A DNA stretch of 64,000 bases. Source: Verrucomicrobiota bacterium. Lineage in GTDB: Bacteria; Verrucomicrobiota; Verrucomicrobiia; Limisphaerales; J093. Shown piece after piece: positions 1-64,000 of the stretch (its first letter is position 1; every line of letters begins with the position of its first letter). The DNA lies in the NCBI GenBank assembly GCA_022710935.1, contig JAKLFY010000016.1, positions 1-64,000 on the forward strand. Reading direction: 5' to 3'. Below the pieces are notes generated by a model that was not told the DNA's origin, did not search any database, and saw only the letters and a list, made by a program, of their open reading frames with translations. The translations under genes and the position numbers were made by a program.

Positions 1-264
1 GCTGATCTTCCGGGATGACAGAAGTTAGACGCGGGTCAGGTGGCGGTTGCGGCGCGGTGACGTCTGCGCCGCGCTGCGGGGTCTGTGGATCATCTGCTGT
101 CCTGGCAGCGCCCAGGGGGGAGGGAGATAATATGACATAGTCAAGAACTGACCCGTATTCGTACATGTCAAGTCAAAGGCGAGTTTATCTGCCGCTACGG
201 GGCGGGTTCTTGACCGGTGAACCTCCTTTTAGGCAAGTCAAGTTTCTGGGCTTCGTTGAACGGG
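1..264. other. Intergenic stretch, no gene recognised
   Basis: Nothing in this stretch resembles a known protein family. The open frames that cross it are antisense or offset shadows of the propeller gene that ends at 265. No tRNA-like fold, terminator or repeat was recognised. The window edge cuts whatever lies to the left. Confidence 0.5.
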
Positions 265-1590
265 TCAAGGAGTCTCTGGCGCCGCCACGCAGAACAGGTG
301 ACTGTCGCCGCGGAGCAGAAGGCGATTGGCCACGGGCACGGGGGAGGCGACGATGCGTTCGCCCATGGGGTTCGCGCCCAACAACTCGAAGCGTTCTTCC
401 ACCCGGACCGCGAAAACCACGCCGTCCTCGCGGGCGGCGTAGAGAATCCCGTTGGCGATGATCGGCGACGCGTAGTAGGGGGACTTGTCCTCGGGCAAAG
501 CGTTGCTCCAAACGGTCTTGCCAGTGGCGGGGTCCAGGCACACAACACCGCCCCGATGGCGCAGGAGGTAGATTCGGCCTTTGTAGACCGCCGGGCTGCT
601 TACAAACACGCCGAGGTCTTCGCGTTTCCAGAGGCGATGGGTGGCCGTCACGTCGCCTTCACCGCCGAGCTTGATTCCATGCACGCGCGATTGTCCGTTC
701 CGATCATCGCGTCCGACCGGGACGACCGCCAGGTCCCCCACAATCACCGGTGTGGCGATCGCAGGCCAATAGCCCGTGGCGTCCGGATTGAAGCCGCCGC
801 AGGACCAGAGTGTCTGGCCGTTGGCGGCGTCGTGGGCGGTGAGGTGATCGGCGCCCCACCCTAGAAGGGTTGGTTTACCGGCGTGCCGGTGCAGCACCGG
901 CGTGTTGTAGGCGTTGTTGTTCTCGACGGGCGTCTCGAAATTCCGGGTTTGCCGCCACCGCGGTTCCCCGGTGGCCTTGTCGAAGCCGGCGAGCCACGAG
1001 TCGCCTCCGTGCAGGCGGACCATGACCACTTCCTTGTCCGTGACCACCGGTGAGGAGCCCTGGTCCCAAAAGAGCTGGTCTCGACCGAACTGTTCCACGA
1101 GGTTGAGTTTCCAGCGCACGGTCCCATCCAACTCGAGGGCTGCAAAGGTGCCGCTGCGGAAGTAGACGAAGAGTCCCTTTCCATCCGTCACCGGCGAGGC
1201 ATTGGCGCTGGATCCCAACGTCCGGTGCTTCGGGCGGCTCTCAGCGCCGAGCTGCGTTTGCCACAACGGTGCGCCGTCGAGGTCGAACGCCAACAGCGTG
1301 TCTTGTCCGTCGGCAGGCGCCGTCACGTAAATGCGTCGTTCAAGCGCAATGGGCGTCGAGCTGCCCTTGCCGGGCAACACCGCTTTCCAGAGAACATTGG
1401 TCGCGTCCCACCGGGTGGGGTACGTCCCTGTTTCAATGCTGCCATTGCCGTTAGGTCCGCGCCAGTTTGGCCAATCAAGCGGGCTGGCTGTCAGCCCCAG
1501 TGTGACGGCGAGCCCGACGAGAGCGGCCATAAGACACATGCACCGCTCGCCACTCACCGCGCGTGTCACCACTGGTTTCATTTCGTTCAT
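265..1590 (-). CDS. Secreted PQQ-type beta-propeller repeat protein
   Basis: Predicted 441-residue exported beta-propeller of the outer-membrane-assembly-BamB-like / PQQ-binding-like superfamily. The N-terminus has a hydrophobic export signal (MCLMAALVGLAVTLGL), followed by WPNWRGPNGNGSIETG, the 'W-RGP-G-G' opening usual for these proteins in Verrucomicrobiota and Planctomycetota. Propeller blades recur as ALDLDG/W type units: LLAFDLDGAPLWQTQLG, AALELDGTVRWKLNL, LAGFDKATGEPRWRQT and CLDPATGKTVWSNALP. The open frame extends upstream to 1776, but that part is arginine-rich and lacks a signal, so I start at the ATG at 1590 (an ATG at 1581 is also possible). No catalytic residues are evident. Such proteins often act as scaffolds or putative dehydrogenase-like domains, so a specific role cannot be given. 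It shares its strand with the PilM-like gene upstream but is 247 bp from it. Confidence 0.8.
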   Translation of the reverse strand: MNEMKPVVTRAVSGERCMCLMAALVGLAVTLGLTASPLDWPNWRGPNGNGSIETGTYPTRWDATNVLWKAVLPGKGSSTPIALERRIYVTAPADGQDTLLAFDLDGAPLWQTQLGAESRPKHRTLGSSANASPVTDGKGLFVYFRSGTFAALELDGTVRWKLNLVEQFGRDQLFWDQGSSPVVTDKEVVMVRLHGGDSWLAGFDKATGEPRWRQTRNFETPVENNNAYNTPVLHRHAGKPTLLGWGADHLTAHDAANGQTLWSCGGFNPDATGYWPAIATPVIVGDLAVVPVGRDDRNGQSRVHGIKLGGEGDVTATHRLWKREDLGVFVSSPAVYKGRIYLLRHRGGVVCLDPATGKTVWSNALPEDKSPYYASPIIANGILYAAREDGVVFAVRVEERFELLGANPMGERIVASPVPVANRLLLRGDSHLFCVAAPETP

Positions 1591-1728
1591 GGGCTGTAAC
1601 ACGGCGGCAAACGTAGTCCGCTTGGCCCTATCCGCCAAACGAAAACACGGTGTCGTCTTGGTCGCGAATCCATGGAACATGCGGGAATTCTCGACCAGTG
1701 AAACATGTTGCGGGCACGTCAAGTTGTT

Positions 1729-1759
1729 GCGCCGCGCAGCGGCGCCTCTTCGCGAGGCG
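1729..1759. repeat. Two adjacent short hairpins (REP-like)
   Basis: GCGCCGC-GCA-GCGGCGC (1729-1745, 7-bp stem) is followed directly by CGCCTC-TTCGC-GAGGCG (1743-1759, 6-bp stem). They lie in the 247-bp gap between two minus-strand genes. A third small hairpin, GAGGC-GAA-GCCTC at 1824-1836, sits just past the stop of the PilM-like gene. None has a T-run on the minus strand, so a classic terminator is not supported; REP-like debris is more likely. Confidence 0.5.
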
Positions 1760-1837
1760 TCGAGTGCCGGTGACATTTGTGGTCGCCCGGCCTTGACGAG
1801 CTGTTCATACGTCGTGTCGGCCTGAGGCGAAGCCTCG

Positions 1838-3706
1838 CTAAAGATCGATCGGGGACTTCAGCACCAGCTTGGCGTCGAAGCTGAACGTGCCGGTGGTGTC
1901 GTCTCGGCGCATTCGGCCCGTGAGACGCGTGCCATTGGTGCCGGCAGCCAGGAATGGGCTGGCCTGCAACTGCTTGAGAAGTGCATACGCCAGTTCCGTG
2001 TCCGCTGTGGGCGACACTCGATTCCAGCTTACGGCGCGGCAGGTGAGCTGAACGGTGCTGACTCTGTTTGTGGCTTGCGCGTCCGGTCTGGTCGTGGACC
2101 CTGCGGGCCCGATGCGGCTTGGCGCGCCTTGGCCGGCGACAGACTCCCAATCCGGGGACAATCCTGTCGGCTTTCCAAAGTAACGCTTCCACAGTCGCGG
2201 GTCGAAAGGAGGTCGCGGCGCCGCCTCTTCGAGAGCCGGTTCTTCCGGAAGATCGGGCCTCATGGCCTCGATCCATATGCCAGTGCGAATGCCGCCTCGC
2301 GGGGTGGCGGACTCGGTCGTTTCGAGCGCGCGGCGCAGGTCGGTGAGCAGATCCGCCCAGTAAAAGCGATGGGTCATCCAGGCAGCGAGCTGCTCGGCCG
2401 CGCGCGCAGTGCCGTTGCGTTGGGCCAGGGCGATTTCGAATGCGTGCCGGCGCGCGGATAGCCTCTCAGACAATCGGCTGACGGCATCGCGTGTCTGGCG
2501 CTGCTCAGCGGCCAATTGCTCGTAGAACAGCCCGACAGTGCAGAAGGCCGCAATCCCGGCGGCTGCGGCGGCGGCGATGTACACGCCGGAACGCCGGAGC
2601 TGGCGGCGTCGAAAGACGCTGGCGGGGGTCAGGTTCATCTCGATCGGGCAGCGCATCGGCGCGCGAAGCGCGACCCCGACGGCGCATCCCAGTGCAGACG
2701 CCATTCCGGCCAGGCCCGTGCGGTCGATGGCCGGGTCGGTCCGAATCCGGCGGAACGGGTTGAACGACTCGGCTGGGATCTCGAGTTTCTCTTCAAAGAA
2801 CCGGGCGGTGAAGGGGAGCATCGAGCCACCGCCGGCCAGGTAGAGCCGGCTCGGGGGTGAACCGCCCTTCTGGCCGCGGTAGAAATGGACTGTCTGAAGC
2901 ACCTGCGCGGACAGACGCGTCATGAATTGGCGGGTGATCCTGGCGAGCATCGGCTCATGCCCGCTGCCTGGGGCCTCGCACCCGCCGCTCAGGTCAACCA
3001 TGGCCTCTCGAATCTTCCGTTGCTCGGCTTCTTCTGGCGGCAAACCGGCCTCTTTCGAAAACTCGAGCGTGATCGCGTTTCCGCCCAGGTTAACTGTGCG
3101 AAAGAAGCACTTTCCATCCTCGAACAGGTAAACGGTGGATGTGCGCGAGCCGATATCGAGCAGCAGGCTGCATCCCGGCAACTCGCCATAGTTGTAAAGA
3201 AAGGCATTCGCCAGCGCCGCCGGTCCGGCATCGAGAACGTCGACCCGGCGTCCCGCGGATTCGGCCGCTTTGAGCCATCGCTCGGCCGTGGCGGATTTGA
3301 CCGCAGTGAGAAGGGTATCGACCTGGCTCGTTCCCTGCGGTTCGAGCACCTGGTGATCCCAGGTCAGGGCATCGAGGGGGACTGGGAAATGCTCCTTGAG
3401 CTCGAATTCCAGGACCTGGCGAAGCCGGGTCTGATCCATTGCAGGGAACCTGAGGAACCGGGTGAAGAGGTGCGAAGCCGACGCGCACAAGCAGCAGTGG
3501 GAAGCGCCGGGGCAATCGTCCGCCAGCAAGCGGCGCAACGGCTCGGTGGCCAGCGAGCCCAGGTCGACGTCGGCTGTCCCGGAATCGTGAACGGGGCTGA
3601 TCCCGTAGTCGGTGAGAACGGGCGAGTTGGTGTCGTCGACTGCGAACCTTGCCCACTTCAGACTGGCGGTGCCGAGATCAACGCAGAGAACAGACTTGTC
3701 AGTCAT
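1838..3706 (-). CDS. PilM-like actin-fold pilus assembly protein with a PilN-like C-terminal part
   Basis: Predicted 622 residues. The N-terminal ~380 residues match the type IV pilus assembly ATPase PilM / FtsA-like fold: phosphate-1 loop VLCVDLGTASLKWARF at the start, LLLDIGSRTSTVYLFEDGK (phosphate-2) and LYLAGGGSMLPFTARFFEEK (adenosine motif). A membrane helix follows (about residues 400-420, VYIAAAAAAGIAAFCTVGLF), then a coiled-coil-like stretch and a periplasmic domain, as in PilN. PilM (cytoplasmic) and PilN (inner membrane) are normally separate partners, so this reads as a PilM-PilN fusion. The start at 3706 is preceded by GGAGG at good spacing; the open frame further upstream (to 3844) lacks family similarity. 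No pilO, pilP or pilQ is nearby, so this is an orphan locus in this window. Confidence 0.8.
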   Translation of the reverse strand: MTDKSVLCVDLGTASLKWARFAVDDTNSPVLTDYGISPVHDSGTADVDLGSLATEPLRRLLADDCPGASHCCLCASASHLFTRFLRFPAMDQTRLRQVLEFELKEHFPVPLDALTWDHQVLEPQGTSQVDTLLTAVKSATAERWLKAAESAGRRVDVLDAGPAALANAFLYNYGELPGCSLLLDIGSRTSTVYLFEDGKCFFRTVNLGGNAITLEFSKEAGLPPEEAEQRKIREAMVDLSGGCEAPGSGHEPMLARITRQFMTRLSAQVLQTVHFYRGQKGGSPPSRLYLAGGGSMLPFTARFFEEKLEIPAESFNPFRRIRTDPAIDRTGLAGMASALGCAVGVALRAPMRCPIEMNLTPASVFRRRQLRRSGVYIAAAAAAGIAAFCTVGLFYEQLAAEQRQTRDAVSRLSERLSARRHAFEIALAQRNGTARAAEQLAAWMTHRFYWADLLTDLRRALETTESATPRGGIRTGIWIEAMRPDLPEEPALEEAAPRPPFDPRLWKRYFGKPTGLSPDWESVAGQGAPSRIGPAGSTTRPDAQATNRVSTVQLTCRAVSWNRVSPTADTELAYALLKQLQASPFLAAGTNGTRLTGRMRRDDTTGTFSFDAKLVLKSPIDL

Positions 3707-3852
3707 GGCTGATCCTCCGGTTTGACGGGTTCTTGTCTCGAGACATCCTGGCGCCATGCCCGGTTGTGAAGAGAAACGAACAAGGCGGTTGTGGCGGCGG
3801 GTCCGCCACCCTCGATTCCGTTCATTGTCTTTCCGCACTCTCATGGGCGTCG

Positions 3853-3907
3853 GCTGAGTAATTATTCAGCACTTCCCATGCCGGGCGGGCATCCTGCCCG
3901 TGGGAAG
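3853..3907. other. Hairpins upstream of the PilM-like gene
   Basis: GCTGA-(8 nt)-TCAGC (3853-3870) is followed by CTTCCCA ... TGGGAAG (arms 3872-3878 and 3901-3907), with a further GGGC/GCCC pairing inside. They lie between the PilM-like start and the 104-bp array. They could be REP-like or part of a leader; the sequence does not decide. Confidence 0.4.
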
Positions 3908-3959
3908 CATGCAAAGTGTTTGTAAGCTCAGAGAGGCGCGCCTGCACCGGGTGCGGACT

Positions 3960-4620
3960 TCCGCCGGAGGGGCGACGGCCTCGTCGCCCGCAAACAGGGT
4001 CCGCGGCTGCGATCGTGGGGGGACGAGGACGTCCCCGCTCCTGCGCCTTCGTGTGTGCGAGCAGAGCGCCGGAGAGGCGACGGCCTCGTCGCCCGCAAAC
4101 AGGGTCCGCGGCTGCGTTCGTCGGGGACGAGGACGTCCCCGCTCCTGCGCCTTCGTGTGTGCGAGCAGAGCGCCTGAGGGGCGACGTCCTCGCCGCCCGC
4201 AAACAGGGTCCGCGGCTGCGTTCGTCGGGGACGAGGACGTCCCCGCTCCTGCGCCTTCGTGTGTGCGAGCAGAGCGCCGGAGAGGCGACGGCCTCGTCGC
4301 CCGCAAACAGGGTCCGCGGCTGCGTTCGTCGGGGCCGAGGACGTCCCCGCTCCTGCGCCTTCGTGTGTGCGAGCAGAGCGCCGGAGGGGCGACGGCCTCG
4401 TCGCCCGCAAACAGGGTCCGCGGCTGCGTTCGTCGGGGACGAGGACGTCCCCGCTCCTGCGCCTTCGTGTGTGCGAGCAGAGCGCCGGAGGGGCGACGGC
4501 CTCGTCGCCCGCAAACAGGGTCCGCGGCTGCGTTCGTCGGGGACGAGGACGTCCCTGCTCCTGCGCCTTCGTGTGTGCGAGCAGAGCGCCGGAGGGGCGA
4601 CGGCCTCGCCGCCCGCAAAC
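3960..4620. repeat. Tandem array of a 104-bp unit, about six and a half copies
   Basis: The marker CAAACAGGGTCCGCGG (last copy degraded) recurs with starts at 3991, 4096, 4200, 4304, 4408, 4512 and 4616: spacing 105 once, then exactly 104 five times. Each unit holds two perfect short hairpins with 4-nt loops: GGCGACG-GCCT-CGTCGCC (first copy 3971-3988) and GGGGACG-AGGA-CGTCCCC (first copy 4019-4036). Copies differ by a few substitutions, for example the third copy has TCCT CGCC in the first hairpin. Since 104 is not a multiple of three and the unit lacks stops in several frames, long spurious open frames run through it on both strands. The first and last copies are partial. There are no unique spacers, so it is not CRISPR. 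Confidence 0.95.
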
Positions 4621-4716
4621 CGTGTCTGCGACGCAGCGCGCGATCGATCGCGTGTCGATCGCGATTGAAGCGGGAGGGCTAGGCGGATAGTCTGCCGCAG
4701 GAACTGGAGACGAACC

Positions 4717-5373
4717 ATGCAATCCAAAGTTGAAGTGCTGAATCGGATCAAGACGACAGGAGTCGTTGCGGTGATTCGAGCGGAGCGTCCGGACGATCTG
4801 ATCGACGTGTCGCGCGCGTTGGTCCAAGGCGGCGTCTGTTGCGTCGAAATCACTCTCACCGTGCCGGGCGCGATTCGAGTCATCGAAGAGGCGTCGTTGG
4901 CTCTTGGAGATGACGTGGTGATCGGCGCGGGGACCGTTCTTGATGCCGAGACGGCGCGCGCCGCGATTCTTGCCGGGGCGGGGTTTGTCGTATCCCCGGC
5001 GTTCCGACCGGCCGTGGTGGAAGTCTGCCGGCGTTATTCGATTGCGTGCATGCCCGGGGCGATGACCCCGACAGAAATCCTGGCCGCATGGGAGGCGGGT
5101 GCGGACGTGGTCAAGGTCTTCCCGGCGGGTGTGGGCGGGCCCCGGTTTTTCAAGGACATCAAGGGGCCGTTTCCGGAGATCGAGCTGATGCCCACCGGGG
5201 CAGTCAATCTCGATACGGCGCCCCAGTTCATCAGGGCAGGGGCGTGTGCCGTGGGGGTGGGGGGTGAACTGGCAGGCAAAGCCGTCATCGCCGCCCGCGA
5301 TTTCGAACGCATCTCGAAATCGGCCCGCGCGTTCGTTGAGGTGGTGCGCAAGGCGCGCGGGCTTCTGACGTGA
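4717..5373 (+). CDS. eda: KDPG/KHG aldolase
   Basis: Predicted 218-residue class I aldolase of the Entner-Doudoroff pathway, splitting 2-keto-3-deoxy-6-phosphogluconate into pyruvate and glyceraldehyde 3-phosphate; many family members also cleave 4-hydroxy-2-oxoglutarate. Family landmarks are in order: GVVAVIRAE (Arg of the active site), VEITLTVP with the catalytic Glu44, GAGTVLDAE, PGAMTPTEI, and VVKVFPA with the Schiff-base Lys133. Length is typical (about 205-220). The start at 4717 follows GGAACTGGAGACGAACC, which contains a Shine-Dalgarno-like GGAG. It stands alone, after the tandem array and about 200 bp before the cytochrome cluster. No gluconate or uronate genes are nearby to define its physiological substrate. 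Confidence 0.95.
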   Translation: MQSKVEVLNRIKTTGVVAVIRAERPDDLIDVSRALVQGGVCCVEITLTVPGAIRVIEEASLALGDDVVIGAGTVLDAETARAAILAGAGFVVSPAFRPAVVEVCRRYSIACMPGAMTPTEILAAWEAGADVVKVFPAGVGGPRFFKDIKGPFPEIELMPTGAVNLDTAPQFIRAGACAVGVGGELAGKAVIAARDFERISKSARAFVEVVRKARGLLT

Positions 5374-5411
5374 CCGGTCAGGCTGAGCCGTGGTCCTCCG
5401 CCTTTTGCTGA

Positions 5412-5431
5412 CCGGGTTTTGCTTGACCCGG
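5412..5431. other. Short hairpin between eda and the cytochrome cluster
   Basis: CCGGGT-TTTGCTTG-ACCCGG forms a 6-bp stem with an 8-nt loop, 39 bp after the eda stop. There is no U-tract, so it is at best a weak terminator. The rest of the 5374-5574 gap shows nothing recognisable. Confidence 0.3.
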
Positions 5432-5574
5432 AGGATTGCGGCGTGTTTGGTTTCAGCTCGGAAATTCACTGTGAATCGTGCTGTGCCATTGCGCGGGCCG
5501 CTGTCTGATTCGGGGTCGTCTTGCAACGCCCAGATCCCTCACATTTCCCGGAGCGGGAGCGTGCACATCACCCG

Positions 5575-6228
5575 ATGAGAAGCGCGCTTCAATCATGGGT
5601 GCCGGTGGCATTTATCGCTTCTGCGGCTGTTTTGGTGTTTGATCCGCTGCCCCCGCACGTGCCGATCAGCCCGCCCACGCCCGTGCCGTCATGGGCGGCG
5701 GACCCGACCCCGGTGCGCCAGCCCACGATGCGTCCGATCTATCGCTTGGCCGGGTACACGTACGAGTGCATGGAGTGCCATCGGATCATTCCGTCGCCGG
5801 AGGAGACGCTGCGTCCCTTGACTCAGCACACGGAGATCGAGTTCAATCACGGCATCAACACGCGCTGTTTCAACTGCCACCATCGCCAGAATCGCAACGC
5901 CTTTGTGGACGATTTTGGCGCGGAGATAGCCTGGGGACAGCCGCAGCTCCTGTGCGCGAAGTGTCACGGACCTGTCTACCGCGACTGGCAGGCCGGATCG
6001 CACGGCCGGAGCAACGGCTATTGGGACACCGCCCAGGGTGAGCGGGTGCGCCTGCGGTGCATCGAGTGCCACGATCCCCATGCGCCGCCTTTTGGCTCGA
6101 TGGCGCCCGCGCCGGGCCCGAACACGCTCCGGATGGGCGTGCCGGCGCCGCCTGCGCACGGCGGAAAGCGCGATCCGCTGCGGGTCTACTCCGGCGCTGA
6201 AGGGGCGGGCGATTCCCACGGACACTGA
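5575..6228 (+). CDS. Membrane-anchored or secreted tetraheme c-type cytochrome
   Basis: Predicted 217 residues with an N-terminal hydrophobic segment (VPVAFIASAAVLVF) and four CxxCH haem c motifs: CMECH, CFNCH, CAKCH and CIECH. Electron carrier in the periplasm, probably held by the uncleaved N-terminal helix. The ATG at 5575 puts the signal at the N-terminus; the frame is open a little further upstream. It is the first gene of a tight cluster: the ferredoxin begins 2 bp after its stop. Cytochrome plus Tat-exported ferredoxin plus NrfD-type subunit is the architecture of the DsrJ-DsrO-DsrP part of the Dsr complex and of related quinone-linked modules, but DsrJ has three haems. Likely role, by inference: electron relay between the ferredoxin/NrfD module and the octaheme enzyme encoded at the end of the cluster. 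Confidence 0.85.
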   Translation: MRSALQSWVPVAFIASAAVLVFDPLPPHVPISPPTPVPSWAADPTPVRQPTMRPIYRLAGYTYECMECHRIIPSPEETLRPLTQHTEIEFNHGINTRCFNCHHRQNRNAFVDDFGAEIAWGQPQLLCAKCHGPVYRDWQAGSHGRSNGYWDTAQGERVRLRCIECHDPHAPPFGSMAPAPGPNTLRMGVPAPPAHGGKRDPLRVYSGAEGAGDSHGH

Positions 6229-6230
6229 TT

Positions 6231-7259
6231 ATGGCCCAAGCCGACACGCCGCGCCGACCGAATCCCGCCTCCGCGGGGGACGGGGCGGTGTCGCGTCGGG
6301 GGTTCCTGGGCAAGAGCGCGGCTGCGGCTGCCGGGTTGGCGGCGCTGGCCGCGGCGATGTCGCCGCTGCGGCATCTCAAGGAGGGCGATCTGCCGTCCGT
6401 CGAGGAGTTTCTCCAGAAGCACTACAAGGAGATGACGGCTGCCCAGAAGGCGCGGGCGCTCGAGCGGATTCGCGAGCGGGTGCGCACGCGACATCGGGTC
6501 GACGCCGTCGTCACGGATCCGCCGCCGATGGACGGGGTCGAATACGTGTACGGCCTGAACATCAGCCGGTGCATCGGGTGTCGCAAGTGCGTGCATGCGT
6601 GTGTGGCCGAGAACAACCAGTCGCGCGCACCCGAACTCCAGTACATCCGGGTGCTCGAGATGGAGAAGGGGAGCATCGATGTCGAGACGGCCAATCACCA
6701 TTACGATCCGCCGTCGGTGCCGCGTCCCGACAAGTGGTACATGCCCGTCCAGTGCCATCAGTGCGCCAATCCGCCCTGTGTGAAGGTGTGTCCGGTCGAG
6801 GCGACGTGGCAGGAGCCGGACGGCATCACGGTGATCGACTATGACTGGTGCATCGGGTGCCGGTATTGCGAGGCGGCGTGCCCCTACTGGGCGCGGCGAT
6901 TCAACTTCGCGGAGCCGCGGATCCCCGGGGACGCGATCAATCCGGAGATTTCCTATCTGTCGAATCGTCCGCGGGAAAAGGGTGTGATGGAGAAATGCAC
7001 CTTCTGCCTGCACCGGACGCGAGTCGGGCGCCTGCCGGCCTGCCTCGAGGTTTGCCCGACCGGGTCGCGCAAGTTCGGCAACGTGCTCGATCCGAACAGC
7101 GAGGTGCACTACATTCTCAAGCACAAACGCGTCTTCGTGCTGAAGGCTGATGTGGGCACCCTGCCCAGGTTCTTTTACTACTTCGACGAGCGGGGCAGCC
7201 GCTATCACGATCCGATCGAGCCTGGACGCCCGGGGCAGGCGGCGGGGGAGGGCGCATGA
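6231..7259 (+). CDS. Tat-exported 4x[4Fe-4S] ferredoxin (NrfC/DsrO/HybA type)
   Basis: Predicted 342 residues. A twin-arginine signal, SRRGFLGKSAAAAAG, lies near residue 22. Four cysteine clusters of the DmsB/NrfC/DsrO family follow: CIGCRKCVHAC, CHQCANPPCVKVCPVEA, CIGCRYCEAACPYWARRF, and CTFCLHRTRVGRLPACLEVC. Sixteen cysteines for four [4Fe-4S] centres are therefore present. The protein is expected outside the cytoplasmic membrane, passing electrons between the NrfD-like quinone-reactive subunit and cytochromes. The gene starts 2 bp after the tetraheme cytochrome and its stop overlaps the start of the NrfD-like gene by 4 bp (ATGA), so translational coupling is likely. No molybdopterin catalytic subunit is encoded nearby, which argues against a DmsABC or PsrABC type enzyme. 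Confidence 0.9.
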   Translation: MAQADTPRRPNPASAGDGAVSRRGFLGKSAAAAAGLAALAAAMSPLRHLKEGDLPSVEEFLQKHYKEMTAAQKARALERIRERVRTRHRVDAVVTDPPPMDGVEYVYGLNISRCIGCRKCVHACVAENNQSRAPELQYIRVLEMEKGSIDVETANHHYDPPSVPRPDKWYMPVQCHQCANPPCVKVCPVEATWQEPDGITVIDYDWCIGCRYCEAACPYWARRFNFAEPRIPGDAINPEISYLSNRPREKGVMEKCTFCLHRTRVGRLPACLEVCPTGSRKFGNVLDPNSEVHYILKHKRVFVLKADVGTLPRFFYYFDERGSRYHDPIEPGRPGQAAGEGA

Positions 7260-8515
7260 AACGGTACCTGACGTTTCTCTGGGATTGTTTCCGACTGAGC
7301 TTTGTCGGCGACTGGCGCTACCACGCGTGGATGACGGCGCTGACCCTCGTGGCGCTGGGCGGTGTGTACGCCTATTGTCATCAATTTGTGCATGGTCTCG
7401 CGGTCTCGGGCATGACGGACCAGGTGTCGTGGGGGATGTACATCGCGAACTTCACCTACCTGGTCGGCCTGGCGGCGGCGGCGGCGATGCTCGTCATTCC
7501 GGTCTATGTCTACCGCAACCTGCACCTGCACGACGTGGTCATCTTCGGCGAACTGCTGGCCGTGTCGGTGATCGTGATGTGCCTCCTGTTTGTAATGGTC
7601 GATCTGGGGCGTCCGGATCGGTTCCATCACCTCCTGCTGCGGTTCAACTTTCCGATGTCGATGCTCACGTGGGACGTGATTGCGCTCAATGGTTACCTGC
7701 TGTTGAATCTGCACATTTGCGGATACCTGATTTACTGTGCGTACTGCGGCCGCAATCCGTCGAAGAAGTTCTACATACCCTTCGTGTTCATTGCGATCGC
7801 CTGGGCCATTAGCATCCACACCGTCACGGCGTTCCTCTATGTCGGTCTGGGGGGCCGCCCGTTCTGGAACTCGGCGATCATCGCGCCTCGGTTTCTCGCC
7901 AGCGCGTTTGCCGCCGGACCGGCGTTCATCATCCTGACCCTCCAGATCGTCCGGCACTTTACCTCGCACAAGGTGAGCGACGACGCGTTGTTCACCCTGC
8001 GCCGGATCGTCCAGGTGGCGTTGATCATCAATCTGTTCCTGCTGCTGTGCGAGCTGTTCACCGAGTTCTACGCGGACACCCATCATATCGCCTCCGCCCA
8101 GTATCTTTTTCTGGGTCTGCACGGATACAACGCCCTGGTCCCCTGGATCTGGACGGCCGTCGCCATGAACGTGGTGGCGACGACCCTGTTCATGCTGCCC
8201 TTGTCTCGGGCGCTCAAAACTCTCAATATTGCCTGCGTGCTCGCCATCGTCGGAATCTGGATCGAGAAGGGGATGGGGCTGATCGTCCCCGCATTCATTC
8301 CGTCGCCGCTCGGCGAGATCGTCGAGTACAGCCCCACGCCGCATGAGACCATGATTTGCCTGGGGATTTGGGCTTTCGGTCTCCTCGTTTACACCATCCT
8401 GGTCCGCGTGTCCGTCCCGGTCCTTGCGGGACAGGTCACCTACGCCCCTCGTTGGAGCCGCTCACGTCAAGAACCTGTGGCGCCGGTTGCGGCGCCCGTT
8501 CCGGAGAACACTTGA
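7256..8515 (+). CDS. NrfD/DsrP-type integral membrane quinone-reactive subunit
   Basis: Predicted 419-residue polytopic protein with about ten membrane helices, for example VSWGMYIANFTYLVGLAAAA, FGELLAVSVIVMCLLFVMVD and VWTAV-type segments further on. It fits the NrfD/PsrC/DsrP/HybB family that exchanges electrons or protons between (mena)quinol and a periplasmic iron-sulfur protein. The segment VDLGRPDRFHHLL is the conserved 'D-GRP-R' signature of the family. The length is closer to DsrP/HybB (10 helices) than to NrfD/PsrC (8 helices). The start overlaps the ferredoxin stop. The octaheme cytochrome gene begins 5 bp after its stop. Taken with the ferredoxin, this forms the quinone-linked half of the cluster. 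Confidence 0.9.
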   Translation: MKRYLTFLWDCFRLSFVGDWRYHAWMTALTLVALGGVYAYCHQFVHGLAVSGMTDQVSWGMYIANFTYLVGLAAAAAMLVIPVYVYRNLHLHDVVIFGELLAVSVIVMCLLFVMVDLGRPDRFHHLLLRFNFPMSMLTWDVIALNGYLLLNLHICGYLIYCAYCGRNPSKKFYIPFVFIAIAWAISIHTVTAFLYVGLGGRPFWNSAIIAPRFLASAFAAGPAFIILTLQIVRHFTSHKVSDDALFTLRRIVQVALIINLFLLLCELFTEFYADTHHIASAQYLFLGLHGYNALVPWIWTAVAMNVVATTLFMLPLSRALKTLNIACVLAIVGIWIEKGMGLIVPAFIPSPLGEIVEYSPTPHETMICLGIWAFGLLVYTILVRVSVPVLAGQVTYAPRWSRSRQEPVAPVAAPVPENT

Positions 8516-8520
8516 ACACC

Positions 8521-10014
8521 ATGAACACGAACCATGCCCGAATTCTGATCGGCCTGCTGAGCGTCGCGGCCGCCGCTGCGGTTGGGCCCCTGGCGCGCGG
8601 GCAGGCCTGGGGATTGCCTGCGCTGTCGAAGGAGACCCAGGCGTGCCTGGAATGCCACCGGCAGGACAACGCCGGCATTTACCAGCAATGGGGCGCCAGC
8701 AAGCATTACCGCGCCAACGTCGGCTGCTTCGAGTGCCACATGGCCGCCGAGAACGATCCCGACGGCTACGCGCACGAAGGCCAGCGCATCGCGACCGTCG
8801 TGTCACCCAAGGACTGCGCCCGGTGCCATAGCGCCGAGACGGAGGAATTCGCCCAATCCCATCACTCGAAGGGCGCCCGCATCCTGGGATCGCTCGACAA
8901 CACACTGGCCGAGGTGGTCGAGGGCAACCGGGGAATGCGGACCACGGCGTATCCGGAGGGCGTCAGTGCCGCGGCGGTCAACGGCTGCTGGCAGTGCCAT
9001 GGGAGCGAGATCAAGGTCCTGCCCAACGGCAAGCTCGACGCCGCCACATGGCCCAACACCGGCATCGGGCGCATCAACCCGGACGGCTCCGAGGGTTCCT
9101 GCTCCGCGTGTCACAGTCGACACTCGTTCTCGGCCGAGCAGGCGCGCAACCCGGACAACTGCGGCAAGTGCCACATGGGGCCCGATCATCCCCAGATGGA
9201 GATCTACAACGAATCCAAACACGGCATCGCCTTCCGCGCATTCAAGGACAAGTTGAACCTCGATTCCGCAAAATGGATCGTCGGCGAGGATTACAACCTC
9301 GCGCCCACCTGCGCCACCTGCCACATGAGCGCCACCCCGGGTCGTGCCGCCGGGGCGAACCGGCCGGCCTTGCCGGCCCTGCGGGTGTCCCACGACGTCG
9401 GCATGCGGATCAGTTGGAACAATCGTCCGGAGATCTCGATTCGTCCTGAAGCGAGCGACCGGAAGATGGGGTTGCCGGGGGCGGAGGTGAACTGGGAGAC
9501 GCGCCGCAACACCATGAAGAACGTGTGCAGCAACTGCCACGAGGATCAATGGGTCAACAACTTCTATGTCCAATACGACAGCCTGATTGACCTGTATCAC
9601 CAGAAGTTCGCCGAGCCGGGCCTGGAACTCTACAAGCTGGCCAAGCCGCTCATGGCGCCGGTCCAGTTCGCCAACAAGCTGGATTGGACCTGGTACGAGC
9701 TGTGGCACCACGAGGGCCGCCGCGCCCGCCATGGCGCCTCGATGATGGGGCCCGATTACACCCATTGGCACGGCACCTACGAGGTCGCCAAACATTTCTA
9801 CGGCAAGATGCTGCCCGAACTCGAGGAATTGACCCAGAAAGGCCGCGCGTCCGGAGATCCGAAGAAGACCGAAGCCGCCGACGCGCTGGCCAAGAAGATC
9901 GAGACCGTGCTCAACACGGCCAATCACAGTTGGCACATCGACAAGATGGATCCAGCCGAGAAGGCCGAGCGCGAACGGCGCCAGCAGGAGTTCCAAAAGC
10001 GCTACGCCAAATAG
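8521..10014 (+). CDS. Octaheme c-type cytochrome of the hydroxylamine oxidoreductase (HAO) family
   Basis: Predicted 497 residues with a Sec signal (ILIGLLSVAAAAAVGPLARG). Eight CxxCH motifs: CLECH (Cys42), CFECH (Cys69), CARCH, CWQCH, CSACH, CGKCH, CATCH and CSNCH. The opening CLECHRQDNAGIYQQWGASK and a later second haem, plus the C-terminal helical region with DWTWYELWHHEGRRARHGAS and MMGPDYTHWHGTYEVAKHFY, are characteristic of the HAO family. A Tyr in DYTHWHG may correspond to the Tyr that cross-links to the P460 haem in oxidative HAO; the alignment needed to decide was not available. If it aligns, oxidation of hydroxylamine or hydrazine is possible. If not, reduction of nitrite or hydroxylamine to ammonium, as shown for epsilonproteobacterial HAO, is more likely. 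No NrfA (pentaheme with CxxCK) is present. The start is the ATG 5 bp after the NrfD-like stop. Confidence 0.9.
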   Translation: MNTNHARILIGLLSVAAAAAVGPLARGQAWGLPALSKETQACLECHRQDNAGIYQQWGASKHYRANVGCFECHMAAENDPDGYAHEGQRIATVVSPKDCARCHSAETEEFAQSHHSKGARILGSLDNTLAEVVEGNRGMRTTAYPEGVSAAAVNGCWQCHGSEIKVLPNGKLDAATWPNTGIGRINPDGSEGSCSACHSRHSFSAEQARNPDNCGKCHMGPDHPQMEIYNESKHGIAFRAFKDKLNLDSAKWIVGEDYNLAPTCATCHMSATPGRAAGANRPALPALRVSHDVGMRISWNNRPEISIRPEASDRKMGLPGAEVNWETRRNTMKNVCSNCHEDQWVNNFYVQYDSLIDLYHQKFAEPGLELYKLAKPLMAPVQFANKLDWTWYELWHHEGRRARHGASMMGPDYTHWHGTYEVAKHFYGKMLPELEELTQKGRASGDPKKTEAADALAKKIETVLNTANHSWHIDKMDPAEKAERERRQQEFQKRYAK

Positions 10015-10121
10015 CGGCGCGCAGTCCTCCACCAGGCCGAGCCTGCAGGCGGGGCTGAATACTGGCATCACGTGTTCGGGTTGCTGTCGGTGCCAATGTT
10101 GCCCCGGCGTCGTTTCGACGA

Positions 10122-10391
10122 ATGAACACGTTTTCACCGAGTCTGGACCTCGCAGCCTTGCTCGATGCGGGGATCAAGCTGGAGGAGGCGCTGGCGGCCG
10201 CCCAGGCGCTCTATCGCGACCAGTTCAATCCAATGATCAGTCTGAAGGCTTTGACCTACTTCGGTGATGGTGACCTGCCGCGACTGCCCAAGGCGATTCA
10301 GAACCAGCTTTGCCAACAGGCGGCAAACGTCAGGAAAATTACGCCTGCGGCACGCTCTTCAGACTGCATCAGCGAGAGCGGTTGGTCTTGA
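10122..10391 (+). pseudogene. Short frame, probable remnant with an 'FNPMISLKALTYF' motif
   Basis: An 89-residue frame. The middle, LYRDQFNPMISLKALTYF followed by GDGDLPRLPKAIQNQL, looks like a C-terminal module that I associate with nucleotidyltransferase/AbiEii-related accessory proteins, but I cannot confirm this. The last ~20 residues lose any family character, suggesting decay or a frameshift. No partner gene lies beside it. It could alternatively be an intact small hypothetical gene. It sits between the redox cluster and the sensor kinase. Confidence 0.4.
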
Positions 10392-10514
10392 CGCTTGCGC
10401 TTGCCACAGTCATCGAGGCGGGATCAACCACCGGTGCACACGGCGCAGGAAACACGGTGCGGCGCCCTGCACCACGCGATGAGAACTGAGCGTGCAACAG
10501 AGGGCAGCGAGGGG

Positions 10515-13500
10515 ATGCCGACTCCCGATTTCGTCTCACGCAAACGGGAGATCCAGCGCGGGCTGGTGCGGAGCAACACGGCGACGGGTGTGGTGTTGGT
10601 GGTGACGCTGTTGCTCGCGGTTGCCGCGGTGTTCTATGCGCTGACCGCGGAGAAGCACGCGGAGGCGGCGCGCGTCGCCACGCGGCAAACGCGGGCGGAG
10701 TTGTGGAAGGCCCAGTTGGCGCAGGCGACCGCGTGGCGCCTGAGCAGCCGGGCGGGGCGTCGGAGCCGCGGTCTCGAAGCCATCGCCAACGCGGCTCGAC
10801 TTCGACCTTCACTCGAACTGCGCAACGAGGCACTTTCCACTTTGCCGCTGATCGACACCCAGCCGGGGCCGCCCGGATTGGCCCTGCGCGAGACTGACAT
10901 CGCCTGCGCTTTCGCGCCGGGCCGCGGCTTGCGGGCCTGGGGGGACCCGCGGGGGCGTGTGACTGTGGGGCGACTCGAGGGCACGAACGCAGTGGCGACA
11001 GTCGTCCTTCCCGGCCGCATCATGGCCCTGGTTTTCAGTCCGGACGAGCGTTGGCTTGCAGCCTACTCGCACCGAGGCGGACTGTTCGCGGGAGACCCGC
11101 TGGCCGAGCGTCCGGCGCTGCGGTTGTCCCTGCCCGCGGGCGAATTCAATCAGCACGCCCTCAATTTCCATCCCGACAGCTCCCTGCTTGCAGTCTGCGC
11201 GCCGCAAGAACAGGTCCGATTCATCCGCCTCGATTCGGGTGTGGAACTGCCGCCTTTGGCCCCCGGGGGGCCACCGGGGGCAGCCGTTTTCGACGCTGCC
11301 GGCGAGCGCCTGGCCGTGGTCTCGGGCGACCGCATCCGCATTTTTGACTTCGGCACGCGCGCGCTGGTGCAGACCATTGAACTTCCGGCCTACGCGTTGG
11401 ATCTGGCGTGGCATCCGGAGGGGCGCCATCTGGCGGCGGCGTGCAGCGACGGCAAGATTCTGTTGGTGGCGGCGAATGGCCAGGCCACGTTCGCTCTGCG
11501 CGGCCACACGGGCTTGGCCACCCGCGTGATCTTCGATCCGACCGGGGCGGTGTTGGTCTCGACCGCGTGGGACGGCACCACGCGCTTTTGGGGCGCCTCC
11601 TCCGGGTGGCCCCTGCTCGTCGAGGACTCGGGTTACGCCCGGCAGTTCGACAGTTCGGGTCGACGCCTTTTCCATCACAAGGAGGGTACGGGGTTGGGGG
11701 AATGGCACTTCGTGCCCCCGATCGGGCTGGAGACTCTGTCGACGCCCGTCGACGGACCCCGCACGGTCCACGCGCTCGATTTCAGCCCCGATGGAGCCTG
11801 CCTGGCCGGCGTGACCAGCGGTGGCGTGTGCCTCTGGGACAGCCACGCCGGCCGCCTCGAAGCCACGCTGGCCATCCCGGGCGCATTGGGCGTCGCGATC
11901 GCCGCCAACGGACAGGCCGTGTTGGTCGCGGGGCGGGCCGGCTTGCAGCAAACGGCGATCGAGCGGACGGATGAGGGGAGACTGATGTTCGGCGGCTCGC
12001 TGCAACCGGTCGAAGGTTGGGACGGCGCCGCGTTGAGCTGGGGCTTCGTCGTCCACGGACCATCCGACCGTTTTGTCAGCGGCGACGGGGCGCGGATTGT
12101 GGTGGCCGACCTCGCGCCGGGAGGAAGTGTTCGCACTCTCGATGTCCCGGGCGCGTTCACCTCGCTGGCCTTGAGTCCGGACGGACGGTGGCTGGTCACG
12201 AGTTTTTGGAAAGGCAACGGCACGCGTGTCTGGAATGTCGAAACGGGGCAGCTCGATCGACGGTTGGAAGACGAGGGCGGCATGACCGCCTTCAGCCCCG
12301 ATGGCAGCCGGTTGGCGGTGGGGACTGCCCGCGAGTTCGTTCTCTACGACACATCGGACTGGACTCGGGCCCGGCGCATCGAGCGGGACGCAGCCAGCGC
12401 GCTCAGCGGCCTCGTGGCCTTCAGTCCGAACGGAGAGTTTCTGGCACTCACTCCCGCGTTGCGCCAGGTGCGGCTGATTTCCGCCTCCGACTGGGAGGAA
12501 TTGGCCACGCTGGAAGGCCCCGTCCCGGATCGGATCAACGCCCTCTCCTTCAGTCCGGACAGCCGGCGTCTGGCCGCCGCCACCGACAACGGGGCGGTCC
12601 AGGTTTGGGACCTGCCGGTCTTGCGACAGGAACTGGCCGCCCTGAGTCTGGACTGGGCGGGCGAACAGCAGCCTGCGACGGCGCCGTCGTCGGTTGCCGC
12701 AGTTGCCGGCCGGACGGGATTCCCGGATGAGGCGTCGGGAGTCGAGACCTGGACGCGGCGGCGATCGCTGCGGACCGGGGCGCTTTGGCTTTCGGGGACC
12801 GGAGCGGCGTTGGGCGTACTGTTGGGGCTCTACAGTCTGCGGCATCAGCGCCGCCTGGTGGCGGCCTACGACACTCTTGATGCCCTGGCCCAGCGTCGGC
12901 GGCAGGCCCTTGAATCGGCCCAGGCCCAGTTGGTTCACAGCCAGAAGATGACCGCGCTCGGCACCCTCGCGGCCGGGGTGGCGCATGACTTCAACAACCT
13001 CCTCTCGATCATTCGAATGGCGGGCCAATTGGTCCGGCGCCAACTTCGTCCCACAGGCGGCGCACTCGAGAATCTCGACGCGATCGAACAGGCGGTCGAG
13101 CAGGGCAAGAGCATCGCGCATTCGATCCTCGGCTACAGCCGGCGCCCGGGCGATCCCAACCAGCTCTACCGCGTCAGCGAGGTCATGAGCGAGACGCTGT
13201 CCATGCTCAACAAGCAATACCTCAGCGGCATCGTGCTCACCCTCGAACAGGATCCCGAGGCGCCTTCGGTGCGGGGCGACAAGAACCGGTTCGAGCAAGT
13301 GCTGCTCAACCTGATCGTCAACGCGGTCGAGGCGATGCAGGCACACGGCAAACTGACGTTAAGAGTCCGCGGAAGAACCCAGGGCAGCACTGGCGGCGTT
13401 CTTCCGGCCAGGCCAGCGGGCCGGTACGTCGAGGTGACCGTGAGCGACACAGGCGCGGGCATTGCGTCGGAGCTGCGCACCCGGATCTTCGAGCCGTTCT

Positions 13501-13733
13501 TCACGACCAAACAGAGCGGCGGCGAGCACGGGACAGGCCTCGGTCTCACAACGGTCTACACCATCGCCCGCGACGAGGGTTGGGGCCTCGACCTCGACAC
13601 CGAGCCGGGTCGAGGGACGACTTTCTGTGTCCTGGTGCCCGCCGCGGACGGCGCCCCGGTCGAACCGGGTGGGCGCGACTTGCCCATTCCCCCCGGAGCC
13701 GACGCGGCACAGACTGGGCGCGAGGTTCCATGA
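10515..13733 (+). CDS. Hybrid WD40-propeller sensor histidine kinase
   Basis: Predicted 1072 residues. Order: a membrane helix (about 25-43, VVLVVTLLLAVAAVFYAL), a WD40 type sensory region (to about 740) with repeated 'FSPDG/D..LA' blades (VFSPDERWLAAYSH, DFSPDGACLAGVTSG, AFSPDGSRLAVGTAREF, SFSPDSRRLAAATDNGAVQV), a second helix (about 755-775), a coiled coil, a HisKA domain with GVAHDFNN (His824), and a HATPase_c domain with N box NLIVNAVEA, G1 DTGAGI, F box FEPFFTTK and G2 GTGLGL. All kinase boxes are intact. The propeller is expected outside the membrane because it lies between two helices. Its start overlaps no gene; an in-frame ATG at 10479 is an alternative. The stop overlaps the start of the response regulator by 4 bp, so both form one two-component system. 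The signal is unknown. Confidence 0.88.
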   Translation: MPTPDFVSRKREIQRGLVRSNTATGVVLVVTLLLAVAAVFYALTAEKHAEAARVATRQTRAELWKAQLAQATAWRLSSRAGRRSRGLEAIANAARLRPSLELRNEALSTLPLIDTQPGPPGLALRETDIACAFAPGRGLRAWGDPRGRVTVGRLEGTNAVATVVLPGRIMALVFSPDERWLAAYSHRGGLFAGDPLAERPALRLSLPAGEFNQHALNFHPDSSLLAVCAPQEQVRFIRLDSGVELPPLAPGGPPGAAVFDAAGERLAVVSGDRIRIFDFGTRALVQTIELPAYALDLAWHPEGRHLAAACSDGKILLVAANGQATFALRGHTGLATRVIFDPTGAVLVSTAWDGTTRFWGASSGWPLLVEDSGYARQFDSSGRRLFHHKEGTGLGEWHFVPPIGLETLSTPVDGPRTVHALDFSPDGACLAGVTSGGVCLWDSHAGRLEATLAIPGALGVAIAANGQAVLVAGRAGLQQTAIERTDEGRLMFGGSLQPVEGWDGAALSWGFVVHGPSDRFVSGDGARIVVADLAPGGSVRTLDVPGAFTSLALSPDGRWLVTSFWKGNGTRVWNVETGQLDRRLEDEGGMTAFSPDGSRLAVGTAREFVLYDTSDWTRARRIERDAASALSGLVAFSPNGEFLALTPALRQVRLISASDWEELATLEGPVPDRINALSFSPDSRRLAAATDNGAVQVWDLPVLRQELAALSLDWAGEQQPATAPSSVAAVAGRTGFPDEASGVETWTRRRSLRTGALWLSGTGAALGVLLGLYSLRHQRRLVAAYDTLDALAQRRRQALESAQAQLVHSQKMTALGTLAAGVAHDFNNLLSIIRMAGQLVRRQLRPTGGALENLDAIEQAVEQGKSIAHSILGYSRRPGDPNQLYRVSEVMSETLSMLNKQYLSGIVLTLEQDPEAPSVRGDKNRFEQVLLNLIVNAVEAMQAHGKLTLRVRGRTQGSTGGVLPARPAGRYVEVTVSDTGAGIASELRTRIFEPFFTTKQSGGEHGTGLGLTTVYTIARDEGWGLDLDTEPGRGTTFCVLVPAADGAPVEPGGRDLPIPPGADAAQTGREVP

Positions 13734-14377
13734 ACGAACGTTCCAAAGGGACGATCCTGGTTGTCGAGGACGACCCGCGGCAGATTCGACTTTACGCGCA
13801 GGTGCTCGAGCGCTACCGGTTGGTCTGTGTCAGCACCGGGTCCGCCGCAGTCGCCGCTTTGGCGGAACGCGTTCCGGATCTGATCCTGCTCGATCACGTG
13901 CTCGCCCAGGGCGAATTGGGCCTGGCCTTCCTGCCGCAACTCAAGAAGGTGGCAGCGCACGTGCCGATTATCGTCGTGTCCGGCACGCTCGATATCGCAG
14001 GCCAACTGGCGGCACTCCAAGGCCCGCTCTCCGCCGATTACGTCATCGAGAAACCGGTGGACATCTTCAAACTGGAACAGACCGTCGAGACGGCGCTCAA
14101 CGAATGCGGGCTGGGCGAGGCGGTGCGCACCCTGCGCTCACTCGAACAGGCTGAACTGGTCGAGGACAGCGATCGCGAGCGCCTTTTCACCGAGCGTCTC
14201 GCCCGGCAGCATGAGCTGCTCAAACGCCTTCGCGGCGCCGCCACGCACGCGAATGTGTCCGAATTGGCCGGGGAATTCGGCGTGGACCGCAAGACCATCC
14301 GGCGCGACCTGCGCGATCTGGTCCAGCGCGGCCAACTCCCCGCCGCGGTTCTGCCGCAGAGCCCGGACGATGTGTGA
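13730..14377 (+). CDS. Response regulator with receiver domain and DeoR-like helix-turn-helix
   Basis: Predicted 215 residues. Receiver domain: acidic pocket VVEDDP (Asp14/Asp15), phosphoacceptor Asp55 in LILLDHVL, SGT switch residue, and Lys108 in VIEKPVD. A linker follows, then a C-terminal winged-helix-like segment with LAGEFGVDRKTIRRDLRDL, which resembles the DeoR/HTH_11 recognition region. A receiver joined to a DeoR-type HTH is less common than OmpR or NarL outputs. The start ATG overlaps the kinase stop (ATGA), so the pair is translationally coupled. It probably binds DNA and controls genes not identifiable from this window. Confidence 0.88.
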   Translation: MNERSKGTILVVEDDPRQIRLYAQVLERYRLVCVSTGSAAVAALAERVPDLILLDHVLAQGELGLAFLPQLKKVAAHVPIIVVSGTLDIAGQLAALQGPLSADYVIEKPVDIFKLEQTVETALNECGLGEAVRTLRSLEQAELVEDSDRERLFTERLARQHELLKRLRGAATHANVSELAGEFGVDRKTIRRDLRDLVQRGQLPAAVLPQSPDDV

Positions 14378-14590
14378 GCGCCGGCTGGGAGAGGCGAGCA
14401 GTCTATTGCATTTGAAGGATTTGACTGATCCGACGGTGTCTGTTTGTCCTCGATGGTGTAATGCGCGCGTGGACCGTGAACTCTGACCTCTGACCTCTGA
14501 CCTCTGACCTCTGAACTCTCCGGGGGGGTGGGCGTCACTTGCCCATCGGCAGGCGCAAGGGTTCTGCCAGCATCGCGGCAATTACAACCC
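14378..14590. other. Intergenic region with a 7-bp microsatellite
   Basis: No gene is supported. At 14481-14515 the unit CTCTGAC occurs four times in perfect tandem with a fifth imperfect copy (CTCTGAA). A GC-rich stretch (14520-14529, CGGGGGGGTG) follows. The microsatellite sits upstream of the giant secreted protein gene and might alter leader or promoter spacing by slippage; this is speculative. Confidence 0.7.
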
Positions 14591-17500
14591 ATGATGACCA
14601 TGAGTCCTTCGTCGCGTCGCTTGGTTTCGCGTGTCTCGCGTTCATTCATCGGCTCTCTCCGTGTCCCCCGGATCAGTTGCGTCGTGCTGCTCGGCCTGCT
14701 GTTGAGGGCGCCCGCCCTGGCCCAGGCCCTGCCCGGCGGGCCGATGACGCTGTCCGAGTTGCGCGCGTTGAGCGCCAGCGACGGCACCACCAACGCGTAC
14801 TTCGGCTATGCGGTGTCGGTCAGCGGCAACCTGGCGGCCGTGGGAGCGTACGGCGCCGACTCGGGTCGAGGCGCCGTGTACCTTTTCGCCCAGAACCAGG
14901 GCGGCGCCGACCAGTGGCAACAGGTGCGCAAGATCATGGCGCCGGACGGCCAGCCCGGACGCGTTCGGCACCGCGCTGGCCATCCACGGCTCCTGGGTAC
15001 TGGTGGGGGCGCCCCGCGCGGATGGCGGGGGCGGCCCGTTCGGACGGGCCTATCTGTACGAGCGCAACCAGAACGGGGCTGACGGGTGGGGCCTGGTGAA
15101 GACGCTGAATCCCGCCGGGGCGACGGGCACGCCGCGGTTCGGGTGTGCGGTGGCGCTGGACGCGCACCGGGCGGTGGTCGGAGCGAGGGATGACACGGAG
15201 TACGGCGCCGCGGTAGGGACGCTGCACGTGTACGCGCGGGACGCGGGCGGTTGGGGGAACTGGGGTCAAATCCAGCGCGTGGTGGGACAGGACTCGGCCG
15301 CGGAAGACTATTTCGGCGCGGCGGTGGCCATGGACGGCGACTCCGTGGTGGTGGGCATGCACGGCGACGATCCGCAGGGAGAAAGCTCCGGCACGGCGCG
15401 GTTGCTGACCTGGTCGGGGAACCGCTGGTATTTCGAGCAGAAGCTGATCCATGTCAATCCGGAGTACTCCGGACGGGGCGACGCCTTTGGTGGTTCAGTA
15501 TCGTTGAAAAGCGATCGGTTGGCAGCAGGATCTTACCGCTATGTGAGGACCGCCGGCGGGAATTCGACCGCCGTGATTTATGAACGCCTCCCGTCTGCTC
15601 CGAGCCTGCCCTGGAGCCCCCAGACCCAGTTTCAGGGTTTGACCTCGTTAATTATCAAGAACGAGTACTCCTATCGGCTTGGCGACGGCTTCGGACGGGC
15701 GGTTGGGGTGGATGGCGAGGAGTTGGCCGTGGGCGCTCCCCTGGAGGGTCCATGGGAGGTTGACGACGGCGAGCGCGGGATGACGTACTTCTATGGACGG
15801 AACAAAGGGGAAGCGACCGAATGGGGACGGGTGGGCCGGGCAGACCAGCACACCCGACACGCCCTGGAGGAGGTCGGGGACAGTCTGGCGATCGACCATT
15901 TCTCGACGGTTCTGGGGTCGCGCAGGCCCATCCGGTTCGCCGATCAATTCGGCGGAAAAGGGGGCAATGCCTACCTCTATTGCCGTGACATCGGCGGGCT
16001 TTCGAGCGCTTGGACTTACCTGAGGCGATTCGAGTTGTGGGAGTTTGAAGGCGTGGTGGTGGCGCTCTCAGGGAACTTGCTGGCGATCGGGGTTGCAGTG
16101 GACAACGTGGTCTATTTGCACGCCCGCAACCAGGGGGGCAAAGACCAATGGGGGTTGGTGGCGACGCTGCGCTCACCCTCGAGCACCTACGTCGGCGATT
16201 TCGGCGGGCGGGTGGCCATCTCGGGTGACACCGTAGCCGTCGGGCCCGTGCCCTTTCATCACCTCGGCGCATCTGTCTTCATTTTCCGGCGCAACGAGGG
16301 GGGCGCTGACCAGTGGGGAGTGGTCAGAGAAATTCCCGGCGAGCCTTGGACGAATTTCGGCTGCGACCTGGCGCTGGACGGCAATACACTCGTCGTGGGC
16401 GCGAACCGCACCGACTTCGACACTGGCGCGGTCTATGTTTACCAACGAAATGAGGGCTGGGCGGACCATTGGGGTCAGGTGGCCCGCATCACGGCGCCCG
16501 ATGCAAAACCGAATTCGTGGTTTGGGAGCCACGTCAGCGTCAGCGGCGGCCTCCTGGCCGTTGGCGCGCCCGGCGACGACGAGTACGACCAGGACGCCGG
16601 TGCCGTCTACACCTTCGTGCTGCGTGACAACCGCGCGCCTGCGATGGGCGCCATCAGCGGGTCGGACTTCACCCGGTCAACCGAGGATGAACCGCTCGAA
16701 ACCATTCCCACCGCGCGCGCCGGCAGTGTTGTCGCCCTGGCGCAAGCCAGCGACCCCGACGGCGATCCCTGCGGCATGGCCGTGATCGGCCTCGAAGGCG
16801 CCGGGGGCACATGGCAGTTCTCCGGCGACGGCGAGCATTGGAACGACTTCGGTGGCGCTTCCTCGGTCAATGCCCGCCTGCTGGGTCCATCGGCCCGCAT
16901 CCGCTTTGTCGCGGACGCCGATTTCAGTGGCGCGGTCCGGCCCGGGATCACCTTCCGGGCGTGGGACCAGACCACCGGCTTCTCGACGGGGATCGGCGAT
17001 GCCCGGCAGTTCGGCGGCGCCACCGCGTTTAGCGAACAGAGCGAGACCTGGGGTTGGGAGGTGACTCCGGTCAACGACCGTCCGTTCGTCAGACCGGTCG
17101 GTTTCCCGCGTCTGCCCGACATCTGGGGGAACATCCTCGACCAGTACAACCGGGGCCAGTCCGTCTCGAACCTGCTCGAGGGCGTGGTGACCGACGTTGA
17201 CGGCGACCCATGCGGCCTGGCCGTGATCGGCGTTTCCGAGACCTCCGGACGCTGGCAATACTCGACCGATGCCGGCACGACCTGGCGGCCCCTGACCGCG
17301 TTGAGCGCGCTCGATGCCCGCCTGCTCGGTCCAGCCGCCCGCATCCGGTTCGTCCCCAATTACAACTACAGCGGAACCGTCTCCGCCGGACTGCTGTTCA
17401 TGGCGTGGGACCAGACGACCGGGAGCAACGGCGGCCTGGGCAACACGCAGGCCGGCACCGCCTTCAGCACCGGAACCCAGACCTTCAGCATCACGGTCAC

Positions 17501-20500
17501 GCCCGTGGTCAATCACGCGCCCCTGCTGGATGCGTTCGGCGAGCCGGTCCTGCCCACCATCCCCCGCAACGCGACGTTCAACGCCGGAGTCCCCGTGTCG
17601 GACCTGCTCGGCGAATGGGTCGAGGACGTCGATGGCGACGCGTGCGGCATGGCGTTGACCCAGACCGACACCGCCCACGGCACCTGGCAGTACTCGCGCA
17701 ACGAGGGCATGACCTGGTCGGAGGTTGGGGCGGTCTCGCTCTCCTCGGCGCTGCTGCTCGGACCCGACGCCCTCATTCGATTCGTGCCCGCGTTGAACTA
17801 CACCGGCACGGTTCTGGCAGCCATCCAGTACCGGGCCTGGGACCAGACCTCGGGCAACGAGGGAACGCGTGTGGATGCGCGCAATGGCGGCGGGGAGCTG
17901 GCTTACAGCCTGGTGATCGAGCCGGCGCCGATCACGGTGTCGAGCGAGGCCAATCACGCGCCGGTGCTGGTGGTCAACAACCTCCAGCTCTGGCTGCCCG
18001 ACGTCCAGGAGGACGACACCAATCCGGCGGGCGACACGGTGGGCGGTTTGCTGGCCAACGGGTACACCGATCAGGACGGCAATCTCTGCGGGATTGCGGT
18101 GTATGCCCAGGACGCAGGCCACGGTGTCTGGCAGTATCGGGGGCCCAAGGAGGTGGCCTGGCTGCCGATGGGGACGGTCTCGGCCAGCGCGGCGCGGCTC
18201 TTGGGGCCGACCACGCAGGTGCGGTTCGTGCCCGATGCCGGGTATACTGGGACGGTGTTGAGCGGGCTGAGCTTCCGGGCCTGGGACCGGAGCGCGGGGA
18301 CCAACGGGAGTCTGGCGAACCTCTCGCCCAACGGCGGGGCGACGCCCTACAGCACGCGCACGGGCCTGATTGGCGCGCGGGTCGTGGCGGTCAACGACGC
18401 GCCGGTGTTGCTGGCGACCGGGAGCCTCGCCTTCGCTCCCCTCACCGAGAACGACTTCAACCACCCCGGCACGCTGGTGTCGGACCTGATCAACCGGCTG
18501 GTGACCGATGCGGACCGGGACGTCTGCGGCATCGCCGTGATCGGACTCAACGAAGCCAATGGCGTGTGGCAATACTCGATGGACGCCGGCGCGCACTGGA
18601 CCCCGTTTGGGGCCTTTCGCGCCAACTATGGGCGCCTGCTGGGGCCGACGGCCCGGGTGCGGCTGGTGCCTGACGTGGACTTTCACGGGAAGGTGCTCGA
18701 GGGGGTGCGGTTGCGGGCCTGGGACCAGACCAGCGGCACCAACCGGGGGTTGGGCCTGATCGTGCAGCCGGGCGGGCGCTCGGCGTACAGCGAGCGGGAC
18801 CGCTGGGCCAGTATCGAGGTAAAGGAACTCAATCGGCCTCCAGTTGACCTGGCGTTGGACAACGCCAGCGTGCTCGAGAACCAGCCGGCGGGGACGCGGG
18901 TGGGCGGGTTGAGCGCCACCGATCCCAACGCGGGCGACACGCCGACGTTCGCGCTGGTGGCGGGCGATGGCAGTGAGGACAACGGGCTGTTCGCGATTCA
19001 AGGCAACGAACTGCGCACGGCGGCGGTGCTGGACCGGGAAGTGCAGGCGACGCGGACGGTTTGCGTCGAGGCGCGGGACGGGGCGGGGAACACGTTGGCC
19101 CGGGCCTTGGTCATTGCCGTGACGGACCAGAGCGACACGGCCCCGAGCGACCTGGTGCTTTGGCCGGGCGTGGTGGCGGAGAACCTGGCGGCGGGGGCGG
19201 TGGTGGGGCAGTTGGCCGCGGTGGATGCGGACGCGGGGGACACGCACACCTTCGCGCTGGTGGCTGGGGATGGGAGTGAGGACAACGGGTCGTTTGTGAT
19301 CCAGGGCAACACGGTCAAGACGGCGGCGGTGTTCGATTACGAGACCAAGGCCGTGTACAGCGTGCGCATCCAGGCCGACGACGGCCACGGGGGGCGCTAT
19401 GCGCGGTCGCTGGCGATCATGGTGTTGGACGAAGACGACAACGAGGCGCCCTGGAACATCGCCCTGAACTCGACCTGTCTGCCGGACCCGGCGCCGGCGG
19501 GACGGGCGGTGGGGGTGTTGAGCGCGTACGATCTGAACCGGGCCGACGTGCACACCTTCGCGCTGGTGAGCGGCGAGGGGGACACGGACAACGCGTCGTT
19601 CCGGATCGACGGGCGGCGGCTCTACACGGACGCGCTCCTGGACTTCGCGGCGCACGGGCCGTACCGGGCCCGGGTCCAGGCCGACGATGGCCACGGGGGC
19701 CGGTTCCAGCGGACCTTCACCATCGTCGAGGCGGAGGTGCTGTGGTACGACACCTTCGAGTCGGGGTTGGGCGAATGGACCCACAGCGCCAGCCTGGGCG
19801 CGGACACCTGGGACCTCCGCGAGGAAGCGTCGCGCTCGCCCACCCACGCGCTGACGGCCACCGGGACCAGCGCGCCTTCGGACGCCAGCGCGGTGTCGCC
19901 GTGGGTGGCGATACCGGAGGACGCCCAACAGGTGCGCTTTCAGTTCTTCCAGCGACGCGAGTGGGGCGAGTTCAACCCGGCGTTGGTGGACGGTGGGGTG
20001 CTCGAATACCGGCGGGAGGGGGAAGGCTGGTGGGACATCCTGGCGGGAGACACGGGCAACAGTTGGGTGATTGGGGAGTACGACACCGAGGTGCCGGGGC
20101 CGCTGGGGGAACCGTTGGCGGAGCGGCTGATCTGGAGCGGGGTGACCGCCGGACACTTCGAGCAGGTGACGCTGGCGTTGGATGCGGGGTATCTGGCGGG
20201 TCGGAGCGTGCAGTTTCGGTGGCGGCAGGTGGTGAACTCGGGAGTGATCGAGCGGCGGTGGCACGTGGACGACGTGTTGCTGGTGGTCGAGCGGCCGTCT
20301 CATCCGCCGTTGGTGCTCGAGGTCGATTTGACAGCGGTGGCGGAGCAACTGGAACTGGAGTGGGCCAGCGTGCCGGGCCGGCAATACGTGATCGAATGGT
20401 GCGCGGACCTGGGGACACTGAGGTGGGTGCCGGTGAGTGGGCCGGTGATGGGCGCGGCGGGGGCGGCCACAACCTCCGTGCTGGTGGACCTGCGGACGCT

Positions 20501-20549
20501 GCCCGGCCATCCCCAGACCCAACTCTACTTCCGCCTCAAGGCGCCGTAG
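14591..20549 (+). CDS. Giant secreted FG-GAP / cadherin-repeat adhesin-like protein with an apparent frameshift
   Basis: Read as one gene of about 1985 residues with a single extra base near 14957. Before it, frame 1 gives a signal peptide (ISCVVLLGLLLRAPALAQAL) and FG-GAP sequence (YFGYAVSVSGNLAAVGAYG); after it, another frame continues with DAFGTALAIHGSWVLVGAP. The protein then has FG-GAP propeller repeats to about 16620. Next are five ~95-residue repeats (about 16745-17030, 17195-17480, 17625-17920, 18068-18360, 18500-18795) sharing D-D-CG-A, G.WQ(Y/F)S, LLGP, R(F/L)VP and AWDQT. Three cadherin-like domains (18836-19735) with VENLAAGAVVGQL follow, and finally a C-terminal region ending YFRLKAP. 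Likely surface-exposed or secreted. Alternative starts are 14594 and 14600. Whether the frameshift is real or a sequencing error is open. If real, the gene is broken. Confidence 0.8.
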
Positions 20550-20648
20550 TCCGGCCCGAGGCGGATTCGAGATTCATCGGTTGAATGCGCGCGGGGACCG
20601 TGTCGCCAGTTGCCAATCGTCCTCCGAATCGCGAGAGTGGAGGCACGC

Positions 20649-22292
20649 ATGACGTTTCTCCCCGTCGTCGAGCGCGAGTTGCGCGTCGCGTCCCGCCGGC
20701 CCGGCACCTATTGGGGACGGGCGGCGGCGGCGTTGGTGGCGATTGTGCTGGGGGCTCATACCTTTGCCTTGAGCGGCGGCATGCCTTCGGTCCGGGTCGG
20801 CGGCCTCCTGTTCGGCACGTTCTCCTGGTTGGCATTTTTCTGGTGCGTTTTCACGGGCGCGCGGCACACCGCGGCGTGCATCAGTGCCGAGCGGCGCGAC
20901 GGCACGCTCGGTCTGTTGTTTCTGACTGACCTGAGGGGCTACGACATCGTCCTGGGCAAACTGGCGGCCAGTTCGATCGCGGCTTTCCAGGGGTTGCTGG
21001 CCTTTCTCCCCGTGATTGCCGTTCCGCTGCTCCTGGGCGGCGTGCTGGCGGCCCAGTATGTCCGGGTTGCCGCCGCGCTTGTGGCGACTGTGTTCTACTC
21101 GCTGGCGTTGGGCATGTTTGTGTCAACATGGTGCACGAACGACCGTCGCGCGACGACTCTGACTGGGCTTCTGCTTGCGACAGTGACGGCGGGGCCGTGG
21201 ATCGCTGCGAGTGTCTGGGCCACGATGCAGATGGGGGCCAACCCACCGGCCTACCTCCTTTGGCTGAGTCCGGCCTATATCCACCTGCTGGGCGTGCATG
21301 GCAGCTTCCCCGGAAGCGGCTGGGGCCATTACGGACTGGCGCTTGGCATCCTGATTGCCGAGGGCATTGCGCTGCTGGCGTTGACCAGCGCGCTGCTGCC
21401 GCGCCTGTGCCACGAGCGCGTCGCCTCCGCCCGGGGCGCGCGCTGGCGGGCTTTCTGGCGCAGGTGGTGTGAAGGATCGTCCGAGGCGCGCGTTCGCCAC
21501 CGGACCCAGTTGCTCGAAATGAATCCGTTTCTCTGGCTGGCGGCGCGGGGACGGGGCGGACCGGCGTACGTCTGGCTGTTCCTGGCGCTGACCTGTCTCG
21601 CGTTTGTGTGCATCTGGGTCTTTTTGACGGAGCTATGGTTGGAACTGGATCTGGCGCGCTACTTCATCCTGTCGACCTTTCTGCATGCCACGCTGCGGTG
21701 TTGGATTGCATTTGCCGCAACCCGGCAACTGGCGGAAGACCGGCGGACGAGTGCGCTCGAACTGTTGCTCTCAACACCGCTCGATGTCCCCCGCATTCTC
21801 GATGGGCAGTCCAAGGCTCTGGGACGCCAGTTCGCCAAACCGATCGTGGCTGTGCTCGTGCTCGACGCATTGCTCTGCTGGCGCATGTTCGGGCTGATGC
21901 CCTCGGAGACGGACTGGAATCTGACGATTCTGTTCTTCTCGGCGCGCGCCGTGATCCTCGTCGGAGACGCCTTTGCGCTGGGGTGGTTTGGGATGTGGCG
22001 GGCGATGACGGCGCGCTCGGCGACCGACGCGGCGACTTCGACCCTGTTCCGCATCCTGGTGGTTCCGTGGATTGTTCTGATCGCTCTGGGCGTGTTGCTA
22101 GCGACCACGAAGCCGTACCTGAACAGCGAGGACGTTTTTCAGTTGGCCGTGGTCGTCTGGTGTATGATCGGTCTGATCACGGATCTGATTTCGTTGAAAG
22201 AGGCGCGGCGGGGATTATCCGCGCGGTTTCGCCTGGCGGCGAGCGAACCACGCAAGCGGCCATGGTGGCATGGCCTTTCGAGCATCGCCTAG
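20649..22292 (+). CDS. ABC-2 type transporter permease
   Basis: Predicted 547-residue polytopic membrane protein with about 12 helices. It opens with FLPVVERELRVASRRPGTYW, the usual cytoplasmic start of ABC-2 type permeases, then has ERRDGTLGLLFLTDLRGYD, which fits the 'ER..GTLELLLTTP' coupling region of this family. A second such region, ADDRR-like LAEDRRTSALELLLSTPLDV, appears later, so two permease halves are fused. No ATPase gene is adjacent. The start at 20649 has GGAGG about 8 bp upstream; the frame extends a little further upstream (20610). The stop codon TAG (22290-22292) lies inside the terminal palindrome of the repeat at 22289-22360. Confidence 0.82.
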   Translation: MTFLPVVERELRVASRRPGTYWGRAAAALVAIVLGAHTFALSGGMPSVRVGGLLFGTFSWLAFFWCVFTGARHTAACISAERRDGTLGLLFLTDLRGYDIVLGKLAASSIAAFQGLLAFLPVIAVPLLLGGVLAAQYVRVAAALVATVFYSLALGMFVSTWCTNDRRATTLTGLLLATVTAGPWIAASVWATMQMGANPPAYLLWLSPAYIHLLGVHGSFPGSGWGHYGLALGILIAEGIALLALTSALLPRLCHERVASARGARWRAFWRRWCEGSSEARVRHRTQLLEMNPFLWLAARGRGGPAYVWLFLALTCLAFVCIWVFLTELWLELDLARYFILSTFLHATLRCWIAFAATRQLAEDRRTSALELLLSTPLDVPRILDGQSKALGRQFAKPIVAVLVLDALLCWRMFGLMPSETDWNLTILFFSARAVILVGDAFALGWFGMWRAMTARSATDAATSTLFRILVVPWIVLIALGVLLATTKPYLNSEDVFQLAVVVWCMIGLITDLISLKEARRGLSARFRLAASEPRKRPWWHGLSSIA

Positions 22293-22360
22293 CCCGCATG
22301 TTTACACCCCGTCCGTGCGCAGGGGATCAGATTTCGCATGATGTCTGCTATGCGGGCTAG
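22289..22360. repeat. Palindromic intergenic element, copy A (inverted relative to 61129-61202)
   Basis: Ends are a perfect 11-bp inverted repeat: CTAGCCCGCAT (22289-22299) and ATGCGGGCTAG (22350-22360). The inverse-strand core carries GCAGACATCATGCGAAATCT and then an inner hairpin of CCCC, an 11-nt loop and GGGG. The same core occurs at 61129-61202 in the opposite orientation. Outer and inner stems differ from the other copy by paired changes. The ABC permease stop codon (TAG, 22290-22292) is inside the terminal repeat. Confidence 0.9.
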
Positions 22361-22364
22361 GAAA

Positions 22365-22522
22365 GCAAAACCGCGCCCGAGTTGAGGGATGGAACCGGGC
22401 AACAGAGTGTCGCCGCACTCGCGAGGTTTCGGAAACGCTCCGAACCTCGTTTTTCCCTGTGCGGGCGCGGTTTTGCCACAGCCCGGACATCCGATCACGC
22501 GCAGCCCTGTAAATGTCCGGGC
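22365..22522. repeat. Cluster of further inverted repeats between convergent genes
   Basis: A perfect 15-bp inverted repeat, GCAAAACCGCGCCCG (22365-22379) with CGGGCGCGGTTTTGC (22462-22476), encloses a smaller stem around GAGGTTTCGGA. A second pair is GCCCGGACAT (22481-22490) with ATGTCCGGGC (22513-22522). Together with the element at 22289-22360 this fills most of the 300-bp gap between the permease and the glycosyltransferase, which are convergent. It could be bidirectional terminators or stacked REP-like elements; the stems are far longer than needed for termination. Confidence 0.85.
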
Positions 22523-22592
22523 TGGGGCCGCGATTGAATCCGGGCGCAAGCGGGAATGGACCGTTTGGGGTGTGGCCAACGCCCGTTGCTAT

Positions 22593-23345
22593 TCAGGCCG
22601 GTTTGGGCGGCTTGCGTGGCGAGCGGCGCAGGCCGTTCTGCAGCCAGAGCCGCCAGACCATCCAGAGCGCTTCGCGGACGATATGGGACGACATCTTGGA
22701 CGTTCCCTGGAAGCGGTCGGTGAAGGTGATGGGGACCTCGGCGACGCGCAGGCCCTGGCGCCAGATCTTGTGAGTCAGTTCGATCTGGAAGCTGTATCCG
22801 TTCGAGTGGATGTTTTGCAGGTCGATGGCCTCGAGCGCCTCGCGACGGAAGCACTTGAACCCGCCCGTCGGATCGGAGAACGGCATGCCCGTGATCAACT
22901 GCACGTATCGGGCCGCGCTGAGGCTCAAAAGCAGCCGGCCCAGGGGCCAGTTGATGACGCGAATCCCCTGGGCGTAACGCGAGCCCAGGACCAAGTCCGC
23001 ATGGACAGCCGCTTCGAGGAATCGGGGAATATCGTCCGGATTGTGGGACAAATCGCCATCCATCTCGAAGAGGAACTGGTACGACCGTTGCAGACCCCAG
23101 GCAAACCCGGCGCAATAGGCGCGTCCCAACCCCTCTTTGCCGGGCCGATGGAGCACATGCATCTGGGGGTTGCGGCCGGCGAATTCGTCCGCCATCTGCC
23201 CGGTGCCGTCGGGAGAATTGTCGTCCACAATCAATAACTCGACCTGGACTGGCAGGGAAAAAACCCGATGAACGAGCCGGGGCAGATTGTCGCGCTCGTT
23301 GTAGGTCGGCACAATGACCAGAGTCTCTGGGCGCAGTTCGAGCAT
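22593..23345 (-). CDS. Polyprenol monophosphomannose synthase-like family 2 glycosyltransferase
   Basis: Predicted 250 residues, DPM1/PMM-type GT2 enzyme that transfers mannose (or another hexose) from a nucleotide sugar to a polyprenyl phosphate. Landmarks: LVIVPTYNERDNLPRLV, IVDDNSPDGTGQMADEF (donor binding), HRPGKEGLGRAYCAGFAWG, FEMDGDLSHNP (DxD-like metal site), LGSRYAQG and DPTGGFKCFRREALE. No C-terminal GtrA-type membrane domain is fused, as in many bacterial versions. The start at 23345 gives MLELRPETLVIVPTYN. It faces the ABC permease across a palindrome cluster and diverges from the DegT aminotransferase. Together these suggest envelope glycan biosynthesis. Confidence 0.9.
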   Translation of the reverse strand: MLELRPETLVIVPTYNERDNLPRLVHRVFSLPVQVELLIVDDNSPDGTGQMADEFAGRNPQMHVLHRPGKEGLGRAYCAGFAWGLQRSYQFLFEMDGDLSHNPDDIPRFLEAAVHADLVLGSRYAQGIRVINWPLGRLLLSLSAARYVQLITGMPFSDPTGGFKCFRREALEAIDLQNIHSNGYSFQIELTHKIWRQGLRVAEVPITFTDRFQGTSKMSSHIVREALWMVWRLWLQNGLRRSPRKPPKPA

Positions 23346-23478
23346 CCGTGCGACTCAGGCTAGCATCAAGGATGCCAATGACAAGGCCGATCCGGGCGTG
23401 TTTGCTGTTGTGTCGATCCGGGACAAGGCTAAACTCCGCCGCGGTCGCCCGACACAATTCAACGAGAGAGATTGAGCT

Positions 23479-24837
23479 ATGAAACATACTTTTACACGGC
23501 GGGGATTCATCCGGAGCGCGGCTGCGGGATCGGCGGCCTTGACGTGGTTGAGCGCGCAGAAGGCGCCGATGGCGTATGCGGCCGAGGCGGACAAGCCGGC
23601 CGTGCTGGGCGGCACGCCCGCGCACGGGGGCGGTTGGCCGGGCTGGCCAATCTGGCGTGAGGCATGGGAACCGGCGGTGATCGAGGTGCTGCGGAGCGGA
23701 CGATGGTTTCGGGGGGCGGGGGAGCACGTCGAGGAATTCGAGCAGGCGTATGCGCGGCTGCTGGGGGCCAAACGGTGTCTGGGCACCGCGAGTGGCACGA
23801 CGTCCCTGATGGTTGCGATGCACGTCATGGGCGTGGATGCCGGCGACGAAGTGATCACGTCGCCCTTCACATTCATCGCCACATACAACGCCATTCTGAG
23901 CATGAAGGCCCTCCCGGTCTTGGCCGACACGGACCCGGCCACGCTGACCATGGATCCGGCGTCGATCGAAAGCCGCATTACCGAGCGCACGCGCGCGATC
24001 ATGCCCGTGCACATTTATGGGCTGCCATGCGACATGGATCCGATCAATGCGATTGCGCGCAAGCACAAGCTCGCGGTCATCGAGGACGCCTGTCAGGCCT
24101 GGCTGGCCGAGTACAAGGGCCGGAAATGCGGTGTTCTTGGCGACCTGGGGTGTTTCAGTTTCCAAAACTCCAAGCACATCCCTGCGGGCGAGGGCGGCGC
24201 GGTGACCGGCAACAGCGACGATCTGCTCGATCGCTGTCAGGCCTACCACAACTGCGGGCGCGCCTATGGCGGTTTCAAGGGCAACACGCCGTACTTCACG
24301 CGCGGCGGCAACTTCCGAATGCAGCAGTTCCAGGCGGTGATCCTGTTGCAGCAGTTCGAGAAGCTGGTGAAGGAGACGGAGCATCGGGGCGAGAACGGCG
24401 ATTACCTGAGCGCCCAACTCAAGCAGATTCCCGGCATCGAGCCCGTCCGCCTGCCCGAGAACAGCTACCCGGTGTGGCATCTGTACCCGTTCCGTTATGA
24501 TGCGCGGCAGTTCAACGGATTGACCCGCGACCAGTTCACCCGGGCGATGAACGCCGAGGGCATTCCCTGCGGAGGCGGCTATCACGAACAGTATTTCGAC
24601 GGACTTCTGGAGGAAACGACTGCGTCGAGGGGATTCCAGCGGCTCTTCAGCGCCGAGCGGATCAAGGCGTACCACGAGAGTCTCCAGGAGTTGAAAGGCA
24701 ACCGGCAGGTTTGCGCCACAACGGTCGGCATGTATCAGAGCGTCCTCTTGGCCGAACGGGCGGACATGGACCGGATTGTCGAGGCGGCTCGGAAGATCCA
24801 GTTCCACAGCGCCGCGATCAAGAAGTCGATGAGCTAA
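23479..24837 (+). CDS. DegT/DnrJ/EryC1/StrS-family PLP aminotransferase with a Tat signal
   Basis: Predicted 452 residues. The family normally aminates sugar-nucleotide ketones in the cytoplasm. Here the first 35 residues look like a twin-arginine signal: FTRRGFIRSAAAGSAALTWL then an Ala-rich end, so export is predicted. Family elements follow: GGTPAHGGG, GTASGTTSLMVAMHVMG, SPFTFIATYNAIL, MPVHIYGLPCDMDPI, IEDACQAWLAEYKGR and FSFQNSKHIPAGEGG with the likely PLP lysine Lys232. All core residues appear intact. ATG at 23479 follows a GAGAGA Shine-Dalgarno-like stretch. Its stop overlaps the converging glycosyltransferase stop by 4 bp. The substrate outside the cytoplasm is unknown. Confidence 0.85.
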   Translation: MKHTFTRRGFIRSAAAGSAALTWLSAQKAPMAYAAEADKPAVLGGTPAHGGGWPGWPIWREAWEPAVIEVLRSGRWFRGAGEHVEEFEQAYARLLGAKRCLGTASGTTSLMVAMHVMGVDAGDEVITSPFTFIATYNAILSMKALPVLADTDPATLTMDPASIESRITERTRAIMPVHIYGLPCDMDPINAIARKHKLAVIEDACQAWLAEYKGRKCGVLGDLGCFSFQNSKHIPAGEGGAVTGNSDDLLDRCQAYHNCGRAYGGFKGNTPYFTRGGNFRMQQFQAVILLQQFEKLVKETEHRGENGDYLSAQLKQIPGIEPVRLPENSYPVWHLYPFRYDARQFNGLTRDQFTRAMNAEGIPCGGGYHEQYFDGLLEETTASRGFQRLFSAERIKAYHESLQELKGNRQVCATTVGMYQSVLLAERADMDRIVEAARKIQFHSAAIKKSMS

Positions 24838-26090
24838 CCGACCTTGGCCAGGGCCGCCGCGAGCGTGTCGAGGTGGCGTTGGACCGTGAATCGCTTCTCG
24901 AACGCCGCGCGGTGTGGGGCGCCGTCCTCGGTCAGGGCGCTCACGAGAGCGGCAGCCACTTGATCCGGAGAGCGCGGCTCGACCAGGCCGGTGTAGTTCT
25001 CGGGCAGCAGTTCCGGGATGGCCCTCCAGCGGGTCGTCACAACGGGGAGTCCGAATGCCATGGCTTCGATGACATTGGCGGGTTGGCCTTCCCAGGCGAA
25101 GTAGGTCGGGAAACAGAAGAGATCCGCCTCCCGGAACGCGCTCCATTTGGCATCGTCGCTTGCCCGTCCCAGGTACTCGATGCATTCGCGCCGGCCCGGC
25201 GCCTCGAGGATGCGCTCGAACTCGATCCGGGTGTCGGCGTCGACGTAGCCGCCAATGACTGTCAGGTGGAAACGGAGGGGGGAGCCTTGGGCGGCGAGCT
25301 GACGGTTGGCGGCCTCGACCCCCGTAACGGCGTCAAACAGACCCTTGTCCCGCGAGCAATGCCCCAGGAACAGGACGCGGCACCGCTCTGGATCGCCGCC
25401 GGCCCGCGCGCAATCGGGTTCGGATAGGGAGTGCCCCAGCCGCAGTTGGCGGCGTGCTTCCACCCGGGCCATGCGGCGCGGAGCGATGGCCTGGGCGAAA
25501 TCGGGACACGGATCGGCAATGCCGTTGGCCACGACCTCGACTGCCCGTGGATGGAACCGGGCGGCGTCGGGTTGGTTGTAACGCGACAGGACGATGGCCA
25601 GGTCGGCGCGGTCGAAGAGCCAGTGCGTCGCCGCGCGTTCGAGGGCCGTGGCGTTGTTCTCGACCCATTCGCCGAGCCCGACAGCATGCCAGTGAAAGAC
25701 CAGGCGCGGATAGGCCCAACGGCAGAGCAGGAGGATCGCCCAGTCGCGGTAAAGCGAGGAGCGCCGAGGCGGGCAGGGGACATAATAGAGGGTGCGGACG
25801 CCATATCGGAATCGCAACCACAGCGCCTTGGCGCAGTATTTGAAGAGGACGACTGCCTTTGTGAAACGAACAGCGCCGAGATCCTCGAGGTCGCGCGAGA
25901 AGCGGGCATCGATGTGGTAGCACTCGATATCCGGACGCGACTCGGTGCGAGTCTCGACCCGGGTGGCTGAGCCGGGTCCGGGCGCGCTCTGTTTTGCCCG
26001 ATCGCCTCCGAAGCCATCGAGCATGCGCTTGATGCTGAGGCTTTGGCCGTGGGCAGGCGGGGGGATATGGGCAAACACCGCGAGCTTCAT
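24834..26090 (-). CDS. Family 4 type glycosyltransferase (GT-B)
   Basis: Predicted 418 residues. C-terminal GT-B nucleotide-sugar-binding half is clear: RVLFLGHCSRDKGLFDAV, FHLTVIGGYVDADTRIEF, IEYLGRASDDAKWSAF, then ADLFCFPTYFAWEGQPANVI and EAMAFGLPVVTTRWRAIPEL, the E-x7-E region of Glycos_transf_1. N-terminal half begins MKLAVFAHIPPPAHGQS, which is the usual 'G' loop start. The ATG at 26090 is chosen over the open frame to 26132 because similarity begins there. It converges on the DegT gene and overlaps its stop by 4 bp. Likely acts in polysaccharide or glycolipid assembly; donor and acceptor are unknown. Confidence 0.88.
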   Translation of the reverse strand: MKLAVFAHIPPPAHGQSLSIKRMLDGFGGDRAKQSAPGPGSATRVETRTESRPDIECYHIDARFSRDLEDLGAVRFTKAVVLFKYCAKALWLRFRYGVRTLYYVPCPPRRSSLYRDWAILLLCRWAYPRLVFHWHAVGLGEWVENNATALERAATHWLFDRADLAIVLSRYNQPDAARFHPRAVEVVANGIADPCPDFAQAIAPRRMARVEARRQLRLGHSLSEPDCARAGGDPERCRVLFLGHCSRDKGLFDAVTGVEAANRQLAAQGSPLRFHLTVIGGYVDADTRIEFERILEAPGRRECIEYLGRASDDAKWSAFREADLFCFPTYFAWEGQPANVIEAMAFGLPVVTTRWRAIPELLPENYTGLVEPRSPDQVAAALVSALTEDGAPHRAAFEKRFTVQRHLDTLAAALAKVG

Positions 26091-26208
26091 GAAAACGTGG
26101 CTTGCATCTTCGCGGGCAAACCCTGCGCCCATCGGAAGAGCAAACGCAACACATTTGGCGGCTTTGTCTTGCGCGACGAAACGAACATCGGTATGCCTGC
26201 CGGAGTCT

Positions 26209-27573
26209 ATGGATGTGCTGTCGCTGTCGCGCCTGCAGTTCGCCCTTACGGCGGGATTCCACTACCTTTATCCGCCGCTGAGCATCGGGTTGGGGGTCGG
26301 GCTCGTGGTGATCGAGGGGCTTTGGCTCAAGACCGGACTCCCGATCTACCACCAGATGGCCAGGTTCTGGACGAAGGTGTTTGCGCTGACGTTCGCGATT
26401 GGCGTGGCGACGGGCATTGTGCTCGAGTTCGAGTTCGGCACGAACTGGGCCACCTACTCGCGCTTTGTGGGCGACGTGTTCGGGAGCGCATTGGCGGCGG
26501 AGGGCATTTTCGCGTTCTTCCTCGAGTCCGGTTTTCTGGCGGTCCTCCTGTTCGGCTGGGACAAAGTCAGCCGCGGCATGCATTTCTTTGCGACCTGCAT
26601 GGTCTGTCTCGGGGCGCATTTCAGCGCCGTCTGGATCGTCGTGGCCAACTCGTGGCAGCAGACGCCGGCGGGCTACATGATCGAGCAGACGCCGCTGGGG
26701 CCGCGGGCGGTCATCACCGATTTCTGGGCTATGGTGTTCAATCCGTCATCGATGGAACGGCTCAGCCACGTGGTGTGCGGGGCGTGGCAGGCGGGGGCGT
26801 TCCTGATCATCAGCGTGAGCGCCTTCTACCTTTTGCGGCGCAAGCACGAGGAGTTTGCAAAGGCCTCGATCAAGGTCGGCTTGGGCGCGGCCGTCGTGGC
26901 TTCGATCCTCCAGATCGTCACCGGGCATGAGAGCGCCCTGGGTGTGATCCGGAACCAGCCGGCAAAAATGGCCGCGTTCGAGGGGCATTACCAGACGGGG
27001 GAACTGCCGATCTACGCGTTCGGGTGGGTGGATGAAGCGTCCGAAGCCGTCCGGGGCCTTGCAGTTCCGCGCGCCGTGAGCCGGGCGATGTTGGGGGAGG
27101 CCGGATCGACTGTGAAGGGGTTGCGGGAATTCCCGCCGCAGGATCGTCCGCGCGTGAACCTCAATTTCCAATTCTATCATCTCATGGTCGGAGTCGGGAT
27201 GGGTTTGATGACGGTGGCGCTGGCCGGTTCGTTCCTCTGCTGGCGGGGGGCGTTGTCGCGATCCCGCTGGCTGCTGTGGATCATGGTCTTCTCGGTCCTG
27301 GGGCCGCAGATTGCGAATCAGACCGGATGGTTTGCCGCGGAGATGGGGCGGCAGCCCTGGGTTGTCTACGGGCTGCTGCGGACCTCGGACGGCCTTTCGG
27401 CCGTGGTCAAGGCCGATGCCGTGCTGACCTCGCTCCTTCTGTTCACACTCGTTTACCTCCTGCTGTTTGCCGTGTTCGTGTACCTGTTGAACGAGAAAAT
27501 CCAGCATGGGCCCGACCCGGCGGATTTGAAGCCCGGTGGCAAGCTGGCGTCCGGGGGGAGGGCCGACCTATGA
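26209..27573 (+). CDS. cydA: Cytochrome bd ubiquinol oxidase subunit I
   Basis: Predicted 454 residues, polytopic, inner membrane. It reduces O2 with quinol electrons and binds the three haems. Diagnostic elements: [17 protein letters not shown] (His18, corresponding to the haem b595 ligand of E. coli CydA), [18 protein letters not shown] (two Glu of the proton path), [10 protein letters not shown] (His, haem b558 region), and [12 protein letters not shown] with the conserved GRQPW. The quinol-binding loop appears short (short Q-loop/CIO-like type). The start at 26209 has GGAG close upstream; the open frame reaches 25945 but that part overlaps the antisense glycosyltransferase. The stop overlaps cydB (ATGA). 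No cydX-like peptide was found after cydB. Confidence 0.95.
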
Positions 27574-28604
27574 ACTTCCCGGACTGGCTGGATCTCAACC
27601 TGGTATGGTTTGTCCTGGTGGGCGTGCTGTTCACCGGGTACGCGTTGCTCGACGGCTTCGATCTGGGGGTGGGCGCGCTGCACCTGTTCACGCGCACCGA
27701 CGCGCACCGGCGGCTCATGCTCAACTCGATCGGGCCGGTCTGGGACGGCAACGAGGTGTGGCTGGTGACGGGGGGCGGGGCGTTGTTTGCGGCGTTTCCG
27801 GTGGTCTATGCGACGGTGTTCAGCGGGTTCTATTTTGCATTGATCCTGTTGCTGGTCGCGCTGATCTTCCGGGCGGTCGCCATCGAGTTTCGAAGCAAGC
27901 AGCCGATGGTCTGGTGGCGCCAGATGTGGGATGTGGGCTTTGCGGCGGGCAGCGTCCTGTCCAGTTTCCTGCTCGGGGTGGCGATGGGCAACATCGCCTG
28001 GGGAGTGCCGATCGATGAGCGGGCCGAGTTCGCCGGCACGTTCCTTGGTCTGTTGCATCCGTACGCGCTCCTGGTCGGAGTGACCGCGGTGGCGCTGTTC
28101 ATGATGCACGGCGCGATTTACGTGGTGATGAAGACCGAGGGGGACATGCAGGCCCAGGCGCGGCAGTGGATCCGGCCCACAATGATCTTCTTCATTCTCT
28201 GCTACGCGGTGACGACGCTGGCCACGCTGCTGTATGCGCCGCACATGGCGGCCCGGATGCGAGACAATCCGTGGCTGTTTACCATCGCCCTGGCCAATGT
28301 GCTCGCCATCGCCAACATCCCGCGCGAGATCCATCACGGACGCGATTTCCGGGCCTTTCTCTCGTCCGGTTGCGCTATGATTGCACTGATGATGCTGTTC
28401 GGCCTGGGGCTGTTTCCGAACCTGGTCCTGAGCAATCCAAATCCGGCTCTGAGTCTGACGGCTTACAATGCGTCGTCGTCGCCCAAGACCTTGGGCATCA
28501 TGCTCACCATTGCGATCATCGGTGTGCCGGTCGTCCTGGCCTACACCGTCAGCATCTATTGGATCTTCCGAGGCAAGGTGAAGCTCGACCGGATGAGCTA
28601 TTAG
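27570..28604 (+). CDS. cydB: Cytochrome bd ubiquinol oxidase subunit II
   Basis: Predicted 344 residues, about eight to nine membrane helices. Pairs with CydA. Family marks: YALLDGFDLGVGALHLF, VWDGNEVWLVTGGGALFAAF and the long hydrophobic helices beyond. Length is normal for CydB (about 335-380). The ATG at 27570 overlaps the cydA stop by 4 bp and is preceded by GGGGGGAG, giving strong coupling. A gap of about 115 bp then leads to the toxin-antitoxin pair with no terminator that I could identify. Confidence 0.95.
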   Translation: MNFPDWLDLNLVWFVLVGVLFTGYALLDGFDLGVGALHLFTRTDAHRRLMLNSIGPVWDGNEVWLVTGGGALFAAFPVVYATVFSGFYFALILLLVALIFRAVAIEFRSKQPMVWWRQMWDVGFAAGSVLSSFLLGVAMGNIAWGVPIDERAEFAGTFLGLLHPYALLVGVTAVALFMMHGAIYVVMKTEGDMQAQARQWIRPTMIFFILCYAVTTLATLLYAPHMAARMRDNPWLFTIALANVLAIANIPREIHHGRDFRAFLSSGCAMIALMMLFGLGLFPNLVLSNPNPALSLTAYNASSSPKTLGIMLTIAIIGVPVVLAYTVSIYWIFRGKVKLDRMSY

Positions 28605-28720
28605 GAATTCGGATCTGACCCTATTGCCTTTCAACCGGATCTCACTGGCCCCGGAGCGACGATCACGCGCGGATTGGTGAGGTGGCTTGCAATTCTCCAA
28701 TAGTTGGCTAGTGTCTCGAC

Positions 28721-28981
28721 ATGGGTTACGCACTGGCCAAGGAACAACAACGCTATATCGCCCGGCTCGTCAAGGCCGGGCGCTTCAATAACCAGAGCGA
28801 GGCCGTCCGCGAGGCCATTCGGCGCATGCAACGGGAGGAAACCGCCTATCTTACCCCATCACCGTTGACGCCGGCCCAAGTCGAAGCCATCTACGGGACG
28901 ACGGACCCCCAGGCTGATCAGGTCGGGCGCGCCGCATTCGCAGCGTTGCGCGCGGCGGTGCGCAAGGGAGCGCGCCTGTGA
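28721..28981 (+). CDS. ParD-family ribbon-helix-helix antitoxin
   Basis: Predicted 86 residues. The N-terminal half fits the ParD ribbon-helix-helix fold: MGYALAKEQQRYIARLVKAG, then RFNNQSEAVREAIRRMQ, where 'SE.VR.A.R' is the conserved helix. The C-terminal half is Ala-rich and probably binds the toxin. It should repress its own operon and neutralise the toxin encoded immediately downstream, whose start overlaps the stop by 4 bp. Pairing with a MazF/PemK-like rather than a ParE toxin is unusual. Confidence 0.8.
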   Translation: MGYALAKEQQRYIARLVKAGRFNNQSEAVREAIRRMQREETAYLTPSPLTPAQVEAIYGTTDPQADQVGRAAFAALRAAVRKGARL

Positions 28982-29301
28982 ACGCGTGGGAAGTGTACGA
29001 GGCTGACCTGGGCTGGGGCGCTCACCCGGTTGTGATCGTCTCTCATCCGGCCCGAGCCGCTCGCAAGCAGTTCGTCGAAATCCTCGATTGCGCATCCCAG
29101 CGTGCCGACCGCCCGGCACGGGATCACGAGGTGCTCCTGGACGACGCTGACGGTTTGGATTGGCCAACCTTCTGCAAGTGCGACTGCATCTACGCGGTGC
29201 CCCGGACCGAGTTGGGCCGGCGGCGAGGTGCGGTGACATACGAGCGCCGGCGCCAGATTGTTCGTGCCATGATCGCCGCTCACGGTTGGAACGTTCTTTG
29301 A
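28978..29301 (+). CDS. PemK/MazF-like toxin of the toxin-antitoxin pair
   Basis: Predicted 107 residues with a GTG start at 28978 overlapping the antitoxin stop. The N-terminal WGAHPVVIVSHP strand, RKQFVEILDC turn and later CDCIYAVPRTEL ... RRGAVTYERRRQIVRAM are consistent with the small SH3-like barrel of the CcdB/PemK/MazF superfamily, which cleaves RNA or poisons gyrase. It lacks the exact 'RPVLV' motif of typical MazF, so the assignment is to a divergent member. The gene order antitoxin then toxin, with overlapping ORFs, is normal for type II modules. Confidence 0.72.
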   Translation: MNAWEVYEADLGWGAHPVVIVSHPARAARKQFVEILDCASQRADRPARDHEVLLDDADGLDWPTFCKCDCIYAVPRTELGRRRGAVTYERRRQIVRAMIAAHGWNVL

Positions 29302-29343
29302 GCCGCAACGGCGAGACCGGAGTGCCAGAACGAAGGGGTCACA

Positions 29344-29622
29344 CTATAACAATGACTGTTCACTCTGCAGCTCTCGTTTCCGTTTCAAGCTGTGCAGCCG
29401 GGTGCTGGCACTCCTCCAACTGCCCAGGTCCAGCCGCCGGGCAATCTCTCCCATCGTCAGTGTCGTTTCCCGGCGTAAACGTGCCGCCAGTTCCAACTTC
29501 TCCTGGTACCGCTCCTCGTACACCGCCTCGAAGGCCTCGGCTGAGCTCGGCCGAAGCCCTCCGAGTGGAAGCGCTCGACCAGACGGTAAAATGGCGATCC
29601 CGCGGTCGCGTATACGCGTCAA
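29344..29622 (-). pseudogene. C-terminal remnant of a REP-associated tyrosine transposase (RAYT)-like gene
   Basis: The frame encodes KLELAARLRRETTLTMGEIA followed by RRLDLGSWRSASTRLHSL, which resembles the C-terminal helix 'LR.ETTMTL.WIA.RL.MG(T/S)W' found in IS200/RAYT-like single-strand transposases. The first ~30 residues do not match. The HUH catalytic domain is absent upstream, so this is an end fragment. It lies directly beside 95-bp REP-like tandem units (29596-29806), which fits RAYT/REP co-residence. Confidence 0.65.
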
Positions 29623-29806
29623 CCTTAGCGAGGCTCAGATGCGGAGCTTGCACGGAAGCTGCCTGGGGACGAGCACGTCCGAAAACGCGAAGTCCCGCCG
29701 CCGCGCATACGCGTCAACCTTAGGGCGGTTGAGATGCGTACCCTGCATGGAAGCCGCCCCGGCACGAACGTGTCCGACAACGCGAAGTCCCGCGGCCGCG
29801 GGAGAG
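29596..29806. repeat. Tandem 95-bp REP-like units, two full copies plus a partial
   Basis: Unit 1 starts at GATCCCGCGGTCGCG (29596) and unit 2 at AGTCCCGCCGCCGCG (29691), exactly 95 bp apart; a third start, AGTCCCGCGGCCGCG, follows at 29786. Common landmarks are TACGCGTCAACCTTAG (29613 and 29708) and GCGAAGTCCCGC. Each unit contains a short stem-loop resembling the GGACG/CGTCC hairpin of the 104-bp array (for example GGGGACGAGCACGTCC), so the two families may share an origin. They lie directly beside the RAYT-like fragment. Confidence 0.85.
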
Positions 29807-29868
29807 TGCGTGTGCTTCAGCACCGCTTTGATATGGTCTGGGAATGCACGGAGAACCGTCCTCGAAAA

Positions 29869-29905
29869 GCGGCGGTAAACCGCCGCACTCTCCCGCAATG
29901 CGGGA
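29869..29905. repeat. Two REP-like hairpins in tandem
   Basis: GCGGCGG-TAAA-CCGCCGC (29869-29886, 7-bp stem, 4-nt loop) and TCCCGC-AAT-GCGGGA (29891-29905, 6-bp stem) follow the 95-bp units. The first looks like the small GC hairpin dispersed in many Verrucomicrobiota genomes; I cannot confirm copy number here. Confidence 0.75.
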
Positions 29906-29972
29906 CTCCGGGACCTCGACGCCGAACCGAGCATTGGCGACTGCCACAACGAACGCCGGCCCAAAGACTTAG

Positions 29973-30128
29973 ACAACCACGACAGCGCTGCTTCGCGCGT
30001 TGACGAAACGCTGCAGTCTGGACCTCTCCGCCATCAAGACCCACCAGCAAGTCAACCGGATGCATACGCGTTGCCCGGGCAAGTTCTTCGATCTCAAGGC
30101 GGTCCTCGGCGCGCGGCGTCGGGCCTGA
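29973..30128 (+). pseudogene. Short coding remnant
   Basis: A stop-free frame from 29973 to 30128 encodes a peptide with KTHQQVNRMHTRCPGKFFDL and KAVLGARRRA before a TGA stop. The composition is protein-like but there is no start codon near its beginning, so it reads as the 3' end of a lost gene. I do not recognise the family. It may belong to the same debris zone as the RAYT fragment. Confidence 0.3.
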
Positions 30129-30156
30129 ACCGGGCGCCGCCGTCAGCAGTTCCGAA

Positions 30157-32652
30157 TCAGGGGCTCACCCTAAGCCGATAGAACCGGGAGGTGTTGGGGG
30201 CAACTGTGAGAGCCACCGTCTTGGTCGATCCGTCTCCGAGGTGGCCCGGTCCAGCGTTGGACCAGGAGGCGGGGGCGAGGCGATCGGTTTGTTCCAACTG
30301 GTAAAGCAGGCTGTCAGGAGCAGTGTGCCAGCTAATGTGGCAGGTCTGGTTCGAGAGGCCAGGTTGGAGGAGAGGCTGAGTTGGGGGAGCGATCTTCCAG
30401 GCATGAATGAGGCCGTACACCATTTCGGGATCGCCGTTGTGTTCGAGGTAGAACAGCGTTTGCAGGCCTGGCGCGAACGCGATGGCGCCGGATTCGGGAG
30501 GCTCAGCCGAGAGACGCCGGGAGAACTGCTGCGTGTCGAACACGACGTAAGGCTGAGGCTCCCAACTGGCCTTCTTCCCCTGCGCGACGGCAGCGAGGTC
30601 GTCCGGATTGTAAAACATCAGGCCGTTGCGCCATTCGGTGCAACTGCCGCCCTTGTAGCCAAACGGGGGCTCGGGGATGTCATAAGCCGAATGGCTGTTG
30701 CCCAGGGAATCGCCATACCAGACATCGCCCACCGTGCGGCGGTAGGAAACCGCGAGGGCGGCCTTGCCGCCGCACGAAATCCAGGCAGGGCCCTCGGCGG
30801 TTTCGTCGAGACGCCAGTTGATGACGCGATTCGAGACCTGTCCGATAGGACTGTAGCGCAGGAGCAGTGTAGTCGGCAGCACCCCCCCGCTCGGCGGCAG
30901 ACTGCCGGATTCCCAGGGAGCGAAGGCGAAAAGCGTCGGGCCGTTGTAGTTCTCTATTCCCCCACTCAGAATCGTGTTGCCGGCCAGCAGTGAACGTCCG
31001 CCCAGATGGGTCGCTGCCCAATCGGCAGGAGCCGCCAGGAGATAGCGGGAGATGGCGCCGGGAAAGACGTTGTCGGGCGGCGGCGCGTCCAGGAACCATG
31101 CACCGTGGCCCTCGGTGAGATCGAGATCGAACCAGCCAAGCGAGGGTGCCGAAGGATCGGTGCCATAGTAGTTGCACACACTGTAGTAAAGCCGCTCGGC
31201 CACACCGTTGGCGGCAGGATGGTAGGCCAACGCAGCCACTTTGATGTCGGTGCCGCCAGCGGGTGTGGTGGAACCGCCGTAAATGGCTGGCCAAAGGTCC
31301 GCCGCGGGCTGAAGCGTGCGTGCCGTCGGCCACTCGGCGGGATTGTCTGACAGGGCGGGGATCGGGATGTTGATCTCCGCGACCCCCGAACGCACATAGG
31401 CGAATCCGTAAAGTGAACCCGGCAGTTCGCGCTCCGTGTCGTAGCCAGGGTTGCCCGACGGGTAATACGCCAAGCCCTCGGCCGCGTAGGCCCACTCTTC
31501 CGCTGGCGTCCACGGGAGCCGGATGCCGCCACGATAGCAGAAATCGGTCCAGGGATTGAGCAGGCGGGCCGAGCCCCAAGGCGGCGTTTGGAGGACAGCG
31601 GGAGCGGACAGTGGGCTTTCATTGCCAAACCGGGAGTGCAGTCGCGTGCCTTGCGGATACAGGCCGTAGGGAGCGCGGTCGATGGCACTCACCCGGTACT
31701 CATAACTGGTTGCCGGAGCCACGTTGAGGTCGATGTAGTGCAGATTCGTTCCCAGAAACGCCGTCACGGCGGGGTCCACCAGGTCGTAGAGCGCACCGTC
31801 GCGGTAGACAAAATAGCGGCTGATTCCCGTGCTGTTCGTGGGATTGTCGGCAGAAGGTTCCCAACTCAGGCGGACCAGGTTCCGCTCGGCGCCGGCGGTG
31901 ACGCCAAAGGACTCGGCCCGCAGGTGGCGTGGTGCCGTGGGTGGATGCCGATCGCATTCGTCCGACAGATCGATCTTGGTCAGCACCAACTGCGTGTCGT
32001 TGTAGGGCAAACTGACGTTGATCAGGAAGTGACTGCCTTGGGCGGGCGGACCGTTGATGGCATTTACCATGTTCGAATCGGACACGTAGTAGGAAAGGTC
32101 GAATACCGTGTGAGGTTCTACCCAGGTGCCTTCCGGTTCGTAATCCAGGTTGAAAAGGGTGTACCAGGGCCGGTCCGGTTCGGCTGCGTCTGGTGCATCG
32201 GCGTCAGTGAAGCTGAAACGCGCTGCCGGATAGACGTATTGGTCGGACCGGTTGTAGAACGTGACTACGATCTTCTGCCCCGGACGGAACATGATCGGCA
32301 TCGTCCCGCGCACGCCGAAAAACGCCGTCTCCCCTTCCGGAATCCCTTCTGTCGGCGAAATGCCAGTGTGGGCAGGATCGCCGTCGGGGCTGACATAGCG
32401 CGTGTAAGTCGGATGCCTCAGGACTTGGGTCCAGCCCGGATACGGAGTGAGGTTGGACGCGTCGTTGGTGCCGAACTCGATCAGCGTCCAGCCCGCCGCG
32501 AGGGGTCCTGGGGAACCGACCAGCGCCGCCAGGCTGCCGAGACAGACGAATAGCAATAGCCCGGGTATTTCACGAGGCTTGGCAGGATTTGGTGTCCGGG
32601 CTGTGCGGAGGAACCTGTGGTCGGCCAATCTGGCCCTATTTCTGCATTTCAT
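30157..32652 (-). CDS. Large secreted protein with fibronectin type III-like domain
   Basis: Predicted 831 residues starting at MKCRNRARLADH (32652). A signal segment IPGLLLFVCLGSLAALVG follows. The middle contains an FN3-like module (APRHLRAESFGV, LVRLSWEPSADN, YRVSAIDRAP). The end, LLYQLEQTDRLAPASWSNAG ... RFYRLRVSP, is the recurring C-terminal Verrucomicrobiota module 'YQLE.S..L...W ... FYRL'. No catalytic motif is evident. Likely extracellular or surface-associated; function is unknown. It stands alone on the minus strand, and a strong hairpin (32763-32804) lies upstream. Confidence 0.8.
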   Translation of the reverse strand: MKCRNRARLADHRFLRTARTPNPAKPREIPGLLLFVCLGSLAALVGSPGPLAAGWTLIEFGTNDASNLTPYPGWTQVLRHPTYTRYVSPDGDPAHTGISPTEGIPEGETAFFGVRGTMPIMFRPGQKIVVTFYNRSDQYVYPAARFSFTDADAPDAAEPDRPWYTLFNLDYEPEGTWVEPHTVFDLSYYVSDSNMVNAINGPPAQGSHFLINVSLPYNDTQLVLTKIDLSDECDRHPPTAPRHLRAESFGVTAGAERNLVRLSWEPSADNPTNSTGISRYFVYRDGALYDLVDPAVTAFLGTNLHYIDLNVAPATSYEYRVSAIDRAPYGLYPQGTRLHSRFGNESPLSAPAVLQTPPWGSARLLNPWTDFCYRGGIRLPWTPAEEWAYAAEGLAYYPSGNPGYDTERELPGSLYGFAYVRSGVAEINIPIPALSDNPAEWPTARTLQPAADLWPAIYGGSTTPAGGTDIKVAALAYHPAANGVAERLYYSVCNYYGTDPSAPSLGWFDLDLTEGHGAWFLDAPPPDNVFPGAISRYLLAAPADWAATHLGGRSLLAGNTILSGGIENYNGPTLFAFAPWESGSLPPSGGVLPTTLLLRYSPIGQVSNRVINWRLDETAEGPAWISCGGKAALAVSYRRTVGDVWYGDSLGNSHSAYDIPEPPFGYKGGSCTEWRNGLMFYNPDDLAAVAQGKKASWEPQPYVVFDTQQFSRRLSAEPPESGAIAFAPGLQTLFYLEHNGDPEMVYGLIHAWKIAPPTQPLLQPGLSNQTCHISWHTAPDSLLYQLEQTDRLAPASWSNAGPGHLGDGSTKTVALTVAPNTSRFYRLRVSP

Positions 32653-32939
32653 AGCAGAGTCTGCTTTTTCGACGCGGCTGGGTTGCTGGATCGTGGCTGG
32701 CCAGAAGGCGTGATTCAAGGCGAAACGCGGCAGAATTGTCGCCGCTGGCAGATGCCTGGTCGGCCTTCGGGGCTGCGGGGCGGACGCCCGCCAGCCCCGA
32801 AGGCGGGCGTAGCCTCCAGCAAGGCCGCTCAGGGCACCATAGTGGCTGGAAACGGTGTCGGCGCTGAACGTACGGCCGTGTATTCCCTATGGGATCTTCC
32901 GACACGTTGGACGTTCAAACCTCTAAACAGGCCACCGTG
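32653..32939. other. Intergenic region with a 13-bp hairpin
   Basis: No gene is supported. A near-perfect inverted repeat, GCCTTCGGGGCTG (32763-32775) and CAGCCCCGAAGGC (32792-32804), with additional pairing in the 16-nt loop, is the only structure. It could be a REP-like hairpin or a terminator for the neighbouring PepSY remnant; no T-run follows. Confidence 0.7.
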
Positions 32940-33260
32940 TCATCGATCCACCGTTTCATTCGCTCTGCCTTTCGCAAAGAAGCGCCGGTACGTCAGCGCG
33001 AATCCCGTCCACACGAGGAGGACGCCCGCGGCGAACGCGATGCCGGCGATGGTCTGGCCGGCGACGCCATAATACTCCCCGGTATGGACAGAGCGCATCC
33101 AGATGCGCGCCCGCATCCCCGGATCCATGCCGTCATACCCTTCAGTGCGGACTGATCTTGGTCTGAGGCGCGCCTCGCTAGGCATGCACCTCGAACCCCG
33201 TCTTCTGGCACGCCTCCGCCAGGGTCTTGATCCCGCGTGGCGGGACTGCCGGTCAACGTC
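32940..33260 (-). pseudogene. C-terminal remnant of a PepSY-type membrane protein
   Basis: The end encodes MRARIWMRSVHTGEYYGVAG, then QTIAGIAFAAGVLLVWTGF and ALTYRRFF, which resembles the last helix region of PepSY-TM proteins ('R..HFGE..G..GQ...G.A.......TG..L..RR'). Upstream the coherent sequence shifts frame: a neighbouring frame holds KTLAEACQKTGFEVHA followed by a stop. The rest of the gene is missing. It is an eroded fragment, not a functional gene. Confidence 0.6.
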
Positions 33261-33302
33261 ATCCTTGAAGATGTCCTCCCGGCGATCCCCGCGGCTCATC
33301 AC

Positions 33303-33435
33303 GCTAGTCCCGCCGTAGCCCCCGGCGAAGGCGGATGATAGATCGCCCCGGGAAACTCAACTCGCAGTTTGCGTGGCACGCGCGAACCTTGAGAGGCGCA
33401 ACCTCTTCAGTCAAGACAACGTCATGGTTTGACCC
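33303..33435. other. Short intergenic region, nothing seen
   Basis: No structure, gene or signal is recognised between the PepSY remnant and the RHS-type fragment. Confidence 0.4.
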
Positions 33436-33925
33436 CTATCTTTGCGCCACCGTCGTGAAGCCGTTCACCCCGTCGGCAATCGTCAACCCGTCCTTCGCAA
33501 AGGTCGCGTCCCCGTACCGTGACGCCGCCACACCGTTCACCGTCACGCTCGTCGCGTTGGTGGTCGTCATGCCCGCCACCGTCAGCTTCCCGCTCCGCGT
33601 CACGCTGGTCAGTTGGTTGAGGCTGTTGCCGATCGAGAAGGTCTGCAGCAGCGGTTCCGCCGCCGCGAAGTCGTTGGGACGCTGCGCCAGATTCCCCGCC
33701 GCCTCGTAGCCGTAGGACTGCGTCCAAGGCGATGCGTTGGGCTCGAGCAACGTCAACCCGCTGCGCGGCCCGGCGTACTGGCAACTGTAGCTCACGGTGT
33801 CTTCGGCCCACGGGCCGTTCATCTCGCTCAGGCCGGGCATCAGCCGGTCGAGTGAAGTCCACGTCATAGGAGCGGACTTCGAGTTGCTGCGTCCAGACCG
33901 GTGTGTTGGAGGCAGGCGTGCTCAT
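33436..33925 (-). pseudogene. RHS/YD-repeat-like protein fragment
   Basis: The coherent frame (33436-33867) gives YGYEAAGNLAQRPNDF, FSIGNSLNQLTSVTRSG, TSVTVNGVAASRYGDATF and DGLTIADGVNGFTTVAQR, typical of RHS/YD-repeat proteins. A frame change near 33867 separates it from a possible start at 33925 (MSTPASNTPVWTQQLEVRSY), which overlaps the amylase-like gene stop by 4 bp. The repeat array and toxin parts are missing. It is probably the leftover of an RHS gene. Confidence 0.65.
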
Positions 33926-35400
33926 GCGGGGGTGAAGTGGAACAACTGGGCGGCGTGCGGGGGGGCATCGAGATAGAGTCCTTGGTTGTGGAGGTCCTCG
34001 CCGACCCGCGCGTAGTCTTCGGTGCCGAGCAGATCGCGCATGCGCCAGTTGTAGCGCGCGAGCTGGGGCACGACGAGCGGGACGTAGCATTGGCTGCGAT
34101 GCGACGCCAGGTTCACCACCGCCAGATCGAACCTTCGGGGCAAGGCCTGCCATTGAACCGCCACGACGTTTTGCCAGGTCGGGTTGTCGGGCCACGCGGG
34201 GCGGGGCGCCAGCAGATGGGCCTCGCCCGTGCCGACCGCGCCGCGGCGCAGGGCCGCCAGCAGCTCCGCATAGGCGGACTGAACCTGAGGTTGGATCGCC
34301 TCCTGCCATCGGCGGCCGAGTTGGACGGGCGTGCGGAGGCAAAAGCCCTGCATCTGCCCGTCGTGGATCAGGCGCAGCCCGGGCAAGGCAAGCGTGAGCC
34401 AGGCGGCGCACCGGTGTTCCGACGGCGACAGGAGCGTGGCGACGCGGATTTCGTCGTGGTTTTCGAGGAAATGCGCCGATGACGCGGTGAAGCTGGGGGC
34501 CTGGGACGCCAGATGCCGCTGAACACCCGGGTTGTCACGGGCCACAACGCGGTCGTACAGGCGCTTGTCGTACGTGTAGTCGAAGCCCAGGTTCTGCATC
34601 CGCTCTTCGAGATCCCAGTAGACCTCCGCCAGGAACAGGGATTCGGGATGCCGTTGTTTGCACCGGGCAATCGCCTCGGCCCAGAACTCCCGTGCGGGCG
34701 CGGGTTCGGGGCACGGGAACTGGCTCCAGGTCCGCTCGAACACGTCGTTCAACACCAGCATCGCCATGTCGCATCGCACCCCGTCGCACCGCGCCAGGAC
34801 CGACAGCAACTCGTCGGCCATCGCGGCCCGCGTCTCCGCGCGGCGGTAGTCCAACTGGGCGGTGTCGTTCCACGGCGGGAAATTGGGGTCGCGACCGTGG
34901 GCCAGCCAGCGCTGCGGCTTGGCGCTGTCTGCGCGGAAGGTCCCCGGGGCGGGCGCCGGGCTTTGGACGAAGCGGTGCGGATGCGAGGGGATCCAGGGAT
35001 GATCGAGGCCGGTGTGGTTGGGCACGAAATCGAGAACCAGCCCGAGACCGCGTCGATTCAACTGGCGCCGGAACCTCTTGAGGCCGGAGGCGCCTCCCAA
35101 GTCGCGGGGCACCTTGTACCGAGCTATGGCGAAGGGTGAACCGGACAGATCGTCGATCTGGAAATCCGGCAGAGCTTCGCGGCAGAGTTCGTGCAGGGCA
35201 TGGTTCTGGCGGGCGGCCTGGCGGGCAAGCGGGCCGATCTCCCAGACCCCCATGAGCCAGACGTGTGAAAAGCCAAGCCGCTCCCAGGTCTTGATCTCGG
35301 CCTCGGGCACCGAGTCGAGTGTAACGGGCTTGCCGATCCGGGTTGAAAGCTCGCGCAACCAATGCCGCGCGTTCAGTTCGTAGACAAGTGGGTGAGCCAT
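33922..35400 (-). CDS. Alpha-amylase family (GH13) glycoside hydrolase
   Basis: Predicted 492 residues starting MAHPLVYELNARHWLREL (35400). The four GH13 signature regions are present: LDFVPNHTGLDHPW (region I), GVRCDMAMLVLNDVF (region II, with catalytic Asp), LFLAEVYWDLEERM (region III, acid/base Glu), and LENHDEIRVA (region IV, Asp). So the (beta/alpha)8 barrel active site is complete. There is no signal peptide, implying a cytoplasmic alpha-glucan or trehalose-type substrate. The frame is open upstream to 35436 but similarity begins at the chosen ATG. The next minus-strand gene (CDP-alcohol phosphatidyltransferase) lies 39 bp upstream, so co-transcription is possible. Confidence 0.9.
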   Translation of the reverse strand: MAHPLVYELNARHWLRELSTRIGKPVTLDSVPEAEIKTWERLGFSHVWLMGVWEIGPLARQAARQNHALHELCREALPDFQIDDLSGSPFAIARYKVPRDLGGASGLKRFRRQLNRRGLGLVLDFVPNHTGLDHPWIPSHPHRFVQSPAPAPGTFRADSAKPQRWLAHGRDPNFPPWNDTAQLDYRRAETRAAMADELLSVLARCDGVRCDMAMLVLNDVFERTWSQFPCPEPAPAREFWAEAIARCKQRHPESLFLAEVYWDLEERMQNLGFDYTYDKRLYDRVVARDNPGVQRHLASQAPSFTASSAHFLENHDEIRVATLLSPSEHRCAAWLTLALPGLRLIHDGQMQGFCLRTPVQLGRRWQEAIQPQVQSAYAELLAALRRGAVGTGEAHLLAPRPAWPDNPTWQNVVAVQWQALPRRFDLAVVNLASHRSQCYVPLVVPQLARYNWRMRDLLGTEDYARVGEDLHNQGLYLDAPPHAAQLFHFTPA

Positions 35401-35439
35401 GGGGGTGGGCGATAGGGGGTAAGCGGCAAGGGGCAAGGG

Positions 35440-36039
35440 CTATTGACTATTGGCTGAGGACGGCTGGGTCGGTTGTGGCGGTTGCGACTGCAACATCCGG
35501 ATTCCGTCCCGGACGTATTGGATGCCGGAGACGGCGGTGCAGGCGGTTGCCGCTGCCGCGAGATAGACGAGCCAGACGACATCGAGTTTGAGCAGGGCCC
35601 AAAGCACACACGCCATCTGCAGCACGGTCGCGACCTTGCCGGTCCAGCGCGGTCGCACGGTTCGGCGCCCGACGAGATAGGACACCAGCACGAGCATGAG
35701 GAGCAGGATCACATCCCGGCAGAGCACCGTGCCGGTCAGCCAGAGCGGGATGCGATCCAGGCGCGGGCTGTGCTGGAGGCTGAGCACGACCAGGCCGAGG
35801 ACGAGCAGGAGTTTGTCGGCGAGAGGGTCCAGGAGGGCCCCCATCTCGGTCCGTTGATCGAAACGCCGGGCGACGTAACCGTCGACGCCGTCGCCGGCCG
35901 CTGCGAGGACGAAGACGGCAAAAGCGATCCAGCGGTAGGCCTCCCCGCCCGAGCCGGTGTAGCGCAACAGAGCCACCACGAAGACCGGAACCATGAGAAT
36001 CCGGGCGATCGTGATCTTGTTCGCGGTGGTCATCGTCAT
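35440..36039 (-). CDS. pgsA: CDP-alcohol phosphatidyltransferase (PgsA-like)
   Basis: Predicted 199 residues, integral membrane. The signature D-G-x2-A-R-x8-G-x3-D-x3-D is present in GDGVDGYVARRFDQR and GALLDPLADK. Several membrane helices follow. It most resembles CDP-diacylglycerol-glycerol-3-phosphate 3-phosphatidyltransferase, forming phosphatidylglycerol phosphate. The symbol is by family and is not proof of substrate. The ATG at 36039 follows a longer open frame that I do not use because MTMTTANKITIARILM is the typical start. A cardiolipin synthase-like gene is elsewhere in the window (61199-62665). Confidence 0.85.
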   Translation of the reverse strand: MTMTTANKITIARILMVPVFVVALLRYTGSGGEAYRWIAFAVFVLAAAGDGVDGYVARRFDQRTEMGALLDPLADKLLLVLGLVVLSLQHSPRLDRIPLWLTGTVLCRDVILLLMLVLVSYLVGRRTVRPRWTGKVATVLQMACVLWALLKLDVVWLVYLAAAATACTAVSGIQYVRDGIRMLQSQPPQPTQPSSANSQ

Positions 36040-36131
36040 CGCCCCCGCAGTCTGAACGCACCGGGACGGCTCGTCAATGTGCAGCCGATTAAGCACGTGA
36101 CACTGGAGACGGGGCGGTCATTCTGTCGGGC

Positions 36132-36434
36132 ATGAATCGTGATGAAGCACTCGAAGCCCTGGCGAAGGTCGAGCAGCAGTTGTGCGCGAAGATCCCCGCG
36201 GACGCGCCCTCATGGGGCCGGCGGCATCTGAGGCATGTGATCGAGGAACATGTGGGCGCGGCGCGGTTTCATATCGCCCTGATCTACGACGCGGGGTGCG
36301 CCCTGGGCGACGACCTCACGCCGCTGAGCGCTCACGGCGTGCATCCGAAGTACGCGTTCTGGGCCGAGGGTGTCCGGCGCCACCTCGAGATCTGCGCGGC
36401 GAGCATCGAGAACAAACCCGAGGCGGGATCGTAA
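36132..36434 (+). CDS. Small hypothetical protein
   Basis: Predicted 100 residues, soluble, no membrane segment or signal. Contains MNRDEALEALAKVEQQLC and a possible helical C-terminal part (FWAEGVRRHLEICAASIE). I do not recognise the family. It is followed 7 bp after the stop by the GTG start of the lipoprotein hydrolase, so the two are likely co-transcribed. Confidence 0.6.
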   Translation: MNRDEALEALAKVEQQLCAKIPADAPSWGRRHLRHVIEEHVGAARFHIALIYDAGCALGDDLTPLSAHGVHPKYAFWAEGVRRHLEICAASIENKPEAGS

Positions 36435-36441
36435 CCGGATC

Positions 36442-38673
36442 GTGAGAGCCGCGGACCAACCCGCCTGTTGCCGGTGGTCGCGATGGGTCGTGGCGGCTTT
36501 GCTGTCGGTTCTCGTGCTGTCCTTCAACGGGTGCACGACGCCGATCCGCGCCGACCGGACGACGGCCCGGGCCGCCTACCGGGAATTGACGAAGACGGCT
36601 CTCGATGGGCAGTGCAGCCACGATGCGCGCACCGTGCTCCACCGGCACGATTTGGAGGACCAGTTCCGCAAGAGCCCCGTCGAGTGTCTGCGTCGGCTGC
36701 ACGAGCAGGCATGTCTGGATGACCGCGGCGACCTGCTCTACGCGCTGGCCGAGCTCAATTATCTTCATGGCGAGCGGTTGACGCGAAGCGTGAAGGCGGG
36801 CGACGTTCGCGCGGCGCGCGATTTTCACCTTGCGGCTGCGATCTACGCCTGGTTCTTCCTCACCGGCCAGGGTTCGGCGGCATCCCCCGATCCGTTTGAC
36901 CGCAGATTTCGGGTTGCGTGCGACCTGTACAATCGGGCGGTGGCCCTTGGTTTTGCCGAGGGCACGCGGCCCCATACCGTGGTGCGATGGTCGCGTGGAG
37001 CGCGCGCGTTGGTCCCGGGCACCGTTCGGATCGAGTGCCGGGAGCCCGCGGGCGATTGGACACTCAATGACATCGAGAAGTTCCTGCCGGCGGATGAGTA
37101 CATCCTGCGCGGGTTGACCGTGCGGGATCGGCAGTCCGGATTGGGCGCGCCGCTCATTGGCGTCGGCAAGACGATCGAGCCCAGGCGGTACGGGCGTCGT
37201 GTGCCAGCGACCCTGGTGCTCCGGGCCGGCGGCGATGCGCGGGCGTGGAGCGCCGGCGAACTGGTGGTGTCACTCGAGGTGTATTCGACCTATGAATCGG
37301 ACTCGATCGAGCTGGACGGGCGGACGATCCCGCTCGAGACGGACACGACGGCGCCGCTAGCCTACAGCCTCAACGACACCACGGTCTGGAGACTCGGCAC
37401 GGTGCAGTTCTTCTCCCCTGAGGAGCGCATCAGGACGGACATCTACCCCACCCAGCCGTATCGACCGGGGCGGATCCCGGTTGTGTTCGTGCATGGCACC
37501 CTGAGCAGTCCGGCGTGGTGGGCGGAGATGTGGAACACGCTGCGGGCGGATCGGAGCCTGCGCGAGCGCTGCCAGTTCTGGTATTATCTCTACAACACCG
37601 GCAACCCGGTCACCTATTCGGCCGCCAACTTGCGCGACGCCATCGAGCGGACGGTGCGGCGGTTCGATCCGGAGGGCCGGGACCCCGCCTTGCGCCAGAT
37701 GGTCCTGGTCGGTCACAGCCAGGGGGGGCTTCTGGCGAAGCTGACGGCGGTGGAGACGGGCGACCGGCTGTGGCGCGCCGTCTCGGACCAGCCGTTCGAT
37801 TCCCTCGCGCTACGGGCAGGCGATCGCGAGCCGCTTCGTCGGAACTACTTCTTCAATCCCTTGCCCTCCGTCAAACGGGTGGTCTTCATCTCGACGCCCC
37901 ATCGTGGAACGGATCTGGCGACTTCTTTCGTCGGGTCCGTGGCGCGCCGCTTTGTCCGGCTGCCGGCCGAAGTGGTCCGGATGTCACGGTCGCTCGTATC
38001 GACGGCGCACGCTCCGGCGGTGCCGGGCAAAGTCCGTCGGACGGTGCCGACGAGCCTGGACAGCATGTCGCCGAGGAACAAGGTCCTGCTGGCCCTGGCC
38101 GACATCCCGCTTGCGCCTGGCGTGACGGGACATTCGATCATCGCGGTCAAAGGGACCAAGCCGGTCGAGACCGGCGGCGACGGCGTGGTCGAGTACTCGA
38201 GTGCTCATCTCGAGGGCGTCGCATCCGAGCTGATCGTGCGCTGTGGGCACACTTGTCAGGACAAGCCGGAGACGATCGAGGAAGTCCGACGCATCCTCCT
38301 CGAACACCTGGCCGCGTGCGGCCTCGGCTCGGATCGGCCCGGCTTAGGGCATTCGCTGCAGAAACGCCCGGAGCTCGGCGAGCTTGTCGGTGTTGATCAG
38401 GTCAACCCCGGCGGCCTGATGGACGCGCCAGACGGGCTCGATATCCGGACCGCCCCAGAAGCGGATGCGCCGGCCCTGCGCGTGGGCGCGTTGGACAAGG
38501 TCAGCCAGCCTCTGCGCCTCCCCGGGCGGCATCTCCCCCTGGCCGCGCCAGGAGAAGCGGGCGCGCCAGTTCTCGCTGATCCAGGGAACGAGGCGCGCGC
38601 TCGCCGCTCCATCCAGGTCCGGCAGGCGTCCGTCGATGGCGGCCCGGCGGCGGGCCAAGCCGGCGAGCGCTGA
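36442..38673 (+). CDS. Alpha/beta-hydrolase family lipoprotein
   Basis: Predicted 743 residues with GTG start at 36442. N-terminal hydrophobic segment VVAALLSVLVLSFNGC is compatible with a lipoprotein signal, though the lipobox (FNGC) is imperfect. Central part: TPR-like helices, then a fold with VVFVHGTLSSPAWW (oxyanion loop) and LVGHSQGGLLAK (nucleophile Ser in GHSQGG). STPHRGTDLATSF is a further typical element. The catalytic His and Asp are not placed. The last ~110 residues are Arg/Ala-rich, and their reading frame overlaps the GDPD-like gene on the other strand by 330 bp. The true end may have been near 38345 before a stop was lost. Confidence 0.78.
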   Translation: MRAADQPACCRWSRWVVAALLSVLVLSFNGCTTPIRADRTTARAAYRELTKTALDGQCSHDARTVLHRHDLEDQFRKSPVECLRRLHEQACLDDRGDLLYALAELNYLHGERLTRSVKAGDVRAARDFHLAAAIYAWFFLTGQGSAASPDPFDRRFRVACDLYNRAVALGFAEGTRPHTVVRWSRGARALVPGTVRIECREPAGDWTLNDIEKFLPADEYILRGLTVRDRQSGLGAPLIGVGKTIEPRRYGRRVPATLVLRAGGDARAWSAGELVVSLEVYSTYESDSIELDGRTIPLETDTTAPLAYSLNDTTVWRLGTVQFFSPEERIRTDIYPTQPYRPGRIPVVFVHGTLSSPAWWAEMWNTLRADRSLRERCQFWYYLYNTGNPVTYSAANLRDAIERTVRRFDPEGRDPALRQMVLVGHSQGGLLAKLTAVETGDRLWRAVSDQPFDSLALRAGDREPLRRNYFFNPLPSVKRVVFISTPHRGTDLATSFVGSVARRFVRLPAEVVRMSRSLVSTAHAPAVPGKVRRTVPTSLDSMSPRNKVLLALADIPLAPGVTGHSIIAVKGTKPVETGGDGVVEYSSAHLEGVASELIVRCGHTCQDKPETIEEVRRILLEHLAACGLGSDRPGLGHSLQKRPELGELVGVDQVNPGGLMDAPDGLDIRTAPEADAPALRVGALDKVSQPLRLPGRHLPLAAPGEAGAPVLADPGNEARARRSIQVRQASVDGGPAAGQAGER

Positions 38674-39141
38674 ACGGGGAGAGTTGCCGCTCAAGACGAT
38701 CGTGACCGCGTTGGTCTCGGTGCTGTCCGCCGCGAAGACCGTGAGCATCTCGGCGTATTCGTCGAGCACGGGCGCCAGCGCCGACCACGTCGCGTCGGCC
38801 GGCGTCTTGAAATCGATCAGGAGGAAGAACTCGGGTCCGCCTGGAAAGACGCGCCCATGGTTGGACCGGACGCGGTCTCGCAAGGGGTCGAGATAGAGGG
38901 CCTGGAGGGTTCGTTTGGGATCGACCCGGGCGCGGTCATGGGCCACGAGCAACTGCCCGTCGATCGCGTAGATGTCGGCCTCGACACTGCAGAATCCATG
39001 CTCGAGGGCATCGAGCAGGGGGCGCGGATGCTCGTAGTCGTTGTGGCTGTGGGCGCGGGGGAGGGGAGGCGCAGCGGGCTTGTCGGCCGCGTTCGTCCAG
39101 AACAAACCGCCTGCCAGCAATGCGGGGAGAAGCGAATTCAC
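38344..39141 (-). CDS. Glycerophosphodiester phosphodiesterase / PI-PLC-like protein
   Basis: Predicted 265 residues with GTG start at 39141 and a Sec-type signal (VNSLLPALLAGGLFWTNAA). Motifs: HSHNDYEHPRPLLDALEHGF (His-Asn-Asp metal/catalytic region), CSVEADIYAIDGQLLVAHD (Glu and Asp of the TIM barrel) and a later FFLLIDFKTPAD. It fits the family of secreted PI-PLC/GDPD-like barrels in Bacteroidetes and Verrucomicrobia. It overlaps the 3' end of the convergent alpha/beta-hydrolase gene by 330 bp. Upstream sequence in the same open frame (to 40272) is the antisense of the DksA-like gene and is rejected. Confidence 0.83.
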   Translation of the reverse strand: MNSLLPALLAGGLFWTNAADKPAAPPLPRAHSHNDYEHPRPLLDALEHGFCSVEADIYAIDGQLLVAHDRARVDPKRTLQALYLDPLRDRVRSNHGRVFPGGPEFFLLIDFKTPADATWSALAPVLDEYAEMLTVFAADSTETNAVTIVLSGNSPRSALAGLARRRAAIDGRLPDLDGAASARLVPWISENWRARFSWRGQGEMPPGEAQRLADLVQRAHAQGRRIRFWGGPDIEPVWRVHQAAGVDLINTDKLAELRAFLQRMP

Positions 39142-39477
39142 GGGGCGAATGATCTCGCGGACGGGCTTGGGAGTCGATCCTCGAGTTTCGAGTTCCGAGT
39201 GCGGGCACGATCGAGGCGCCGGAGACGCGATTGAAGGGCCGAGCCTCGCGAGGCCCGGTTCAGGTCGAGGCGATTGTCTCAACCCAGGGACTCGCCGGCA
39301 GCCGCGGAGTTTGTCTGCCCGCGTGTTTTGAGCGGACGTTTGGCTGAGCTTCCGTGGGCGAAGATTTTTGTGGCGCTTTGCGGTTTGTCTGATACATTCA
39401 CGCGCCTTTCGCCGGGAACCGCGGGTGCCGGCGTGAGTTAACCAATTGCGAATCATCACTTTGACCGATTCTTTGGC
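39142..39477. other. Intergenic region with a palindrome and a weak promoter-like pair
   Basis: No gene is seen. GCCTCGCGAGGC is a 12-bp perfect palindrome near 39243. A possible promoter for the DksA-like gene is a TTGTGG / TACATT pair (39368-39373 and 39393-39398), but the 19-bp spacing and weak match make this speculative. Confidence 0.35.
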
Positions 39478-40068
39478 GTGACTGCGAAAAAGCGTACGAA
39501 GAAGAAGACTGCAGCGCCGGCCAGCAGCAAAGGCCGAGCGGTGGGCACAGCCAGCGCGGCATCGATCCTGGGGATCAAGCCGGTCGTACAGACCGGGAAG
39601 GGTCTTCTTGGGGTTCGGCCCGAGTGGCAGAAGTACTACAGCCACCTGATCGATTTGCGGGATCGTCTGCGCCGGCAGATGAGCGGGCTCGCCAAGGAAT
39701 CCGCCGAGGAAATGGACAGCTTCAGTCTGCACATGGCGGATTCGGGGACGGACAATTTCGACCGGGATTTTGCCTTGAGCCTGCTCTCGTCGGATCAGGA
39801 TGCCGTGTACGAGATCGAGGAGGCGCTCAAGCGCATCCAGCGGGGAACGTACGGGGTCTGCGAGCTGACGGGAAAGACCATTCCGAAGGCGCGGCTCGAG
39901 GCGATTCCCTGGACTCGCTTCACGGTCGAGGCCCAAGCCCAGCTCGAACGCGAGGGCGCCCTGCGCCAGCGGCGACTTGGGGCTCTGGGCACGATCGACA
40001 CGGTCGGACCCGCCGAGATCGAAGAGGAAGCCGACGAGGAAGAGAAGTCGGCAAAAGAGAAGGAATAG
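39478..40068 (+). CDS. TraR/DksA-family RNA-polymerase-binding protein, zinc-free type
   Basis: Predicted 196 residues with a GTG start. N-terminal Lys/Ala-rich tail, a coiled coil (EWQKYYSHLIDLRDRLRRQM), then the family domain with RIQRGTYGVCELTGKTI followed by PKARLEAIPWTRFTVEAQAQ. Of the four zinc-binding cysteines of DksA (CxxC-x17-CxxC) only one Cys remains, so it is expected to act without zinc. It should bind the secondary channel of RNA polymerase. It leads a tight cluster with L33 and S18 genes (9 bp then 9 bp gaps). Confidence 0.82.
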   Translation: MTAKKRTKKKTAAPASSKGRAVGTASAASILGIKPVVQTGKGLLGVRPEWQKYYSHLIDLRDRLRRQMSGLAKESAEEMDSFSLHMADSGTDNFDRDFALSLLSSDQDAVYEIEEALKRIQRGTYGVCELTGKTIPKARLEAIPWTRFTVEAQAQLEREGALRQRRLGALGTIDTVGPAEIEEEADEEEKSAKEKE

Positions 40069-40077
40069 CTGACGTAT

Positions 40078-40245
40078 ATGCCGCGAGAACTTGTCACAAT
40101 CGAGTGCACCGAAGCGCGAAAAGAGGGGAAGCCCCCGTCCCGTTACACCACCACCCGGAACAAGAAGACGCAGACTGAGAAGGTCGAGCTGAAGAAGTAC
40201 AATCGCTTTCTCAGGCGCCACACCCTGCACCGGGAAATCAAGTGA
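40078..40245 (+). CDS. rpmG: 50S ribosomal protein L33 (zinc-free)
   Basis: 55-residue protein beginning [20 protein letters not shown] and ending TLHREIK, with [20 protein letters not shown] and NRFLRRHTL. It lacks the paired CxxC zinc ribbon of the C+ form. The length and the TTTRNKK...KKY core are diagnostic for L33. The gene is small. It begins 9 bp after the DksA-like stop and is followed 9 bp later by rpsR. It is part of the 50S subunit. Confidence 0.92.
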
Positions 40246-40254
40246 GATCTTAAT

Positions 40255-40533
40255 ATGCCACGCAAGACACATCTCGAGCGGCCTTCAGGCGGACGCGGCG
40301 GACGCGGCGGACGCACGCGCGGCGGGACGCGCGAGGCGCGGGTTCCGCGCCCCAAGCCGAAGATCGATTTCACTGCCGACTCTCTGGACTACCGCAACGT
40401 CAACCTGTTGAAGCAGTTTGTGACGGATGCCGGGCGCATCTTGCCGCGCAAGTACACGGGGCTGCCGGCGCACTATCAGCGCCGACTCACCCTCTCGATC
40501 AAGCGGGCTCGACAGATGCTGCTGATGAAGTAG
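40255..40533 (+). CDS. rpsR: 30S ribosomal protein S18
   Basis: 92-residue protein with the S18 core: [38 protein letters not shown] and [16 protein letters not shown]. An Arg/Gly-rich N-terminal extension precedes the core. There are no zinc cysteines. It follows rpmG directly, unlike the classic S6-SSB-S18-L9 cluster. No S6 or L9 gene is seen in the window. Confidence 0.95.
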
Positions 40534-40827
40534 ATGGAAGGCCTGCCGGGATGGTCCCGGGCTGTCTTTCGGGTGTGTCTCCCCGCGGCGTGTTGCGATG
40601 TGTCCGGGCACGGTGCGGTTGGATCGGGAAGGGGCGGCTTGCGCGGGTCCTGGGGAGGGGCTGACCGCGGCGCTGGCGGCAGCGTGCGTGCCGGCCCTGG
40701 GGTGTGGATACGACAGCGGCGTGGAAGCGATTTCATCGTGTCCGGATTCAGGTGGACAAGAGCGGGCGCTCCTCTTTGAACGATGCATTTCGCCGGGCAG
40801 TCGCCCGCGGAACAGACCGAGTGAGCC

Positions 40828-43800
40828 ATGAGCAACGGCAAGAGTAGAGCGGCGGCGGGTGGCGGAAAGCCGTCGCAAGCGCCCGTCAATTCGGGCGGGT
40901 CCAAGGACCGCCCGGCGTCGATTCCTCCTCGATCGTCACTTTTCCGGAGAGTGGACTGGGTGACGTTCGGGGTGACGACGCTGATCACGCTGCTGGCGTA
41001 TCTTTGCACGCTGGCGCCGGATCTGACGCTCGAGGACTCGGGCGAGCTGGCGGTTGGATCCTTCTACGCGGGCGTGCCGCACGCCCCCGGCTATCCGATC
41101 TGGACGATTTACTCGTGGCTGTTCACGGTCCTGCTGCCGTTTTCCAACGTGGCATGGCGGGTGGCGGTGTCTTCGGCTGTGGCGGCGGCGTTTGCCAACG
41201 GGCTGCTGGGGCTGATCGTCTCGCGGGGCAGCAGCATGATGATCGAGAGCATCGAGGAGTTGCGGAGCATCGAGCGCCGCTGGGAGAACGCCCTCTGCCT
41301 GGTTTCCGGATTCACCGCCGCGATTCTGATCGGCTTCAACGGCTTCATGTGGAGCCAGGCGGTGATTGTCGAGGTGTACACGCTGAGCGTTTTGTCGCTC
41401 ATGGGAGTGCTGGTCTGCCTGCTGCACTGGACCTACGCGCCCGACCAGCGGCGCTACCTCTACATCGCGTCCTTCCTGTTCGGCATCTGTTTCAACAATC
41501 ACCAGACGCTGATCGTGGCGGCGATGGGCTTCGAGGTCGCGATTGCGGCGATCAACCCCAAGCTGGGGCGGGACGCCTTTTTCATCAACGTGGTTTTCTT
41601 CCTGGTCGGCCTGGTGCTCAAGAGCATGGGCGTGTTGACGAGCTTTGATCAGAACGCGCCCCTGTACTTCATCTACATCGCGGTCGGCGTGGGCTCGATC
41701 GCCGCGTGGGTCTACCTGACCTACCAGACCAACTCGATGTTGACCGAGTGGAAGTCCGTGCTCATCACCCTGGGCGCGTGGCTGCTCGGCGCGGCGTTTT
41801 ACTTCTACATGCCGATCGCGTCGGCGACCAACCCGCCGATGAACTGGGGCTACCCGCGCACGTTCGACGGGTTCATCCACGCCTTCACCCGCGGCCAGTA
41901 CGAGAAGACGAATCCCAGCAACATTTTTGCCGATCCGTTCCGTTTTCTGCTGCAGTTGAAGATGTATTTCGAGGGAGCGATTGACGAGTTCCATCTGGTG
42001 TATCTGTTGCTGGCGCTCGTGCCCTTCGTCTTCTTCGTCCGGATGCAGAAGCGCGAGCGGGCGTGGATTGTGGGCAACACGGCCGTGTACGCCTGCCTTG
42101 CCTTTCTGCTGTTGATCCTGCTCAATCCCCTGGTCGACCGTCAGAGCCGCGATCTGACGCGCGTCTTCTTCACGGCGTCTCACGTCACCATTGCCATGTT
42201 TCTGGGGTACGGACTGACCCTCTTGGGCGCGTATCTGGTGACCCACTATCAACAAACCCGCCCCTATGCTCTGTATGGCGCGGCGGTGGCGGCGGCGGTC
42301 GGCCTCTATTCACTGGCCGCCCGGGTGCAGGAGGTGTACGGGCATCTGGCCGGCGAGCATAGCGGGATCGGCTTGCTGTTTCATGGGCTGGGCCAGGCCT
42401 TTCGCCACCCCAGTTTCACTGCGCCCGTGCACGCCATCTATGCGGCGCTGTTTGTCCTGGTCGTGGCGTTGGTGTTCTTGGGCGGCGTCCTGCTGCACCG
42501 CACCCGACTGCGTCCTGAATTCGCGCTGGCCTGTTTCGCGGTGATGCCGTTTTTCGCCCCTCTGTCGCACTGGGCCGCCAACGAGCAGCGCGGACACCTG
42601 TTCGGGTACTGGTTTGGGCATGACATGTTCGAGCCGCCGTTCGGGGTCTACCCGTCGATGACTCACAACGCCGTGCTGTACGGGGGAACGGATCCCGGGC
42701 GCTTCTGCCCGACCTACATGATTTTCTGCGAGAGCTTCATCAAGCCCGAGCAGCGGAGGAATCCGGCATTCGACCGGCGCGACGTCTATATCATCACACA
42801 GAACGCTCTCGCCGACGGCACCTACCTCAACTACATCCGGGCGCATTACAACCGGAGCGCCCAGGTCGATCCGCCCTTCCTGCGCGACGCGGTTCTCTAT
42901 TTGCAGACCATTGCGATGGGCAAGAGGGAGGCGGAGAAGCGGTTGAACGGGCAGGTGTACCGCATGAACGGGCTTGCCAGGAGCGTCGGCAGCCTCACCA
43001 ATCTCGTGGCCCCATTCGACCGGCTGATTATGAACTTCGGGCGGAAAGTCGAAGAACGCCGGCGCCGGGAGGGCGTGTATCCGCCCAAGGAGATTCAGAG
43101 CGCGACGGTCGAGGATTCGCAGAAGGCATTCCAGGATTACATTGTGGATGCGCAGCGGCGCTACTATCACGACGCTCAATACCCGAACGAGCCCAAGCAG
43201 ATCCGCCCCGGTGAGATTGTGAATTTCACGCCCGACGGCCGGGTGCAGGTGGCGGGGCAGGTCGCCGTGATGGCGATCAACGGTTTGCTCACCAAGGTCA
43301 TTTTCGACAAGAACCCGACCAACGAGTTTTACGTCGAAGAGAGTTTCCCGCTCGAGTGGATGTTCCCTCACCTGACCCCTTACGGGATCATCATGAAGAT
43401 CAACCGGCAACCGGTGCCGGAGCTGACGGAGGAGATGCTCGAGACGGACCACAAGTTCTGGTCGCAGTACGCCGACCGGCTGTGCGGCAACTGGATTACC
43501 TACGACACGCCCGTCCGGGAGATCTGCGAGTATGCGGAGCGGGTCTACTTGCGGGGGAATCTGCGGGGGTTCACGGGAGACCCCCGGTTCGTCCGGGACA
43601 ACGACGCGCAGAAGGCCTTCTCGAAACTGCGCAACTCGATCGCCGGCCTCTATGCGTGGCGCCTTGGCCCGGAGTGTCCCGAGCATCTTCGCCCGACGAC
43701 CGCCGCCGCGCGCGACCGCGTGATCAAGGAAGTCGACTTCGCGTTCAAACAGGCGTTTGCGTTTTGTCCGTACAGTCCGGAGACCGTCACTCGCTACGCC

Positions 43801-44415
43801 ACGCTGCTGGCCAGCCTCGGCCGGGTGGACGAGGCCCTGCTTGTCGCCGAGACGTCGCGGCAATTCGACCCGGAGAGTCCGTTCTCGGCGAGTCTGGTCA
43901 ACCAACTGCGCCAGATGAAGGAAGGCCTGTCGTCCCTGAGCCAGCTCCAGGGCCAGATTGACATCCTCGAGGCGCAGTACCGGACCAACACGAACAGCAT
44001 CCAGGCGGCGTTCAATCTGGTGGCCGCACGCCTCCAGCTCCAGCAAACCAATGTGGCGTTCAGCGTCCTGGATGACATCGCCGCCCGCCCCAACGCCGAC
44101 GTCGGGGCGCTGCTCTCGGTGGCCCGCGCCTACGTCGAGATCGGTCAGTACGCCCGGGCGGAACCGTCGCTCCAGCGGCTGGTCATGCAAATGCCCGATT
44201 CGCCCGAGATCTGGTACGATCTGGCCGGGGCCCAGACTGCGCTCGGGAAGAACACCGAGGCTATTCAATCGCTGGCCAGGGCGCTTCAACTCAGCGCCGT
44301 CCGCCTGACGTCCGATCCCAAGGCGTCGAATCTACAGGCCCTCGCCGTCACTGATCCCCGCTTCCAAAGTCTGCGGGGCATCCCCGAGTTCCAGAAACTG
44401 GTCGCGCCCAAGTAG
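40828..44415 (+). CDS. DUF2723 polytopic membrane protein with C-terminal TPRs
   Basis: Predicted 1195 residues. The N-terminal DUF2723/O-mannosyltransferase-like part has TLAPDLTLEDSGELAVGSF and VPHAPGYPIWTIYSWLF, a hallmark, followed by many membrane helices. The large central extracytoplasmic section is unlike known enzymes. The C-terminal ~250 residues carry TPR-like helices (EAIQSLARALQLSA type). These proteins are thought to transfer sugars to exported proteins or glycans, but activity is unverified. The start ATG at 40828 follows a spaced GAG-rich stretch. It is the only gene in an otherwise empty region between rpsR and the small protein at 44486. Confidence 0.8.
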   Translation: MSNGKSRAAAGGGKPSQAPVNSGGSKDRPASIPPRSSLFRRVDWVTFGVTTLITLLAYLCTLAPDLTLEDSGELAVGSFYAGVPHAPGYPIWTIYSWLFTVLLPFSNVAWRVAVSSAVAAAFANGLLGLIVSRGSSMMIESIEELRSIERRWENALCLVSGFTAAILIGFNGFMWSQAVIVEVYTLSVLSLMGVLVCLLHWTYAPDQRRYLYIASFLFGICFNNHQTLIVAAMGFEVAIAAINPKLGRDAFFINVVFFLVGLVLKSMGVLTSFDQNAPLYFIYIAVGVGSIAAWVYLTYQTNSMLTEWKSVLITLGAWLLGAAFYFYMPIASATNPPMNWGYPRTFDGFIHAFTRGQYEKTNPSNIFADPFRFLLQLKMYFEGAIDEFHLVYLLLALVPFVFFVRMQKRERAWIVGNTAVYACLAFLLLILLNPLVDRQSRDLTRVFFTASHVTIAMFLGYGLTLLGAYLVTHYQQTRPYALYGAAVAAAVGLYSLAARVQEVYGHLAGEHSGIGLLFHGLGQAFRHPSFTAPVHAIYAALFVLVVALVFLGGVLLHRTRLRPEFALACFAVMPFFAPLSHWAANEQRGHLFGYWFGHDMFEPPFGVYPSMTHNAVLYGGTDPGRFCPTYMIFCESFIKPEQRRNPAFDRRDVYIITQNALADGTYLNYIRAHYNRSAQVDPPFLRDAVLYLQTIAMGKREAEKRLNGQVYRMNGLARSVGSLTNLVAPFDRLIMNFGRKVEERRRREGVYPPKEIQSATVEDSQKAFQDYIVDAQRRYYHDAQYPNEPKQIRPGEIVNFTPDGRVQVAGQVAVMAINGLLTKVIFDKNPTNEFYVEESFPLEWMFPHLTPYGIIMKINRQPVPELTEEMLETDHKFWSQYADRLCGNWITYDTPVREICEYAERVYLRGNLRGFTGDPRFVRDNDAQKAFSKLRNSIAGLYAWRLGPECPEHLRPTTAAARDRVIKEVDFAFKQAFAFCPYSPETVTRYATLLASLGRVDEALLVAETSRQFDPESPFSASLVNQLRQMKEGLSSLSQLQGQIDILEAQYRTNTNSIQAAFNLVAARLQLQQTNVAFSVLDDIAARPNADVGALLSVARAYVEIGQYARAEPSLQRLVMQMPDSPEIWYDLAGAQTALGKNTEAIQSLARALQLSAVRLTSDPKASNLQALAVTDPRFQSLRGIPEFQKLVAPK

Positions 44416-44485
44416 GGCGGGCGGGCGGGCTCGATGGGCCGGCCCGTTGACGCGAACCCGTATCGAGGACTCGATGAGCGTCCCT

Positions 44486-44722
44486 TCAGATCTCGAAGCG
44501 CAGTTCGCCGGACATCCGGGGCAGCCATTCCTGGCGGGGGCGGGGGGGGGGGGCGGGGCGCCAGTCGAACGCCTGGTTTGCCACACGGTGCATCTGTTGG
44601 AACCACCAGGCGGCCCGTGTGAGGCGCCGTTCGCCCGGCGCCGGGCCCAGGCCTGGGGGCGTCCCGCCGAAAGCCAGTTCGAGTTGTCCCATTCCGTTTG
44701 CCATGTCGATTGTTGTCGTCAT
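44486..44722 (-). CDS. Small conserved hypothetical protein
   Basis: Predicted 78 residues. Contains RRLTRAAWWFQQMHRVANQA followed by FDWRPAPPPRPRQEW, an ARWWF..M..V..Q type motif that I recall from small Verrucomicrobiota proteins; recall alone supports this. Basic and soluble. Its 5' end may be at the internal Met (MANGMGQLELAF). Confidence 0.5.
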   Translation of the reverse strand: MTTTIDMANGMGQLELAFGGTPPGLGPAPGERRLTRAAWWFQQMHRVANQAFDWRPAPPPRPRQEWLPRMSGELRFEI

Positions 44723-44802
44723 GGCGCACAGAATACGGGATGGGGTGGGGCAAATACGGTCCCACCCCTAAAAAAAAAGACTTGGGTTGATCAGGAGCGG
44801 GA

Positions 44803-45010
44803 TCAGGGTCCGGCTCGCAGCCGATAGAAGCTGGTTGCTCCGCTCATTGGCAACACATGCCGGTGCTCACGAACCCCCGGTAACTCCTGCCAGGAAGCGG
44901 GCCCGAAACCCGCGGAACTTTCGAGCTTCCAGCCCGGCAGTGCGAGTTTCCGAGGCGGGGCCAATTGCGGCCCGCTACCGTTGGCTTCGAGAACAACCAG
45001 GGCCGGGGTG
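44803..45010 (-). pseudogene. C-terminal fragment of a secreted Verrucomicrobia-type protein
   Basis: The frame ends [20 protein letters not shown] ... [12 protein letters not shown], the same 'LESS...W ... FYRL' C-terminal module seen in the large secreted protein at 30157-32652 (YQLE..D.L.PASW ... FYRL). Nothing upstream on the same strand supplies the rest. It is probably a truncated remnant, located just beyond the stop of the pseudopilin gene. Confidence 0.6.
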
Positions 45011-45028
45011 GGGGCCGAGTCTGGAAGT

Positions 45029-45919
45029 CTACGGATCGGTCTTCGAGGCCTCGGCCTTGTTGACGGTCCACGAACCGCCCATGGAATTGTCGTTGTTCCA
45101 CCGGCGGTGCCAGACGTCGTTGGCCGGATCGATGACCAGGTTGCGGATGGCGCTTTCGGCGTGTCCGTCGCAGAACATGACGACGGTGCGCTTGTTGTGG
45201 CGGTTCGAGGGCCACTCAGCCTGGGTGGTGGGGTCGATATTGCCGTCAAACAGTCCGTACCTGGGTTTGGCGCTGCTGCCGTCTCCCGGCTTGCTGTCGG
45301 CGAGCATGATCATCTCGGCGGGGTGTTTGACGGCGGCCTCGCCGACTTCATAGGCCGTGTTGTCGACGTCCCCCCCGAGGCCCTTGTCGCTGAACGCGGG
45401 GAAGGCGCCCCAGTCGTTGTAACCGATCGAGAAGAGGGCCGTCTCGCTCACGCCCCAGGGGTCGCGTCCGCTCCCGGTCATGTAGGGCGCGCCCAGGGAT
45501 CTGTTGATATTTGTGTCCCAGCGGCTGTCGGGTCTGGCGGAGGGGCAACTGAACACGGCGCGATTGGTGCCCATTTGGCTGAAGAGGCGCAGGGGCCAGA
45601 CGTAGCGGAAGCCGCCCGAGGCGAAGAGGCAGCCGGGATACTTGCCGTTTTCCTGGACGTACATGACGGTGGCGATTCCCAACTGGCGCATGTTGTTGAG
45701 GCAGGCCGTCATGTTGGCCTTGCTCTTGGCCCGGGCCAGGGCCGGCAGCAGCATGCCGGCGAGGATGGCGATGATGGCGATGACCACGAGCAACTCGATG
45801 AGCGTGAAGGCAAGGCCCCGACGGCAGCGCGGGTCGGGGGTGCCGGGGCAGGGTGCGGAAGGCGGGCCGGCGTGCGAAACACTGGAACGGCTCGGCAAGA
45901 TGGACGTAGCGGCGTTCAT
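45029..45919 (-). CDS. Prepilin-type pseudopilin with H-X9-DG signature
   Basis: Predicted 296 residues. The N-methylation motif [20 protein letters not shown] (class III-like start after a short basic leader) is followed by the LLPALARAK segment of G-type pseudopilins, and the C-terminal part carries the H-X9-DG pattern ([12 protein letters not shown]). The family (DUF1559/H-X9-DG) is abundant in Planctomycetota and Verrucomicrobiota. It is processed by a prepilin peptidase and assembled in a type II secretion or pseudopilus system. The gene diverges from leuS; the 123-bp gap between them should hold promoters for both. Confidence 0.9.
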
Positions 45920-46042
45920 GATCGTCTCTTGTGTGAGTATTTGCTCGGCCCAGTTTACGGTGTTGGACGTGGCAGTTCCAGTGTTTTAAGCGGCAACTCC
46001 ACGATTGCCCTCGACGCGGGCTTTGCGCAATATCCGCGGCTT

Positions 46043-48946
46043 ATGTCGATGGTCCGCAGACAGTATCCGTTTCATCTCATCGAGCCCAGATGGCAGCGGT
46101 TCTGGGAAGAGCGACAGAGCTTCCGCGCGTGGAACCCCGGCGAGACGCTGCCGTCCGAACATCCTTTCGCCCGGCGGCATGGACTCGGGGGGCGCGTGTC
46201 GAGCGCGGAGGATTTGCCGCCCAAGTGCTTCATTCTGGACATGTTTCCGTATCCCTCGGGTGCGGGTCTGCACGTCGGCCATCCGGAAGGGTACACGGCC
46301 ACCGACATCCTTGCGCGGTACCGGCGGGCACAGGGCTGGCACGTGTTGCACCCGATGGGGTGGGACGCCTTCGGCCTGCCGGCCGAGCAGTATGCGATCA
46401 AGACCGGGCAGCATCCGCGAATCACATCGAAGCGGAACATCGCCACCTTCAAGCGCCAGATCCAGGCGCTCGGGTTCAGTTACGACTGGTCGCGGGAGGT
46501 GGACACGACCGACCCGGGTTATTTCCGGTGGACCCAGTGGATTTTCCTGCAGCTTTACAACAGCTATTTCGATCCCGAGTGGAACAAGGCGACCCCGATC
46601 GCGCTCCTCGAGGACGCGCTGTCGGATGCGCCGCGGCGGGAATCGGAGTGGCGCGGCAACCCCTTTCTGAGCGGCACGCACAAGGCGTGGGCCGAGATGC
46701 CGTCCGAACAGAAACCCAGGCTGAGGCGGCACCTTCTCGATCGCTGGCGTCTGGCCTACGTGGCTGAGGCCCCGGTGTGGTGGTGCGAGGCCCTGGGCAC
46801 CGTGTTGGCGAACGAGGATGTCGTGGACGGCAAGAGCGAGGTGGGCGGCCATCCGGTGGTGCGCCGGCCGATGCGCCAGTGGATGCTTCGGATCACGGCG
46901 TATGCCGAGCGGTTGTTGGCCGATCTGGACACCATTGACTGGAGCCCGTCGCTCAAAGACATGCAGCGAAACTGGATCGGGCGGAGCGACGGGGCCGAAA
47001 TCGACTTCGTCGTCGCCTCATCGGGCGGCGAGGCGCCGGGGGGCGCCGCTCGAATCCGCGTGTTTACGACACGTCCGGACACCTTGTTTGGCGCGACGTA
47101 CATGGTGTTGTCACCCGAGCACAAGCTGGTGGACAAGGTCACCACCCAGGCCCAGAGCGCGGCGGTGCTCGAGTACCAGGCCCGCACCGCCGCGAAGAGC
47201 GATCTGGATCGCACCGATTTGTCCAAGGAAAAGACCGGAGTGTTCACGGGCGGGCATGCCATCAACCCGGCGACCGCTCAGCGCATCCCGATCTGGATTG
47301 CCGACTACGTGCTGGCCAGCTACGGGACAGGCGCCATCATGGCCGTGCCCGCGCACGACACCCGCGATTACGAGTTTGCGCAGAAGTTCAATCTGCCGAT
47401 TGTCCAGGTGGTGGAACCTCCAGCCGGGACGGACTGGCGGGGGTATGTGGACGACGGCGTGGCTGTGAACTCGGAGGCGGGGGATTTGAGCTTGAATGGG
47501 CTTGCGACAGTTCAGGCCAAGGCGCGGATGACCGAGTGGCTCGAAGCGAAGGGGTTGGGCGTCCGGACGGTGAACTACAAGCTGCGCGATTGGCTCTTCA
47601 GCCGCCAGCGTTACTGGGGCGAGCCCTTCCCGATCCTCTGGAGGCAGGACGCTTCCGGCAACTGGTTCCACGAGGCCTTGCCCGAATCGGCGCTGCCTCT
47701 GCTCCCCCCGGCGTTGGACGACTACAAGCCGACTTCCGAAGGCGAGCCCCCGTTGGCTCGGGCCCGCGAGTGGGTTCACCTGGGTGAGGGCCTTCGGCGC
47801 GAAACCAACACGATGCCGCAGTGGGCGGGCAGTTGCTGGTATTACCTGCGCTTCCTGGACGCCCGCAACGACGCCGTGTTCGTGGGCCAGGCCGCGGAGC
47901 GATACTGGATGGGAACAAGCGACGGCAGGCCGCGGAGCGTGGATGCCAAATCCGGCACGGCCGTTCCCGGGTCGTCGCGCGCCGCTGCCGACGCCGCGCC
48001 GAGGCCCGGCGTGGACCTGTACGTGGGCGGCACGGAGCATGCTGTTTTGCATCTGCTTTACGCCCGTTTTTGGCACAAGGTGCTCTATGACCTGGGGCAT
48101 GTGTCGACGCCCGAGCCGTTCTATCGCCTGGTCAACCAGGGGCTCATCCTGGGCGAAGACGGCCAGAAGATGAGCAAGAGCCGGGGGAACGTCGTCAATC
48201 CGGACGCGATCCTGGACGAGTACGGGGCCGATGCGTTCCGTCTGTACGAGATGTTCATGGGGCCCCTTCAGGACAGCAAGCCCTGGAGCACCAAGGGCGT
48301 TGAAGGCGTCTACCGCTTCCTGGGACGCGTCTGGCGCCTGTTCGTTGACGAGCGCAGCGAGACCGAATTCGAGCAGAATTGCGCGGCCGAGCCCGGACGC
48401 GCCGCGGAGCACCTCGCCGCGATCCGTCTGAGCCCAAAGATCGAAGAGGCGGCGCCCGCGCCGGCCCAACTGAAGGCGCTGCACGCGTGCATTCAGAAGG
48501 TGACCGAGGATCTCGATGGACTGCGGTTCAACACCGCCATTTCGGCCATGATGGTGTTTGTGAACGAGGCGATGGCATGGCCCAACAGGCCGGTCTCGGT
48601 GTTGCGCGACCTCCTGATCCTGCTGCAGCCCTTTGCGCCGCATCTGGCCGAGGAACTCGCCTCGAGACTCCCGCCGGCGGGCGAGGGCGGGGCGCGGGGT
48701 TTGGACCTGGCCTATCAGCCGTGGCCCCGGTTCGATCCGGCGTTGTTGATCGAGGAGACGCTCGAGATTCCCGTGCAGGTGAACGGGAAACTCCGCGACG
48801 TGGTGCGGGTGGCCGCGACAGCGACAGCTCCGGAGTTCGAGCGGGCGGCCCTGGCGGCCCCCAAGGTGCGGCCGTTCCTCGAGGGCAAGACGGTCAAGAA
48901 AGTGATCGTCGTGCCGAAGAAGCTGGTGAATATTGCGCTGGGTTGA
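46043..48946 (+). CDS. leuS: Leucyl-tRNA synthetase
   Basis: Predicted 967 residues. Class Ia: HVGHPEGYT at residues 77-85 (HIGH) and KMSKSRGN around residue 709 (KMSKS). Editing domain and leucine-specific features are present. Compared with typical bacterial LeuRS there is a 33-residue insertion (47912-48010) between YWM and VDLYVGG in the catalytic domain, rich in Ser/Ala/Arg/Pro. Start is chosen at [17 protein letters not shown] (46043); the open frame upstream is antisense to the pseudopilin gene. It starts a run of plus-strand genes through 61112. Confidence 0.96.
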
Positions 48947-48950
48947 GACT

Positions 48951-49142
48951 GTGATTCATTTGACCAAACAAGAGCAGACCGTGCTGTGGGTGGTGCTGGC
49001 GCTGTTGCTGACCGGCCTGGCCGTGAAGACGTATCGCGCAAAATCCGCGGGCCAATCCCCGCCAAAGCCGGCCGCCATTCAGTCCGATTCCCCCCACAAC
49101 CCACCTGGCAGCGTTGGAGACTATGCGGACAGAGGACATTGA
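48951..49142 (+). CDS. Small single-helix membrane protein
   Basis: Predicted 63 residues with a GTG start 4 bp after leuS. Contains LTKQEQTVLWVVLALLLTGL and a Pro/Ser-rich tail. One predicted membrane helix. Overlaps the next gene by 20 bp. The function is unknown. Confidence 0.55.
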   Translation: MIHLTKQEQTVLWVVLALLLTGLAVKTYRAKSAGQSPPKPAAIQSDSPHNPPGSVGDYADRGH

Positions 49143-49539
49143 CGAGATCCTGGATCGGGTGACCGCGGCGGACCCGCGCTATCGGCCGGAGGCCTATCAC
49201 TTCCTGCGCGAGGCGTTGGACTATACCCAGCGGGCCATCAGCAAATCGAATCGGGGCAAGCTGCGGCACATCACCGGGCAGGAGTTGCTGGCGGGCATCC
49301 GGGCCTATGCCCTGGCGCAATACGGGCCGATGGCCCTGACCCTGTTCCACGAGTGGGGCGTGCGCTCGTGCGCCGATTTCGGCGAATTGGTATTCAACCT
49401 GGTCGACCAGAACGTCCTCGGGAAGACCGAGACGGACAGCCGGGCGGATTTTCAGGATGGCTACGATTTTGAAGAGGCGTTCCTCAAGCCGTTCCGTCCC
49501 CGCTCGCGTCCGAACTCCCGCGTTTCGCCGCGGTCGTAA
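49123..49539 (+). CDS. Verrucomicrobia/Planctomycetes-restricted small protein (TIGR04138-like)
   Basis: Predicted 138 residues starting MRTEDIDEILDRVTAADPRY. The features EAYHFLREALDYTQRAI, HITGQELLAGIRAYALAQYG, MALTLFHEWGVRSCADFGEL and VFNLVDQNVLGKTETD are those of the lineage-restricted family known as Minf_1886-like/TIGR04138. No function is established. The ATG at 49123 is preceded by GGAGA. It overlaps the preceding gene by 20 bp and is followed 24 bp later by the M16 peptidase, so it may be co-expressed. Confidence 0.85.
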   Translation: MRTEDIDEILDRVTAADPRYRPEAYHFLREALDYTQRAISKSNRGKLRHITGQELLAGIRAYALAQYGPMALTLFHEWGVRSCADFGELVFNLVDQNVLGKTETDSRADFQDGYDFEEAFLKPFRPRSRPNSRVSPRS

Positions 49540-49563
49540 GGCGACCGCGCCGCTCCTCATGAC

Positions 49564-52149
49564 ATGACAGGACCTGTTCATCCTTTTCGTCCGTCTCCGG
49601 AGCCCGCGCTCGAGATTCCCCTGCTGCCGGATGGCGTCCGACTGCGGACGTTGTCCAACGGGCTGGTGGTGATCGTGCGCGAGGATTTCAGCGCCCCCGT
49701 GGTGGCGGCGCAGGCCTGGTGCAAGGCCGGCAGCATCGACGAGGGCCGATGGCTGGGCGCGGGGCTGTCGCACGTGCTCGAGCACATGCTTTTCAAGGGG
49801 ACCGCCACTCGGCAGGTGGGGCGGATCGACCAGGAAGTGCAGGCCGCGGGCGGCAGTCTCAATGCGTTCACGTCTTTCGACCGAACGGTCTACTGGATCA
49901 ACACGCCCGACAGCGGGTCGACCGTCGCGCTCGAGATTCTGTGCGACATCATGCAGAACGCCAGCCTGCCCGGGGGCGAACTCGATAAGGAGATGGAGGT
50001 CATCCGGCGCGAGATGGACATGTGCCATGACGATCCGGGCCGGCGCGCGAGCCAGCGGCTGTTCGAGACGGCGTATACGCATAGCCCGTACCGCTACACG
50101 GTGATTGGCTACCCCGACATCTTCAGCCGCCTCCAACGCGATGATGTGGTTGCCTACTACCGCGAGAAGTACGTGCCGAACAATCTCTTTCTCGTGGTGG
50201 TCGGCGCGGTCGAGGCCGACGCGGTCTTCAGCCGGGTCGAGGCCGGTTTCGCGGCGTCCAAGGCCCGGCCTCTTCCCGTCGCGCCGTTCCCGGTCGAGCC
50301 GCGGCAGGTGGCGCCGCGCGAGGCGATCGAGGAGGCGCCGATCGAACTGGGCCATGCGCATTGGAGCTGGCATATCCCCGATGTCCGCCATCCGGATGTG
50401 CCGCTCCTGGATGTCCTGGCGACTCTCTTGGGCAGCGGGCGCAGTTCCCGGTTGTTCCAGGCGGTGCGGGAGTGCCGGGGCCTGGTCACGTCGGTCGACG
50501 CCTGGACCTACAGCCCGGGCCAGGCCGGGCTGCTGGGCGTCAGCGCCACGGTCGAAGGCGCCAAGTTCGCGGCGGCGCGCGAGGCGGTCCTGAGCGAGAT
50601 CGAGCGGGTGTGCGGCGAGGAGGTCAGCGAGGCCGAGCTGGCCAAGGCGGTCAAGCAATTCACCGCGGCGTTCCTGGCGACGCGCAAGACGATGCAGGGC
50701 CAGGCCCAGGATCTGGGTGGAAACTGGATTGCGACGGGCGATTTGAGTTTTTCGGAGCGTTACCTGCGCGCGGTGAAGGGGGCGACCCCGAGCGACTTGC
50801 GCCGGGTGGCGCGCGCCTATCTGACGACCGAGAACCGCTCCCAATACGCCCTGCTGCCTGTTTGCGCCAGGAGTGCGCCGGCGGGCGCCATCGTCCGGCG
50901 CGAGGCCGCGCCGGTGCGGCCGTTCACCCTGGGCAACGGACTGCGTCTGCTGGTCAAGGAGGATCGCCGCCTGCCGTTTGTCGAGATCCGCATGGTTCTG
51001 GGCGGCGGGGTTCTGGCGGAGACGCCGGCTCAGAACGGCATCACCCAGTTGTTCGCGCGCATGCTCATGCAGGGGACCGAACTGCGCGACGCCGTCCGCG
51101 TGGCCAGTGAGATCGAGTCGGTCGGCGGCCATCTCGACACGTACGGCGGCCACAACAGTTTCGGGGTCACGGCGGAGGTGCTGCGGGAGGATTTGGCCCT
51201 GGGACTCGAACTGACGGCCGATGTGCTGTTGCGTCCGGCGCTGCCTCTCGATGCCCTGGAACGGGAACGCCAAAACCAGATCGCCGCGATCCGGGCTCGC
51301 GGAGATCACGTGCTCCAGAGCGCGTTTCGCGCGATGCGGCGGGCGCTGTTTGGCGTGCAGGGATACGGCCTCGACCTGCTCGGCGAAGAGGAAAGCGTGG
51401 GGCGACTCGGTGTCGAGCAGTTGCGGGACTTTCACCGGCGCCTGGCGGCGCCCCGCAATGCGGTGTTGGCTGTGTACGGCGACATCGATGCCGGGGAGGT
51501 CCGGGCGCGGGTTGAAGGGGTGCTCGGGCCGTGGACCGGCGAAGGACCGGATCCGACTGTGTCCCGGGGGGCGCCCGAAGCGCTGGGCGCGGCGCCGGCG
51601 CGCGTCGAGGAGATCCGCGACAAGAAGCAGGCCGTGGTGGTGACGTCTTTTCCCGGGGGCACGCTGTTTGATGCGGAGCGATTTGCGCTCGAAGTGTTGC
51701 AGGAGGTCTGCAGCGACCTGGGATCGCGGCTTTTTATGCGCATCCGAGAGAAGCTCGGTCTGGCCTACTATGTGGGCGCCCAGAACTTCCTCGGGCTGGC
51801 GCCGGGCTACTTCGCCTTCTATGCGGGCACCGCGCCCGACGCAGCCGCTCGCGTCGAGGCTGAACTCCTGGACGAAGCGGCCCTGCTACGCGCCGAAGGG
51901 GTGTCCGAGGACGAACTCGATCGGGCCAAGGCGAAGATCATCGGCCAGAAAAAGATTGCGCGTCAGGATCTGGGCGGGTGCGCCCTGGCGGCTGCGCTGG
52001 ATGAGCTGTTCGGGCTGGGCTACGCCTATGGCGACACGGAGGACGCGCAGTTCGAGGCCGTGACTCGAGAGCAGGTGCAGGCGGCGGCCGTGCGACATCT
52101 CACCCCGGATCGGCACGTCATCGCCGTTGTCAGACCCAACGGAGCGTGA
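49564..52149 (+). CDS. M16 family zinc metallopeptidase (double-domain)
   Basis: Predicted 861 residues with two M16 halves. First half has the inverted zinc motif H-x-x-E-H: HVLEHMLFKG (His70, Glu73, His74) with a downstream Glu in KEMEVIRREM. The second half starts near 430 (FTLGNGLRLLVKEDRRLPFV) and lacks the motif, as normal for the non-catalytic half of mitochondrial-type/PqqL-like proteases. No signal peptide is evident. Likely degrades short peptides. Located 12 bp upstream of the MlaE-like gene, suggesting co-transcription. Confidence 0.9.
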   Translation: MTGPVHPFRPSPEPALEIPLLPDGVRLRTLSNGLVVIVREDFSAPVVAAQAWCKAGSIDEGRWLGAGLSHVLEHMLFKGTATRQVGRIDQEVQAAGGSLNAFTSFDRTVYWINTPDSGSTVALEILCDIMQNASLPGGELDKEMEVIRREMDMCHDDPGRRASQRLFETAYTHSPYRYTVIGYPDIFSRLQRDDVVAYYREKYVPNNLFLVVVGAVEADAVFSRVEAGFAASKARPLPVAPFPVEPRQVAPREAIEEAPIELGHAHWSWHIPDVRHPDVPLLDVLATLLGSGRSSRLFQAVRECRGLVTSVDAWTYSPGQAGLLGVSATVEGAKFAAAREAVLSEIERVCGEEVSEAELAKAVKQFTAAFLATRKTMQGQAQDLGGNWIATGDLSFSERYLRAVKGATPSDLRRVARAYLTTENRSQYALLPVCARSAPAGAIVRREAAPVRPFTLGNGLRLLVKEDRRLPFVEIRMVLGGGVLAETPAQNGITQLFARMLMQGTELRDAVRVASEIESVGGHLDTYGGHNSFGVTAEVLREDLALGLELTADVLLRPALPLDALERERQNQIAAIRARGDHVLQSAFRAMRRALFGVQGYGLDLLGEEESVGRLGVEQLRDFHRRLAAPRNAVLAVYGDIDAGEVRARVEGVLGPWTGEGPDPTVSRGAPEALGAAPARVEEIRDKKQAVVVTSFPGGTLFDAERFALEVLQEVCSDLGSRLFMRIREKLGLAYYVGAQNFLGLAPGYFAFYAGTAPDAAARVEAELLDEAALLRAEGVSEDELDRAKAKIIGQKKIARQDLGGCALAAALDELFGLGYAYGDTEDAQFEAVTREQVQAAAVRHLTPDRHVIAVVRPNGA

Positions 52150-52161
52150 GAGTGCGGGACG

Positions 52162-53328
52162 ATGGAATCCCACGGCCATTCTCCATTGCGCGCGGATGGG
52201 CCGAGCCCGGCGCGTCTGGACGTGGAGGCCTCGGGGGACGGGAGTCTGGTGGTCCGGCTTTCCGGCGACTGGCTTCTGGGGTCGGGCGTGCCGGCTTTGA
52301 CCGAAGTCGAACGGTCGCTCCGTTCGGGCTCGGCGCGGCGATTGGAGTTCGAGGCGGCGGCGTTGGGGCGGTGGAACAGCGCATTGATGGTCTTTCTGTC
52401 GAAGTGCGCGGACCTGTGCCGGGACTGCGGGGTCGAGATGGGCACGTCGGGCTTGCCACCGGGCGCGGCCAATCTGCTGCGGCTGGCCCGGACGGCTGCC
52501 GACAAACAGGCGCCTGCGTCTGGGGCGCTCTCTGCGACCTGGCTTGAGCGTGTGGGCGGGAGGGTGCTGGCGTTCGCGGGCGGCGCGGGTGGTTTTCTGA
52601 CATTCCTGGGCGAATGCGTGGTGGCCTTGTTTCGATTGTTGCGCGGGCGGGCGCAGTTCAGGTGGACGGACACGTTCCTGGTCATGCAGGAGTGCGGTCC
52701 CCAGGCCCTGGGCATTGTCGCCCTGATCAACTTCATCGTCGGGCTGATCCTTGCGTTCGTCGGCACTCTGCAACTGGCGCGGTTCGGCGCCACGATCTAC
52801 AGCGCCGATCTCGTGGCCATTGCGACGGTCCGGGAGATGGCATGCCTGATGACCGGTGTCATCATGTGCGGGCGCACCGGCGCAGCCTTCGCCGCGCAGT
52901 TGGGGACCATGCGGGTGAATCAGGAAATCGACGCGTTTCAGGCCTGCGGGATTTCGCCGATCGAGTTTCTGGTCCTGCCGCGGCTGATGGCTTTGATCCT
53001 GATGATGCCGCTGCTGTGCGTGTTCGCCGCTGCGATTGCGATTGCCGGCGGCTTCGCGGTATCGACACTGATGCTCGACGTGGCGCCGACCGTTTACGTG
53101 CGCCGGACGATCGACGCTGTGACCCTCGTCTCGTTTCTGCTGGGGATTGGGAAGGGGACGATCTTCGGCGTGCTGGTGGCGTTGACCGGATGCCACCGCG
53201 GCATTCAGTGCGGGACCAATGCGGCCGCGGTCGGGCGGGCCACCACGACGGCCGTGGTCACCGGCATCACGGCGATTATTGTGTCGGACGGCGTGTTTGC
53301 GGTGGTCTGCAGCGCCCTGAACATCTAG
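52162..53328 (+). CDS. mlaE: MlaE-type lipid transport permease with N-terminal STAS domain
   Basis: Predicted 388 residues. The first ~110 residues resemble a STAS domain (LDVEASGDGSLVVRLSGDWL ...) as found at the N-terminus of MlaE in some phyla. The permease follows with FVGTLQLARFGATIYSADLV, IATVREMACLMTGVIMCGRT and AAAIAIAGGF. It forms the membrane channel of a Mla/Pqi-like ABC transporter that moves phospholipids between membranes. The next gene (ATPase) starts 18 bp after its stop. Confidence 0.9.
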   Translation: MESHGHSPLRADGPSPARLDVEASGDGSLVVRLSGDWLLGSGVPALTEVERSLRSGSARRLEFEAAALGRWNSALMVFLSKCADLCRDCGVEMGTSGLPPGAANLLRLARTAADKQAPASGALSATWLERVGGRVLAFAGGAGGFLTFLGECVVALFRLLRGRAQFRWTDTFLVMQECGPQALGIVALINFIVGLILAFVGTLQLARFGATIYSADLVAIATVREMACLMTGVIMCGRTGAAFAAQLGTMRVNQEIDAFQACGISPIEFLVLPRLMALILMMPLLCVFAAAIAIAGGFAVSTLMLDVAPTVYVRRTIDAVTLVSFLLGIGKGTIFGVLVALTGCHRGIQCGTNAAAVGRATTTAVVTGITAIIVSDGVFAVVCSALNI

Positions 53329-53346
53329 TGCGTCGACTCGGAAGTC

Positions 53347-54219
53347 ATGAAACAACAACGACCAGACCGTGGCTCGCTCAGCACTCGTCCCGTGACACCG
53401 CCTGCGAATATGCCCGCGCGCTTCGACAAGATCGAGATCCGGGATGTCACGCTCGCCTACGGCTCGTTTGTGGTGCTGCGCGACATCCGGGCGCGGATCC
53501 GGCCGGGCGCGGTGTTCGTGATCATGGGGGGCAGCGGCTGCGGCAAGAGCACGCTCTTGCGGGCCCTGATCGGGCTGCGTGCGCCGACTGACGGCGAGGT
53601 TCTTTACGACGGCATCCCGTTCTGGGGCTCCGGATCCGAAGCCCGGCAGGAGCGGCTGCGGTCGTTTGGCGTGTTGTTCCAGAATGGCGCACTCTGGAGT
53701 TCGATGACCTTGGCCGAGAACATCGGGCTGGTGCTGGGTGAGTTCACCGACCTGACGCCCGCCGAGATCCGGGACGTCTCCCGGCTCAAGTTGTCCCTGG
53801 TGGGGCTGCGCGGCTTCGAGGACTTTTATCCGTCTGAAGTGTCCGGCGGCATGGCCAAACGCGCCGGTCTGGCGCGCGCCCTCGCTTTGGATCCGGACAT
53901 CCTCTTTCTCGACGAGCCCTCCGCCGGGCTCGATCCGATCACGTCCCGGAACCTGGACGAGCTGGTTCTGCAGTTGCGCGACAGCCTGGGGGCGACCTTT
54001 GTGGTCGTGACGCACGAACTCGCCAGCATCTTCGCCATCGCCGACGAATGCCTTTTCCTGGACGGGTCCACACGCACGATGCGCGCGCAGGGATCGCCGC
54101 GCGCGTTGTTGGAGACAACGGACGATCCGGCGGTGCGCGCCTTTCTCACGCGCGGCGCGTCCGGCGCCGAGGCAGCCGGACCGGCGCACGCGGTCTCCGG
54201 CAACCTGTTGACGGCATGA
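53347..54219 (+). CDS. mlaF: MlaF-type ABC transporter ATPase
   Basis: Predicted 290 residues. Walker A GGSGCGKST (residues 61-69), signature VSGGMAKRAGLARAL, Walker B DILFLDEPSAGLDPI, and a downstream switch His (VTHELASIF). The N-terminal ~25 residues are extra. It energises the MlaE-like permease. The stop overlaps the MCE gene start by 4 bp. Confidence 0.92.
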   Translation: MKQQRPDRGSLSTRPVTPPANMPARFDKIEIRDVTLAYGSFVVLRDIRARIRPGAVFVIMGGSGCGKSTLLRALIGLRAPTDGEVLYDGIPFWGSGSEARQERLRSFGVLFQNGALWSSMTLAENIGLVLGEFTDLTPAEIRDVSRLKLSLVGLRGFEDFYPSEVSGGMAKRAGLARALALDPDILFLDEPSAGLDPITSRNLDELVLQLRDSLGATFVVVTHELASIFAIADECLFLDGSTRTMRAQGSPRALLETTDDPAVRAFLTRGASGAEAAGPAHAVSGNLLTA

Positions 54220-55223
54220 GCACTCGAGTCAAACCGGCCACCATCGGGGTCTTCGTCGTCTGCGGCTTGGCGCTCGCAGTGGCGGGAATCGTCTTGTTCA
54301 GCTCCTCGAGATGGTTTTCGCGCACCGAGGAATGCATCGCCTATTTCGACGGTTCGCTCAACGGACTGGACAACGGGGCGCCGGTTAAGTACCGCGGTGT
54401 GCCGATCGGATACGTCAAACGGGTGATGGTCCGGTACAACCAGGCGCCGTCCGACAACGCCATGCCTGTGCTCATGGAAATCCACGAGCGGCTGATTGTC
54501 GACCGCCTCGGCCCGGAGGCCGCCGCGCATGTCCCGTCGGGACTCTTCGCGTGGTTGACCGAGAACACCCGGGCCACGCTCGAAGCCGAGAGCCTCCTGA
54601 CCGGCGTGCTCTACGTGAATATCGAGGCCAAGTCCAATCCCGCCGCGCCCGTCTTCCACCAACTCGACGAGATCTACCCGGAGATTCCGACCGAACCGAC
54701 CCGAATCCAGCAAATCCTCGCCCAGTTGACGAAGGTCGATCTGGCCGGCCTGACCGATCGCCTCACGGCTCTCATCACCCGCCTGGACAGCAAGGTGGGG
54801 GAGATCAAGACCGCGGAGATGAGCGATGGACTGACCAACCTGATCGCGTCGCTCGATGGACTCATCCGTTCGCCGGAACTCACGAACACCCTCGAGTCGG
54901 CGCGTGCGACTCTGGACGAATACCGGTCTGTCGGGAAGAGGGTGGGCGCCCGTGTTGACCCGTTGGCCGATGGCCTTCACGAGACGCTCGCACAGGCGCG
55001 GGAAACACTGGTCGAGATCCAAGGCGCCGCCGCGAATCTCGAGACGGTCCTGGGCGGCAACGCCCCGCTCTGGCATGACCTTGGTCTCACGCTCGACCAA
55101 CTGGCGACCGCAGCCCAGTCGATTTCCGCGCTGGCCGATTTCTTAAAGGCCCATCCAAACGCCCTCATCAGCGGGCGCCGCACTCTTCGAGGCTCTCTCG
55201 ATCGCGGGAGAGCCGCGGATTGA
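54216..55223 (+). CDS. MCE-domain (MlaD/PqiB-like) lipid-binding protein
   Basis: Predicted 335 residues: a short cytoplasmic tail, an N-terminal membrane helix (ATIGVFVVCGLALAVAGIVLF) and a MCE domain around NGLDNGAPVKYRGVPIGYVK, which binds lipid in a hexameric ring. A long helical C-terminal part follows, unlike the short MlaD. It bridges inner-membrane permease and outer membrane. Encoded between the ATPase and the lipoprotein, confirming an MCE transport operon. Confidence 0.88.
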   Translation: MSTRVKPATIGVFVVCGLALAVAGIVLFSSSRWFSRTEECIAYFDGSLNGLDNGAPVKYRGVPIGYVKRVMVRYNQAPSDNAMPVLMEIHERLIVDRLGPEAAAHVPSGLFAWLTENTRATLEAESLLTGVLYVNIEAKSNPAAPVFHQLDEIYPEIPTEPTRIQQILAQLTKVDLAGLTDRLTALITRLDSKVGEIKTAEMSDGLTNLIASLDGLIRSPELTNTLESARATLDEYRSVGKRVGARVDPLADGLHETLAQARETLVEIQGAAANLETVLGGNAPLWHDLGLTLDQLATAAQSISALADFLKAHPNALISGRRTLRGSLDRGRAAD

Positions 55224-55280
55224 CCGCGGAACTCCCCCCTCCGAAACTGGTCCCTCCGAGAACCCCATGGTCCCGTGCAC

Positions 55281-55997
55281 ATGAAACCCTCGAATGTCAA
55301 CACTCCCCGTGAACCGGGAAAAAGGCCCACATTCGCACGCCGTTCCATCTCGGCCGGGCTGACCCTGGCGCTCTGTCTTGGATTCACCGGCTGCTCGGCT
55401 CTCAGGCCGGTCGAGGTCGTGGAACGACACTTTGTTCTGAGCCCCTTGCCGGACGAGGCGGCGGCTCCGGCCGCATCTGTGTCGCCTCGAGGCCCGACGG
55501 TGGGTGTCGGGCCGCTGCGCGTCGCGGCCTACCTGTCGCGCGATGCGTTCGTTGTGCGTCGCGGCCGCCATGAAATCCAGTACCTCGAGTCGATGCGCTG
55601 GGCCGAACGCGTGGACAGAGGGGTCCAGCGAGTGTTCGAGGCGAACCTGGGCATGTTGCTTCCCGACGCCGTGATTCGCTCGACATCCTGGAGGCCCGGC
55701 GATGTCGCGGTCGAAGTGCAGATCCAGTTGGAGCAGCTCGATGTCGACTTGGCTGGCAACGGCGTGTTGGAGGCCGCCTGGCGCATCATCGCGCACGATC
55801 GGGAGGGCGCCGTGCGCCACGGTCGGAGCCGTCACACCGTGTCGGGACCGCGGCCGTCTGTCGATCCGGACGGCGCGGTTGCGACATTGAGCCTGTTGGT
55901 TGGCACTCTGAGCCGGGATGTGGCGGCGGCTGTGCTGGGAGACGCGCGGTTCGAGCCCGACGGTTCGGGGCGCGCCGGGCGAGCGGATCTTCCCTGA
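55281..55997 (+). CDS. PqiC/ABC-auxiliary lipoprotein
   Basis: Predicted 238 residues with a lipoprotein signal (LTLALCLGFTGC, Cys as lipidated residue). The mature part HFVLSPLP ... VGVGPLRVAAYLSRDAFVVR matches the PqiC/ABC_trans_aux (DUF330) family, an outer-membrane lipoprotein partner of MCE proteins. Start alternatives are GTG 55275 and ATG 55281; the latter is chosen. The gene completes the Mla/Pqi-like set. Confidence 0.83.
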   Translation: MKPSNVNTPREPGKRPTFARRSISAGLTLALCLGFTGCSALRPVEVVERHFVLSPLPDEAAAPAASVSPRGPTVGVGPLRVAAYLSRDAFVVRRGRHEIQYLESMRWAERVDRGVQRVFEANLGMLLPDAVIRSTSWRPGDVAVEVQIQLEQLDVDLAGNGVLEAAWRIIAHDREGAVRHGRSRHTVSGPRPSVDPDGAVATLSLLVGTLSRDVAAAVLGDARFEPDGSGRAGRADLP

Positions 55998-56076
55998 ATC
56001 CAATGGCCGCGGGGCTCGTCTACAAAGAGCATTTGCATCGCGGCAGCGGCAGACTAGTGTTGACGCTCTGATTGTC

Positions 56077-57414
56077 ATGAAGAAGTGGATCATTTGGATA
56101 CTTGTGCTGGGCGCGCTCGGTTACATGGGCTACGGGCCGTGGAAGGCCTGGCGCGCCAGAGCGCGGGAAGCCGATGAGAGCAAACGGCCGAGCACCGCCT
56201 CGGTCATTCAGACCAACATCAGCTTTGCGGTGAACGCCGCGGGCGAGATCAGCCCGGCGGAGCAGGTGTCCGTTCGTCCGGAAATCAACGGGAAGATCGA
56301 GGTGTTGCCGGTGGACATTGGCGATCAGGTGGAGAAGGGCTCGCTGTTGTTCAAACTGGACGACAAGGAACTGCAGCAGCAACGGGCGTCGAACCTGACC
56401 GCCATCGAGCGGGCCAGGCTCGAGTTGGCCAAGGCCGAGCGGGACTACAAACGCGCGGACGAGATGCTTGCGGATCACCTGATTTCCCAGGAATTGCATG
56501 ACAACACGCAGACCACGTTCGAGCTCGCCAAGAACTCGCTCGACCGCGCCCAGAAGGAACTGGCCATCATCGAGGAACGTCTGACGAAGACGGAAGTGCG
56601 CGCCCCCTTCGACTGCACCGTGCTCACACGGCCCATCTCGGCCGGACAGGCGGTGTCCGGGTCGGGCGGATTCAACAGCGGAACGGAGGTCCTGTCCATT
56701 GCCGATTTGGACTCGATGGTGATCAATGCGCACGTCAACCAGGCCGACGTGCCTCGATTGGGCGTCAATCAAACGGTCGAGGTCTCCGTCGAGGCCGTGC
56801 CCGGTCTCCTGGTGACGGGCGTGGTCGAGCGCATCGCTCCGCAGGCGACCATCCGGAACAACATCAAAGGCTTCGCGGCGCGCATCCTGCTCAAGAACGT
56901 CGACCGGCGGGTGCGACCGGGCATGACGGCAAACGTCAAGATTCCGGTGGCCTCGGTCGAGAACGTGCTCGCGGTTCCCCTCGCCGCGGTGTTCACGGAA
57001 CTGAACCCCGAGACAGGCCAGATGGAACGTTTCGCCTATGTGCAGAACCCGACCGGCTTCGAGAGGCGCCCGGTGCGGATTGGCGTCTCGGATTTCTTCT
57101 ATGCCGAGATCCAGGACGGCCTCGCGCCGGGTGAGACCGTCTCCATCGAGCTTCCGAAGGACCAGCGCGACAAGCCGTCGAAGAACCTCGCTGGCGCGCC
57201 ACCCGGTCCCGGGCGGGTCGTCGCTGCCGCCCGCGCCACCGGCGCCCCGCCGGCGACGGCTTCCGCCCCGCGTCCGGCCGAGGGGGCGGGCGCCGGCGGT
57301 GTTGCTGTGCCTGCAGCGGGAGCTTCGAACGCGCCGCCGGCATCCAAGATCGAGACGACTGCCACGAGCGGGACGGCGGCGACGAGCGGAGCGGCGGGCG
57401 GCGCCGGCCGGTAG
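56077..57414 (+). CDS. MacA/HlyD-type periplasmic adaptor
   Basis: Predicted 445 residues. N-terminal membrane helix (IIWILVLGALGYMGY), lipoyl half-motif SPAEQVSVRPEINGKIEVLP and VEKGSLLFKLDDKELQQQ, a helical hairpin, barrel (EVRAPFDCTVLTRPISAGQA) and RPGMTANVKIPVASVENVLA. It links the inner-membrane permease to outer-membrane efflux. A long Pro/Ala-rich tail is unusual. The neighbouring ATPase and permeases complete a MacAB-like exporter. Confidence 0.9.
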   Translation: MKKWIIWILVLGALGYMGYGPWKAWRARAREADESKRPSTASVIQTNISFAVNAAGEISPAEQVSVRPEINGKIEVLPVDIGDQVEKGSLLFKLDDKELQQQRASNLTAIERARLELAKAERDYKRADEMLADHLISQELHDNTQTTFELAKNSLDRAQKELAIIEERLTKTEVRAPFDCTVLTRPISAGQAVSGSGGFNSGTEVLSIADLDSMVINAHVNQADVPRLGVNQTVEVSVEAVPGLLVTGVVERIAPQATIRNNIKGFAARILLKNVDRRVRPGMTANVKIPVASVENVLAVPLAAVFTELNPETGQMERFAYVQNPTGFERRPVRIGVSDFFYAEIQDGLAPGETVSIELPKDQRDKPSKNLAGAPPGPGRVVAAARATGAPPATASAPRPAEGAGAGGVAVPAAGASNAPPASKIETTATSGTAATSGAAGGAGR

Positions 57415-57456
57415 CCGACGTTCCACGGCGTCTTCGAGGCCCGGATCAGAACCTGT

Positions 57457-58212
57457 ATGGCCCTTGTCGAACTGCGCAACGTCAGCAAGATCTACCAGTT
57501 GGGCGGCGAAGAGATTCGAGCCCTCGATGACGTGTCGTTTGACATCGACGAGGGCGAGTTCATCTCGATCATCGGCCCGTCGGGGAGCGGCAAGTCGACG
57601 CTGATGCACATTCTGGGATGCCTCGACTCGCCAAGTCGCGGCACGATCCAGCTCGACGGGATGATGATTCAGGATGCCTCGGCGCGCGAGTTGGCGGCGA
57701 TTCGCAATCGGAAGATCGGCTTTGTTTTCCAATTCTTCAACCTGTTGCCCAAACTCAATGTCGTCCAGAACGTCGAGCTCCCAATGATCTACAGCGGCGT
57801 CTCGGCAAGCGAGCGCCGCCGCCGGGCAATGGCCGCCCTCGCGTCGGTCGACCTGGCGAATCGAAGCCGGCATCGTCCCAGCCAGCTCTCCGGCGGCCAG
57901 CAGCAGCGCGTGGCTGTCGCTCGAGCGCTGGTGAACGACCCGCGGATCATCTTTGCCGACGAACCGACGGGCAATCTCGATTCCCACACCGGCGAGGCCA
58001 TCCTGGGCCTGTTCCGCCGCCTCAGCGTCGAGGGGCGCACCATTGTTCTTGTCACACACGACCCGGAGATCGCCGCCGTCACGCCCCGCCGGATCGAAAT
58101 CCGGGATGGGCGAATCGCCGAGAAGATCGACCTCACGCTGGCGGGGCTGGATCGGGAGGCCCCAACCATCCCGCGGAGGCCAGCCGGCGGGGGGACAGGA
58201 GTGACGCAATGA
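57457..58212 (+). CDS. MacB/LolD-type ABC ATPase
   Basis: Predicted 251 residues. Walker A GPSGSGKST (residues 40-48), Q-loop GFVFQFFNLLP, signature LSGGQQQRVAVARALVNDP, Walker B IIFADEPTGNLDS, switch His VTHDPEI. Typical of the MacB/LolD subgroup. It starts 42 bp after the adaptor and its stop overlaps the first permease by 4 bp. Confidence 0.93.
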   Translation: MALVELRNVSKIYQLGGEEIRALDDVSFDIDEGEFISIIGPSGSGKSTLMHILGCLDSPSRGTIQLDGMMIQDASARELAAIRNRKIGFVFQFFNLLPKLNVVQNVELPMIYSGVSASERRRRAMAALASVDLANRSRHRPSQLSGGQQQRVAVARALVNDPRIIFADEPTGNLDSHTGEAILGLFRRLSVEGRTIVLVTHDPEIAAVTPRRIEIRDGRIAEKIDLTLAGLDREAPTIPRRPAGGGTGVTQ

Positions 58213-59714
58213 GCCGTGATGATTTGAAGGCGGGCCGGGGGCGCGATGGAGAGACGGGCGGGCCGCCGCATGCGGGCGGGGACCTCTCCCTCCGGCATTC
58301 GTCTGTCAACCTCAACACGACGATCAGCGTGGGGCTGCGTGAGATCTGGGCGCACAAGTTCCGATCTGCGCTTACGATGCTGGGGATCGTGCTGGGCGTA
58401 TCGAGTCTGGTGGCGATGTCGGCGCTGGTCAAGGGCATGGAAAAAGGCGCCAAGGAGGCGCTGATCGCGGTGGGCGGGCTCGAAAAGGTGCGGGTCGAGT
58501 CGCAACCCGTGCCGATCGAGCAGCGGCATTTGGCGGAGCAGGCCGTGGGCATGACGATGAACGACGTCCACGCGCTCCAGACCAGCGCGCCCCTGGTCAG
58601 GCGCCTCTCGCCCGAAATGCGCGTGCCTGCGATCGCATCGGCCAACGGCAACACATTCCGGAGCTGGATGTGCATGGGCGTCTGGCCGGTCGCGCTCGAG
58701 ATGATGGAACATACCCTGGCGCATGGCCGGATGTTCAACGAGATCGACGATGAAATGGCCCGGAGCGTGTGCGTGATTGGCACCGGCGTGCGCGATGAAC
58801 TTTGGGGGGAACCGGACACGACCGGCCAGGAGGTCATACCGATCGGCGAGACGATCTTCCTCAACGGCGTGCCCTTCACCGTCATCGGCATGTTCCAGCA
58901 TTACGAAAGCGAACAGGACCGCAAGACCCGCGAGCTGGCCCGACGCGAGGCCGAGACGGGCGGCGCTGCGCAGACGCCCGCTCCAGGCTTGCGACGCGAT
59001 CGGGGGCATAGTCATCGGTCCGGCGGCTGGGCGTTTTGGATTAAGAACGCGACCATCTACATGCCGCTCAACACGGCCTACATGAAATTCCGCACGGGCG
59101 TGAGCGTCAGCAGCTTCGGCCCCGGCGGCGGGGGCGGGATGTCGGGAACCACGGGCGATCCAAGGCTGACCGGTTTGGAACTTAAGATCGAAAGCGTGGA
59201 TCGATTGCCCGAATCGCTCCAGCAGGTCCGCAACGTGCTGATGAGCACGCACAAGGGCGTCGAGGATTTCACGTTCCGGACGCAGGAGGACTGGGCCGAG
59301 AACATCGAGACCTTCGTTCGCAACACGCGGATGAGCGGCGGGCTGATTGCGGGGATGAGTCTGCTCGTGGGCGGGATCGGCATCATGAACATCATGCTGG
59401 CGAGCATCTCGGAGCGCGTTCGGGAGATCGGCATCCGCAAGTCCGTCGGGGCCACCACAGCCGACGTCTTCATTCAGATTCTGATCGAGAGTCTGGTGAT
59501 CGCGATTCTTGGCGGGTTGGCGGGCCTGGTGACCTCTTTCGGGTTGACGCGTCTAATCAGCACGTTCTCGCCGACGGACAACGCGCCGATCGTGACGCTG
59601 ACCGCCATGCTGGTCGCCTTCGGGTTCAGCGTGGCCATCGGCATCCTGGCAGGGCTGGTCCCGGCCTTCCGGGCCTCCCGGCTCAATCCCATCCAGGCCT
59701 TGCGGTATGAGTGA
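58209..59714 (+). CDS. MacB-like ABC transporter permease, copy 1
   Basis: Predicted 501 residues, four membrane helices plus a large periplasmic domain. GLREIWAHKFRSALTMLGIV starts the first helix and the C-terminus has GGIGIMNIMLASISERVREI followed by GIRKSVGATTADVF, then RASRLNPIQALRYE. It lacks a fused ATPase domain. Long N-terminal tail and insertion (Gly-rich GPGGGGGMSG). Paired with a second, similar permease just downstream. Confidence 0.9.
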   Translation: MSRDDLKAGRGRDGETGGPPHAGGDLSLRHSSVNLNTTISVGLREIWAHKFRSALTMLGIVLGVSSLVAMSALVKGMEKGAKEALIAVGGLEKVRVESQPVPIEQRHLAEQAVGMTMNDVHALQTSAPLVRRLSPEMRVPAIASANGNTFRSWMCMGVWPVALEMMEHTLAHGRMFNEIDDEMARSVCVIGTGVRDELWGEPDTTGQEVIPIGETIFLNGVPFTVIGMFQHYESEQDRKTRELARREAETGGAAQTPAPGLRRDRGHSHRSGGWAFWIKNATIYMPLNTAYMKFRTGVSVSSFGPGGGGGMSGTTGDPRLTGLELKIESVDRLPESLQQVRNVLMSTHKGVEDFTFRTQEDWAENIETFVRNTRMSGGLIAGMSLLVGGIGIMNIMLASISERVREIGIRKSVGATTADVFIQILIESLVIAILGGLAGLVTSFGLTRLISTFSPTDNAPIVTLTAMLVAFGFSVAIGILAGLVPAFRASRLNPIQALRYE

Positions 59715-59759
59715 CCTGCGACAAACGGACTTGCGACCCCGCCCCGCCGCCCGGTTTCC

Positions 59760-61112
59760 ATGAACCTCTTCAACACCATCCTGGTCGGCCTGAAGGAAGT
59801 CTGGACGCACAAGTTCCGGTCGGTGTTGACCATGCTTGGGATCATCCTGGGCGTTGCCAGCCTGGTCGGCATGGCGGCGGTCATCAAGGGGATGGAGAAC
59901 GGCATGAAGGAGGCCATGATCGCCATGGGAGGGGCCGACAAGGTCTTGTTGCAGGAGGAGGAAGTGCCTTCGCATCAGCAACACCTGGCCGATCAGGCGC
60001 CCGGCCGGACGATGGTGGACGTCGAGGCCCTGAGACGAAGCGCGCCGCTTCTGCGCGTGGTCTCGCCCGAAATGAGGGTTTCCGGCGTCGTGGCGACCCG
60101 CGGCGAGAAGATGGCCATGCCCTCCGAGCTGTGCGGCGTCTGGCCCGCGGTCGTCGACATGAACCTGCACACGCTGGCGCACGGGCGTTTCTTCACCGAA
60201 CTGGACGAGGAGAACGCGCACGCGGTGTGCGTCATTGGGACCGGCATACGCGACGAACTGTTCGGAGCCCCGGAAGACGTCGGGCGGGAGATCATCCCGA
60301 TCGGCGAGTTGGTGAACCTGAACGGACAGCCCTTCACCATCGTGGGCATGTTCGCCCACTATGAGAGCGAGCAGGAAAAAAAGATGCGCGAGCTGGCCAG
60401 GTCCAAGCCGCCTGAGACCAGAGCGGGCCCCGCGCGGCAGCGTGGCTTCGGGCGGGGCAACTGGGCGTTCTGGCGCAAGAACTACACGATGTACATCCCG
60501 CTCAACACGGCCTGGATCCGGTTTCGGGCGGCGTCCGGACTCGACAACATACCGGATCCGCGACTGTCGGACATCGATCTCAAGGTGGGGAGCATCGAGC
60601 GAGTCGATGTGGCGCTGCAGCAGGCGCGCAACGTCCTGATGATGACCCACCGCGGGATCGAGGATTTCAGCTTCCGCACGCAGGAGAACAATCTCGAGAG
60701 CATCAACAAACAGATCCGCAATGCGCGGCTGAGCGGCGGCTTCATCGCGGCGATCAGCCTTCTGGTGGGTGGGATCGGGATCGTGAACATCATGCTCGCC
60801 AGCATCAACGAGCGCATCCGCGAGATTGGAATCTGCAAGGCCGTCGGCGCCAGCGGCCTGGCCATCTTCGCCCAGATTCTCATCGAGAGCGTCGTCATCG
60901 CGCTGTTGGGCGCCGCTTTGGGCGTTGGGGCGTCGTACGGCCTGGTGGCGATACTTGCCCTGATCAGTCCGTCGGCCAATGCGCCACTCATCACGCCTCT
61001 GGCCATGGCCATCGCCGTGGCTTTCAGCGCCCTGGTCGGCGTCTCGGCCGGCCTGTTCCCCGCATGGAAAGCCGCCCGCCTCAATCCGATCCAGGCGCTT
61101 CGAAACGAATAG
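59760..61112 (+). CDS. MacB-like ABC transporter permease, copy 2
   Basis: Predicted 450 residues, clearly paralogous to the upstream permease: same VWTHKFRSVLTMLGIILGVA start, HTLAHGRFFTELDEENAHAV, GGIGIVNIMLASINERIREI and KAARLNPIQALRNE end. Two permeases with one ATPase suggest a heterodimer. It ends about 17 bp before the palindromic element at 61129. Confidence 0.9.
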   Translation: MNLFNTILVGLKEVWTHKFRSVLTMLGIILGVASLVGMAAVIKGMENGMKEAMIAMGGADKVLLQEEEVPSHQQHLADQAPGRTMVDVEALRRSAPLLRVVSPEMRVSGVVATRGEKMAMPSELCGVWPAVVDMNLHTLAHGRFFTELDEENAHAVCVIGTGIRDELFGAPEDVGREIIPIGELVNLNGQPFTIVGMFAHYESEQEKKMRELARSKPPETRAGPARQRGFGRGNWAFWRKNYTMYIPLNTAWIRFRAASGLDNIPDPRLSDIDLKVGSIERVDVALQQARNVLMMTHRGIEDFSFRTQENNLESINKQIRNARLSGGFIAAISLLVGGIGIVNIMLASINERIREIGICKAVGASGLAIFAQILIESVVIALLGAALGVGASYGLVAILALISPSANAPLITPLAMAIAVAFSALVGVSAGLFPAWKAARLNPIQALRNE

Positions 61113-61128
61113 CGGCCGCGCGCGCCGT

Positions 61129-61202
61129 CCAACCCGCATGGCAGACATCATGCGAAATCTGATCGCCCTGTGCACGGACGGGCTAGGAAAAATGCGGGTT
61201 AC
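61129..61202. repeat. Palindromic intergenic element, copy B
   Basis: Ends are AACCCGCAT (61131-61139) and ATGCGGGTT (61192-61200), 9-bp stem. The core GCAGACATCATGCGAAATCT followed by an inner hairpin GCCC, 11-nt loop and GGGC matches copy A at 22289-22360 in opposite orientation. On the minus strand the end reads GTAACCCGCAT, and TAA (61199-61201) is the stop codon of the cardiolipin synthase gene. Confidence 0.9.
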
Positions 61203-62665
61203 AGGATCGGCGTCAGGAGCCGCGCAACGCCGTCGCGAAGCCGCACGGGCAGACTGCGGGCGTCGACTTGGGAGAGCGTGATCGGCCGCGCCTGGCGCTG
61301 GCGTTCCTCGAACCAGGCGGCCAGTGTCCGGGCTAGGGCGGGGTCGTAGCATTCGACGTTGAACTCGAAATTGAGGCGGAGGCTGCGGGGATCCCAGTTT
61401 GTCGAGCCCAGGAGGGTCCAGCAATCGTCCACAAGAAGCAGCTTCGAGTGGTCAAACGGCGGCGGTGACAGCCAGAGCCGGCATCCGCGCTCGAGGACCT
61501 GCCACCAGTGGGCCGCCGACGCCCACTGCACGAAGGGCAGGTTGCTCCTCCCCGGCAGCAGGATGTCCACCGACACACCGCGGAGCGCCGCCAGATTCAG
61601 CGCGGCGATCAACGGCGCGTTTGGCAGGAAATACGGTGTCATGACACGCACGGTCGAGCGCGCCGCCCCCACGGCCCCCAGCAGAGTCCACTGCAGCACC
61701 TCGAAATCCTCGTCGGGACCGTCCGCCAGACCCCGCGCGAAGACGGCGCCGGCCCCTTCGAGCGGCGGAAACCAGCGTTCCCCGCGCAGGCGTTCGCCCG
61801 TGGTGAACAGCCAGTCCTCGGCGAAGACCTCCTGCAGGTGGGCCACCACCGGTCCCCGGAGCCGGAACTGGAGATCCTTCACCGGGTGCGCCGGTTTGCG
61901 TGCCAGGCAATGACCGACCCGCAGGTTCATGCCGCCCGTGAACCCCTCGCGTCCATCCACTACAAGCAGCTTGCGATGGTTGCGCAGGTTGATCGACACC
62001 AGTTGCCCGCGGGGGAATGCCGGGAGAAACCGGGCATAGCGAACGCCTTCCCGTCGAAGCACACCCAGAATGGACGGCCACGAATAGCGCGTGCCGGTGG
62101 CGTCGATGAGCACCCGCACCTGGACGCCCCGCCTCCGGGCGTCGCCCAGCGCGCGGGCAAACGCGATCCCGACCTCGTCGCGGTCGAAAATGTATGTCGA
62201 GAGCGTCACGGAATGCCGGGCGGCGGCGATGGCCTCGAGCATGGCCGGGAACGCGGCGTCGCCGTCGATGAGGAGGTCGACCTGATTGCCCGGCACCAGC
62301 GGACGCACGACGACTTCGTCCACCAGCGCGGCGAGCGTGACAAGGTGACGGCTCTCGGGAGGCAGATGCTGTTCAAGCGTTTCGGGCGCACAGGCAGGTT
62401 CGAGCCCGGGCGATCGGTAATGGTCTTCCTCTCCGCGCAGCAGCAGGGCCCGCCGCCGAATGCGGTTGACGCCCAGCATGAAGTAGAGCACCGCGCCCCC
62501 GAGCGGGAGCATCCAGATCAGGCCGGCCCAAAGCAGGGCGGAGCGCGGGTCGCGCTTGAAGAGAATGGCGTGAGCCGAGGCCAGCGTGGAAAACAGGACA
62601 GTGAAGCCGGCCAGAGCATACGGCCCAACATCGAGCAGCGCATCGAGTATCCCTGCAGTCGTCAT
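61199..62665 (-). CDS. cls: Cardiolipin synthase-type phospholipase D protein
   Basis: Predicted 488 residues. Start at MTTAGILDALLDVGPY (62665) with a G-rich segment upstream; ATG 62725 is an alternative. Two N-terminal membrane helices, then two HKD motifs: NHRKLLVVDGREGFTGGMN and FDHSKLLLVDDCWTLLGSTN, both complete (His-x-Lys-x4-Asp). Makes cardiolipin from two phosphatidylglycerols. The stop codon lies within the palindromic element. Overlaps neither neighbour; it is convergent with the MacB-like permease and divergent from alaS. Confidence 0.9.
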   Translation of the reverse strand: MTTAGILDALLDVGPYALAGFTVLFSTLASAHAILFKRDPRSALLWAGLIWMLPLGGAVLYFMLGVNRIRRRALLLRGEEDHYRSPGLEPACAPETLEQHLPPESRHLVTLAALVDEVVVRPLVPGNQVDLLIDGDAAFPAMLEAIAAARHSVTLSTYIFDRDEVGIAFARALGDARRRGVQVRVLIDATGTRYSWPSILGVLRREGVRYARFLPAFPRGQLVSINLRNHRKLLVVDGREGFTGGMNLRVGHCLARKPAHPVKDLQFRLRGPVVAHLQEVFAEDWLFTTGERLRGERWFPPLEGAGAVFARGLADGPDEDFEVLQWTLLGAVGAARSTVRVMTPYFLPNAPLIAALNLAALRGVSVDILLPGRSNLPFVQWASAAHWWQVLERGCRLWLSPPPFDHSKLLLVDDCWTLLGSTNWDPRSLRLNFEFNVECYDPALARTLAAWFEERQRQARPITLSQVDARSLPVRLRDGVARLLTPIL

Positions 62666-63032
62666 CGGCCCGCCCCAGACATACCCGATCAATCCCTGCG
62701 CGCAACTCGGAAACTCAGCCAGCATCACTGAGTTCGTTGCATCGGATTGTTGTCGGTCTTCTGTCGCCCGGTGAGGGCACCGGGCCTGCAACGGATCGGG
62801 ACTTCCGCTGTAGGCCGCCTGCCCCCAGGCGGCGCAAACTCGATTCCCACCGACAACCTCCAGATACACTGCACTGAGTTCAGGAAAGCAGTTTGGGATC
62901 GAGATTACGATTGCGATTGCGAGAGGTCGGGAAGGCTGAAAAACCTGAGATGCGCACCCGCTGCAGGCTAGGAATGCAATTCGACTGGCTTTTCCTGCGG
63001 CCCGCAGCCTATGCTGCGCCCCGTTTTTCGTA
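62666..63032. other. Divergent intergenic region between cls and alaS
   Basis: Apart from the hairpins at 62766-62833, it holds a short iterated GATTACGATTGCGATTGCGA tract near 62903. No gene or clear promoter is recognised. Confidence 0.4.
62766..62833. repeat. Two 8-bp stem hairpins with 4-nt loops
   Basis: GCCCGGTG-AGGG-CACCGGGC (62766-62785) and GCCGCCTG-CCCC-CAGGCGGC (62814-62833) are perfect stems 28 bp apart. Both have the size of the hairpins in the 104-bp array. They sit between divergent genes, so termination is unlikely. Confidence 0.85.
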
Positions 63033-64000
63033 TGACGTCCGTTGAAATCCGACAGTCTTTTCTCGACTTCTTCAGGTCGAAGCAGCACACCCTCGTGCCC
63101 TCCTCGACCCTGATGCCCGACGCGCCGAACCTGCTGTTCACCAACGCCGGCATGAACCAGTTTGTGCCGATCTTCCTGGGGCAAAAGGCGCCGGACGTGA
63201 GCCGGTGGGCCGGCGCTGTTCCCGGGCTCGACACGCGCGCCGCCGACACACAGAAGTGCATCCGGGCGGGCGGGAAGCACAATGACCTCGAAGACGTCGG
63301 CCTGGACACCTACCACCACACGTTCTTCGAGATGCTGGGGAACTGGAGTTTCGGGGATTACTTCAAGGAGGAGGCCATTGCGTGGGCGTGGGAGCTGGTG
63401 ACGGGCGTTTGGAAGTTCCCCAAGAACCGGCTCTACGCCACGGTGTACAAGCCCGGGCCAGGCGATCCGAGCGAATTCGACCTCGAAGCCTACAAGCATT
63501 GGGAACGCCTGTTTGTCACCGCCGGTCTCGATCCGAAGGTGCATATCTGCACCGGCGGCAAACAGGACAATTTCTGGATGATGGGCGAGACGGGCCCCTG
63601 CGGCCCGTGCTCCGAACTGCACGTCGATCTGACGCCGGACGGCGACACCCAGGGTGCGCTGGTGAACAAGGGCAGCGCACGATGCATCGAGATCTGGAAC
63701 CTGGTGTTCATCCAGTTCAACGCGAACCCCGACGGCACATTCTCGCCGCTCCCGGCCCGGCACGTCGATACCGGCATGGGCTTCGAGCGGGTGACGGCGA
63801 TCATTCAGAATACCCGTGGATTCACCGATTTCAGCCGCGTGATCTCGAACTACGAGACGGACATCTTCCGCCCCCTCTTCGACCGGCTCGAACAGGTGAG
63901 CGGCCAGCGCTATGGGTCGACGCTGCCTCCGGCAGGATCTCAGATCTCAGATTTGGAACCTCAAATCGCCGCGGATGTGGCTTTCCGGGTGATCGCGGAT
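63033..64000 (+). CDS. alaS: Alanyl-tRNA synthetase (5' part, cut by window end)
   Basis: The first 322 residues are present, starting [20 protein letters not shown]. The class II core is clear: [72 protein letters not shown] and [13 protein letters not shown], with [13 protein letters not shown]. It runs off the window, so the editing and C-terminal domains are not seen. It diverges from cls. Confidence 0.95.

Follow-up and report, generated by a model that had tools for sequence, protein, structure and literature searches.

An operon coupling an epsilon-Hao-type octahaem cytochrome with a DsrOP-like membrane module in a Verrucomicrobiota genome: a candidate quinol:nitrite oxidoreductase

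We analysed a window of 64,000 nucleotides from contig JAKLFY010000016.1, which belongs to a metagenome-assembled genome (MAG) of the Verrucomicrobiota. The stretch from 5575 to 10014 is made up of four adjacent open reading frames (ORFs), here called P1 to P4, and the ORF coordinates gave gaps of 2, -4, and 5 bp, an exact match to an earlier sequence-only reading of this DNA. The types of protein named in that reading, a tetrahaem cytochrome, a Tat protein with four 4Fe-4S sites, an NrfD/DsrP-type membrane subunit, and an octahaem HAO-like protein, were borne out by counts of CXXCH motifs, cysteines, and hydrophobic segments and by Pfam matches (Table 1). As it had also noted, no NrfA, molybdopterin subunit, or DsrMK was seen within the operon or adjoining it. 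The operon encodes no pentahaem NrfA, and the ORFs, read by eye, included neither DsrM nor DsrK in or beside it.

Table 1. Genes of the operon and residues of P4 discussed in the text, with positions in the window.
Feature	Positions	Strand	Basis
P1, N-terminally anchored periplasmic tetrahaem cytochrome c, 217 aa	5575..6228	+	CXXCH count, conservation
P2, Tat-exported ferredoxin-like subunit, four [4Fe-4S] sites, DsrO/NrfC type, 342 aa	6231..7259	+	DsrO profile, Tat motif, Cys count
P3, DsrP/NrfD-type integral membrane subunit, 419 aa	7256..8515	+	DsrP and NrfD profiles
P4, octahaem epsilon-Hao-type cytochrome c, 497 aa	8521..10014	+	Eight CXXCH, HAO fold in model
P4 haem 4 motif CWQCH (C156-H160)	8986..9000	+	Aligns with fourth CXXCH of NeHAO
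P4 Asp222-His223, counterpart of distal Asp267-His268 in N. europaea HAO	9184..9189	+	Alignment GPDH / GVDH
P4 Met408, epsilon-Hao signature residue 2, 8 residues N-terminal of Trp416	9742..9744	+	86/86 homologues
P4 Tyr413, DYTHWHG tyrosine of the sequence-only reading	9757..9759	+	Y 73, I 5, F 4, W 3, H 1 among 86 homologues
P4 Trp416, proposed stand-in for the P460 cross-link tyrosine	9766..9768	+	Trp in 86/86 homologues

The CXXCH motifs of P1 lie at residues 65, 98, 127, and 162, and a single N-terminal hydrophobic stretch spans residues 3 to 21. The four motifs and His85, His92, His143, and His169 were invariant among 30 homologues, and this number of conserved histidines would be enough for bis-His ligation, judging from the sequences. 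P1 was considered as a NapC/NrfH or DsrJ protein and rejected, as profile searches gave no match to those families. Its AlphaFold2 model was of low confidence (pLDDT, 69.9) and had no meaningful PDB match. We propose that P1 relays electrons from the Fe-S protein to the octahaem enzyme.

P2 has the Tat motif SRRGFL at residues 21 to 26 and exactly 16 cysteines, arranged as four groups of four. Nearly all of its 47 homologues retained 15 of the 16 cysteines; Cys117 was replaced by Ser or Asn in 6 of the 47. Its best NCBIfam profile was DsrO, at 167 bits, which is below the cut-off of 200. P3, with at least nine hydrophobic segments, matched the NCBIfam DsrP profile NF045798 at 414 bits (cut-off, 350) and Pfam NrfD at 131 bits. 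Across 47 homologues, 26 polar residues of P3 reached a conservation of 96% or more, among them D116, D140, H153, R201, E266, E270, E337, and K338, and P3 is the proposed site of quinol oxidation. The sequence-only reading had described an NrfC/NrfD-type quinone module tied to the octahaem protein: the genetic link stands, but the profile scores place P2 and P3 nearer to DsrO and DsrP than to NrfC and NrfD.

P4 begins with a signal peptide-like N-terminus, carries CXXCH motifs at residues 42, 69, 99, 156, 194, 214, 264, and 336, and matched the HAO-type Pfam family Multi-haem_cyto (PF13447). Its AlphaFold2 model (mean pLDDT, 86.7) adopted the HAO fold. The best PDB match was 4qo5 (IhOCC; Z, 25.1); HAO, HOX, and reducing HAO scored Z values of ∼20, and NrfA and octahaem nitrite reductase scored no higher than 9.8. 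Haem 4 is the catalytic haem of HAO, and we take Cys156-His160 of P4 to be its counterpart. Among 38 sequences, Asp222 was invariant and His223 was kept in at least 90%.

It had been suggested from the sequence that the tyrosine of the DYTHWHG motif might be the P460 cross-link residue. This tyrosine, Tyr413, was not conserved (13 of 86 homologues differ), and Tyr467 of N. europaea HAO (NeHAO) aligned with His415/Trp416 of P4 and not with Tyr413, within one column of the published signature position. By conservation and alignment, Tyr413 is most likely not the cross-link residue. PMC8940962 describes epsilon-Hao as having Trp at the tyrosine position with Met at -8. In our tree, P4 and its relatives separated from nitrifier HAO, KsHAOr, and HOX at 100/100 support, and P4 did not group with nitrifier or anammox HAO. 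Also in the P4 clade are HaoCA-like pairs in which the neighbour is a tetrahaem protein of the NapC/NrfH type (L015-L017 and L084); these loci represented epsilon-Hao in the tree, while the tested epsilon-Hao enzymes were compared through the published signature. From its sequence features, P4 is most likely not an oxidative P460-type HAO.

These residues bear on the direction of the reaction. The sequence-only reading had offered a quinol-driven route from nitrite or hydroxylamine to ammonium, or the reverse; reduction is the best reading, and the reverse is disfavoured because the Trp416/Met408 signature is present and Tyr413 is not conserved. A nitrifier-like system, in which P4 would oxidise hydroxylamine and P1-P3 would reduce quinone, could draw on the HAO fold and the conserved distal Asp-His. 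We regard it as hardly likely at all, given the invariant Trp416, the lack of a conserved cross-link tyrosine, the position of the P4 clade apart from oxidative HAO, and the linkage to napA described below. A search of the host for AmoA gave no match, but control genomes gave none either, and that search is hence uninformative.

We compared 80 loci that carry the octahaem gene. The full four-gene cassette was found in 42 of them, across about seven phyla. The order of the four genes is thus shared by other Verrucomicrobiota and by many bacteria outside that phylum. The cassette occurred in three arrangements, with P1-P2-P3 in order in every one, and because the same order recurs across dozens of genomes, its occurrence lies far beyond chance. 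The P1-P3 module is not obligatory, since 33 of the 80 octahaem loci are without it; one locus that the script had counted as a P2/P3 carrier (L078) was excluded as a distant match (21 to 27%). Distance correlations were weaker between P4 and the module (0.43 to 0.56) than within the module (0.87); like the loci without the module, this counts against the quinol:nitrite reading given below.

The flanks of 20 of the 80 octahaem loci contained napA, compared with ∼0.4 expected by chance. In Verrucomicrobiota without P4, a P2-P3-type pair adjoined napA in five genomes; beside napA, the natural direction for such a pair is quinol oxidation. The pair thus looks like a plug-in quinol dehydrogenase that takes the place of a NapC-type HaoC. 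In some P4-less Verrucomicrobiota, the pair lay near cytochromes with 7 to 13 haems, which would suit a general electron relay in which P4 is a carrier and not an enzyme, serving, for example, minerals and cytochromes of the outer membrane. However, those loci are without P4, and P4 retains the residues of the catalytic haem-4 pocket, which makes such a role very improbable.

The host MAG is 95.7% complete. It contained no full-length NrfA, with matches of only ∼20 bits, no NapA above the cut-off, no NarG, and no DsrA. Hcp was present. That no nitrate reductase was found in the MAG leaves the source of nitrite as a point against the quinol:nitrite reading. The lack of a detected nitrate or nitrite reductase in the MAG and the presence of Hcp would fit a P4 that stops at hydroxylamine or chiefly removes NO or hydroxylamine as protection from nitrosative stress. 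Hcp would then complete the reaction, as the reverse-HURM scheme has it; the quinol module would be the same and any energy gain secondary. Flanking hcp genes occurred at two loci (L027 and L069), and pathways that combine hao and hcp have been proposed (PMC6896113, PMC8940962). Nevertheless, the napA genes near 20 of the 80 loci point to respiration, and epsilon-Hao is described as converting nitrite to ammonia (PMC9938260). We consider stress protection an unlikely main role.

Taken together, the operon probably specifies an oxidoreductase that faces the periplasm, transfers electrons from quinol to nitrite (and/or hydroxylamine), and operates without NrfA. Quinol, probably menaquinol, would be oxidised at P3, and the electrons would travel along the four Fe-S clusters of P2 and then the haems of the anchored cytochrome P1 before reaching P4. 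There, they would arrive at haem 4 (Cys156-His160), with Asp222/His223 on the distal side, where nitrite would be reduced to ammonium. P4 may also release some hydroxylamine or NO, both of which the cytoplasmic Hcp could handle.

We regard the cassette as a variant of epsilon-Hao ammonification that is widespread but has received little description. A broader view is tentative, and we lean away from asserting it: the cassette may constitute a widespread but hardly recognised energy-conserving complex (NrfD-type, possibly proton-translocating) for quinol:nitrite ammonification, in which an epsilon-Hao-type enzyme is joined to a DsrOP-like quinol dehydrogenase that can be exchanged and is used by NapA as well. 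Several phyla would then have a route to ammonium independent of NrfA. Surveys of nitrate ammonification that count nrfA would miss the P1-P4 cassette, and the octahaem gene may be tallied as a nitrification gene because databases label it hydroxylamine dehydrogenase. If P3 moves protons, energy would be conserved in nitrite ammonification at the very step for which donors of the NapC/NrfH type are believed to conserve none. Because the quinol module is exchanged between Hao and NapA, the modular origin of these complexes can also be tested directly.

Several known systems share parts of this design. NrfABCD likewise passes electrons from quinol oxidation at NrfD through NrfC and a small multihaem carrier to a multihaem nitrite reductase, but its catalytic subunit is the pentahaem NrfA instead of an octahaem Hao-type protein, and its carrier is NrfB instead of a tetrahaem cytochrome. 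DsrMKJOP supplies the closest relatives of P2 and P3 (DsrO and DsrP); in contrast, no DsrM, DsrK, or trihaem DsrJ was seen here. MccACD sulfite reductase also combines an octahaem cytochrome with Fe-S and NrfD-like subunits (PMC8076601), although its octahaem family is, as far as known, a different one and its substrate is sulfite. MccA was not among the sequence or fold matches of P4, which by itself does not set P4 apart from that family. The likeness to MccACD and the DsrO/DsrP affinity of P2 and P3 raise the idea of a reductase for sulfur oxyanions (sulfite or tetrathionate), an option left open by the authors of PMC5276818. This is improbable in light of the HAO fold and epsilon-Hao signature of P4, the lack of DsrA among the genes found in the host MAG, and the neighbours found, which were nap and hcp in a screen that did not include sulfur genes.

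The solved structure nearest to P4 in both sequence and fold is IhOCC of Ignicoccus hospitalis (PDB 4qo5). Unlike P4, it is archaeal and sits at the end of a very long branch; the distal His is missing from it, and a Phe is found close to where P4 has Trp. Its function is unproven. The four-gene arrangement itself is not unprecedented. Reports from 2016-2017 on Thermosulfurimonas dismutans and Dissulfuribacter thermophilus describe a four-gene locus beside nap, for which a part in nitrite reduction was tentatively suggested (PMC4911364, PMC5276818). It matches ours by description (a cytochrome c, a 4Fe-4S protein, an NrfD-family protein, and a multihaem HaoA homologue), but those hosts are thermophiles with nap adjacent, whereas here nap was neither nearby nor found in the genome.

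The closest counterpart is the epsilon-Hao/HaoCA system of Campylobacter and Nautilia. HaoC is the NapC/NrfH-type membrane partner of epsilon-Hao. No such protein lies beside P4, where the tetrahaem, DsrO-like, and DsrP-like module P1-P3 is found instead; HaoC is an accessory feature that is usual in epsilon-Hao and not obligatory. Epsilon-Hao enzymes are described as converting nitrite to ammonia (Haase 2017, as cited in PMC9938260). As portrayed in PMC9938260 and PMC8940962, they share with P4 the octahaem HAO-type architecture, the lack of a conserved cross-link tyrosine, and the Trp with Met at -8, and they share with the cassette its association with Nap in organisms described there as lacking NrfA.

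The P1-P4 operon is real and conserved and is a variant form of the epsilon-Hao kind. Its four ORFs lay where the sequence-only reading had placed them, with gaps of 2, -4, and 5 bp, and encode a tetrahaem cytochrome (P1), a Tat protein with four 4Fe-4S sites (P2), a DsrP/NrfD-type membrane protein (P3), and an octahaem cytochrome (P4). Pfam assigned P3 to the NrfD family and P4 to the HAO type (PF13447); against NCBIfam, P3 scored over the cutoff for DsrP and P2 under the cutoff for DsrO. The kinase and regulator genes downstream are a possible regulator of the operon.

Features of the P1-P4 operon and other parts of the window
Feature	Position (nt)	Strand	Description
Tandem array	3962-4620		6.3 copies of a GC-rich 104-bp unit, 96% matches; between a gene ending near 3.8 kb and a KDPG-aldolase-like gene at 4717; several frames open on both strands
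P1	5575-6228	+	217 aa, tetrahaem, hydrophobic anchor at N terminus
P2	6231-7259	+	Tat motif; 16 cysteines arranged as four sets of four
P3	7256-8515	+	Polytopic membrane protein
P4	8521-10014	+	497 aa, octahaem
tRNA-Tyr call	9238-9330	-	ARAGORN call lying antisense within P4, a conserved octahaem gene; almost certainly spurious
Histidine kinase and response regulator	10395-14377		Directly downstream of operon; large WD40-repeat kinase; regulator with HTH-like C terminus (ORFs read by eye)
CydA/CydB-like ORFs	26-28.6 kb	+	Cytochrome bd-type quinol oxidase, recognized by eye only
Tandem repeat	29598-29800		Two copies of 95 bp, 81% matches; surrounding region without long ORFs

The predicted structure of P4 was of good quality (pLDDT, 86.7). 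Sequence, Foldseek, and VIA-align concurred that the closest solved protein is the Ignicoccus hospitalis octahaem cytochrome (IhOCC; PDB 4qo5), with a VIA-align Z of 25.1 over 390 residues, compared to ∼18 to 20 for HAO, HOX, and the Kuenenia reducing HAO, 16.8 for hydrazine dehydrogenase, and at most 9.8 for NrfA and octahaem nitrite reductase. In a 51-row tree, in which PDB proteins are partial sequences cut from alignments, the P4 clade (n = 44) was separated (100/100) from nitrifier HAO, Kuenenia reducing HAO, and HOX; the position of IhOCC, on a very long branch, was uncertain.

Tyr413, in the P4 motif DYTHWHG, had been singled out for a check of whether it is the P460 cross-link residue. 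Most likely it is not: in an L-INS-i alignment, Tyr467 of Nitrosomonas europaea HAO (NeHAO), the Y in GGWTYTEGWG, fell opposite P4 His415, one column off Trp416, rather than opposite Tyr413, and position 413 varied among 86 homologues (Y, 73; I, 5; F, 4; W, 3; H, 1). The exact column of Tyr467 in P4 is not fixed by sequence because the loop length differs by at least one residue. A passage of PMC8940962 reports that epsilon-Hao has a tryptophan in place of the cross-link tyrosine and a methionine 8 residues upstream. Trp416 and Met408 of P4 have this spacing and were invariant across the 86 homologues, and Asp222/His223 correspond to the NeHAO pocket residues Asp267/His268. Given this signature, the variability of Tyr413, and the pocket match, P4 is best read, from its sequence, as the reductive type; such enzymes are stated, in a passage of PMC9938260, to convert nitrite to ammonia.

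We scanned ∼85,000 genomes for octahaem loci and examined the best 80. The four-gene set recurred: P1-P2-P3 stood beside P4 in 42 of these loci (order 1-2-3-4 in 36, 4-1-2-3 in five, and divergent in one). Five more had a partial module and 33 had none, many of the latter from sulfur-oxidizing Gammaproteobacteria and Nitrospirota. A NapC/NrfH-type tetrahaem neighbor occurred in a few P4 relatives. By record titles, the full cassette was found in Verrucomicrobiota, Planctomycetota, Desulfobacterota, Myxococcota, Bdellovibrionota, Acidobacteriota, and Cloacimonadota, mostly in MAGs, such that single phylum assignments may be wrong; one locus labeled Epsilonproteobacteria (L077) has a gene order like the Bdellovibrionota loci and is probably mislabeled. 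An anammox Scalindua genome had nine octahaem-type matches on several contigs, one with the full cassette. Distances correlated at 0.87 between P2 and P3 but only at 0.43 to 0.56 between P2/P3 and P4, the pattern that exchange of the module as one unit would give.

Within the flanks of the best 80 octahaem loci, napA occurred at 20 (13 with the module and 7 without), against a chance expectation of ∼0.4 assuming one napA per 3-Mb genome, and hcp at two. P3 orthologues were present in 17 of 387 genomes of the host phylum, three of which have a close P4. At 5 of 12 other host-phylum loci, napA adjoined P2/P3 and P1-like or other tetrahaem genes, and several of the 12 lay near 7- to 13-haem cytochromes. 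The best reading of the module is thus that of a general periplasmic quinol dehydrogenase, and P1 to P3 very probably serve P4 in this way. Coupled to NapA, the module would naturally oxidize quinol, and this supports a reductive direction at the P4 operon; we regard reduction of nitrite or hydroxylamine towards ammonium as the probable main reaction. In Verrucomicrobiota loci L148 to L152, napA, a tetrahaem gene, and P2/P3 homologues make up a Nap system with an NrfD-type rather than NapC-type quinol donor. In locus L012 (7892-8521, genome G289), a second tetrahaem gene, a weak P1 homologue (26%), lies between napA and P1 and might link Nap to the module.

The host MAG (7.5 Mb, 95.7% complete), placed in Verrucomicrobiota by its closest named relatives, yielded Hcp in our searches and no NrfA, NapA over the cutoff, NarG, or DsrA. 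The source of nitrite must be external or an unrecognized reductase, or else the substrate is hydroxylamine or NO.

The available text of a review of NrfD-like complexes (PMC8076601) contains neither "octaheme" nor "hydroxylamine" and describes no complex of this kind. According to a passage of PMC8940962, hao genes without the tyrosine abound in microbial mats. The new points are the breadth of the cassette, the exchange of the module, its use alongside NapA as well, and the testing of the signature; we found no earlier account of them in a search covering few subscription journals. A four-gene locus adjoining nap has been described in sulfur-disproportionating thermophiles (Mardanov 2016, PMC4911364; Slobodkina 2017, PMC5276818), the latter suggesting nitrite reduction, with sulfur compounds as an alternative. 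It comprises a multihaem HaoA homologue, an NrfD-family protein, a 4Fe-4S protein, and a cytochrome c and, judged by these published descriptions, matches P1-P4 component for component.

Follow-up and report, generated by a model that had tools for sequence, protein, structure and literature searches.

A High-Copy Palindromic Element Family Located at Gene Stop Codons in One Verrucomicrobiota Genus

Introduction

Bacterial MITEs such as ERIC/RU and the Correia elements are non-autonomous, are 100–250 nt long, have inverted repeats and short end duplications, and often lie near gene ends. Small mobile sequences have been reviewed (PMC2229807). REP units measure 20–40 bp, or 21–65 nt in PMC6006769. 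The terminus of GTAG REPs often supplies the TAG stop codon of the flanking ORF, the verrucomicrobium O. terrae is rich in GTAG-tagged REPs, and CGTC REPs have been reported without a transposase as well (PMC3733652). Class 3 TnpA-Y1 proteins go with atypical REP-like structures that have the 5' foot CnGA, of which Solibacter usitatus has about 600 copies (PMC6006769), and the repeats associated with TIRYTs have GGGGWSAS ends (PMC3733652).

The element described here was noticed in a 64,000-nt stretch (the window), which is contig C68, positions 1–64000, of the draft genome G000 (7.52 Mb, 259 contigs). Most comparisons are with G001 (4.8 Mb), a sister species and the sole other member of the genus compared; both are MAGs, 94–96% complete. 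Labels of the form L130 denote stretches of DNA taken from G000 or G001.

The preliminary description held that the element resembles no known repeat type, which is overstated: it is indeed a multi-copy palindromic family, and it resembles REPs and MITEs. Like GTAG REPs, their dimers and BIMEs, it consists of high-copy, extragenic palindromes at gene 3' ends (142 copies), occurs in modular combinations, is species- or genus-specific, and can have its terminus serve as a stop codon. It differs from them in that the hairpin unit is 74 nt rather than 20–40 bp and the composite about 237 nt, in having CTRR at both ends, as direct repeats in the composite, instead of the GTAG (GT[AG]G) or CGTC foot (109 copies), and in using all three stop codons; no RAYT or TnpA-REP gene with its ends was found at the 19 Y1 loci of the two incomplete MAGs. 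The structures of class 3 TnpA-Y1 proteins share with it the high copy number, the atypical form and a tetranucleotide foot starting with C, and the CTGA end fits CnGA, but most copies have CTAA or CTAG, no Y1 gene is flanked by units of the element, and the G000 and G001 proteins read contain no class 3 Y motif. With ERIC/RU and Correia MITEs it has in common size, inverted repeats, non-autonomy, end duplications and gene-end location; unlike them, it often replaces the host tetranucleotide rather than duplicating it and contains internal hairpins with conserved loops, and no parental IS for it was found at the loci searched. The TIRYT repeats present in the same genomes are unrelated to it in sequence and flank Y1 genes (L041, L047, L162, L174), whereas its own units do not. 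The element works like a REP and a MITE, while departing from REPs in tetranucleotide, size and RAYT and, as tested, from MITEs in the parental IS. REP ends acting as TAG stops are already known; what differs here is the size, the composite build, the three stops, the direct repeats and the absence of an associated transposase at the loci searched.

Results and Discussion

Structure of the Element

Both copies previously described in the window were confirmed, together with the 24-nt core GCAGACATCATGCGAAATCTGATC identical in the two and their outer arms, AGCCCGCAT/ATGCGGGCT in one and AACCCGCAT/ATGCGGGTT in the other. Copy 1 is a real hairpin, but it forms no more than the left-hand third of a larger element, 237 nt long, that has two more hairpins. 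The features of the window are as follows.

22289..22360, + strand: unit A, copy 1, a 72-nt hairpin CTAGCCCGCAT...ATGCGGGCTAG with first bases C-TAG
22290..22292, + strand: stop codon inside C-TAG of copy 1, ending the ORF 20610–22292
22365..22476, + strand: unit B, a long hairpin GCAAAACCGCGCCCG...CGGGCGCGGTTTTGC
22480..22523, + strand: unit C, a hairpin AGCCCGGACAT...ATGTCCGGGCT
22289..22525, + strand: the entire composite A+B+C, 237 nt, left end CTAG, right end CTGG
61129..61202, − strand: unit A, copy 2, a 74-nt hairpin without B or C
61202..61199, − strand: GTAA, left end of copy 2, containing the TAA stop of the ORF 61199–63763(−)
49536..49539, + strand: GTAA, an empty site, containing the TAA stop of the + strand ORF ending at 49539

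Across the family, unit A is 71–77 nt long and consists of CTARCCCGCAT, a variable interior and the closing arm ATGCGGGYTAG; the conserved stretches of the interior are CACCCCGTC.GTGCACA, GTCAGAYTTCGCA and ACTGCTATGCGGG. Between about one-fifth and one-third of the A copies run on into B (GCAAAACCGCGCC...GGCGCGGTTTTGC) and C (AGCCCGG...CCGGGCTAR), giving a full form of about 237 nt (A 74 nt, B about 110 nt, C about 45 nt). Copies consisting of A only or of A+C are common as well, as are truncated ones, and related A-like or C-like hairpins occur on their own. The left end of A resembles the reversed right end of C (CTTAGCCCGSATATTTCA-like), and these two ends share about 14–16 nt as terminal inverted repeats. 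Most of the 109 copies studied end in CTAA, CTAG or CTGA, with GTAA and GTAG rare.

A covariance model of unit A (R1), built from an alignment of 35 complete copies, found 142 copies in G000, a number far beyond chance, and at least 95 in G001, while each of 38 further relatives gave at most 4 weak matches; one blastn search by itself already gave 41 matches. The copies of A are dispersed singly across many contigs. The family is therefore a genus-level expansion, its high copy number being specific to one Verrucomicrobiota genus.

Folding and Covariation

Copy 1 folds better than shuffled sequence as RNA (z of −3.7 and −4.1), as does copy 2 (−2.3 and −2.4); as DNA, the window copies gave z values of −1.9 to −3.2, and the unit B region 22366–22478 gave −4.1 as RNA and −4.2 as DNA.

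The compensated change proposed earlier for the outer stem holds at pair 4, which covaries strongly (G-C in 51 of the 109 copies, A-T in 51, other in 7), the remaining stem being mostly just conserved. Pairs 2 and 3 change jointly in a few copies (CTGA...TCAG), and pairs 5–9, nearly invariant in sequence, say little on structure for that reason. In unit C, three stem pairs covary via several compensated pair types (20 copies). The C-G to G-C swap in the inner stem, the second compensated change of the preliminary description, distinguishes only the two window copies, the pair being unformed in 31 of 35 copies of the family. Mismatches of the G.T and A.C kinds are equally common (16 versus 14, stop-codon pairs excluded), and selection on the RNA strand therefore lacks support. 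The more general proposal of selection for structure rather than sequence is not borne out, given the invariant pairs 5–9, an inner stem that is no family feature and these mismatch counts.

The same data bear on a possible role of the hairpins as structured RNAs at mRNA 3' ends (stabilizers, attenuators or terminators) kept by selection and spread as gene-end modules. This would agree with a hairpin directly 3' of the stop, with the many copies between convergent genes, with fold z values of about −2 to −4, and with the effect on translation of E. coli REPs at most 15 nt from the stop (PMC12306157, citing earlier work). However, G-U is not in excess over A-C on the transcribed strand, decayed arms are common among the copies, Rfam 15 covariance models at the gathering score gave no match within the window, and the sister genes are without the element at most compared sites; we regard such a role as improbable.

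The paired changes may also be a by-product of replication, if template switching between the arms alters both without selection for folding. This is a documented non-selective route (PMC8794818, PMC7202029) and is compatible with the other explanations. It is consistent with covariation that is limited to the arm tips (pair 4, rarely 2–3) in an otherwise conserved stem, and with the orthologous copies of L103 and L144, which differ in both arms at once (CTGA..TCAG versus CTAA..TTAG). On the other hand, the right-end repeat of C in L103 changed in concert with A, which is not a hairpin-arm event, and the pair-4 state tracks the tree of interiors beyond chance, with at least 18 changes against 34 with shuffled labels on a tree from short interiors that is weakly resolved. 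Most copies therefore inherit their pair-4 state, and template switching is a possible but somewhat doubtful source of the paired changes. The state is mostly inherited by subfamilies, yet it has been switched repeatedly. The base that covaries at pair 4 doubles as the third position of the stop codon, and the far end of the composite repeats it in direct orientation; inheritance in subfamilies or copying by template switching therefore explains the covariation equally well.

Position Relative to Stop Codons

Gene ends were called with a codon-usage scorer trained on the DNA analyzed, for 109 copies that are mostly the best-scoring ones and not a random sample. In 57 of these, the stop codon of the upstream gene is exactly bases 2–4 of the element (C-TAA, C-TAG or C-TGA); altogether, 60 genes end inside the element, 57 at the exact left end and three elsewhere. 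Many copies sit between convergent genes, and in 18 of the 109 the stop of the convergent gene coincides with the other end of A. A stop lies at either end in 66 of the 109 copies and at both ends in 9, where the 74-nt element spans from stop to stop of the two convergent genes. If CTAA and CTAG sites in intergenic DNA and at stop codons were hit equally, the expected share at stops would be 0.18 (p ~ 1e-15). Counter-selection at other sites can add to this excess, and active targeting is therefore not proven. Insertion might be steered actively to stop codons of all three types (TAA, TAG and TGA), the shared stop of convergent pairs included, with the element's own stop replacing that of the host and with an enzyme of a kind not yet linked to REPs moving the family; we consider this unlikely.

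Sites without the Element

Syntenic stretches of G000 and G001 are 92.4% identical, and their comparison shows a mobile element with precise insertion junctions. The sister stretch L130 has a full A+B+C of 235 nt exactly at the empty GTAA of window position 49536. Conversely, the 237-nt composite at window 22289 faces only the four nucleotides CCAG in L203 (...GTCGC-CCAG-GGCCGCGATTGA), where the sister gene extends four codons more, to a TGA, and the A copy at window 61129 faces only CTAA in L130. Further pairs are L140 (A alone, 70 nt net) against CTAA in L106, the A+C copy L156:9639, with CTAA on both sides, against CTAA in L194, and the copy of L002 against CTCG in L192. At convergent site #31, the two species have composites in opposite orientation, and this site has therefore undergone repeated occupation or inversion. 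Deletion could account for some of the "empty" sister sites; one in L149 (CTAGCCCGCATGACC) keeps CTAGCCCGCAT and looks like a deletion scar.

The sister tetranucleotides were taken from the alignments by eye; at 15 of 18 empty sites they consist of a single base followed by a stop codon. They equal the left tetranucleotide of the element at 4 of 18 sites, compared with 38 of 46 control stops without the element (p = 1e-5); the stop codon alone is identical at 7 of 15 versus 42 of 46 (p = 6e-4). As a target-site duplication identical to the empty site, the tetranucleotide is clean in L156:9639/L194 (CTAA) and differs in window 22289, L002, L007 and most copies of A alone. The element therefore generally brings its own stop.

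To our knowledge, single-base resolution of the insertion sites is rare among REP-like families. In these two sister species, the roughly 18 comparable sites show that such an element can insert at a stop codon and leave the genes unharmed, itself providing the stop for the gene on one or both sides. Landing on stops explains how a genome densely packed with genes can accommodate hundreds of hairpins, and why changes in the arm bases go together with changes in the stop codons.

Direct Repeats and the Mode of Movement

In 17 composites, the right and left tetranucleotides agree in all four bases in 10 and in the fourth base in 16 (p = 4e-4). Sites that are orthologous or reoccupied differ in a concerted way: L103 reads CTGA...TCAG...CTGA, as compared with CTAA...TTAG in L144 of G000, and L191 (CTGA) stands against L146 (CTAA...CTAA). 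Left end, arm tip and right end agree with one another. The fourth base also agrees with that of the sister site in five of five intact composites, and in about half of the other copies.

The data are best explained, with middling confidence (a grade that includes the general claim of a mobile element), by a mobile DNA element of the REP/MITE type, palindromic and non-autonomous, that is moved in a HUH/REP-like manner. The sites compared show that insertion is clean at a tetranucleotide, which in most cases consists of a gene's stop codon and the final base of the sense codon before it, and that the CTAA, CTAG or CTGA of the element then acts as the stop. The model for the movement is the action of TnpA-REP/IS200-type HUH enzymes on REP hairpins: a trans-acting enzyme would recognize A and C as folded single strands that carry a CTRR foot at the hairpin base, and would join them to targets resembling CTRR. 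Insertions at stop codons would be favored because the gene is left whole. Matching arm bases would be kept because mobility depends on the hairpin, or else through copying of one arm from the other during replication.

Several points speak against this explanation: the direct CTRR end repeats look more like a target duplication, while head-to-head REP dimers would be inverted; no Y1 locus of G000 or G001 carries adjoining A or C ends; the Y1 motifs read are not of class 3; and deletion may have produced some of the sister sites taken as empty. The direct repeats could instead mark a MITE of a DDE-type insertion sequence, in which CTAR/CTGA (or TAR, TA) would be the duplicated target site and RCCCGSATATTTCA, at the inverted ends of both A and C, the TIRs. 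The agreement of the composite ends, the sequence that A's left end shares with the right end of C in reverse, and the match of the sister site's fourth base to both ends in the five intact composites all fit this explanation. Nevertheless, the base of the element differs from that of the host in about half of the copies without an intact C, and the tetranucleotide is therefore not simply copied from the target; moreover, unit A alone has inverted ends (CTAA...TTAG) rather than direct ones, and the DDE_3 and DDE_Tnp_1 loci of both genomes are without these ends, the parental IS not being found there. We consider a DDE-type MITE rather unlikely and rank it second, since it accounts for the direct repeats of composites but not for the replaced host bases. 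HUH-like movement, ranked first, accounts for the hairpins, the feet and the loose target choice, but not for the direct repeats.

Search for the Moving Enzyme

The sampled Y1, DDE and integrase genes are all without the ends of the element. None of the Y1 transposases (PF01797; 12 in G000 and 7 in G001) is flanked by A or C. The one copy near a Y1 gene (L046) lies about 800 bp off, past another gene, and in five genomes the association of the ends with RAYT/Y1 genes was at background density only. The Y1 motifs read in G000 and G001 match or approximate Y[VI]HLNP. Several Y1 genes bear TIRs of the GGGGWSAS type, as in TIRYTs.

Only stray ends were found at the loci of DDE_3 (3 genes, IS630/Tc1) and DDE_Tnp_1 (14 genes, IS4/IS5) in both genomes and at about half of the 67 tyrosine recombinase matches, those checked. 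Unit C lies 200–3000 nt 3' of A in two cases only, and no indel of 0.6–7 kb between the species, in the sequence sampled, is an autonomous element bounded by A and C ends. An enzyme gene missing from both MAG assemblies is possible but not likely. A transposase partner, for which the preliminary description proposed a test, was thus absent from the Y1, DDE_3, DDE_Tnp_1 and tyrosine recombinase loci sampled; equally, with no sampled transposase gene bearing these ends, the element does not appear as a fragment of a known insertion sequence.

The tyrosine recombinases also bear on a likeness to the attC sites of integrons, which a tyrosine recombinase uses as a folded strand, with the stop codon in the R-box. 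Size and fold are similar, attC in integron cassettes often follows or overlaps the stop, and G000 has many tyrosine recombinases (53 matches). Half of the copies, however, end in CTAG without the AAC/GTT core; the copies are single and scattered, with no arrays of cassette genes, and the recombinase loci examined carry stray ends only. An integron-like nature is largely refuted by the missing core (RYYYAAC/GTTRRRY) and is highly improbable.

Other Repeats in the Two Genomes

A-like subfamilies with other interiors (CTAGCCTGCAT..., GAGCCCGCATGTCTCATGGAGTCGTGACC...) occur at L202:1290–1500, L046:2100–2340 and L149:11457–11590; the A-like copy of L202, with TTAG at both ends, sits on the same stop codon as the A-type copy L142:8690 of G000. 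Inverted repeats TGGGGTCACATCTTCATTTTTGACA or ATGGGGTCGCATCTATATAGTTGACA of the TIRYT type surround the Y1 genes of L041, L047, L162 and L174 and are repeated elsewhere. At least three adjacent tyrosine recombinase genes are clustered on each of the G000 contigs C3, C43, C131, C183 and C200, as in a recombinase-in-trio (RIT).

A stretch of 3 kb (L104:8400–11500 and L150:1262–4335) is 99–100% identical between the genomes, compared with 92% elsewhere, which means either that it was transferred recently or that the MAGs were cross-binned.

Another repeat of high copy number, about 140–260 nt long, has GTTGTCGGTG close to one end and CACCGACAAC close to the opposite end, contains internal hairpins and is polymorphic between the species (L158:7786–8017, L149:15023–15289, L144:5444–5581, L166:2974–3290). 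A third, bounded by CATGAACC...GGTTCATGG and likewise with internal hairpins, shows species-specific indels (L149:8389–8593, L153:383–435, L155:19695 versus L129:8723). Window 3966–4460 contains four repeated segments of about 78 nt within a predicted ORF, with matches at two or three other loci.
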